Source: Clostridia bacterium (lineage in GTDB: Bacteria > Bacillota > Clostridia > UBA1381). Taken from it: a DNA stretch of 32,142 bases. Both the position numbers and the translations under genes were made by a program. The stretch covers positions 1-32,142 of the forward strand of contig JAFSXU010000036.1 in the NCBI GenBank assembly GCA_017443895.1, in the 5' to 3' direction. Below, one piece after another: positions 1 to 32,142 of the stretch (the first letter of the stretch is position 1; each line of letters begins with the position of its first letter). Below the pieces are notes generated by a model. That model was not told the DNA's origin and searched no databases. It saw only the letters and a list, made by a program, of their open reading frames with translations.

Positions 1-141
1 GAAATCGTAAATTGGTATGGGTTGTAGGGACAGGTCTCTGTGCCTGTCCGCATCCCCGACAACGCATATTGGGAACGGGAGGGCATGGAAACCCTCCCCT
101 ACAAATTTCGATACCCATTTACACCGCTAAACCAAAATTTA
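1..141. repeat. Modular palindromic intergenic repeat, copy A (cut by window edge)
   Basis: This copy holds two strong hairpins: stem GGACAGG/CCTGTCC at 28-34/43-49 and stem GGGAGGG/CCCTCCC at 77-83/92-98, each with an 8-nt loop. It ends in the terminal motif CGCTAAACCAAAATTTA. The same arrangement recurs at 32002-32142 in this orientation and inverted at 6658-6918 and 10614-10927. It carries no credible gene. It resembles a non-autonomous MITE/REP-type element, but no transposase is present in the window. Confidence 0.85.
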
Positions 142-161
142 CCCCCAACCGCCATATTATA

Positions 162-243
162 GAAAAATCGGAGATTTTTCCACCATAATTATTCATCATT
201 CATTATTCATTTAATCAAAATTACCCCGCTAAACCAAAATTTA
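162..243. repeat. Heptamer/hairpin repeat module plus half terminal repeat
   Basis: A small hairpin GAAAAATC-gga-GATTTTTC (162-180) is followed by about three copies of the heptamer TTATTCA (complement TGAATAA) and then by CGCTAAACCAAAATTTACC, the end motif of the palindromic element. The same hairpin plus heptamer unit recurs at 1339-1407 and 6562-6616, with different heptamer numbers. Confidence 0.75.
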
Positions 244-298
244 CCGTACCAATTATTATTTTCTGTTTAAAAATTTTTCAAAAAATTTCAAAAAACTA

Positions 299-327
299 TT
301 GACAAGGTTAGGATTTGTATGTATAAT
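299..327 (+). promoter_or_regulatory. Consensus promoter for the small RNA candidate
   Basis: The -35 box TTGACA (299-304) and -10 box TATAAT (322-327) are both perfect and separated by exactly 17 bases. Transcription would start near 334. No protein-coding gene lies on this strand before the terminator at 446-484, so the promoter appears to serve a short RNA. Confidence 0.85.
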
Positions 328-333
328 ATAGTT

Positions 334-484
334 AGTTAGATAAAACTAACACAAATAAGTCCCCTATACACACAATCCCTTATTAAGGATTTGTCCATGC
401 ACAACGGCAGAGCCTTATGTGTGTAAGATAATAATTTACCATATGAAAAAACAGGCGATGTCTACGAAACACAGCCTGTTTTTT
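334..484 (+). ncRNA. Candidate orphan structured small RNA
   Basis: The region is bounded by a perfect promoter and a Rho-independent terminator and has no ORF of note. It begins with GTTAGTT/AACTAAC (331-337/344-350), the first bases of which may precede the start site. The core has a perfect 8-bp helix TACACACA/TGTGTGTA (367-374/418-425) enclosing two smaller hairpins: CCTT-att-AAGG with flanking AAT/ATT pairs around 375-390, and GGC-aga-GCC at 406-414. That makes a three-way junction. I do not recognise it as 6S, SRP, tmRNA or a known riboswitch class. It could be a trans-acting sRNA or a riboswitch-like RNA with no downstream gene. The next gene is on the opposite strand. Confidence 0.6.
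446..484. terminator. Bidirectional Rho-independent terminator
   Basis: AAAAAACAGGC (446-456) and GCCTGTTTTTT (474-484) pair perfectly. The A run and T run let it stop both the small RNA (plus) and the HPr-like gene (minus), whose stop codon is 20 bases away. Confidence 0.9.
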
Positions 485-503
485 GTCATAAAATATTTGT
501 AAA

Positions 504-731
504 TTAAACTCTGAACTTATCCACAGATGCTATAATATCCTTATTTACAGGATCATCAATCTCAACCTTAATAGGCTTTGTCAAGTCCATTGACAAGATG
601 CCCATGATTGATTTTCCGTCAATTATGTATCTACCGCTAAAAAGAGTTACATCACCGTGATTTTCCAAAGCTGCCTTGTTAAACTCCTTAACCGCTTCCA
701 GGCTCTCTAAAGAAATTATTGTCTCAATCAT
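504..731 (-). CDS. HPr/Crh-like protein lacking the phosphorylatable histidine
   Basis: This 75-residue protein matches the HPr fold of the sugar phosphotransferase system. DVTLFSGRYIIDGKSIMG (27-44) corresponds to the strand and helix region around HPr Ser46, and Ser41 occupies that position. The region where HPr carries catalytic His15 (about 31 residues upstream, near Ser10) has no histidine. In family terms this resembles Crh, which keeps the regulatory serine and lacks His15, so a role in catabolite signalling rather than phosphate transfer is plausible. The start at 731 is set by GGAGG seven bases upstream and by a consensus promoter at 766-794; the longer reading frame would begin upstream of that promoter. 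It is shorter than typical HPr (about 85). Confidence 0.8.
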   Translation of the reverse strand: MIETIISLESLEAVKEFNKAALENHGDVTLFSGRYIIDGKSIMGILSMDLTKPIKVEIDDPVNKDIIASVDKFRV

Positions 732-765
732 TGTAAAACCTCCATTCTCTTTAAAAGTCTTGCAC

Positions 766-794
766 ATTATACCCCTATGACTGCGGTATGTCAA
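766..794 (-). promoter_or_regulatory. Consensus promoter of the HPr-like gene
   Basis: On the minus strand TTGACA (789-794) and TATAAT (766-771) are perfect with a 17-base spacer. The transcript would start near 760, leaving a short leader of about 29 bases before the ATG at 731. Confidence 0.88.
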
Positions 795-941
795 GAAACA
801 AATTAGCCAAAAAACCCACTAAATTTGGCTTTATTTTGTGAAAATCTAAAAAAGTCTGTCCAAAAATCAACAAAAATGACCAATGTTGACAAATATTGTA
901 AGTCATATTGCAAAAAACGCCTGTAATTTGACAAATAAATT

Positions 942-970
942 TTGATAATTACATAAGTTTCGGGCATAAT
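942..970 (+). promoter_or_regulatory. Probable promoter of the small lipoprotein gene
   Basis: TTGATA (942-947) and CATAAT (965-970) are spaced by 17 bases, about 48 bases ahead of the ATG. An alternative TTGACA at 928-933 has only a weak -10 partner. Confidence 0.55.
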
Positions 971-1017
971 AAGGCTATAACAGGCTAAATTTTTATCATT
1001 TATAAAGGAGAAAAGCA

Positions 1018-1299
1018 ATGAAAAGAATAAGTTTATTTATCTTAGGCATTTTATCCGCCGTATCGCTTTGCGGCTGCAGAATGTCAGGCGGCACTGCAAA
1101 TAACAACCCCACCCCTACCCCGACTGTTACCGTAGCGCCTACAGGCGGTATTTTAAACGAGGCGGGCGACGCCGCAGGCGATATTATTGACGGCGCAGGC
1201 GAGGTTACAAAGGACGCAGGCGAGGCTGTCGGCGATGCAGGTGAGGCTGTCGGCGATGCCGCAAAGGACGCAGGCGACGCCGCAAAGAATATGGGCTGA
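1018..1299 (+). CDS. Small secreted lipoprotein with AGDA/GEAVGDA repeats
   Basis: The 93-residue protein starts with a positively charged, hydrophobic signal sequence ending in a lipobox-like LCGC, with Cys20 as the probable lipidation site. A Pro/Thr-rich linker (about 30-42) follows. The C-terminal half is a repetitive acidic segment built on GDAGEAV and GDAAKDA units that probably forms an amphipathic helix. AAGGAG lies six bases before the ATG. I do not recognise a functional family. The likely location is the outer face of the cell membrane. Repeats of this type (Ala/Gly/Asp/Lys periodicity) resemble late-embryogenesis or YtxH-like helical proteins, but that is only a compositional analogy. 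It has its own promoter and a divergent neighbour. Confidence 0.75.
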   Translation: MKRISLFILGILSAVSLCGCRMSGGTANNNPTPTPTVTVAPTGGILNEAGDAAGDIIDGAGEVTKDAGEAVGDAGEAVGDAAKDAGDAAKNMG

Positions 1300-1338
1300 T
1301 TTAATACTGGTAATTTATAAGGCTTTATGATATAATTC

Positions 1339-1407
1339 TGAATAATGAATAATGAATAGTGAATAGTGAATAATGAATAATTATGGAAGAAAAATCTTTG
1401 ATTTTTC
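1339..1407. repeat. Six TGAATAA/TGAATAG heptamers plus hairpin
   Basis: Six consecutive heptamers (1339-1380, pattern A,A,G,G,A,A at the last base) are followed by the hairpin GAAAAATC-ttt-GATTTTTC (1389-1407). The repeat lies directly upstream of the next gene and creates a spurious in-frame ATG at 1383. Confidence 0.85.
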
Positions 1408-1442
1408 AAAGTATCACTGTCAATCATTTGCGGAGTTATATT

Positions 1443-1952
1443 ATGAAGCCTTTTTATATTATAGAAGAAAAAAGTAAAATATCAAAGGACGCTCTTTTAA
1501 AGTCTGCACTTGCAAGATGCGGTATTTCGGACTTTGAGTATGCGGTGTCAGAAACGGGAAAGCCGTATTTGAAAAACTCTCGGATGTGCATTTCAAAATC
1601 AGATACGAAAAATTACATTGCCGTTGCCGTATCCGATACCGATATCGGTATAGATATAGAAGAAGCAAGCCGAAGGGCGGACATACAGGCATTGTCAAGC
1701 CGTTTTTTTTGCCGTGAGGAGCAGGAATATATCGCATCGCAAAACGATATACACCGTGCGTTTTTAAAAATCTGGACACGGAAAGAGGCGCTTTTAAAAG
1801 CCGACGGTATAGGCATAAGAGTGAAGCTTAATTCCTTTAATACCGTGCCCGACACCGTTACATTTAATAATAACCGCTACACATTTTTAGACACGGACAC
1901 AAGCGAGGATATTATATGCAGTGTATGTATCAGGAATAATTTACTTGACTAA
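1443..1952 (+). CDS. 4'-phosphopantetheinyl transferase superfamily protein (Sfp-like)
   Basis: The 169-residue product carries the family motifs: GKPYL (39-43), GIDIE (69-73) with the metal-binding Asp71 and Glu73, and KIWTRKEALLKADGIGI (109-125) with Trp111, Lys114, Glu115 and Lys119. These enzymes move phosphopantetheine from CoA to a serine of carrier proteins for fatty acid, polyketide or peptide synthesis. The start at 1443 has GGAG seven bases upstream; the earlier ATG at 1383 lies in a repeat and is rejected. The usual SHS motif reads SKS (51-53), and the protein is shorter than Sfp (about 220). No synthase gene is nearby, so the carrier protein substrate is unknown. Confidence 0.85.
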   Translation: MKPFYIIEEKSKISKDALLKSALARCGISDFEYAVSETGKPYLKNSRMCISKSDTKNYIAVAVSDTDIGIDIEEASRRADIQALSSRFFCREEQEYIASQNDIHRAFLKIWTRKEALLKADGIGIRVKLNSFNTVPDTVTFNNNRYTFLDTDTSEDIICSVCIRNNLLD

Positions 1953-1971
1953 ATACCGTTTTGGCGGTACA

Positions 1972-2091
1972 ATTAGAATAGGTAAATATGGGTATGTTGT
2001 CAAGCCAAACGAATAAGACTCGTCAGTCGCCGCGGGCGGCGTCAGCCGAGTTGCCGTGAACAAGATTGATAACATTAGAAAATATGGGTAT
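1972..2091. mobile_element. Candidate 78-bp palindromic insertion with terminal inverted repeats
   Basis: GTTGTCAAGC (1996-2005) and GATTGATAAC (2064-2073) are inverted repeats matching at 8 of 10 positions. Between them lies a GC-rich hairpin (CGCCGC/GCGGCG inside ACTCG/CGAGT). The flanks repeat each other: ATTAGAA plus AATATGGGTAT occurs at 1972-1995 (with six extra bases) and at 2074-2091. This looks like a tiny MITE with an imperfect duplicated flank, sitting in the leader of the flavodiiron gene. Its right end contains TTGATA, which could serve as a -35 box. Confidence 0.45.
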
Positions 2092-2118
2092 TCCCATTAT
2101 GGAAAGGACGCAAAAGCT

Positions 2119-3279
2119 ATGGATAAAATTACAAATTCAATTTTATATATCGGAGTTGACGATAAGGACCTTGATCTTTTTGAAGGACAGTACATAATTC
2201 CAAACGGTGTTTCATACAATTCATACCTTATTATGGACGAGAAGATTACCGTTATGGACACGGTTGACAAGCGCAAGACCGAGGAATGGTTAAGCAATCT
2301 TGAAACCGCGCTTGACGGAAAAACACCCGATTATGTGGTTGTTTCGCACTTAGAGCCAGACCACGCATCAAGTCTTGACAGGCTTGTTGCAAAGTACCCA
2401 AATGTAAAGCTTTTCATGAGCGCAAAGGCAAAGGCAATGCTTCCTCAGTTCTTTGCCAAGGACTTGGGTGTTGAGATTACAGCCGTTTCAGAGGGCGAGG
2501 AATTATGCCTTGGTGAGCATACTCTTGCATTTTACATGGCGCCGATGGTACACTGGCCCGAGGTAATGGTAACATACGACAAGACCGACAAGGTGCTCTT
2601 TGCCGCAGACGGGTTCGGAAAATTCGGCGCACTTGACACTGATGAGGACTGGGCATGCGAGGCAAGACGCTACTATTTCAATATTGTCGGCAAGTACGGC
2701 GCACAGGTGCAGGCTCTTTTAAAGAAGGCGTCGGCGCTTGATATTGAGATTATCTGTCCGTTACACGGACCAATCTTAAAGGAGAACTTAGGCTACTACA
2801 TCGAAAAGTACGACATCTGGAGCTCATACAGGAGCGAGGACGACGGCGTATTTATCGCATACGCATCAATGCACGGAAATACAGCCAAGGCAGCAAAGGA
2901 GTTAAAGACAATTTTAGAGGAAATGGGCGCTAAAAAGGTCGCAATAACTGACCTTGCCCGTGACGATATGGCGGAGGCTGTAGAGGACGCATTCAGATAT
3001 GACAAGCTTGTCCTTGCCTCACCTACATATGATGCAGGCTTGCCGCCGTTTATGCACGACTTTATCTATCACCTAAAGCATAAGAATTTCCAGAACAAGC
3101 GTGTCGCATTTGTTGAGAACGGAAGCTGGGCGCCGATGTCGGGCAAGCTTATGATGGCAGAGTGCGAGGCGATGAAGAATGTTACCGTTTGTCAGAACAA
3201 GGTAACAATAAAATCAACCTTAAAAGACGAAAATATTGAGCAGATGAAAAATCTTGCAAAGGAGCTTTTGGGAATATGA
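2119..3279 (+). CDS. fprA: Flavodiiron protein (A-type flavoprotein, O2/NO reductase)
   Basis: The 386-residue protein has an N-terminal metallo-beta-lactamase-like diiron domain (1-240) and a C-terminal flavodoxin domain (244-386). The iron ligands are visible: HLEPDH (77-82; His77, Glu79, Asp81, His82), His145 in MVHWPEVM, Asp164 in AADGFG and His216 in PLHGP. The FMN loop begins at ASMHGNT (249-255). Such proteins reduce oxygen to water or nitric oxide to nitrous oxide in anaerobes, usually with electrons from rubredoxin or a reductase. The start at 2119 gives the normal family N terminus; the longer frame begins with a GTG inside the upstream palindrome. Its last four bases overlap the next gene. 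Confidence 0.95.
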   Translation: MDKITNSILYIGVDDKDLDLFEGQYIIPNGVSYNSYLIMDEKITVMDTVDKRKTEEWLSNLETALDGKTPDYVVVSHLEPDHASSLDRLVAKYPNVKLFMSAKAKAMLPQFFAKDLGVEITAVSEGEELCLGEHTLAFYMAPMVHWPEVMVTYDKTDKVLFAADGFGKFGALDTDEDWACEARRYYFNIVGKYGAQVQALLKKASALDIEIICPLHGPILKENLGYYIEKYDIWSSYRSEDDGVFIAYASMHGNTAKAAKELKTILEEMGAKKVAITDLARDDMAEAVEDAFRYDKLVLASPTYDAGLPPFMHDFIYHLKHKNFQNKRVAFVENGSWAPMSGKLMMAECEAMKNVTVCQNKVTIKSTLKDENIEQMKNLAKELLGI

Positions 3280-3473
3280 AGATAAGATTAAACGAGGACG
3301 AAAGCGTTGTAAAAACCGTAAAAGCGGGCCTGGCGGCAAAGGGCGGATATTGCCCGTGTGTGCTTGAAAAGAGCGAGGACACAAAATGTATGTGTAAGGA
3401 GTTCAGAGACCAAATAGCCGACCCCGAATTTGAGGGCTATTGTCACTGTATGCTGTATTATAAGGAATTATAA
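3276..3473 (+). CDS. Small ferredoxin:thioredoxin reductase catalytic-chain-like protein
   Basis: The 65-residue protein contains three Cys-x-Cys pairs: CPC (26-28), CMC (38-40) and CHC (56-58). The order and the final YCHCMLYY match the catalytic chain of ferredoxin:thioredoxin reductase. In that enzyme four of the cysteines hold a 4Fe-4S cluster and two form the redox-active disulfide. It is much shorter than the plant/cyanobacterial chain (over 100) and no variable chain or thioredoxin gene is adjacent. The ATGA overlap with fprA implies translational coupling and a joint role in oxygen or nitrosative defence. The partner is unknown. Confidence 0.85.
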   Translation: MKIRLNEDESVVKTVKAGLAAKGGYCPCVLEKSEDTKCMCKEFRDQIADPEFEGYCHCMLYYKEL

Positions 3474-3479
3474 GGATTT

Positions 3480-3510
3480 AAAGGAGGTCATAGAATATGG
3501 CTTCCTTTTT
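3480..3510 (+). terminator. Probable terminator of the fprA operon
   Basis: AAAGGAGG (3480-3487) pairs with CTTCCTTT (3501-3508) with one G-U pair, followed by a T run. The 13-base loop is long, so strength is uncertain. Confidence 0.6.
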
Positions 3511-3592
3511 CATTTGTAAAATTACACAAAAACCGTAAGATAATTTTGGACAAAATCACTTTGCAATATTGGAGCAATTTAATTGAAAAATA

Positions 3593-3620
3593 AAGACAAC
3601 TGTGTTAAAATGTATATAAT
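3593..3620 (+). promoter_or_regulatory. Possible promoter of the secreted modular protein
   Basis: A clear TATAAT at 3615-3620 lies 52 bases ahead of the start codon. The -35 match (AAGACA at 3593-3598, spacer 16) is weak. Confidence 0.45.
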
Positions 3621-3672
3621 AGCGGTGTTTTGTACAGTACCGCAAAAAACATACAAAGAGAAGGAGAGAGAT

Positions 3673-6483
3673 ATGATGAAAATTAAGAAAATTTTATCAT
3701 TCATCAGTGCTGTTGCAGTGGCAACATCTGCATTTGCAGGTCTTGGCGTAACAGCAAACGCAGCAGTCGGCGATGTTTTATACTCGCAGAACTTCAGCGC
3801 AAATGACGAGCCTTGGGGTGCGCCTGTTGCGCAGTTTACCGGTGAAACCCAGGACTTTGACAGCACAGCAAAAGTAATCGGTACAGCATATGTTGACAGC
3901 GCAACACTTACAGATGCACCGGCTACGGTTACAGACACAGTATTTAACTTCAGTACAGACTTAGGTAACAACGGATACACAGGTACCGTTTCGTTTGACG
4001 ATTCTGTTGTCGCAGATGCGTACGAGATTTCATTTGACACATATGTAAAGAATGCCATGATCGGCACAAGAGGCTATGAGTTAAACTCACAGGACGATCC
4101 TACACACTATACATACAGATACAGTATCGGTGACGGAAGTCTGGACACGGCAGTATTCGGTCTTTCCGTAACAGGCGGAGATATTTCCATCGTTTCGGGC
4201 GGCGAAACTGTTGACACGGGAATTGACACAGGTGATACGGGTATTTGGGTAAATGTATCAATAAAGGTTAACATCCCAACACATAAAATGACAGGTACCA
4301 TAACACCTGCAACAGGCAGCGCATATTCATTTAATAACATCTCAACATCGGGCGCAAATGCAGCTGCAATAAGCTCGCTTTTTGTTGAGTCAATAAGATA
4401 TTCAGGCTCAGAGAAGGGCTATGCAAACAACTACATTGATAACCTTGTAATCAAAGAGGCAGCCGCTACAGAGGCAGGTACATACACATACGAGATTATT
4501 GCTCAGGACACAAACGGCGCTCAGATCACATCACTTGAAGGCGGTTCGGTAACTGAGGGTACTGTTATAAACTATGCAAACAACACTGCAATGGTTGTAG
4601 ACGGCAAGGGCTATGTTTTAGCAGACGATGCAACTCTTACATTCTCTGTTGATGAAGATACAGTAAAGTATGTTACATATAAAGAGGCAGACGGTGCTGC
4701 TGCAAGCTATGGCTTTACATCGGCAACAGATCCGAGACTTGCCGCACAGAACGGCGGTACGGTTTCATATGTAACCGACGATACCGTAGGCACAGCTATG
4801 GCATATACATCAAATGATGCGGCAGGCTCAAAGCTCAGATATGTATACTTCGGCTTATCAGAGTTTATAAGCCCTGACTATCAGAATACATACATCAGCT
4901 TTGACAGTATGATCCCTGACAAGGACGGAAGAATGGTTCTTTCTCTTCGCGGCGATACCGCACCTGCAAGCTACAGCGACCGCGGTTATTTCTGGATCGG
5001 AACATCAGACGGTAACGGTTACAGAGTAAACGGTACACAAAAGGCCGGCGGCAGTGTTTGGGTACACGCAAACTATAAATTAAACACAAAGACAAATGCA
5101 CTTGAGTATCTCATTACAAACATTGAGACAGGCGCAGTTGTTGACAGAGGCACAGTAACACTTGCAGATACACCTTTGTATTTAGGTTTCTTATCACACA
5201 GCCAGACAACAGCAAACATTGCAAACCTTACAATCGTGCAGGACGGTTTTGGCGACACATCCGATGCAAGATTTAACTTTGAGGACGAAAACACAGCATT
5301 CAAGGCAAACGGCCATACAGCAGTTGCAATCGAGGAAAATTCAGACAACGGCACAAATGTGCTCAAGTTCACATCAGACTCAGGCGCAGGCGAGAGCGCA
5401 CCGGCAGTTGCAAGCCTTGATATTTCAAAGTACACCTTCGCAGGAAAGTCAGTTAAGGTTGAGTATGATACATATGTAAGCGGTGCAAATGTAATCTTCG
5501 GTGTTTCAGAGAGCGTTCCGTCAAGCTACAGCGAGACAAATACAGTATTCTCACACGGTTACAGATCAAGTAAGGGCTACTATGTAATCTACGGCGAATC
5601 GGGTTCGGCATACACCGCACTTAACGGACAGTGGGTACACGCAACAGTTGAGTATGATGCAGATGCAGACAAGGTATCATATACATTAAAGGGTGCTGAC
5701 GGCACAACAAGAACAGGCACAAAGTCAGATGTTGGCATTAACGCTCTTAATTATGTATATGTATTCTCAGGCGCAGCCGATACAACAGCATATGTTGACA
5801 ATGTTGCAGTATATACAGAGAGAGATTATATCGACCTTACATCGGCAAAACTGAACGGTCACGGCGAGCTTGTTGACATGGGCGAGTACATGGCAGTTAT
5901 GACAGATGCAAATACAGGCGCATCAACTCCTGCAACAGGCGCATATGATATAAGCGCAATCACAGAAAATAAGAGCAACATCCTTATCAGCTATGACAGC
6001 TATGTATACAGCGGTTCACGCTCAACCTTCGGTGTTGATGATATATTCTCACAGGGCTGGGGCTCAAAGGATTACTATATCATAAACGGCGAATCGGGCA
6101 GTGGCTACACCTTCGCAGCTGATGCATGGGTAAGAACACAGATTTCAATCGACTTAAACGAGGGTACATATAAGTACACAGTTTCAAACCTTGACGGTGC
6201 CGAGAGCTATTCATCAAAGGGAACAATTGAAGCTAAGGAAGTAAAGGCGATTGTATGGAAGTCAACAATGCCTGAGGAAGAGGCATATATCAATAACATT
6301 TCAGTTCGTGCATACGGCGAGTTACAAACTGTTGAATACACAGTTTATGAAGCAGTATACATGGAAGACGGCTCACTTGACTATATTGTTGTTACAAAGA
6401 CAACCGATCCTGACTCATATGAGTCTACAGAGGGCGGCAGAGTATTCATCTGGGATGAAACAATGAAGCCGTATAAGAAATAA
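3673..6483 (+). CDS. Large secreted protein with four beta-sandwich (LamG/ConA-like) modules
   Basis: The 936-residue protein has a signal peptide (1-30, cleavage after ANA) and then four related modules of about 150-250 residues. Each has a middle line such as ISFDTYV, VEYDTYV or ISYDSYV and ends with YIDNLVI, NIANLTI, YVDNVAV or YINNISV. Modules three and four also share an ESGS motif in a tyrosine-rich strand. This is the pattern of jelly-roll, carbohydrate-binding or LamG-like repeats; no catalytic motif was seen. The C terminus (GGRVFIWDETMKPYKK) matches a tail I associate with secreted clostridial proteins. No SLH or sortase motif is present. ATG at 3673 has AAGGAG six bases upstream. 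It probably acts at the cell surface in glycan binding or as an S-layer accessory. Confidence 0.75.
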   Translation: MMKIKKILSFISAVAVATSAFAGLGVTANAAVGDVLYSQNFSANDEPWGAPVAQFTGETQDFDSTAKVIGTAYVDSATLTDAPATVTDTVFNFSTDLGNNGYTGTVSFDDSVVADAYEISFDTYVKNAMIGTRGYELNSQDDPTHYTYRYSIGDGSLDTAVFGLSVTGGDISIVSGGETVDTGIDTGDTGIWVNVSIKVNIPTHKMTGTITPATGSAYSFNNISTSGANAAAISSLFVESIRYSGSEKGYANNYIDNLVIKEAAATEAGTYTYEIIAQDTNGAQITSLEGGSVTEGTVINYANNTAMVVDGKGYVLADDATLTFSVDEDTVKYVTYKEADGAAASYGFTSATDPRLAAQNGGTVSYVTDDTVGTAMAYTSNDAAGSKLRYVYFGLSEFISPDYQNTYISFDSMIPDKDGRMVLSLRGDTAPASYSDRGYFWIGTSDGNGYRVNGTQKAGGSVWVHANYKLNTKTNALEYLITNIETGAVVDRGTVTLADTPLYLGFLSHSQTTANIANLTIVQDGFGDTSDARFNFEDENTAFKANGHTAVAIEENSDNGTNVLKFTSDSGAGESAPAVASLDISKYTFAGKSVKVEYDTYVSGANVIFGVSESVPSSYSETNTVFSHGYRSSKGYYVIYGESGSAYTALNGQWVHATVEYDADADKVSYTLKGADGTTRTGTKSDVGINALNYVYVFSGAADTTAYVDNVAVYTERDYIDLTSAKLNGHGELVDMGEYMAVMTDANTGASTPATGAYDISAITENKSNILISYDSYVYSGSRSTFGVDDIFSQGWGSKDYYIINGESGSGYTFAADAWVRTQISIDLNEGTYKYTVSNLDGAESYSSKGTIEAKEVKAIVWKSTMPEEEAYINNISVRAYGELQTVEYTVYEAVYMEDGSLDYIVVTKTTDPDSYESTEGGRVFIWDETMKPYKK

Positions 6484-6500
6484 TAAAATATTGATGCTTC

Positions 6501-6531
6501 AAAAACCGAGCGTTTATCGCTCGGTTTTTTT
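6501..6531 (+). terminator. Rho-independent terminator after the secreted modular protein
   Basis: AAAAACCGAGCG and CGCTCGGTTTTT form a 12-bp stem with loop TTTAT, followed by further T residues. It lies 18 bases past the stop codon. Confidence 0.93.
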
Positions 6532-6561
6532 GCGGTGTCGGGAGATATAAAGTTGATTAAA

Positions 6562-6616
6562 TGAATAATGAATAATGAATAATGAATAATTACGGTGGAA
6601 AAATCTTTGATTTTTC
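6562..6616. repeat. Four TGAATAA heptamers plus hairpin
   Basis: Four exact heptamers (6562-6589) are followed by the hairpin GAAAAATC-ttt-GATTTTTC (6598-6616). This is the same unit as at 1339-1407, with a different repeat number. Confidence 0.85.
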
Positions 6617-6657
6617 TTTGATAATGTGGCAGTTTGGCGGTATCGGGGCATTTGCGG

Positions 6658-6918
6658 TAAATTTTGGTTTAGCGGGGTAAATGGGGATCAAAATTTGTAG
6701 GGGAGGGTTTCCACGCCCTCCCGATTTTTTAATAATGTGGCGTTTTGAGATAAATTTTGGTTTATGTGTGTAAATGGGTATCGAAATTTGTAGGGGAGGG
6801 TTTCCATGCCCTCCCGTTCCCAATATGCGTTGTCGGGGATGCGGACAGGCACAGAGACCTGTCCCTACAACCCATACCAATTTACGATTTTGCAATGGTA
6901 CGCCAAACCAAAATTTAT
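6658..6918. repeat. Modular palindromic repeat, copy C (composite)
   Basis: A partial head (6658-6727: TAAATTTTGGTTTAGCG plus GGGAGGG/CCCTCCC hairpin) is followed by a full element (6751-6918) in inverted orientation relative to copies A and B. The full element ends in TAAATTTTGGTTTA and CCAAACCAAAATTTA inverted repeats and contains both characteristic hairpins. Apparent ORFs across it simply translate the repeat. Confidence 0.88.
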
Positions 6919-7170
6919 ATCCCCGACACCGTCACATTTCCAATTTTACAACTGTGTTTCTTCTATATAATACAGTTGAAATACAAGCGTAAAAAAATTA
7001 AAATAAAAAAATTTTAAAAAAAGTGGAACTTTTATTTTAAACCTGCGTCTAAGAACACAAGACCTGAATATCAAATATCAACATTTCACATAAAAAAGGC
7101 ATTTTATAAGTGTATTATTCGTGAAAAATGAATAAAAACCCGAAAAAAATTGCTTTTGGCGAAAAAAATG
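6919..7170. other. AT-rich spacer with no recognised gene
   Basis: The stretch between the repeat and the S-layer promoter is A-rich. I see no ORF with a ribosome site and no strong hairpin. It may include upstream promoter-enhancing A tracts for the promoter at 7171. Confidence 0.5.
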
Positions 7171-7199
7171 TTGACAACTGCGAATTTAGGGAGTACAAT
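7171..7199 (+). promoter_or_regulatory. Strong promoter of the S-layer gene
   Basis: TTGACA (7171-7176) and TACAAT (7194-7199) have a 17-base spacer and follow A-rich upstream DNA. Transcription would start near 7206, giving a leader of about 270 bases. Confidence 0.85.
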
Positions 7200-7205
7200 A
7201 TTTAA

Positions 7206-7474
7206 TAGCAGTTTTCTGATAATCGAGTAGAAGCGTTATTTGGGAGATTGTCATTGAACATTGAACCTGTATACTTTGGGCAAAGCAGGTATCGCAGTAA
7301 GGTATATGGGGACTTGCAGTTTAATAACTGTAAACATCGCTGTCAATAAAAGACGGCGACGCGGGCTCTCGGAAAATGAGAGCAAAAAGTCTTTGGGATT
7401 GGTGAAGGGTGTCCTATAAAGACTAAAATAAGTGACCCTTCAAGCAAAGAAAAATAAAGGGAGGATTTGAGACT
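7206..7474 (+). promoter_or_regulatory. Long structured 5' leader with H-type pseudoknot
   Basis: Hairpins in order: ACCTG/CAGGT enclosing CTTT/AAAG (7265-7290); TTGCAGTT/AACTGTAA with a TAAT loop (7314-7333); TCGCTGTC/GACGGCGA (7337-7359); GCTCTC/GAGAGC (7365-7383). Then two interleaved helices form an H-type pseudoknot: AGTCTTT (7388-7394) with AAAGACT (7418-7424), and TGAAGGGT (7403-7410) with ACCCTTCA (7435-7442). Loops are 8, 7 and 10 bases, the last one A-rich. The ribosome site GGGAGG is at 7459-7464. It may stabilise the mRNA or regulate translation. I do not recognise a known riboswitch class. Confidence 0.72.
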
Positions 7475-10400
7475 ATGCATAAGAATCTCAAAAAAGTAAT
7501 TTCAAGTATTGCTGCTCTCGCTTTATCAGCTTCATCATTTGTAGCACTTGCTGCTACATCATATCCTGATGTTGCTGAGTCAGCTAACTACTACAAAGCA
7601 GTTACTGAATTATCAGCTTTAAATGTAATCAACGGTTACGAAGATGGTACATTCGGTCCTGAGAAGTTAGTTACAAGAGCAGAAATCACAAAGATGATCG
7701 TTGCAGCTTTAGGCCCTGCATACACAGATGCAGCTAACGCAGCAGCAGGTCAGAACACAAAGTTCACAGATGTTACAGCAAGCCACTGGGCAGCAGGTTT
7801 TGTAACAGAGGGTACAACTGTTGGCTTCATCGCTGGTATGGGTGACGGAACATTCGCTCCTAACTCAAATGTAACATTCGCACAGGCTACAACAATGCTT
7901 GTTCGTACAGCAGGTTATGAAGTATGGGCAAAGGCTCAGGGTTATCCACAGGGCTATATGTCATACGGTTCACAGCTTGAGATCACAAAGGGTGTTAATG
8001 TAGATAACAACACAGAGCTTAACAGAGGTCAGGTTGCTATCCTTATCGACAACACTTTAGACGCACCAATCCTTAAGGTTACATCATATGAAGTAGCTGC
8101 AAACGGTGAGTCAGTTCCTAAGTACACAAAGATGGACGGTTCAAACTCAGACTATCCTGACAAGCAGACAATCCTTACAGAGAACCACAATGCTTCAAGA
8201 GTATATGGTCGTGTAACAGGTACTGCTACATCAGATCCTGGTCTCGATGCAGACAAGGTAATGTTCAGAGTTGAGAAGTCATACAACTGGATGGACAATT
8301 CAGTTAAGGAGAAGGAAGTAAAGACAAAGACTCTTGCTGACGGTACATTAGACGGTGCTGTAACAGAGAAGGTTTACCTCAACGGTACAGACGCTGATAA
8401 GTACTTAGATGTATATGCTGAGGCTATTATCAGAGAGAATGATGATGACGAGTTTGAATTAGTTTCATTCTTCCCATCAGCAAAGGTTGAGACAGTTGCT
8501 TTAAAGACAAACGACTACTCATCAAAGACAACTGAAGATAAGTATTATACATACACAGATGCTAACCACTCATCAACAAAGTACTATAACCTTTCAGCTA
8601 CTCCAAAGGTATATGTAAACGGTGTTGAGTATACAGCCGGTTTAGCAGATGCTATCACTAACTATGTAGATGGTAACATCATCGGCGACATCACTCTTAT
8701 GGATGTTCCTGCAGCCGGTCAGACAACAACTGACGGTAAGTATGATACAATCATGATCACATACTATGCAGATGCTATCGTTGATTCAGTTGTTGAGTCA
8801 GCAACATCTCCAAAGATCTACTTCACAAACTCAGAGAACGGTTCAATCTCAAAGCTTGAGATTAAGCCTGATGACACAAACAAGTCATACAAGTTCACAT
8901 TGGACGGCGCTGAGATTAAGTATACAGATCTTGAGCAGGATGATATCGTATCAATCGCTTATGATGTAGTAGCAGGCTTCGCTGATTCAAACAAGTATGA
9001 TGTTATTGTTTCAAGAAACACAGCAACAGGTACAGTTGATTCAGTAAAGACAAACAAGACAGTTTCATCATTAAATGACTTCTTGGTAGGCGGCGAGTAC
9101 TATACAAATGTATTAAGCTTAGTAAGTGCTTCAGAGCTTACAACAGACGGTACAGAGTACACATTATACCTTGACGCTTTCGGCAGAATTGCTAAGGTTG
9201 ACGAGGGTACAACAGGCACAAAGAAGATTGCTATTCTTGATGCTGTAACAAATGAGTCAGATACATACTATGCAACTATCTACACAGCTGACGGTCAGAA
9301 GATCAGATATCAGTTAAAGGATAGCACAAGATATTCAGAGCTTCGTGGATATGTATATGCAGGCAACGGTAAGACAGCTCCTCAGGATCGTGTATTCAAG
9401 TACAGCGTAAACTCAAAGAATGAGATTACATTAAACGATAAGTTAACAGGTACAGTTTCAGGCGCAGAGACAGCAGAGTATAAGCTTGATACTTACAAGG
9501 TAGGTTCAATCAGACTTAATGCTGCTACAGCAGTTCTTGATGCTACAGATTACGAGCCTAACACAATGACATATGACATCGTTTCAGCTTCACTTGTTGA
9601 CGGTGACGAGTACATCGTATACGGCTTCGATAAGAACTCATCAGACGGTTCATACAGATTTGCAATCATCACAGAGGGTGCTGCTAAGATTACAACAACA
9701 TCTAAGATGGCAGTTGTATCAGAGCTTGGTACATCAAATGTTGATGGTGAGCAGTTAGTAGCAGTTACAGCATACACTGCTAACGAAGGCGCTAACGAGG
9801 ATGGCGAGATCACACTTTACATCGATACAGATGTAACAGGTCTTAACACTCTTGCAAAGGCTTCAGCAGTACTTAAAGAGGGTACACCGTTCTACTACAC
9901 AACAAACAGCGACGGTTACATGGATAGAATCGATGTTCTTAACGCTGTAGATTATGCAAGTGCATCAGCTATTCAGAAGACTGTATTCGGTTCAGTTCTT
10001 ACAGGTACACAGACTGTAACAGCTATTACAGATCCTGCAATGAAGTCAGCATCAGTAATCGCTGGTAAGTCATATGATGGTAGCGATGTTAAGGATATTG
10101 CTCAGTACAAGGGTACAGGCAGCGACAGAAATGACGAGGCTGTATTCAAGTTTGCTCCTATAGTTAAGAAGTCAGGTAACTCAATCTTCTTCGCTACAGG
10201 TACAGATGTTCCTGGCGTATTCTCATCAGATACAAACGATGGTGATTCACATTCAGTATTAAGTGGCGCAACTGTTCTTGTATGTGACCTTAACTCAGCT
10301 AACAACAAGATCAGCAGAGGTTCACTTGCTGATGTAACAGTTTCAAGATTTACATCTCCTGCAAAGGTTGCTTTAACAGGCGACTATAAGGATTATGCAG

Positions 10401-10519
10401 CTTGGGATCAGGTAATCGACGATACATCAGATAACGATAACTCAGATATCACATATGCACTCGTTAAGATGATCGACGGTGACATCACAGAGATTTATGT
10501 AATTCAGCCTGAGGACTAA
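7475..10519 (+). CDS. Major S-layer protein with N-terminal SLH domains
   Basis: The 1014-residue protein has a signal peptide (about 1-26, VALA cleavage) followed by three SLH domains: about 28-80 with the TRAE motif at 67-70, about 97-148 with TFAQ in place of TRAE, and about 150-197 with LNRGQ. SLH domains anchor proteins to pyruvylated secondary cell wall polymer. The remaining 800 residues are Thr/Ser/Asp-rich beta structure without cysteine or catalytic motifs, as in crystalline surface layers. Codon use is visibly biased (ACA, GCT, GGT, TCA, AAG), unlike nearby genes, and with the strong promoter, long leader and perfect terminator points to very high expression. GGGAGG lies ten bases before the ATG. 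Confidence 0.92.
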   Translation: MHKNLKKVISSIAALALSASSFVALAATSYPDVAESANYYKAVTELSALNVINGYEDGTFGPEKLVTRAEITKMIVAALGPAYTDAANAAAGQNTKFTDVTASHWAAGFVTEGTTVGFIAGMGDGTFAPNSNVTFAQATTMLVRTAGYEVWAKAQGYPQGYMSYGSQLEITKGVNVDNNTELNRGQVAILIDNTLDAPILKVTSYEVAANGESVPKYTKMDGSNSDYPDKQTILTENHNASRVYGRVTGTATSDPGLDADKVMFRVEKSYNWMDNSVKEKEVKTKTLADGTLDGAVTEKVYLNGTDADKYLDVYAEAIIRENDDDEFELVSFFPSAKVETVALKTNDYSSKTTEDKYYTYTDANHSSTKYYNLSATPKVYVNGVEYTAGLADAITNYVDGNIIGDITLMDVPAAGQTTTDGKYDTIMITYYADAIVDSVVESATSPKIYFTNSENGSISKLEIKPDDTNKSYKFTLDGAEIKYTDLEQDDIVSIAYDVVAGFADSNKYDVIVSRNTATGTVDSVKTNKTVSSLNDFLVGGEYYTNVLSLVSASELTTDGTEYTLYLDAFGRIAKVDEGTTGTKKIAILDAVTNESDTYYATIYTADGQKIRYQLKDSTRYSELRGYVYAGNGKTAPQDRVFKYSVNSKNEITLNDKLTGTVSGAETAEYKLDTYKVGSIRLNAATAVLDATDYEPNTMTYDIVSASLVDGDEYIVYGFDKNSSDGSYRFAIITEGAAKITTTSKMAVVSELGTSNVDGEQLVAVTAYTANEGANEDGEITLYIDTDVTGLNTLAKASAVLKEGTPFYYTTNSDGYMDRIDVLNAVDYASASAIQKTVFGSVLTGTQTVTAITDPAMKSASVIAGKSYDGSDVKDIAQYKGTGSDRNDEAVFKFAPIVKKSGNSIFFATGTDVPGVFSSDTNDGDSHSVLSGATVLVCDLNSANNKISRGSLADVTVSRFTSPAKVALTGDYKDYAAWDQVIDDTSDNDNSDITYALVKMIDGDITEIYVIQPED

Positions 10520-10556
10520 TTCATAATTAGTTATCTAAGAGCTTAAAAGCATAATC

Positions 10557-10589
10557 AAGGACCAATCCGAAAGGATTGGTCCTTTTTTT
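10557..10589 (+). terminator. Strong terminator of the S-layer gene
   Basis: AAGGACCAATCC and GGATTGGTCCTT form a perfect 12-bp stem with a GAAA tetraloop, followed by seven T residues. Confidence 0.95.
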
Positions 10590-10613
10590 GCGTAAATATG
10601 TAAATATGTTCGA

Positions 10614-10927
10614 TAAATTTTGGTTTAGCGGTGTAAATGGGTATCAAAATTTGTAGGGGAGGGTTTCCACGCCCTCCCGTTCCCAATATGCGTTGTCGGG
10701 GATGCGGCAATTTGTGGGGGAGGGTTTCCACGCCCTACCGGTTTTTTAATAATGTGGCGTTTTAAGATAAATTTTGGTTTATGTGTGTAAATGGGTATCA
10801 CAATTTGTAGGGCAGGGGCTTGCTCCTGCCGTTGTATACGGTATCGGGGATGCGGTTGGAGCAAGCCCCAACCCTACAACCCATACCAATTTACGATTTC
10901 GTATTGGTACGCTAAACCAAAATTTAT
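10614..10927. repeat. Modular palindromic repeat, copy D (composite, variant stems)
   Basis: Two joined units in the orientation of copy C. The first carries GGGAGGG/CCCTCCC hairpins; the second (10768-10927) has GGCAGG/CCTGCC (10811-10830) and GGTTGG/CCAACC (10854-10873), in the places where other copies have GGGAGGG/CCCTCCC and GGACAGG/CCTGTCC. Loops stay 8 bases long. The outer motif TAAATTTTGGTTTA and CGCTAAACCAAAATTTA is retained. There is no gene here. Confidence 0.87.
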
Positions 10928-10967
10928 CTACCAAAACCCAAAAAATAATGATTTTCAATGTTAAATA

Positions 10968-10976
10968 TGCTATAAT
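10968..10976 (+). promoter_or_regulatory. Extended -10 promoter of the zinc-ribbon/TPM/SPFH operon
   Basis: TGCTATAAT is an extended -10 element (TGnTATAAT). The -35 region (TGATTT at 10949-10954) is weak, as is usual for extended -10 promoters. The leader is about 60 bases. Confidence 0.6.
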
Positions 10977-11044
10977 GGTGGTATATAATATATGGTGATG
11001 TATTTTGTGCAAACCGCCAAACCAAATTATCGGGAGGAAATGCT

Positions 11045-12130
11045 ATGGAAACAATCAGAAATTATAAATGTCCTTGCTGTACGGCTCCGCTTGTATACAA
11101 GCCGGGCAGTGATGTTTTGCACTGTAATTCCTGTGATAATTCATTCCCTCTTGAAACACTTGAACAAATGGCGGATGCACAGGAAACGGCAGGCGGCACC
11201 TCTAAATACGATTGGGAGCATTACGAGCCACGGAGCTACGACTCCGACGCCGAAATAAACCTTGCAAACTATTCCTGTCCGTCATGCGGTGCGGAAATTT
11301 CGGGTGATGACACCTTGGGCGCAACCGTATGCCCGTACTGCGGTAACTCTACCATTGTAAAAGGTCAGTTTGAGGGCGGACTAAAGCCCGACTACATAAT
11401 TCCGTTCAAGCTGGATAAAAAATCTGCAATATCGGCATTTGAGGCAGACTTTAAAAATGCCCCGTTTTTACCCAACAATTTTAAGGATAAGAAAAAGATT
11501 GCGGAAATGGCAGGCGTATATGTTCCGTTCTGGACATTTGACTGTGATTGTAACGCCTCAATCGTCTATAATGCCGAGAGAATAACCGCATGGAGCGACT
11601 CAAACTATAACTACACAAAAACCGATTATTTTAAGCTTTTCAGAAGCGGTAACATATCATTTGCCAATATCCCCGTAGACGGCTCTAAAAAGGCTGATGA
11701 TGCCTATATGGAGGCTGTCGAGCCGTTTGATTATAATGATGCGGTGGTCTTCTCGGATAAATATTTGTCGGGGTATTTAGCGGATAAATACGATGTTACG
11801 GCGGACGAGAGCATAGATAGAGCCAACGAGCGTGTTAAAAATTCGGCAGTCGAGTGCTTTAGGGCTACAACCGCACACTATACCGCAGTTATACCCGAAA
11901 GCACAAAAATAGATTTCTCAAACGGAAAAATCAGATATTCCCTGCTCCCTGTGTGGATGCTCAATATCAAGTACAAGGATAAAATGTATAAGTTTGCCAT
12001 TAACGGACAGACCGGAAAGGTTGTTGGCGAATACCCCGTTGATAACGGCAAGAAATGGCGGTATTTCGGCATTGTCGCCGGCATTGCATACGCCGTTGCC
12101 ATAGCCGCTGCACGGTTTCTGTTCTTTTAG
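11045..12130 (+). CDS. Double zinc-ribbon membrane-anchored protein
   Basis: The 361-residue protein carries two zinc ribbons: Cys9/Cys12 with Cys27/Cys30, and Cys78/Cys81 with Cys96/Cys99. The middle domain (about 100-335) is of a family common in Firmicutes next to TPM and SPFH proteins. A single C-terminal membrane helix (about 340-361, WRYFGIVAGIAYAVAIAAA) leaves the ribbons in the cytoplasm. It is the first gene of a tight three-gene operon, and its stop codon overlaps the ribosome site of the next gene. Such ribbons usually mediate protein or nucleic acid contacts. The exact function is unknown, but a membrane-associated complex with the next two products is the natural inference. Confidence 0.8.
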   Translation: METIRNYKCPCCTAPLVYKPGSDVLHCNSCDNSFPLETLEQMADAQETAGGTSKYDWEHYEPRSYDSDAEINLANYSCPSCGAEISGDDTLGATVCPYCGNSTIVKGQFEGGLKPDYIIPFKLDKKSAISAFEADFKNAPFLPNNFKDKKKIAEMAGVYVPFWTFDCDCNASIVYNAERITAWSDSNYNYTKTDYFKLFRSGNISFANIPVDGSKKADDAYMEAVEPFDYNDAVVFSDKYLSGYLADKYDVTADESIDRANERVKNSAVECFRATTAHYTAVIPESTKIDFSNGKIRYSLLPVWMLNIKYKDKMYKFAINGQTGKVVGEYPVDNGKKWRYFGIVAGIAYAVAIAAARFLFF

Positions 12131-12141
12131 GAGGTGCAGGT

Positions 12142-12915
12142 GTGAAGAAAATATTTTTATGTACCATGCTTATTTTTATGGCATTGGCAGTGCCTGTGCA
12201 TGCAGAGTTTAAAAATCCGTCAATAATCGACAATGCAGGCTACCTTACCCAAGCCGAATTAGCCGAGCTTTCGGCAGAGCTTGATGCGGTGAGGGATAAA
12301 TATAACTATGATGTTGCAATATACACCGAAACCAATATGTCGGGATATAGTGCAATGGCGACAGCCGATGATATTTACGACTATAACGGCTACGGCGTAG
12401 GTGAAAATGCCGACGGCATAATGCTCTATATCTGCAAATCCACAAGGGAGTACCACTTTACCACCTGTGGCAGGGGCATATGGGCGTTTACCGATAACGG
12501 GCTTATATATCTTGAAAATAAAGTTGTGCCCTGCCTTAGTGATAACGACTACTACGGCGCATTTTCACAATACATAAAATACACCGACGAATTACTCTCC
12601 GTTGCGGCGCAGGGAAAGCCGTATGACAAGCAACAGCATGAAACAAGCGATTTGATAATGATTTTTGCGGGAGTGCTAATCATTCCGCTCGTGATTGCAT
12701 TTATTATGATGCACATGAAGCTTGCAAATATGAAAACCGCAAGGGAAAATAACTATGCACTGAATTATATGCAAAATAAAAACATAACCACATCACGGGA
12801 TATGTTCCTGTTCTCAAATATAACAAAAACAAGACGGGAAAAATCAAGCTCCGGATCGAGTACCCATACATCGTCGTCGGGTACATCTCACGGTGGCAGA
12901 GGTGGAAGCTTTTAA
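12142..12915 (+). CDS. TPM-domain membrane protein
   Basis: The 257-residue protein starts at GTG 12142, seven bases after AGGAGG; the longer frame overlaps the previous gene and is rejected. Residues 1-21 form a signal peptide (VHA cleavage). A TPM (TLP18.3/Psb32/MOLO-1) domain follows with the typical opening IIDNAGYLTQAELAEL and a VAIYTET strand, about 25-150. A transmembrane helix (IFAGVLIIPLVIAFIMM, about 175-191) is followed by a cytoplasmic tail ending in a Ser/Gly-rich SSSGTSHGGRGGSF, a usual signature of bacterial TPM proteins. TPM domains have been linked to protein repair or phosphatase-like activity. The operon context suggests a membrane partner for the SPFH protein. Confidence 0.87.
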   Translation: MKKIFLCTMLIFMALAVPVHAEFKNPSIIDNAGYLTQAELAELSAELDAVRDKYNYDVAIYTETNMSGYSAMATADDIYDYNGYGVGENADGIMLYICKSTREYHFTTCGRGIWAFTDNGLIYLENKVVPCLSDNDYYGAFSQYIKYTDELLSVAAQGKPYDKQQHETSDLIMIFAGVLIIPLVIAFIMMHMKLANMKTARENNYALNYMQNKNITTSRDMFLFSNITKTRREKSSSGSSTHTSSSGTSHGGRGGSF

Positions 12916-12936
12916 AGGTTACAAGGAGGTAAAATT

Positions 12937-14130
12937 ATGGGATTATTAAAAGCAGGAATTGGCGCGCTTGGCGGAGTTTTAGCGGACTCCTGGCGTGATT
13001 ATTTCTATTGTGAGAGTATGAGTGCCGATACCCTTGTCCAAAAGGGCGAAAAAAGGGCAGGTGGCAGATCGTCAAATAAGCATGGCACGGACAACATCAT
13101 TTCAAACGGCTCTATCATCAATGTAAATGACGGACAGTGTATGATGATTGTGGAGTCGGGCAAGGTGGTTGAGCTTTGCGCAGAGCCGGGCGAGTTTGTG
13201 TATGACACAGGCACGGAGCCGAGTATTTTCTACGGCAGTCTTGGCGAGAATATCAAAAAGAGCTTTTTGGAGATTGGTAAGCGTTTTACATTCGGCGGCG
13301 AGCCTGCAAAGGATCAGAGAGTGTATTATTTTAACACCAAGGAGATTATGGGAAATAAATACGGGACTCCGTCTCCTATACCGTTTCGTATTATGGATAC
13401 GGCGATAGGCTTTCCGCTTGATATTAAAATCCGCTGTCATGGCGAGTATTCGTATCATATTACAAACCCGATGCTGTTCTACACAAATGTGTGCGCAAAT
13501 GTTGAGAACGAGTATACCCGTGACGAGATTGACGGACAGTTAAAGACTGAACTGCTAACTGCTCTTCAGCCTGCAATGTTCAAGATTTCGCAGAATAATA
13601 TCTATTACAGCGCAATCCCTGCATATACCATGCAGCTTGCCCAGGAGCTTAACGAATTGCTTTCGTCAAAGTGGCGTGAAAGACGCGGTATTGAGATTGT
13701 CGAGTTTGGCGTATCGAGCGTCAGCGCAACAGAAGAGGACGAGGCAAGGATTATGGAATATCAGCGCTCCACTGCTATGGGCAGGGACGATAACCTTGCA
13801 AAAGGTCATATCTTAGGCTCTGCCGCACAGGCAATGAATACCGCTGCCGCAAACGAAAACGGCGCAGGTATGGGCTTTATGGGCATGGGTATGGTCGGAA
13901 ATATGGCAGGCAATATGGCAGGTATGTTTAATGGCGGAAAAGGTCAGAACCAGCCTACAATGCAAACCCAGCCTGTGAACACGGGCGCATGGAAATGCGA
14001 CTGCGGTGCGGAAAATACCGGTAATTTCTGCTCAAACTGCGGTAAGCCTAAATCAAACGCATGGACTTGCGGGTGCGGTACCCAAAATACAGGTAACTTC
14101 TGCTCAAATTGCGGAAAACCGAGAGGTTAA
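12937..14130 (+). CDS. SPFH/YdjI-type protein with two C-terminal zinc ribbons
   Basis: The 397-residue protein has an N-terminal SPFH (band 7-like) domain, about 30-290, of the YdjI or virion-core-like subfamily. A Gly/Met/Ala-rich linker (about 300-345) follows, then two near-identical short zinc ribbons with CxC and CxxC pairs (CDCGAENTGNFCSNCGKP and CGCGTQNTGNFCSNCGKP). B. subtilis YdjI is a membrane-stress or lipid-domain-linked protein recruited by partner membrane proteins. It has no membrane helix of its own, so recruitment by the TPM or zinc-ribbon protein is likely. AAGGAGG lies upstream of the ATG, 21 bases after the TPM gene, and a terminator follows directly. Confidence 0.88.
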   Translation: MGLLKAGIGALGGVLADSWRDYFYCESMSADTLVQKGEKRAGGRSSNKHGTDNIISNGSIINVNDGQCMMIVESGKVVELCAEPGEFVYDTGTEPSIFYGSLGENIKKSFLEIGKRFTFGGEPAKDQRVYYFNTKEIMGNKYGTPSPIPFRIMDTAIGFPLDIKIRCHGEYSYHITNPMLFYTNVCANVENEYTRDEIDGQLKTELLTALQPAMFKISQNNIYYSAIPAYTMQLAQELNELLSSKWRERRGIEIVEFGVSSVSATEEDEARIMEYQRSTAMGRDDNLAKGHILGSAAQAMNTAAANENGAGMGFMGMGMVGNMAGNMAGMFNGGKGQNQPTMQTQPVNTGAWKCDCGAENTGNFCSNCGKPKSNAWTCGCGTQNTGNFCSNCGKPRG

Positions 14131-14139
14131 AGGATATGT

Positions 14140-14171
14140 AAAAAAGATAGTCGATAACGGCTATCTTTTTT
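14140..14171 (+). terminator. Terminator of the zinc-ribbon/TPM/SPFH operon
   Basis: AAAAAAGATAG (14140-14150) pairs with CTATCTTTTTT (14161-14171), with an inner CG/CG extension. It starts nine bases after the stop codon. Confidence 0.9.
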
Positions 14172-14180
14172 CATGGTCTG

Positions 14181-14393
14181 TCAATATTCATCACTGAGCA
14201 GGAAATCTGCAACATTCATTGTTTTTATTCCCTCATAGTTGCCGTCGGCGAAATCGCTTGCCATAAGCACATATTTGGGGTAATTGTCTTTTATTTCAAG
14301 CAGCCTTGAAAATTCACGCTTAAACTTCGGATAATAACCCAATGTAATCTGAGTTTGTGAAAAATTCGGATTTTTTTGCTTTGATTTTTTCTT
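14181..14393 (-). pseudogene. C-terminal remnant of an AAA ATPase with DUF4143 domain
   Basis: Reading the minus strand to the stop at 14181 gives REFSRLLEIKDNYPKYVLM followed by an NYEGIKTMNVADFLL tail. This is the characteristic end of AAA_14/DUF4143 ATPases, a mobile family often linked to toxin-antitoxin or defence loci. The frame is closed by a TAA at 14394-14396 and has no start codon. A second open frame (14320-14451, starting MMPVKVNVLG) runs through the same region one base out of phase, consistent with a frameshifted relic. Everything encoding the ATPase domain is missing. Confidence 0.7.
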
Positions 14394-14396
14394 TTA

Positions 14397-14599
14397 GATT
14401 GTTTGCCAAACTTGACTTGTACCCCAAAACATTTACTTTAACAGGCATCATATGCTGTTTGTTTTTGCCTAAATTTGAGTGCAGAGAATTTCATTGTAGA
14501 AACTTTATGATACAATATCTATAAGCAGTAATATTTAAGGGCTTTAAAATTATGATAAAGATTATCTTAAATAGTGCTTAGGCTATATCAACACGCATA
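14397..14599. other. Non-coding, decayed stretch
   Basis: No convincing ORF or RNA is seen. The codon content of short frames on the minus strand suggests more decayed coding DNA adjoining the ATPase remnant. A TATCTATAAG-like segment near 14512-14525 is not supported by a -35 box. Confidence 0.4.
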
Positions 14600-14649
14600 C
14601 CCAATTTGTCCATATTGAAAATAATATTGCATTGTGATATAATTTTCAA
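14600..14649 (+). repeat. 50-bp direct repeat carrying a promoter (copy 1)
   Basis: This is identical over 50 bases to 17287-17336. It contains TTGAAA (14615-14620) and TATAAT (14638-14643) with a 17-base spacer. Copy 2 drives the RhuM-family gene; here only degenerate sequence follows. Confidence 0.88.
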
Positions 14650-14737
14650 GAGACAAGGCGGTGAAGAAGGTTTGAAGATTAAAAGTAGTTACATATTTTT
14701 AGAAAATCCATACAAAAAGAAACAAATGTAGAAACAG

Positions 14738-15053
14738 ATGCAAGAAAGGACTATTGTACTTCAAATAGGTAATAATATTGACAATTACATAGAAAAGGCT
14801 TTTCCGCAAACAGATAAGGATAATAATAGACATCCATAGAAAAGGCAATACACTTACATCTTTCAAACTGATAAAAATAAGTGTAGTGTTGAGTTTATAA
14901 TTACTCAAGTATCAGAAATTCAATACCTTGATATAGAGGTTTACATCCAATATCCGGAAGTATATATTTGTTCTCGATAAGTTTCTCAATGTCGATTCTT
15001 GTCTCTCCGGGTGGAGTTATCTTAGTTTTATAATAAAATCTTTTTTGATACAT
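14738..15053. pseudogene. Degenerate coding remnant, both strands open
   Basis: On the plus strand an 80-codon frame (14738-14980) starting MQERTIVLQIGNNIDNYIEK is interrupted by TAG at 14837-14839 and continues to TAA at 14978. On the minus strand a 50-residue frame (14901-15053) reads KITPPGETRIDIEKLIE followed by a hydrophobic tail and has only a weak GGAAG before its ATG. I cannot tell which, if either, was the true gene, and I recognise no family. Confidence 0.35.
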
Positions 15054-15119
15054 TTCTTCCAATAAAACAGGCTATAAGGGGATAATATTCTGAAATATAA
15101 ATAATTCTATCCCTTTAAC

Positions 15120-15147
15120 TTGCACTTTTCTAAAAATGTGGTACAAT
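15120..15147 (+). promoter_or_regulatory. Promoter of the GH30 gene
   Basis: TTGCAC (15120-15125) and TACAAT (15142-15147) have a 16-base spacer. The leader to the ATG at 15261 is about 107 bases and includes the palindrome at 15182-15198. Confidence 0.6.
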
Positions 15148-15181
15148 ATAATCAAAAAGAATTTGATAAAATAATGTGTTA

Positions 15182-15198
15182 TGTTTATCACATAAACA
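15182..15198. promoter_or_regulatory. Operator-like palindrome in the GH30 leader
   Basis: TGTTTAT-cac-ATAAACA is a perfect 7-bp inverted repeat with a 3-base centre, about 30 bases past the expected transcription start. A repressor binding there would block elongation or initiation. No regulator gene is adjacent, and the site does not match the cre consensus. Confidence 0.5.
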
Positions 15199-15260
15199 GA
15201 GACACACTAATGACAGATGTATTTAAAAAATTATCACAATAAATAGGAGGAAATAACATT

Positions 15261-16583
15261 ATGGAAATCAGGACGATAAAGACCGTAAAGGGCAAAGCTC
15301 CTTTTTCGGAGGACAAAATAATAACAACCGTTTTTGATGACGATATTGAATCCCCTCTGATTTCAATACATCCCGATATAGAGTATCAGGAAATCAAGGG
15401 CTTCGGTGGTGCTTTTACAGAAGCGGCGGCTGTTACTCTGAATAAATTGAGTGATGCAAACAAAAAGAAGATTATCGAGTTATATTTTGATACTGAAAAC
15501 GGTATCGGATATAATTTCGGCAGAGTACATATGAACAGCTGTGATTTTGCCGAGGGAAATTACGCGTGTGTTAAAGAAAATGATGAAACGCTTGAAACCT
15601 TTAATATAGAACGGGATAAAAAGGCAGTAATTCCCATGGTAAAGGGTGCTATGGAATACGCAGGAGATTTAGAGATGTTTGTTTCTGTGTGGAGTCCTCC
15701 TGCATATATGAAAACGAATGGTGAGATGAACCGGGGCGGGAAACTTAAAGGTGAGTATTTTGAGCTTTGGTCGGAGTTTTATGTAAAATTCATTGAAGCT
15801 TACAGAAACGAGGGCATAAATATTACCACTGCATCGGTACAGAATGAACCGAAAGCAGCACCGACATGGGATTCTTGTGTCTATACTGCCGAGGAGGAGC
15901 GTGATTTTGTTAAAAATTACCTCGGTAAAAAGATGCAAGCCTGCAATGTAAAGCTACTGTTTTGGGATCATAACAAAGAGCGTGTTGTTGAGCGTGCAAG
16001 GGTTATGATGAGCGATAAGGAGGCGTCGAAATATATCGGAGGAATTGCGTTCCATTGGTATAGCGGTGACCATTTTGAACAGCTTGAAATGGTACATAAG
16101 CTTTATCCCGATATTGATTTGGTATTCTCCGAGGGTTGTTATGAATACAGCTTAGGTCAAAGCGATGCCGTTAAAATCGGCGAGAAATATGCTCATGATA
16201 TGATTGGTAATTTCAATAATTACTGCAATATATTCTGTGACTGGAATTTGCTCCTTGATGAAAAGGGCGGACCTAATCATGTGGGTAATTTCTGTGCCGC
16301 TCCAATTATGGCTGATACGAAAAATGACAAGGTATATATCCACGACTCTTATTATTATATCGGTCATTTCTCTAAGTTTGTAAAAAAGGGCGCAAGACGA
16401 ATAGGAAGCAGTAAATGGTCCGATATTTTAGATACGGTATCATTTAAAAATCCAAACGGTGAGATAGTTACGGTTGTCCTGAACAGAAGTGATAAGAGTG
16501 AAAAGTTCAGTATACTGATAGGAACACAAAGAGCTGATTTAACAGCGGAGGCACACTCTATTGCAACATACATAATTAAATAA
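15261..16583 (+). CDS. GH30-family glycoside hydrolase (glucosylceramidase/beta-1,6-glucanase type), intracellular
   Basis: The 440-residue enzyme has the GH30 TIM barrel plus short beta-sandwich. GFGGAFTEAA (47-56) is the family signature; the acid/base is Glu196 in SVQNEP (192-197) and the nucleophile is Glu291 in VFSEGCYE (288-295). SVWSPPAYMKTNG (142-154) lines the active site. GH30 enzymes retain configuration and cut beta-linked glucosides or xylosides. There is no signal peptide, so it probably acts on imported oligosaccharides. AGGAGG precedes the ATG. It stands alone in the accessory patch with its own promoter and operator-like site, next to a truncated PHP-domain gene, so horizontal acquisition is possible. 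The exact substrate cannot be told. Confidence 0.9.
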   Translation: MEIRTIKTVKGKAPFSEDKIITTVFDDDIESPLISIHPDIEYQEIKGFGGAFTEAAAVTLNKLSDANKKKIIELYFDTENGIGYNFGRVHMNSCDFAEGNYACVKENDETLETFNIERDKKAVIPMVKGAMEYAGDLEMFVSVWSPPAYMKTNGEMNRGGKLKGEYFELWSEFYVKFIEAYRNEGINITTASVQNEPKAAPTWDSCVYTAEEERDFVKNYLGKKMQACNVKLLFWDHNKERVVERARVMMSDKEASKYIGGIAFHWYSGDHFEQLEMVHKLYPDIDLVFSEGCYEYSLGQSDAVKIGEKYAHDMIGNFNNYCNIFCDWNLLLDEKGGPNHVGNFCAAPIMADTKNDKVYIHDSYYYIGHFSKFVKKGARRIGSSKWSDILDTVSFKNPNGEIVTVVLNRSDKSEKFSILIGTQRADLTAEAHSIATYIIK

Positions 16584-16649
16584 ACGGAGATGTGAAAGTG
16601 AAAGAGATAAATTAAGCTTATATGAACAACTAATAAAGGTAAGCTATAT

Positions 16650-16826
16650 ATGAATGTTAAAGAAATTTCTAAAATAAAACCTATGAAGTATAAATATGAA
16701 ACGCATCTGCACACAAAGCCTGTCAGCAAGTGTGCAGGTGCAGATGTGCGGGATAGCCTTGAGTTCTATAAGGAAAAAACAATAAATATGTCGAATTTTA
16801 TCATGTGTGTACTTTTTGCGGTTTAA
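16650..16826 (+). pseudogene. Truncated PHP-domain (metallophosphoesterase) gene
   Basis: A 58-codon frame starts MNVKEISKIK and contains YETHLHTKPVSKCAGADV, the first metal-binding motif (His19, His21) of PHP-domain proteins, with the following helix DSLEFYKEK. After about residue 43 the sequence stops resembling the family and ends at a stop codon. Full-length relatives have about 220-280 residues, so most of the domain is gone. No strong ribosome site is seen. It ends tail to tail with the minus-strand gene, sharing four bases. Confidence 0.7.
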
Positions 16827-17056
16827 AAATCGTGTCTGTTTCCAAAATCGAGGCTGTATTTTTCAAATACCTTTACTATTTCCTCGATTGCCTCAAAATC
16901 AGAATAAGCATCATTTTTTATGATACCCTGTATTTGTGCCAATGCCAATACTGCGGTTGAATTTGTAATTTCATCGGCGTTTATTGTAATGTCCAATAAA
17001 TGGCTGTCTATAATATCGTGTATGCTGTTTTTCAGCAGTTCAAGCCTTATGTCCAT
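16823..17056 (-). CDS. Small conserved-looking hypothetical protein
   Basis: The 77-residue acidic protein starts at ATG 17056 with an AGGGGG ribosome site; the longer frame (to 17092) runs into a hairpin. It is mostly predicted helix and ends in KYSLDFGNRHDF. I recall similar short clostridial proteins ending in a GG/GN-x-HDF motif but cannot name a function. A terminator-like hairpin lies immediately upstream (17079-17106), so expression may depend on read-through or on a promoter I cannot see. Confidence 0.65.
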   Translation of the reverse strand: MDIRLELLKNSIHDIIDSHLLDITINADEITNSTAVLALAQIQGIIKNDAYSDFEAIEEIVKVFEKYSLDFGNRHDF

Positions 17057-17073
17057 ATTGTACCCCCTAAAAC

Positions 17074-17106
17074 AAAAAAGTGTGTAACTCATCCGAGCTA
17101 CACACT
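17074..17106 (-). terminator. Terminator-like hairpin upstream of the small minus-strand gene
   Basis: AGTGTGTA-a-CTC (17079-17090) pairs with GAG-c-TACACACT (17095-17106) around an ATCC loop. On the minus strand a run of T residues follows it. It sits between any upstream promoter and the ribosome site, so it is either the terminator of an unrelated transcript or an attenuator. Confidence 0.6.
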
Positions 17107-17127
17107 AAAAATGCGCGCTCCGAATGT

Positions 17128-17265
17128 TGTCACACAATCTAAAATTTTCTCGGCATGATCTAAAAAACCACAGGAAAATGAGCTTGCATTTTATACAAAA
17201 GCAAACCTGCTGGCTTTTTAAAATCATACCAATATTAAATTTTTAAATTTTTAGATTATGTGACA
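17128..17265. mobile_element. 138-bp MITE-like long inverted repeat
   Basis: The ends TGTCACACAATCTAAAA (17128-17144) and TTTTAGATTATGTGACA (17249-17265) are inverted repeats with one mismatch. Inner segments also pair in order (ATGAT with ATCAT, AAAAA with TTTTT, TTGC with GCAA), so the whole element could fold into one long imperfect hairpin. It has no ORF and no clear target duplication. It lies just upstream of the promoter of the RhuM-family gene. Confidence 0.6.
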
Positions 17266-17286
17266 TATATATTTTAACACATATAC

Positions 17287-17336
17287 CCCAATTTGTCCAT
17301 ATTGAAAATAATATTGCATTGTGATATAATTTTCAA
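17287..17336 (+). promoter_or_regulatory. Promoter of the RhuM-family gene (50-bp repeat, copy 2)
   Basis: TTGAAA (17302-17307) and TATAAT (17325-17330) are separated by 17 bases. The 50-base segment is identical to 14600-14649, about 2.7 kb upstream. Confidence 0.82.
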
Positions 17337-17363
17337 AAAGAATGTAGCGGAGAGAATAAGCAA

Positions 17364-18371
17364 ATGGAAAATGAATTTAATTTTTTGATTTATAAAGCAC
17401 AAGATGAAGATGTCAGCGTAAACGCAGTAATTAAAGACGAAAGTATTTGGCTTACCCAAAAGGCAATGGCCGAACTGTTTGGGTGTTCAAGCGATAATAT
17501 CTCATTGCATTTGAAAAACATATTTGCTGATGGAGAATTAGATAAAAATTCAGTTACCGAGAAAATCTCGGCAACTGCTTCTGACGGTAAAAAATACTTG
17601 ACTCAGTTTTACAATCTTGATGCAATTATTTCTGTCGGTTACAGAGTAAATTCTCGCCGTGCTACCAATTTCAGAATGTGGGCGACAAGTGTATTAAAAG
17701 AATATATGATTAAAGGCTTCGCAATGGACGATGATCGCCTGAAACAAGGAGAAACGGCCTTTGGTAAGGATTATTTTCGTGAATTGCTGGAGCGTGTTCG
17801 CTCTATTCGGGCAAGTGAGCGCAGAATTTGGCAGCAAATCACAGATATTTTTGCAGAATGCAGTATAGACTATGATAAAAATTCTCAGATAACCAAAGAC
17901 TTTTACGCAATGGTACAAAATAAATTCCATTTTGCTATTACCGGCAAAACAGGTGCAGAAATTGTGTATTTATCTGCCGATAGCAGTAAGGACAATATGG
18001 GGCTTACAACATGGAAAAATGCTCCTGACGGAAGAATTTTAAAATCAGATGTATCTGTTGCGAAAAACTATTTGAGCGAAAAAGAAATAAGAAGATTGGA
18101 GCGTTCAGTTTCTTCATACTTCGATTATGTTGAAGATTTAATAGAAGATGAACATATTTTTACTATGACTGATTTTTCCCAAAGCATTAACAGATTTTTG
18201 GAATTCAGAAATTTTGCCGTTCTTGAAGGTAAAGGCAATATAAGCAGTAAACAGGCTGAAGAAAAGGCGTTTAATGAATATGATAAATTCAATAAAACGC
18301 AAAAAATTGTTTCCGATTTTGATAAAGAAGTCAAGAAAATTATCGGTAAGGATAGCTTTAATAAAGGCTGA
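17364..18371 (+). CDS. RhuM-family protein
   Basis: The 335-residue protein matches the RhuM family throughout: an N-terminal DNA-binding-like region (IWLTQKAMAELFGCSSDNISLH, about 29-50), FYNLDAIISVGYRVNSRRA (about 82-100, typical of phage and island proteins), and the FRMWATSVLKEYMIKGF segment. A Fic-like/death-on-curing-type C-terminal half follows. RhuM was first named in a Salmonella pathogenicity island; its biochemical function is unknown and it is frequent in genomic islands and near restriction systems. GGAGAG lies nine bases before the ATG. The adjacent MITE, duplicated promoter and tRNA-Trp support mobile origin. Confidence 0.88.
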   Translation: MENEFNFLIYKAQDEDVSVNAVIKDESIWLTQKAMAELFGCSSDNISLHLKNIFADGELDKNSVTEKISATASDGKKYLTQFYNLDAIISVGYRVNSRRATNFRMWATSVLKEYMIKGFAMDDDRLKQGETAFGKDYFRELLERVRSIRASERRIWQQITDIFAECSIDYDKNSQITKDFYAMVQNKFHFAITGKTGAEIVYLSADSSKDNMGLTTWKNAPDGRILKSDVSVAKNYLSEKEIRRLERSVSSYFDYVEDLIEDEHIFTMTDFSQSINRFLEFRNFAVLEGKGNISSKQAEEKAFNEYDKFNKTQKIVSDFDKEVKKIIGKDSFNKG

Positions 18372-18433
18372 CAGACTGAAAATAGAGATAGTAAAAAGTC
18401 AGATTTTTAGTGAATAGTGAATAAGTAAAAAGT

Positions 18434-18468
18434 AAAGACGGCAAGTTTCATCGAAACTTGCCGTCTTT
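18434..18468. terminator. Perfect bidirectional terminator abutting tRNA-Trp
   Basis: AAAGACGGCAAGTTTC (18434-18449) and GAAACTTGCCGTCTTT (18453-18468) form a perfect 16-bp stem with a 3-base loop. It directly touches the 3' CCA of the minus-strand tRNA and can also end transcripts from the RhuM side. Confidence 0.9.
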
Positions 18469-18544
18469 TGGCAGGGGTACAAGGACTCGAACCTTGGGCA
18501 CGCGGTTTTGGAGACCGCTGCTCTACCAACTGAGCTACACCCCT
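18469..18544 (-). tRNA. trnW: tRNA-Trp (anticodon CCA)
   Basis: The minus strand reads as a complete 76-base tRNA with encoded 3' CCA. The acceptor stem is AGGGGTG/TACCCCT with one G-U pair, the D arm GCTC-AGTTGGTA-GAGC, the anticodon stem GCGGT/ACCGC with loop CTCCAAA (anticodon CCA), and the T arm CAAGG-TTCGAGT-CCTTG. tRNA genes are common integration sites, and this one borders the accessory patch. Confidence 0.97.
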
Positions 18545-18647
18545 ATACGATTTTTCCAAATCACAAATGTGATTATAGCACACAATTTCAATATAGTCAA
18601 GCAATATTTGAAAATCATATCTAAATTTATCCCAATTTCCTATAAAC

Positions 18648-18676
18648 TTGAAATATTCTATCCGTTTTGGTATAAT
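18648..18676 (+). promoter_or_regulatory. Promoter of the patatin-like gene
   Basis: TTGAAA (18648-18653) and TATAAT (18671-18676) are spaced by 17 bases. This supports the ATG at 18744 over any start within the promoter. Confidence 0.78.
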
Positions 18677-18743
18677 AAAACAAGAGTTACAGATATTAGT
18701 TAATATATATTTATGCCACAGTCGGTGGCAGGCGGAGGTTAAA

Positions 18744-19598
18744 ATGAAATTAGGTATTGTATTTGAGGGCGGAGCAAGCAGGACTTTTTTCTCATGCGGT
18801 GTTTTCGAGGCGCTCATAGACAACAACATAAAAGCCGATATTATTGCAGGAAGCTCGGCAGGCATTGCAAATGCGGTGTCATATGCGTCGTGGCAAAAGG
18901 ACAGAAGCCGAAAAATACTAAGGCAGTATTACCACACAAAGGAATATATGCATTTTTCGCATCTGCTAAACCCCAAAATCAGGAGCATTTACAATATCCC
19001 ATTCGTATTTGACAAAATTCCAAACGAGCTTATCCCATTCGATTACGAAACCTTTAAAAACGGCGGGATTAAATCCGTTGCAACCGTTACAAATATAGAA
19101 ACGGGGAGAACCGAATACATCACATTAGACGGCACCGACAAACAATGGCGTGCACTTGTTGCGACCTGCGCCCTGCCTATCCTTTTTCCGCCGATTGAGA
19201 TTGACGGAAACCTCTACATGGACGGCGGAATAACCGACTCCGTACCCGTTGACTATATGCTGTCACAGGGCTGTGATAAGGTAATAGTGGTACTAACACA
19301 AGAGCGTGAATACAGAAAGCAGAAAAAGGATTTTACCCTTACTTTAAGTGCGCACAAGTTCAGGCATTACCCCAACTTTGCAAACGCACTCATAAACCGA
19401 AACGACAACTACAACAAGGCAAGAGAGCATATTTTCTCCCTTGAAAAGCAGGGTAAGATTTTCATAATCCTGCCCGAGGTTATGCAGGGAATATCAAGAA
19501 CGGAAAACGATCCCGAAAAGCTTGATAAAATATATCAGCACGGGATTGACTGCACAAACAAAAATATTGCAAAGCTACAGGAATATTTGAGGAGCTAA
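18744..19598 (+). CDS. Patatin-like phospholipase
   Basis: The 284-residue protein has the patatin fold: glycine-rich oxyanion loop EGGASR (8-13), the GSSAG nucleophile elbow (36-40, Ser38) and the catalytic Asp160 in YMDGGITDSVP, forming the Ser-Asp dyad. It probably hydrolyses acyl lipids or phospholipids in the cytoplasm or at the membrane; there is no signal peptide or membrane helix. It resembles the RssA/YjjU branch of bacterial patatins. The start at 18744 has GGAGG five bases upstream; a TTG frame start at 18648 coincides with the -35 box and is rejected. A long palindrome follows the stop codon. Confidence 0.92.
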   Translation: MKLGIVFEGGASRTFFSCGVFEALIDNNIKADIIAGSSAGIANAVSYASWQKDRSRKILRQYYHTKEYMHFSHLLNPKIRSIYNIPFVFDKIPNELIPFDYETFKNGGIKSVATVTNIETGRTEYITLDGTDKQWRALVATCALPILFPPIEIDGNLYMDGGITDSVPVDYMLSQGCDKVIVVLTQEREYRKQKKDFTLTLSAHKFRHYPNFANALINRNDNYNKAREHIFSLEKQGKIFIILPEVMQGISRTENDPEKLDKIYQHGIDCTNKNIAKLQEYLRS

Positions 19599-19605
19599 AT
19601 CTGAA

Positions 19606-19698
19606 AAAATGCTCGTTGCATAGCACTGTTGCTGAGGAGTTGAAGTACACACAAGTATGATTGCGTCCTTCATAACAGCACTCTGCTAAGAGCATTTT
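19606..19698. repeat. 93-bp imperfect palindrome between patatin and sbcD
   Basis: AAAATGCTC (19606-19614) pairs with GAGCATTTT (19690-19698). The inner parts also pair in order with small mismatches: GCA, AG and CTGTT with AACAG, CT and TGC, then TGAGGA with TCCTTCA. It may act as a terminator or be a MITE-type remnant; no ORF fits it. Confidence 0.6.
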
Positions 19699-19724
19699 CC
19701 CGGACGGTTTTGTGAAAGGAGTTA

Positions 19725-20864
19725 ATGGTTATAACAATGAAATTATTTCACATTTCAGACCTGCACATAGGAATAAAAATTTACGGAATGTCCCAGCTTG
19801 AAGAACAGCGACATATCTTAAACACCATTGTACAAAATGCCGTTGATGAGCGTATTGACGGCATTATTTTGGCGGGCGATATTTACGACAAGCAAACGCC
19901 GTCTGCTGAGGGCGTCGTGGTTTTTGACGAGTTTTTGACCGCTCTGTCAAAAAACAACATAAGCGTGTTTATGATATGGGGAAACCACGACAGCAAGGAG
20001 CGTATTGCCTTTGGTTCAAGCATACTAAAGGACAGTAATATCTACATATCACCCGTCTATAACGGTAAAGTTTTACCAATAACCTTAACCGACGAATACG
20101 GAAACATAAACATATACCTGCTCCCGTTTTTAAAGCCTCAATATGTGCGTGCATTTACCGATACGGAAATATCTGACTATAACAGTGCGATAGAGTATGC
20201 AATTTCTACTATGGGTATCAATAAAGCTGAGCGTAATATTATCGTATCACACCAGTTTGTAACAGGTGCAAGCACATCTGAGAGCGAGGAAATAAGCATC
20301 GGAGGGACAGATAATATAAGTGCGGATTTGTTTTCGGATTTTGACTATACCGCGCTTGGACATATTCACCGTCCGCAGAAAATAAAGAGCGAGTACATAC
20401 GATATAGCGGTACGCCCCTAAAATATTCATTCTCGGAGGAGAACGACAAAAAGGCGATTACCGTTATTGAATTAAAGGAAAAGGGGGACATAAAAATATC
20501 CCAGATACCGCTCACACCCATACACGATATGCGCACCATAAAAGGCGAATATGATACGCTTATGAGCAGGAAGTTTTATTCTTCAATCCCCACAGACGAC
20601 TATATTCGCGTTATACTTACAGACGAAATGGAGATACCGTATGCAATAGAGAAAATGCGCGGAGTGTATCCCAATATTTTAGAGCTTCGCTATGATAACA
20701 GGCGCACTCAAAATACCGAGGCAATAACAGCTTTTGAAAATGCAGAGAAAAAAACGGCGCTTCAGTTGTTTTCGGAATTTTACCAAAAGCAGAACGGCGC
20801 TAAAATGAGCGATGAAGAAGAGTGCATAATAAAAGATGTGCTGTCAGATTTGGAGGTGGAATAG
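19725..20864 (+). CDS. sbcD: Exonuclease SbcCD subunit D
   Basis: The 379-residue nuclease subunit shows all metallophosphoesterase motifs: SDLHIG (Asp12, His14), GDIYD (Asp51), GNHDS (Asn86, His87, Asp88), SHQF (His175) and GHIH (His212, His214). SbcD with SbcC cuts hairpins and DNA ends with attached protein in a manganese- and ATP-dependent way. Start choice is uncertain: GGAG lies only three bases before ATG 19725 and fifteen before ATG 19737 (which gives the canonical MKLFHISDLHIG). The next gene starts one base after the stop, so the two are co-expressed. Confidence 0.96.
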   Translation: MVITMKLFHISDLHIGIKIYGMSQLEEQRHILNTIVQNAVDERIDGIILAGDIYDKQTPSAEGVVVFDEFLTALSKNNISVFMIWGNHDSKERIAFGSSILKDSNIYISPVYNGKVLPITLTDEYGNINIYLLPFLKPQYVRAFTDTEISDYNSAIEYAISTMGINKAERNIIVSHQFVTGASTSESEEISIGGTDNISADLFSDFDYTALGHIHRPQKIKSEYIRYSGTPLKYSFSEENDKKAITVIELKEKGDIKISQIPLTPIHDMRTIKGEYDTLMSRKFYSSIPTDDYIRVILTDEMEIPYAIEKMRGVYPNILELRYDNRRTQNTEAITAFENAEKKTALQLFSEFYQKQNGAKMSDEEECIIKDVLSDLEVE

Positions 20865-20865
20865 T

Positions 20866-23610
20866 ATGCGACCGTTAAAACTTATAATATCCGCATTCGG
20901 ACCGTATGCCGACACCGTTACGCTTGATATGGAGGAGCTTGGACAAAACGGCTTGTACCTTATCTGCGGTGACACGGGCGCAGGCAAGACCACCATTTTT
21001 GACGCAATCACATTTGCGCTTTTCGGTGAGGCATCAGGAGGGGCAAGAAATCCGCAGATGCTAAGGTCAAGGTATGCAAAGCCCGAGGTTAAAACATTTG
21101 TTGACCTTACCTTTATACATAACGGAAAGACATATAATATCGTAAGAAATCCCGAATATATCCGCCCCAAAGCCAGGGGCGAGGGAACAACAAGCGAAAG
21201 AGCAGACGCAACGCTTACATTCCCCAACGGAAATGTGGTAACAAAAACAAGCGATGTCACAAAAGCGGTTGAGGAAATAATCGGTGTCGATATGATGCAG
21301 TTTACGCAAATTGTAATGCTTGCCCAGGGCGCGTTTCAAAAACTTTTACTGTCCCCAACACAGGAGCGTGAAAAGATATTCAGGCAGATTTTTAAAACCG
21401 GAAAGTTTGAAAAAATCCAATCCGAGCTTAGCAAGCTGTACCAAGAATGTGAGACGGAGTATAAAAGCGAGGAAACAAAAATTGAAACAGTAATAAAACA
21501 GCTTGTAAACGATGAGGATAACGAGGAGATAGAACAGCAAAAGCTATCCCCGATAACATACAAAGACGAGATAGAAAAATTTTATGGCAATCTTATAAAT
21601 GAGGACAATAAACTAAAAAAAGAGCTCAAAGAAAAGTCCGAAGCTCTGCAAAAAGAGGGGCAGGCCTTAAACACCAAAAGGGAGTTACTTCAAAAGGCAA
21701 AGGATGCACATTTACAAATCAAAAGGCTGCAGGGACAGATAAAATCCGACGAAGAGAATTTGGCAAAAAAAGAATCGGAGCATAATGAGGCAGAAAAGGC
21801 TTTGAAAAAATGCGAGGGCTATACCGATGAAATTGCCGTTATAAACCACAGCCTGTCACAATATGCCGAGCTTGATACGCGGACAAAGGAGCTTGACGGT
21901 ATAGTGAAGCGACTTAGGGACATAAAAACAAGCGAAAAAACAGCAAATGAGAAGCATATAGAATTACAGGCAGATTTACAGGAAAAAAACAAGCGTTTGT
22001 TGGAATTATCAGAGTGCGATGCGCTTATTGAAAAGGCAAATGCAAGCGTGGAGAAGTTAAATAAGGATTTAGCCGAGCTTGAAGATTTAAAGTCGGACAT
22101 AAAAGCGCTTGCAGACAAGAGGGCAGAGTACGAGAAAATTAAAGCGCAGTATAAAACGGCATTAAATTCATATACGGAAAAAAACAATGAGTATCTGTGC
22201 CAATACCGAGCGTTTTTAAATAACCAGGCAGGCATACTTGCAAGCGAGTTAAAGGACAATGTACCTTGTCCCGTATGCGGTTCTGCCACGCACCCAAACC
22301 CTGTAAAAATAAGTACAGGCGTTATAAGCGAGGCGGAGCTTGATAAGCTGAAAAATACGGTCGACGAGTATGATAAAACCGCAAGGACAAAGGCGGAAAT
22401 TTTAAATCAGATATCGGGCGAGCTAAAGACAAAAGAGGATACCGTATCGGATAAAATAAACCGCTTGTTTGACAAGTTCAGTGATGAAATTTTAGATGCT
22501 GAAATTCTGAAGTTTAAGAATTTAATAACAGCAGAAAATGTAAAAATAAAAGGACTTTTGAGGGACAAAAAAGAGAGGGACGGCATTTTAAGATATGTTC
22601 CTGAGCTTCAAGCGGATATAAAGGCTAAGGAGACTGAAATTTCAGCGTATAGGGTGGAAATTTCAGCACTTGATACAAAAATTTCAGAGTATGAAAAGCA
22701 GATTGAGAAAATACGCAAGAATTTAAAATTCAAGTCCCGTCAAGAGGCAGAGGCAAGAGTTACATACCTTAGACAGGAGCAAGAAAGCGCAAAGGGGACA
22801 GAAAAAGCAATATCCGATAAGATAGACGAATTAAACTCGGACATAAGAGAAAGAAAGGCGCAGATAGAGATTTTAAAAAAGAGCGCAGAGGACATAACCG
22901 ACTCTGATATGGAAAAGCTAAACTCCGAAATCCTAAAGAACGGTGAGGAACAGGCGCTAATCTCACAAAATGAGTCCGTTGTATTGTTACGCTTAGGCGC
23001 AAACGGGAAGAATTTAGTGCTCTTAAAGGAGTTATACAAAAAGGCAGAGGAAACGGAGCATAAATTAACCTTGCTCAGAAATCTGTCAAGAACAGCATCG
23101 GGCAGGCTTTCACAAAGGGACAAAATAACCTTTGAGGCGTTTGTACAGATGACATACTTTGACAGAATTATTGACCGTGCAAACATACGGCTTCTTAATA
23201 TGACGGGCGGTCAGTATGAGCTAAAGCGCCGTGAAGGCTCTCAGAACATGAATCAGCGAAGCGGTTTGGAGCTTGATGTTATCGACCATTATAACGGCAC
23301 GGAGCGTGATGTAAAAACGCTCTCGGGCGGTGAGACATTTAAGGCGTCTTTGTCGCTTGCGTTAGGGTTATCCGACGAGATACAAATGATGGCAGGCGGT
23401 ATAAGCATTGATACAATGTTTGTTGACGAGGGCTTTGGAACACTTGACGAGGAGTCTTTAAAATCGGCGCTCGATACGCTGATAAGGCTTTCCGACAACA
23501 ACAGGCTTGTAGGAATTATATCGCATATAGGTGAGCTTAAAGAACGGATTGACAAGCAAATCATTGTGACAAAATCACGCACAGGCAGTGATGTAAAAAT
23601 TATCGTATGA
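20866..23610 (+). CDS. sbcC: Exonuclease SbcCD subunit C (SMC-like ATPase)
   Basis: The 914-residue protein is a Rad50/SMC-type ATPase. The N-terminal Walker A is GDTGAGKTT (35-43). Two long Glu/Lys-rich coiled-coil arms flank a zinc hook, CPVC (Cys468, Cys471), near the middle. The C-terminal lobe has the signature LSGGE (819-823) and Walker B with Asp854/Glu855 in MFVDEGFGTLD. It is the ATP-driven clamp of the SbcCD nuclease that removes palindromic hairpins during replication, which is notable in a genome rich in palindromes. The start at 20866 is nine bases after GGAGG, which lies in the end of sbcD. Confidence 0.97.
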   Translation: MRPLKLIISAFGPYADTVTLDMEELGQNGLYLICGDTGAGKTTIFDAITFALFGEASGGARNPQMLRSRYAKPEVKTFVDLTFIHNGKTYNIVRNPEYIRPKARGEGTTSERADATLTFPNGNVVTKTSDVTKAVEEIIGVDMMQFTQIVMLAQGAFQKLLLSPTQEREKIFRQIFKTGKFEKIQSELSKLYQECETEYKSEETKIETVIKQLVNDEDNEEIEQQKLSPITYKDEIEKFYGNLINEDNKLKKELKEKSEALQKEGQALNTKRELLQKAKDAHLQIKRLQGQIKSDEENLAKKESEHNEAEKALKKCEGYTDEIAVINHSLSQYAELDTRTKELDGIVKRLRDIKTSEKTANEKHIELQADLQEKNKRLLELSECDALIEKANASVEKLNKDLAELEDLKSDIKALADKRAEYEKIKAQYKTALNSYTEKNNEYLCQYRAFLNNQAGILASELKDNVPCPVCGSATHPNPVKISTGVISEAELDKLKNTVDEYDKTARTKAEILNQISGELKTKEDTVSDKINRLFDKFSDEILDAEILKFKNLITAENVKIKGLLRDKKERDGILRYVPELQADIKAKETEISAYRVEISALDTKISEYEKQIEKIRKNLKFKSRQEAEARVTYLRQEQESAKGTEKAISDKIDELNSDIRERKAQIEILKKSAEDITDSDMEKLNSEILKNGEEQALISQNESVVLLRLGANGKNLVLLKELYKKAEETEHKLTLLRNLSRTASGRLSQRDKITFEAFVQMTYFDRIIDRANIRLLNMTGGQYELKRREGSQNMNQRSGLELDVIDHYNGTERDVKTLSGGETFKASLSLALGLSDEIQMMAGGISIDTMFVDEGFGTLDEESLKSALDTLIRLSDNNRLVGIISHIGELKERIDKQIIVTKSRTGSDVKIIV

Positions 23611-23622
23611 GGTGATGTGTAA

Positions 23623-24069
23623 ATGAAAAAGATATACCTTGCAGGACCGCAGGTGTTTTTAAGCGATGCAAAGGCTGTGGGCGAAAAATTAAAGGCGATG
23701 TGTAAGGAGTTCGGATTTTTGGGACTCTATCCGCTTGATAATGAATGTAACAGCCCACAAGATATTTATAGGGGCAATACCGAGCTTATAAAATCGTGCG
23801 ATTATGTGATTGCAGATGTAAATGCATTTCGTGGGTTTGAGCCTGACAGCGGAACGGCGTTTGAAATAGGCTATGCCATAGCGCTTGGTAAAACTGTGGT
23901 TGTGTATACAAACGAAACAAGACCGATGATTGAATGGGTAAAAGACAATAACGGCTATAGTGTTGAGGATTTTGGCTATCCTCTAAACCTTATGATTGCC
24001 TGTAGCTCAAAAATCGTGCATGGCGGTGCGTATGAGGCATTGGAGTATATAAAAAATACGGGAGGCTGA
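23623..24069 (+). CDS. Nucleoside 2-deoxyribosyltransferase
   Basis: The 148-residue enzyme begins MKKIYLAGPQVF, the conserved first strand and loop, and carries PDSGTAFEIGYA (74-85) with Asp75 and the nucleophile Glu81. These enzymes exchange purine and pyrimidine bases on deoxyribose and serve nucleoside salvage. Length is normal for the family. The ATG is 12 bases after sbcC and an AGGTGATG ribosome site overlaps the end of sbcC, so it is probably read with sbcDC. The following antitoxin-like remnant uses a ribosome site inside this gene's end. Confidence 0.92.
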   Translation: MKKIYLAGPQVFLSDAKAVGEKLKAMCKEFGFLGLYPLDNECNSPQDIYRGNTELIKSCDYVIADVNAFRGFEPDSGTAFEIGYAIALGKTVVVYTNETRPMIEWVKDNNGYSVEDFGYPLNLMIACSSKIVHGGAYEALEYIKNTGG

Positions 24070-24074
24070 ACATT

Positions 24075-24218
24075 ATGGCAATGATGAGAGATTATCTTAA
24101 CGAACAGCTAAAAAATGATGAGTTTTACGAGGAATATAAAAGGCTTAAACCTGAATTTGAAATTATTCAGGCGGTTATTGATAAAAAATCTAACAGTAAA
24201 ACTTTAACCCAAAAATGA
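24075..24218 (+). pseudogene. Truncated XRE/HigA-type antitoxin-like gene
   Basis: The 47-residue frame reads MRDYLNEQLKNDEFYEEY, then PEFEIIQAVIDKK and SKTLTQK. This is the N-terminal lead-in of HigA/XRE antitoxins (EFxxEYxxLxPEFxIIxAxIDAR...LTQK), but it stops exactly where the helix-turn-helix should begin. The TGA stop lies within the stem of the terminator at 24211-24240. GGAGG is nine bases before the ATG, so it may still be translated. It could be a relic or a functional mini-protein; no toxin gene is adjacent. Confidence 0.7.
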
Positions 24219-24240
24219 ACGGCAAGACCGTTCATTTTTT
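24211..24240. terminator. Bidirectional terminator
   Basis: AAAAATGAACGG (24211-24222) and CCGTTCATTTTT (24228-24239) form a perfect 12-bp stem with a CAAGA loop. It closes the sbcDC operon on the plus strand and the small gene on the minus strand, whose last codons overlap it. Confidence 0.93.
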
Positions 24241-24471
24241 GTACAGATGATAGCACATCATCACTTCATCAATCATCACATCAAAGCCGAGATTTTTATA
24301 AAAATCGGTAATCATTTCAAACATTTTATGGTTATTGTCGGGGTTATAGTCCTTGTTCATGGGTGTCATATACACATCATATGCGCCCTCTTTTTTAAGC
24401 TTTATTGCAAAATGCTTCATATAAAGCATATGATTTAGCCGTACCATTTGTTTAACATCAATTTCTTCCAT
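24232..24471 (-). CDS. Small hypothetical protein, possibly GNAT-tail-like
   Basis: The 79-residue protein starts at ATG 24471, eight bases after GGGAGG; a GTG at 24480 overlaps that site and is rejected. It has a consensus-like promoter at 24502-24530. The sequence is rich in Met, Lys and Tyr. The C-terminal FYKNLGFDVMIDEVMMCYHLY resembles the last strand and helix of GNAT acetyltransferases (FYxxLGF), but the acetyl-CoA loop is absent. The function is unknown. Confidence 0.7.
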   Translation of the reverse strand: MEEIDVKQMVRLNHMLYMKHFAIKLKKEGAYDVYMTPMNKDYNPDNNHKMFEMITDFYKNLGFDVMIDEVMMCYHLYKK

Positions 24472-24501
24472 ACATAGCACCTCCCGATATAATACGCAAA
24501 A

Positions 24502-24530
24502 AGTATATCACAAAAAAATATGGTAGTCAA
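24502..24530 (-). promoter_or_regulatory. Promoter of the small minus-strand gene
   Basis: On the minus strand TTGACT (24525-24530) and TATACT (24502-24507) are separated by 17 bases, about 30 bases before the ATG. Confidence 0.8.
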
Positions 24531-24546
24531 ATCGGAATATTTATGG

Positions 24547-24718
24547 TATAATAACCTCACGGCACAAACAAAATCGGAGATTTTGGTGCCTGGGAGAACA
24601 TTGAAACATACTTTGCCCGCCACAATGCGAGACTCGCTCGCAAGCGGCGGCGGACGCTTTGCGTCCTGCAAATCTATGTTATACTATTCATATTGAGAAA
24701 AACGGGGAGGGTAAAACA
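24547..24718 (+). promoter_or_regulatory. dnaE leader with -10 boxes and GC-rich hairpins
   Basis: Possible -10 boxes occur at 24547-24552 (TATAAT, weak -35) and TATACT near 24680. Between them lie a GGCAC...GTGCC hairpin enclosing AAAATC/GATTTT (24561-24590) and a GC-rich patch with TGCGA/TCGCA and GGACGC-ttt-GCGTCC hairpins (about 24626-24666). The GC patch stands out from the AT-rich surroundings and resembles the small palindromic insertion at 1996-2073 in style, not in exact sequence. Confidence 0.45.
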
Positions 24719-27700
24719 ATGGATTTTTGTCATTTGCACACGCATACAGAGTACAGCTTACTTGACGGAGCTGCAAGCATTAAAAAGCTTGTTAAGCGTG
24801 TCAAGGAGCTTGGCATGTCATCCTGTGCGATAACGGATCATGGCTCAATGTACGGAGTTGCGGATTTTGACAGGGAATGCAGGGCAAACGGCATACACCC
24901 CGTTATAGGCTGTGAGGTGTACATGGCGCCAAGGAGCCATACCGAGAAGGTACACGATATTGACAACAAGACAAGCCACCTTATTTTGCTTGCTAAAAAC
25001 CAGACAGGCTATAAAAATCTGATAAAAATGGTAAGTATGGCATACATTGAGGGCTTTTACTATAAACCGAGAATTGACAAGGAGATGTTACGGCAAAACT
25101 CCGAGGGGATTATTGCGTTATCTGCGTGTCTTGCAGGAGAGATACCAAAGGCGCTCTTAAGAGATGATTATGAGGGCGCAAAAAAGATTGCCAAGGAATA
25201 CATCGAAATTTTAGGCAAGGACAATTATTTCCTTGAAATCCAAGACCACGGGATTGCAGACCAAAAACGCATTATCCCCGATATTATAAAGCTCTCCAAA
25301 GAGCTTGGGATAGGCATTGTTGCGACAAATGATATACACTACCTTACAAAAGCCGATGCAAAGTACCAGGATGTTTTGATGTGCATACAGATGGAGAAAA
25401 AGGTAAACGATCCCGACCGTATGAAATTTGAGACGGACGAGTTCTATGTAAAATCGCCCGAGGAGATGGCGGAGCTGTTTTCGTATGTTCCAGAGGCGCT
25501 CACCTCAACCGTTGAGATTGCAAATCGGTGCGATGTTAAGTTTGACTGGGGATCAAGGCATTTGCCCAAATTTGCCGTACCCGATAACAAGGACGCTTTT
25601 GAGTATTTAAAAGAGCTTTGCTATGAGGGCTTGGAAAAGCGGTATAACCCCGTACCCGACGAGCTTCGCGAGCGTCTTGAATATGAAATGGGCGTAATAA
25701 AGAATATGGGGTTTGTTGACTACTTCCTTATAGTTCGTGACTTTATACATTACGCACGCACTCACGGCGTAATGGTAGGACCCGGGCGAGGCTCTGCGGC
25801 AGGCTCGATAGTTTCGTACTGCTTAGGCATAACGAGCATTGACCCGATAAAATACACCCTTATTTTTGAGCGGTTTTTAAACCCCGAGAGGGTTTCCATG
25901 CCCGATATTGATATCGACTTTGCGCCCGAGGGCAGGCAAAAGATAATTGACTATGTTGTTGAGCGCTACGGCGAAGAACAGGTGGCGCAGATTATAACCT
26001 TCGGTACGATGAAGGCAAAGCTTGCAATCCGTGATGTGGGACGGGCTTTGGATATGCCGTATGCGGATGTTGACAGGGTTGCAAAATTAGTGCCGTTTGA
26101 CCTTAAAATGACGATTGAAAAGGCGATTGAATTAAACGCCGAGCTTAGAACCTTGTATGAAACAGATCCAAGAGTCCATGAGCTTTTAGACACATCAAAG
26201 GCGCTTGAGGGTTTACCGCGTCATTCCTCAACCCATGCCGCAGGCGTTGTTATAACAAGCGAGCCGATTGTAAATTATGTACCGTTACAGTTAAATACAG
26301 AAAATTTTGTAACAACCCAGTTTACAAAGGACACCGTTGAGGAACTGGGACTCCTTAAAATGGATTTCTTGGGACTCAGAAACCTTACGGTTATTGAAAA
26401 TGCAATAAAAATCATAGAGAAAAACCGTGGTATCAAGATTGATATTGACAATCTTGACTATACAAAAAAAGAGGTCTATGACCTTATCTCGTCGGGTAAT
26501 ACCGACGGCGTGTTCCAGCTTGAAAGCGCAGGAATGCAGTCGTTTATGATGGAGCTAAAGCCCGACAACTTAGAGGATATTATAGCCGGAATTGCACTCT
26601 ATCGCCCGGGACCTATGGATCAGATACCACGCTATATCCATAACAAGCTGCATCGTGAGGATGTAACATATAAGCATCCGCTTTTAAAGAACATACTTGA
26701 TGTAACCTACGGCTGTATGGTATACCAGGAGCAGGTGCTTGAAATTGTAAGAGTTTTGGCAGGCTATTCGCTTGGCAAGGCAGATACTCTAAGGCGTGTA
26801 ATCAGTAAGAAAAAAGCCGATAAAATGGAGATAGAGCGTAAAAACTTTATCTACGGAAATCCAGATGAGGGAATTTTGGGCTGTATAAACCGTGGTATCG
26901 AGGAGAAAACCGCCATTGCGATATTTGACGAGATAAACGACTTTGCAAACTATGCGTTTAATAAATCGCACGCGGCGGCGTATGCGTATGTAACATACCA
27001 GACGGCGTATTTAAAGACCTTTTACCCTGTTGAGTATATGGCGGCGCTTATATCAAGCATTGACGATACGGATAAAATTCATCATTATATCTCAAACTGT
27101 ATGGATATGGGAATAGACCGTCTGCCTCCCGATGTCAATAAGAGTGACGACAGCTTTACCGTTGAGGGCAACGGAATAAGGTTTGGAATGTCGGCGATAA
27201 AGAATGTCGGCAAAAAGGCAATATCGGAGATTGTAAAAGAGAGGGAGCGAAACGGAGAGTTTAAGAGCTTTTCGGATTTCCTTGACCGCTGTGCAGGCGC
27301 AGAGCTTAATAAGCGTATGCTTGAACAGCTTATAAACTGCGGTGCGTTTGACTCGCTTGGCGTTGAGAGGTCAAAGCTGTTGGCGGTTTATGAAAGCGCC
27401 TTAGAGGGCACTGCACGGAATAAGCGTGACAACATAAAAGGACAGCTAAACCTCTTTGATGTAATGGATGAGGAGGAAAGCACGGAAATGGAGTTTCCCG
27501 ACATTCCCGAGCTTGACAAAAAGACGCTGTTAAGGCTTGAAAAGCAAGCAACGGGTATGTATTTTTCGGGACATCCCATGGAGGAATATACCGAGTTTGC
27601 AAAGAGCATAACAAGCTACGATATTGGGGTAGTAAGCCAAAGCGTTCAAAAGGATGACGAGGGCAATTTCCATGTTGTATCGGGCGGATTAAAGGACGGG

Positions 27701-28192
27701 GATAATATTACCATAGTAGCGTCCGTAGCGGCGAGGAAGAATAAAACCACACGCTCCAATACGCAAATGGCATTTTTGACTATTGAAGATACAAAGGGCG
27801 CAATGGAATGTATAGTGTTCCCAAAAGTCTATACACAGTATTCGCCGATGCTTACAGAGGATGAAATACTTGTAATATCGGGCAGGGTATCTTTCCGTGA
27901 GGACGAAGAGCCAAAGCTCCTTGCCGAAACCTTCCAGACGGTCGAGTCGGCAAAGGCGAGCTTTAAAAAACCGCCCGTTTTATATATCAAGCTCCCAACA
28001 AGGTCGGGCGAGGTTTTACAAAGTGTCCGTGACGAGCTTATGCCGTATCACGGCGATATGGAGGTACGGCTGTTTTTCGAGGACACAAAGAAGCTTGTAA
28101 AAGCGCCAAAGGAAATGTGGTTTAACTACAGCAAGAGCGCCGTAGACGACCTAAAAACCGTATTTGGTGATGAAAATGTGCGTATAAGGTGA
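24719..28192 (+). CDS. dnaE: DNA polymerase III alpha subunit (DnaE)
   Basis: The 1157-residue polymerase starts MDFCHLHTHTEYS, the PHP domain with its metal-binding histidines (His5, His7, His9). The catalytic centre has GPGRGSAAGS (354-363) and PDIDIDF (395-401) with the metal-binding aspartates. A helix-hairpin-helix follows, then an OB fold near 990-1080 (ITIVASVAARKNK). Length is normal for DnaE1-type enzymes. GGGGAGG precedes the ATG; the longer frame starting at 24659 is in the leader. DnaE probably works with PolC in this group, PolC not being in this window. No clear terminator follows, and the next gene has its own promoter. Confidence 0.98.
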   Translation: MDFCHLHTHTEYSLLDGAASIKKLVKRVKELGMSSCAITDHGSMYGVADFDRECRANGIHPVIGCEVYMAPRSHTEKVHDIDNKTSHLILLAKNQTGYKNLIKMVSMAYIEGFYYKPRIDKEMLRQNSEGIIALSACLAGEIPKALLRDDYEGAKKIAKEYIEILGKDNYFLEIQDHGIADQKRIIPDIIKLSKELGIGIVATNDIHYLTKADAKYQDVLMCIQMEKKVNDPDRMKFETDEFYVKSPEEMAELFSYVPEALTSTVEIANRCDVKFDWGSRHLPKFAVPDNKDAFEYLKELCYEGLEKRYNPVPDELRERLEYEMGVIKNMGFVDYFLIVRDFIHYARTHGVMVGPGRGSAAGSIVSYCLGITSIDPIKYTLIFERFLNPERVSMPDIDIDFAPEGRQKIIDYVVERYGEEQVAQIITFGTMKAKLAIRDVGRALDMPYADVDRVAKLVPFDLKMTIEKAIELNAELRTLYETDPRVHELLDTSKALEGLPRHSSTHAAGVVITSEPIVNYVPLQLNTENFVTTQFTKDTVEELGLLKMDFLGLRNLTVIENAIKIIEKNRGIKIDIDNLDYTKKEVYDLISSGNTDGVFQLESAGMQSFMMELKPDNLEDIIAGIALYRPGPMDQIPRYIHNKLHREDVTYKHPLLKNILDVTYGCMVYQEQVLEIVRVLAGYSLGKADTLRRVISKKKADKMEIERKNFIYGNPDEGILGCINRGIEEKTAIAIFDEINDFANYAFNKSHAAAYAYVTYQTAYLKTFYPVEYMAALISSIDDTDKIHHYISNCMDMGIDRLPPDVNKSDDSFTVEGNGIRFGMSAIKNVGKKAISEIVKERERNGEFKSFSDFLDRCAGAELNKRMLEQLINCGAFDSLGVERSKLLAVYESALEGTARNKRDNIKGQLNLFDVMDEEESTEMEFPDIPELDKKTLLRLEKQATGMYFSGHPMEEYTEFAKSITSYDIGVVSQSVQKDDEGNFHVVSGGLKDGDNITIVASVAARKNKTTRSNTQMAFLTIEDTKGAMECIVFPKVYTQYSPMLTEDEILVISGRVSFREDEEPKLLAETFQTVESAKASFKKPPVLYIKLPTRSGEVLQSVRDELMPYHGDMEVRLFFEDTKKLVKAPKEMWFNYSKSAVDDLKTVFGDENVRIR

Positions 28193-28246
28193 AAAATAAA
28201 CAAATTCTTGTAATATTGCTTTAATGAAATTATGTATATTTTGATA

Positions 28247-28275
28247 TTGAATTTTAAATTAAAAAGTTGTATTAT
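28247..28275 (+). promoter_or_regulatory. Promoter of the mtrB-pfkA transcript
   Basis: TTGAAT (28247-28252) and TATTAT (28270-28275) have a 17-base spacer. The leader to mtrB is about 65 bases. Confidence 0.65.
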
Positions 28276-28346
28276 ATACAGGATATAGTTTGTGCAAAAG
28301 CATAAACGGGAGACTGTTATCGTAATAGGCAGGAGGGACTGTAATA

Positions 28347-28580
28347 ATGGAAGAGTATGCATTCAGTGATTATGTTGTTATTAAGGCACTTGAAGACGGA
28401 GTAAACATTATCGGACTTACCCGTGGCAAGGACACAAAATTCCATCATACCGAAAAGCTTGATGCAGGCGAGGTATATATTGCGCAGTTTACCGAGATTA
28501 CATCTGCAATAAAGATAAACGGAAAAGCACAGATTTTGACAAAGTTGGGAGAAGTCATATCCCAGGTAGGAGAGAATTAA
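28347..28580 (+). CDS. mtrB: trp RNA-binding attenuation protein (TRAP)
   Basis: The 77-residue protein is nearly colinear with Bacillus [23 protein letters not shown] (6-24), then [19 protein letters not shown] and [17 protein letters not shown]. The residues that pocket tryptophan and the lysines that bind RNA are kept. TRAP forms an 11-subunit ring that, with tryptophan bound, grips GAG/UAG repeats in trp leaders and stops expression. No trp gene or 11-fold GAG/UAG leader is in this window, so targets lie elsewhere. AGGAGGG precedes the ATG; the next gene begins two bases after the stop. Co-transcription with glycolytic genes rather than folE (as in Bacillus) is noteworthy. Confidence 0.93.
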
Positions 28581-28582
28581 AA

Positions 28583-28783
28583 ATGTGGACAGAGGTCTAT
28601 TTTTCGCAGAGTGACCAAAAGGTTACAAGGCTTGTTGAGCTGTTACATGAGGCGGAAATTATTTCAAGGGTCAAGCGCATCGACGCAAAAGAGGGAATTG
28701 GCAGTACCTGCTACAAGGTACTTGTTCCGCAATCCGAGCTTGAAGAGGCGCAAAACCTTATGGTGGACAGGGATTTATTCTAA
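28583..28783 (+). CDS. DUF2007-like small protein
   Basis: The 66-residue protein (MWTEVYFSQSDQKVTRLVELL then YKVLVPQSELEEAQNLMVD) has the beta-alpha-beta layout of the DUF2007 or putative signal-transducing family. Similar proteins precede pfkA in other Clostridia. The function is unknown, and its place between mtrB and pfkA suggests the same transcript. The ribosome site is AGGAGAG in the end of mtrB. Confidence 0.78.
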   Translation: MWTEVYFSQSDQKVTRLVELLHEAEIISRVKRIDAKEGIGSTCYKVLVPQSELEEAQNLMVDRDLF

Positions 28784-28804
28784 TATAATTTGGAGGTTGT
28801 GCTA

Positions 28805-29779
28805 ATGGACAGAGGCATAAGAACTATAGGTGTACTCACCTCCGGCGGTGATGCACCGGGTATGAATGCGGCAATAAGAGCTGTTGTAAGAGTCAGCGCA
28901 TATCATGGCGTAAAGGTTATGGGTATAAAGCGTGGCTATAACGGCTTGTTGCACGGCGAAATGGAGGAGATGAACTCAAGAAGCGTTTCAAACACGCTTC
29001 AGCAGGGCGGTACAATTTTGCAGACTGCAAGATGCCTTGAGTTCAAGCAGGAGGAGTACCAGAAAAAAGCGGTCGAGATTGCAAAGGTATTCGGAATTGA
29101 CGGTCTTGTTGTAATCGGTGGAGACGGTTCGTTTATGGGTGCAAAGGCACTGTGTGAGCATGGCTTGCCGACTATTGCGCTCCCGGGTACGATTGATAAC
29201 GATATTGACTGCAGTGAATACACCGTAGGCTATGACACATGCTTAAATACAGTTAAGGACGCAGTGGATAAAATCCGTGATACTGCTGCCAGCCATGAGC
29301 GTTGCTCCGTGATTGAGGTTATGGGCAGAGCCGCAGGCTATATTGCAATCCAGGCAGGAATTGCGTGCGGTGCGGATGTAATTTTAATACCCGAGAGCAA
29401 ATGGAGCTTTGACGAGGATGTTCTAAGACCTATTCTTGAGAGTAAATCAAGGGGCAAGAAAAACTCTATCGTTGTCGTTGCAGAGGGTATCGGCGGAGTT
29501 ATAGACATGGCAAAGGAGATTGAGGAAAAGACGGGTATCGAGTCCCGTGCCACAATCTTGGGTCATGTACAGCGTGGCGGATCGCCTACAGTCCGTGACA
29601 GAGTTGTCGCATCAGAAATGGGCGGACTTGCGGTTGAATTATTACTCCAGGGCAAGCAGAACAGAATTGTTTGTATGAGAGGTCATCAGATAACCGATGT
29701 TGACATAGCAGAGGGCCTTGCAATGAAGAAAACCCTTCCGCATCAGCTTATCGAGCTTGCAAAGAAGCTCTCCGTATAA
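28805..29779 (+). CDS. pfkA: ATP-dependent 6-phosphofructokinase
   Basis: The 324-residue enzyme phosphorylates fructose 6-phosphate to the 1,6-bisphosphate. GGDAPGMNAAIR (14-25) binds ATP phosphates. GGDGS (105-109) and PGTIDND (127-133) have Gly at the two positions where pyrophosphate-dependent enzymes carry Asp and Lys, so ATP is the donor. Asp131 is the catalytic base equivalent. The start at 28805 is eight bases after GGAGG; a TTG at 28790 overlaps that site. Length matches bacterial PfkA (about 320). It is followed by a terminator and then pyk. Confidence 0.97.
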   Translation: MDRGIRTIGVLTSGGDAPGMNAAIRAVVRVSAYHGVKVMGIKRGYNGLLHGEMEEMNSRSVSNTLQQGGTILQTARCLEFKQEEYQKKAVEIAKVFGIDGLVVIGGDGSFMGAKALCEHGLPTIALPGTIDNDIDCSEYTVGYDTCLNTVKDAVDKIRDTAASHERCSVIEVMGRAAGYIAIQAGIACGADVILIPESKWSFDEDVLRPILESKSRGKKNSIVVVAEGIGGVIDMAKEIEEKTGIESRATILGHVQRGGSPTVRDRVVASEMGGLAVELLLQGKQNRIVCMRGHQITDVDIAEGLAMKKTLPHQLIELAKKLSV

Positions 29780-29801
29780 AAGAATATTCAAAAATATATA
29801 C

Positions 29802-29831
29802 AAAAATGAGTGTTTCATCACTCATTTTTTT
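29802..29831 (+). terminator. Terminator of pfkA
   Basis: AAAAATGAGTG pairs with CACTCATTTTT around a TTTCAT loop, with additional T residues, 22 bases after the pfkA stop codon. Confidence 0.9.
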
Positions 29832-29842
29832 GTGTATAAATA

Positions 29843-29871
29843 TTGTAAATGTAAAAAAATTGTGATAAAAT
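29843..29871 (+). promoter_or_regulatory. Promoter of pyk
   Basis: TTGTAA (29843-29848) and TAAAAT (29866-29871) are spaced by 17 bases. Together with the terminator before it, this separates pyk from pfkA transcription. Confidence 0.65.
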
Positions 29872-29973
29872 GAAATGTAAGGATAATGAATTGCCTTACG
29901 GCATGAATTAAAAATATAAAATTTTTATCAATTGCGCCATACGGTGCATAAAAAGCAGGAGGGAGAGAGGTAT

Positions 29974-31734
29974 ATGAGAAAAACAAAGATTGTGTGTACA
30001 ATGGGTCCTGCAACGGAGGACGAACAGGTTTTACGCGAGCTTATGAAAGCAGGTATGGATGTTGCGCGGATTAACTTTTCACACGGCACTCATGAAGAGG
30101 CAAAAATAAAGATGGACAAAATTAAAAAGCTCCGTGAAGAGCTTGATTTGCCTGTTGCGATTTTGCTTGATACAAAGGGTCCCGAAATCCGAATTAAAAA
30201 ATTCAGGGACGGAAAGGTTACCTTAAAAGAGGGGCAGACCTTTACGCTTTGCACCGATGATGTCGAGGGCGATGAAACGAAGGTATCCATTACATATCCC
30301 GACCTCCCCAAGGACATTCATGCAGGGGCAAAGATTTTGATTGATGACGGACTTATCGAGCTTGAGGTTATAAATATCAAGGCTAACAAGATTATTTGCG
30401 AGGTTAAAAACGGCGGTACAATCTCAAACCAGAAGGGTGTTAATGTGCCGAATGTTTCTCTTTCAATGCCGTATATGAGTGAAAAGGATAAATCAGATAT
30501 TCTATTCGGTATTGAGCAGGATGTTGACTTTATAGCCGCATCATTTGTAAGAACAGCCGAGGATGTTCTGGAGATAAAACAGCTTTTGGAAAAGCACGGC
30601 GGCAACGGTATTTCAATCATTGCAAAGATTGAGAACAAAGAGGGTGTTGACAATATCGATTCCATTATCCATTCGTGTTCGGGTATCATGGTTGCCCGTG
30701 GCGATATGGGTGTCGAGATTGATATGCAGGATTTGCCCGTTATTCAGAAAAAGCTTATTAAAAAGACCTACCGTGCAGGCAAGGTTGTAATAACCGCAAC
30801 GCAAATGCTTGATTCCATGACCGTAAACCCAAGACCTACCCGTGCCGAGGTAACCGATGTTGCAAACGCAATTTATGACGGAACATCTGCGATTATGCTC
30901 TCAGGTGAGACGGCTGTCGGAAAATACCCGGTTGAAACGGTTCGCACCATGGCAACCATTGCCGAGCGTACCGAAATGGATATAGACTACATAAAGCGCT
31001 TGGAGAATATGGATTTTGATTCGCGTATGGATGTTACAAACGCCATTTCCCATGCGACCTGTACAACTGCACATGATTTGGGCGCGGCGGCGGTTATTGC
31101 GCTTACATACGGCGGCGGAACAGCAAAACAGCTCTCGCGATTCAGACCTCAATGCCCGATTATCGCGCCTACGCTTAACCAAAAGGCACGCCGTCAGCTA
31201 AACCTGTCCTGGGGCGTTGTGCCGATAATGAGCGAGACAAGGGACAATACCGATGAGCTTTTTGACCATGCCGTTGAATGTGCGCAGACAACAGGGCTTG
31301 TTAAAAACGGCGATCTTGTCGTTATTACAGGCGGTGCGCCCATGGGTATAAGCGGTACTACAAACATTATGAAGGTGCATCTTGTCGGAAATATCTTAGT
31401 TAAAGGTAAAGGCTTAACCGAGCTTCATAAGACCGCCAATGTATGCATTGCAAACGATTTAAAGACTTTAAAGGCAAACTTTGCCGACGGCGATATTGTT
31501 GTAACAAAAGAGGTAACCATGGATATGATTCCGTTCCTCAAAAAAGCGTCGGGTATAATCTCTGAGGAAACCGGCGACTCCTCCAATGCCGTTATCTTAG
31601 CCATGGCTTTAGACATTCCCGTTATTACCTATGCCGCCAATGCCACCAAGATTTTAAAGAGCGGTACCACCATTACTCTCGACGGTGGACACGGATTTGT
31701 ATACGCGGGCGCCGAACATATATTGGAACAATAA
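29974..31734 (+). CDS. pyk: Pyruvate kinase with C-terminal PEP-utiliser-like domain
   Basis: The 586-residue enzyme starts MRKTKIVCTMGPAT and has RINFSHG (substrate and K+ site), FVRTAEDV, IAKIENKEGVDNIDSI (catalytic lysine region) and GDMGVEI plus TATQMLDSM. After the usual kinase of about 470 residues comes an extra domain (about 475-586) with SGIISEETGDSSNAVILA and GTTITLDGGHGFVYAGAE, the PEP-utilising-enzyme mobile-domain-like extension seen in Bacillus. It makes ATP and pyruvate from phosphoenolpyruvate. AGGAGGG precedes the ATG at 29974. Codon use looks slightly biased toward high expression. Confidence 0.97.
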   Translation: MRKTKIVCTMGPATEDEQVLRELMKAGMDVARINFSHGTHEEAKIKMDKIKKLREELDLPVAILLDTKGPEIRIKKFRDGKVTLKEGQTFTLCTDDVEGDETKVSITYPDLPKDIHAGAKILIDDGLIELEVINIKANKIICEVKNGGTISNQKGVNVPNVSLSMPYMSEKDKSDILFGIEQDVDFIAASFVRTAEDVLEIKQLLEKHGGNGISIIAKIENKEGVDNIDSIIHSCSGIMVARGDMGVEIDMQDLPVIQKKLIKKTYRAGKVVITATQMLDSMTVNPRPTRAEVTDVANAIYDGTSAIMLSGETAVGKYPVETVRTMATIAERTEMDIDYIKRLENMDFDSRMDVTNAISHATCTTAHDLGAAAVIALTYGGGTAKQLSRFRPQCPIIAPTLNQKARRQLNLSWGVVPIMSETRDNTDELFDHAVECAQTTGLVKNGDLVVITGGAPMGISGTTNIMKVHLVGNILVKGKGLTELHKTANVCIANDLKTLKANFADGDIVVTKEVTMDMIPFLKKASGIISEETGDSSNAVILAMALDIPVITYAANATKILKSGTTITLDGGHGFVYAGAEHILEQ

Positions 31735-31749
31735 CCGCCTCTTTTGGGA

Positions 31750-31998
31750 CAATGACTGTCTCTTTTGGCGCAGATCGCTAAAGCTACAAACGAAACCCAC
31801 CCTCGATGTATACACATACTATCGAGGGTGGGTTTCATTCGTTCTGCATCCAAAATAGACAGTCATTGGCGTTTGTGGGGATTGTGGCGCAGACCGCTAA
31901 AGCTACAAACAAAGCGCACCATCGGTGTATCTGTATACTACCGATGGCGCGCTTTATTCGTTCTGCATCCAAAATAAACAGTCATTGGCGTTTGTGGA
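31750..31998. repeat. Two tandem 113-bp units with covarying hairpins
   Basis: Unit 1 (about 31767-31880) and unit 2 (31886-31998) share flanks GGCGCAGA-CGCTAAAGCTAC and TTCGTTCTGCATCCAAAATA. The hairpin of unit 1 is at 31792-31836 and that of unit 2 at 31911-31955. Each has a 16-bp stem, then GTAT-nnnn-ATAC and a single bulged T. The stems differ at five base pairs, all compensatory, plus one A-C mismatch. Unit 1 also has an outer 11-bp stem CAATGACTGTC/GACAGTCATTG (31750-31760/31858-31868). Unit 1 could act as the pyk terminator; there is no credible ORF. Confidence 0.85.
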
Positions 31999-32001
31999 GT
32001 T

Positions 32002-32142
32002 TAAATTTTGGTTTAGCGTACCAATGCGAAATCGTAAATTGGTATGGTCGTAGGGACAGGTCTCTGTGCCTGTCCGCATCCCCGACAACGCATATTGGGA
32101 ACGGGAGGGCATGGAAACCCTCCCCTACAAATTTCGATACCC
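32002..32142. repeat. Modular palindromic intergenic repeat, copy B (cut by window edge)
   Basis: It begins with TAAATTTTGGTTTAGCG and then repeats copy A from base 1 onward with few changes, in the same orientation. Both hairpins (GGACAGG/CCTGTCC and GGGAGGG/CCCTCCC) are intact. Confidence 0.9.

Follow-up and report, generated by a model that had tools for sequence, protein, structure and literature searches.

REP palindromes and the REPINs built from them carry a variable spacer hairpin between conserved ends, in which compensatory changes are common (PMC3116915), and a GTAG tetranucleotide lies on the 5′ side of REP palindromes (PMC8266576). The repeat that we describe here, present in two adjacent copies behind a clostridial pyk gene, likewise appears to be a mobile palindrome of the short extragenic kind, its conserved ends enclosing a variable hairpin that changes in a compensatory way; a GTAG-like tetranucleotide 5′ of the hairpin, here on the bottom strand, may be the counterpart of the REP one. 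It differs from the REPIN/REP-RAYT systems in that no Y1 transposase was found in the genomes where it is most amplified and no copy lies near the Y1 genes of its own genome, in that it adopts a three-way junction with a nested hairpin (P2) and lies with a strong sense bias behind stop codons, and in that, in this analysis, it turned up in one order, plus a weak relative on a named Clostridia contig.

The SPRITE, BOX and RUP repeats of Streptococcus pneumoniae are interspersed folded repeats that insert into each other and are enriched between convergent genes, SPRITE being terminator-like (PMC3049150; PMC10969869). Our element is also an interspersed folded repeat of a Firmicute, but its sequence and fold are different, its stems covary between copies and its orientation relative to the host gene is strongly biased. 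The ERIC and Correia (CREE, NEMIS) MITEs, which the element resembles, are transcribed intergenic palindromes of about 100-150 bp. Effects of these elements on transcripts have been mentioned (PMC3049150). In three relatives, the element has MITE-like terminal inverted repeats (GGGGCTGTCGC / GCGACAGCCCC; genomes G026, G081 and G082); unlike ERIC and Correia, it shows no target duplication and is placed beside stop codons.

The attC sites of integrons are comparable to the element as folded sites found directly behind a stop codon, with differing stem sequences, a common shape and a strand asymmetry. Their R boxes (GTTRRRY / RYYYAAC) are absent among the conserved boxes of the element, GTTCTGC does not fit GTTRRRY, and the hosts are here core genes and not cassettes. 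The attC site folds as the bottom strand (PMC8266576). Finally, intrinsic terminators share with the element their position behind the stop codon, and the element stands where relatives have terminators; in many copies its hairpin P3 has a GC-rich stem between A and T tracts. Unlike them, it exceeds 90 nt, forms a three-way junction with conserved boxes, contains almost no G.U pairs and belongs to a patchy repeat family. Altogether, the element acts like repeats of the REPIN/BOX/SPRITE type but is assigned to neither REPINs nor MITEs, because the RAYT test for the former and the target-duplication test for the latter both failed.

Tandem copies behind pyk and the family they belong to

The window, that is the whole stretch of 32,142 nucleotides that was analysed, is contig C10 of a 2.7-Mb genome in 77 contigs (G000; G001 and further G numbers denote relatives, L numbers loci). 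The 3′ end of pyk carries two adjacent 119-nt copies, 31763-31881 and 31882-32000, that are 83% identical (Table 1). A duplication of the stop region lengthens the gap between stop codon and element compared with other loci.

Table 1. Features of the pyk 3′ end and its two element copies (window coordinates)
Feature	Position	Strand	Basis
pyk, host gene; stop codon 31732-31734 before the element	29932..31734	+	ORF; Pfam PK 436 bits, PK_C 138 bits, PEP-utilizers 66 bits
21-nt direct duplication, pyk 3′ end / P1 5′ arm (TTGGAACAATAACCGCCTCTT, TTGGGACAATGACTGTCTCTT)	31723..31764	+	81% identity
Copy 1, outer stem P1, 5′ arm	31750..31768	+	inverted-repeat match; fold
Copy 1, conserved GCAGA of inner P1; partner TCTGC 31843-31847	31770..31774	+	invariant in covariation alignment (helix 1)
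Copy 1, hairpin P2 (GC-TAAA-GC), between C and TAC	31777..31784	+	short P2 paired 34/34
Copy 1, hairpin P3; arms 31786-31807/31821-31842; apex GTAT-ACAC-ATAC 31808-31819, bulged T 31820	31786..31842	+	inverted repeat, fold, covariation
Copy 1, outer stem P1, 3′ arm	31850..31868	+	inverted-repeat match
Copy 2, conserved GCAGA; partner TCTGC 31962-31966	31889..31893	+	family alignment; covariation
Copy 2, hairpin P2 (GC-TAAA-GC)	31896..31903	+	family alignment; P2 pairing count
Copy 2, hairpin P3; arms 31905-31926/31940-31961; apex GTAT-CTGT-ATAC 31927-31938, bulged T 31939	31905..31961	+	inverted repeat; covariation
Copy 2, P1-type 3′ arm	31969..31987	+	own 5′ arm absent; can pair with 31750-31768 (89%)

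With stem pairs numbered from G31792 in copy 1 and A31911 in copy 2, the two P3 hairpins differ by double-sided changes at pairs 1, 4, 6, 11 and 15 (G-C/A-T, A-T/G-C, C-G/G-C, C-G/A-T and A-T/G-C, in this order). Direct reading thus bears out the five compensatory changes claimed in the preliminary description, which had overlooked a one-sided, uncompensated change at pair 8 (A-T to A.C). The GTAT-nnnn-ATAC apex with its bulged T, described there as kept, is indeed seen in both copies, around a 4-nt loop that reads ACAC in copy 1 and CTGT in copy 2. The fold is larger than this inner hairpin: the two P1 arms of copy 1 are 95% complementary, and the element region folds 10 SD below dinucleotide shuffles. 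The adjoining part of the window, 32040-32142, holds a second dispersed palindromic repeat (GTAGGGACAGG...CCTGTCC; GGAGGGCATGGAAACCCTCCC). Stretches like it come after the copies at L010, L011, L016, L023 and L091, often with TAAATTTTGGTTTA just before.

A BLAST search of the element against its own genome gave 26 matches. Using a covariance model, its structure written by hand and its 22 source copies drawn from G000, G001 and G034, we obtained 63 matches including reverse-strand echoes, which correspond by hand count to about 37 distinct elements, a number far beyond chance; about eight loci hold tandem copies. On the sense strand of the host gene, the common fold is a three-way junction composed of an outer stem P1, a hairpin P2 on the 5′ side and the long variable hairpin P3. 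P1 has variable outer arms, then TTTTTG-c-GCAGA paired with TCTGC-at-CAAAAA, and is followed by a short YC joint. P2 ranges from 2 bp (GC/GC, AC/GT, AT/AT or GT/AC) to more than 20 bp (L020, L025 and relatives) and is followed by TAC. In P3, the lower and middle stem differ in almost all copies, below an apex GTAY-NNNN-RTAC that is either followed by a bulged T (type A) or flanked by CGGA/GCCG (type B). The conserved boxes are GCAGAYC, YTAC (YTACRAA) and GTTCTGCAT. In G026, several copies (L206, L208, L211, L213, L217 and L218) have extra small hairpins nested in P3, either on its 3′ side or between the half-sites of its apex; those between the apex halves are stock hairpins such as CAGACCTTCGGTCTG, TTGCCAAAGGCAA and CTTCCGCTATGCGGAAG, among others.

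No Rfam family scored above its gathering threshold at the window element, and at 14 other loci Rfam returned only a lysine riboswitch that lies outside the element; sub-threshold miRNA matches were rejected as generic hairpins. Our search of the open literature found no description of the repeat. It is a new, patchily distributed family of folded repeats at gene 3′ ends. Rfam does not contain it, and it would help 3′-end annotation in related genomes.

Pairing in this family is strictly kept. Among the 22 copies, 91.3% of pair cells hold standard pairs, against 78.3% in shuffled and 38-47% in slid controls; double-change cells number 106 (31 shuffled, 6-29 slid) and 19 of the 37 pairs have changes on both sides, counts that are inflated by the relatedness of the copies, which the slid controls retain. 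The same helices hold in a larger model-fitted alignment, except for the type B apex, which the model misaligned. Moreover, both pairs of the short P2 are Watson-Crick in 34 of 34 copies, in four combinations, whereas 2000 shuffles gave a mean of 9.7 and a maximum of 19. This strict covariation shows that the fold is conserved by selection while the stem sequences drift, in agreement with the selection on the folded form that had been proposed from the pyk copies; the other copies were checked for random, non-compensatory stem changes and did not show them. About 37 copies within one genome, with stems that differ and yet pair, constitute an unusually strong natural experiment on selection in a small folded nucleic acid.

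Gene ends and terminators

In its own genome, the element follows a sense stop codon at 22 of the 24 first copies that could be placed, and at 6/6 in G001, orientation being counted on simple ORF calls. Copies lie 0-20 nt behind the stop, and the distance from the stop to the model start is mostly 2-20 nt (mostly 3-16 nt for the first copies in G000, where tandem second copies lie 110-150 nt from the stop). In the other relatives, copies are mainly in sense or between convergent genes, and some are antisense or unplaced. P1 often takes in the host stop codon, as in TAGGACTG with CAGTCC(TA). The hosts identified by Pfam encode, besides pyk, phosphoglucomutase, PurA, a phosphorylase, MgtE, a BMC protein, a phosphoribosyltransferase and a NUDIX protein. 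Two further hosts, whose 90-residue tails have no Pfam match, we take from their C-terminal sequences to be rpoC and hisS. With the same element behind so many unrelated genes, the narrow suggestion that it regulates pyk finds no support.

We then compared orthologous gene ends. Within the stretch examined, element-free ends in G001-G004 have a separate canonical terminator in 12 of 20 cases, as for rpoC in G002 and G003 (in G004 the rpoC terminator was seen by eye and missed by the script), against 1 of the 26 element-bearing ends of G000 (L082; tandem first copies excluded). The contrast has a Fisher p of 3e-5, for gene sets that overlap without being identical and in a test that ignores relatedness. 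By this comparison, the element would stand in for the terminator in its own lineage.

This role is not general. In many copies the GC stem of P3 has an A tract before it and a U tract after it (UUUU(A)UYYGUU), yet a scan of the window finds no canonical terminator and the U tract is weak in many copies. In addition, L208 in G026 lies inside an apparent operon: its two neighbours, presumably a glycerophosphodiesterase gene and cdaA, are separated in G032 by only a short gap that holds no terminator. This locus, like the separate normal terminators downstream of L148, L164, L165 and L082, weakens the view that the element is a plain terminator in every genome. A 3′-end role is likely where copies are old but unproven where they are recent. 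Behind the stop of an ABC transporter gene at L227 (G032), a terminator contains another kind of nested hairpin (AAAGGGTGTTTA...TAAACAGCCCTTT, together with an inner palindrome), which suggests that insertion of hairpins into terminators is more widespread in this family.

We consider it reasonably probable that the element is of the general REPIN/MITE/BOX type, a small palindromic repeat that is mobile but non-autonomous, has a selected three-way-junction fold and took over gene 3′ ends. After insertion, the folded element would do the 3′-end job of the gene, as a terminator or as an mRNA 3′-end structure, perhaps in both directions given the A/T tracts that flank P3 on both sides. It would be spread by an enzyme other than a Y1 transposase, and this enzyme might recognise the folded strand through the junction boxes (GCAGAYC, YTAC and GTTCTGCAT) and the P3 apex. 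Later reshuffling of apices and stems could come from recombination between copies and from tandem duplication. If this is right, a mobile repeat has become the standard 3′ end for tens of genes of a Clostridia-like lineage, which would make a clear case of selfish DNA capturing transcript ends. A stronger version is tentative, and we rather doubt it: the element would represent a new class of mobile elements, one that is moved in the form of a folded three-way junction by an enzyme other than the known Y1/RAYT transposases, targets DNA just behind stop codons in one orientation and replaces host terminators with a strictly Watson-Crick fold, a selfish repeat thus having taken over housekeeping 3′ ends, apparently including that of rpoC.

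Strand and molecule of the fold

The reading that competes best with a mobile repeat working at gene 3′ ends holds that the functional form is a folded single DNA strand, a strand-specific hairpin substrate for a recombinase or an HUH-type enzyme as in REP or attC, and that the position behind genes is simply where insertions are targeted or tolerated. Indeed, G.U pairs are nearly absent from the sense strand, with 17 cells against 124 A.C when the first 16 pairs of P3 are counted over 89 copies; in the variable stem they make up about 1% of cells. In 102 terminator-like hairpins from these loci, 119 of 1230 pairs are G.U (9.7%), a rough comparison since they were picked by folding and include false positives. 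The bottom strand also folds better in 81 of 85 elements, and the YTAC conserved on the sense strand corresponds on the bottom strand to a GTAR (GTAG/GTAA) before P2, in the manner of the GTAG before REP palindromes (PMC8266576).

However, the asymmetry stems from a few positions: three conserved ones at the base of P3 account for about 90 A.C cells (G.T on the bottom strand) and 0 G.U, and elsewhere it is small. Counted as genus-by-position events, it falls to 26 against 14 (p 0.08). While better bottom-strand folding had led us to consider a firm bottom-strand claim, this event count and the small asymmetry away from the P3 base lowered it, and a DNA-level or bottom-strand fold is a hint and not a result. 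Furthermore, Y1 transposases were not found in the most amplified genomes, and a DNA-strand function leaves the substitution for terminators in G000 unexplained. Taken jointly, the two parts of this reading are possible but, in our view, unlikely. Whether the fold is one of RNA or of DNA becomes testable because wobble pairs are nearly absent.

Distribution, turnover and mobility

Within the family of genomes, copy number goes from 0, in several genomes that are 97-99% complete, to about 35; 32 of 70 genomes have a match at E≤0.01, and the distribution is still patchy in the wider order. Occupied in both G000 and G001 are the sites behind rpoC, pgm, an ABC transporter gene, a sulfatase-like gene and one more locus, while the glgP, hisS, hpt, BMC and nudix ends are empty in G001, as are the L208 and L159 sites in G032. 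The patchy distribution and the empty sites indicate that the element is or was mobile. In G026, G081 and G082, near-alike copies that end in GGGGCTGTCGC/GCGACAGCCCC occur at unrelated loci; these ends are 11-bp terminal inverted repeats, diverged in G000. The GGGGCTGTCGC stem is also present as short plain hairpins, so that the outer arms may derive from terminators rather than from transposon ends. Away from known elements, GGGGCTGTCGC sites in two genomes are plain hairpins or longer elements.

As to the mover, the link to IS200/REP-type transposases raised in the preliminary description did not hold. Y1_Tnp (PF01797) has no match in G026, G082, G081, G032 and G077 (assemblies 84-93% complete) and is present in many zero-copy genomes, and the four Y1 loci of G000 have no element closer than about 1.5 kb. 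A Y1/RAYT transposase is therefore excluded as the general mover, and no other mover was found.

These distributions bear on whether the elements move at all. They could be purely host-encoded structured 3′-UTR RNAs or complex terminators, inherited vertically and duplicated locally, as would fit their sense orientation directly behind the stop codons of core genes, the rpoC and pgm copies common to G000 and G001, the A and U tracts around the P3 stem of many copies and the substitution for terminators. Such an origin is improbable in view of the patchy copy numbers among relatives, the empty orthologous sites, the near-alike copies at unrelated loci in three genomes and the insertion inside a likely operon at L208.

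Comparison of orthologous copies in G000 and G001 also informs on how the stems change. Some differ by single compensated pairs; in rpoC copy 2, pgm and the sulfatase-like locus, neighbouring P3 pairs are replaced as a block between conserved flanks, and three loci of G001 have a common apex CGATGTACCTTTGTACTATCG on different lower stems. These patterns point to recombination or conversion between copies, besides point changes. Block differences are also what one would expect if replication template switching copied one arm onto the other (quasipalindrome correction) and kept the stems perfect without selection, and the rarity of intermediates, G.U as well as A.C, in the variable region of P3 goes in the same direction. 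Nonetheless, we regard this mechanism, which had been offered as an alternative to selection, as very improbable, and as sole cause it is rejected by the P2 result: hairpins of 2 bp with loops of 2-5 nt that covary perfectly in four pair combinations are too short for it, and conservation extends to unpaired junction letters and to the apex. P2 covariation is hard to obtain from arm copying and implies selection on a folded single strand. Finally, it is hardly credible that the element is a common DNA-transposon MITE in decay, with terminal inverted repeats that fold by chance. Although the 11-bp ends of the relatives resemble IS ends, their stem also occurs as plain hairpins, inspection of 33 copies by eye showed no consistent direct repeat at their ends, and compensation on both arms is not expected from decay.

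Viral contigs gave isolated pattern matches, and those searched with the covariance model gave none at E≤1. A pattern scan of genome contigs, whose second gap was set too long and which is no measure of absence elsewhere, returned one likely relative, L123, in Clostridia bacterium RGIG8724 (JAGASD010000033.1). At about 2480-2800 on the minus strand of this contig, divergent tandem relatives (GCAGTATCTTCATACAGCGTCGCATTCTAAATC-GCGTTCTGCATCAAAATC) lie behind a stop codon, with a weak model match (E 0.05).
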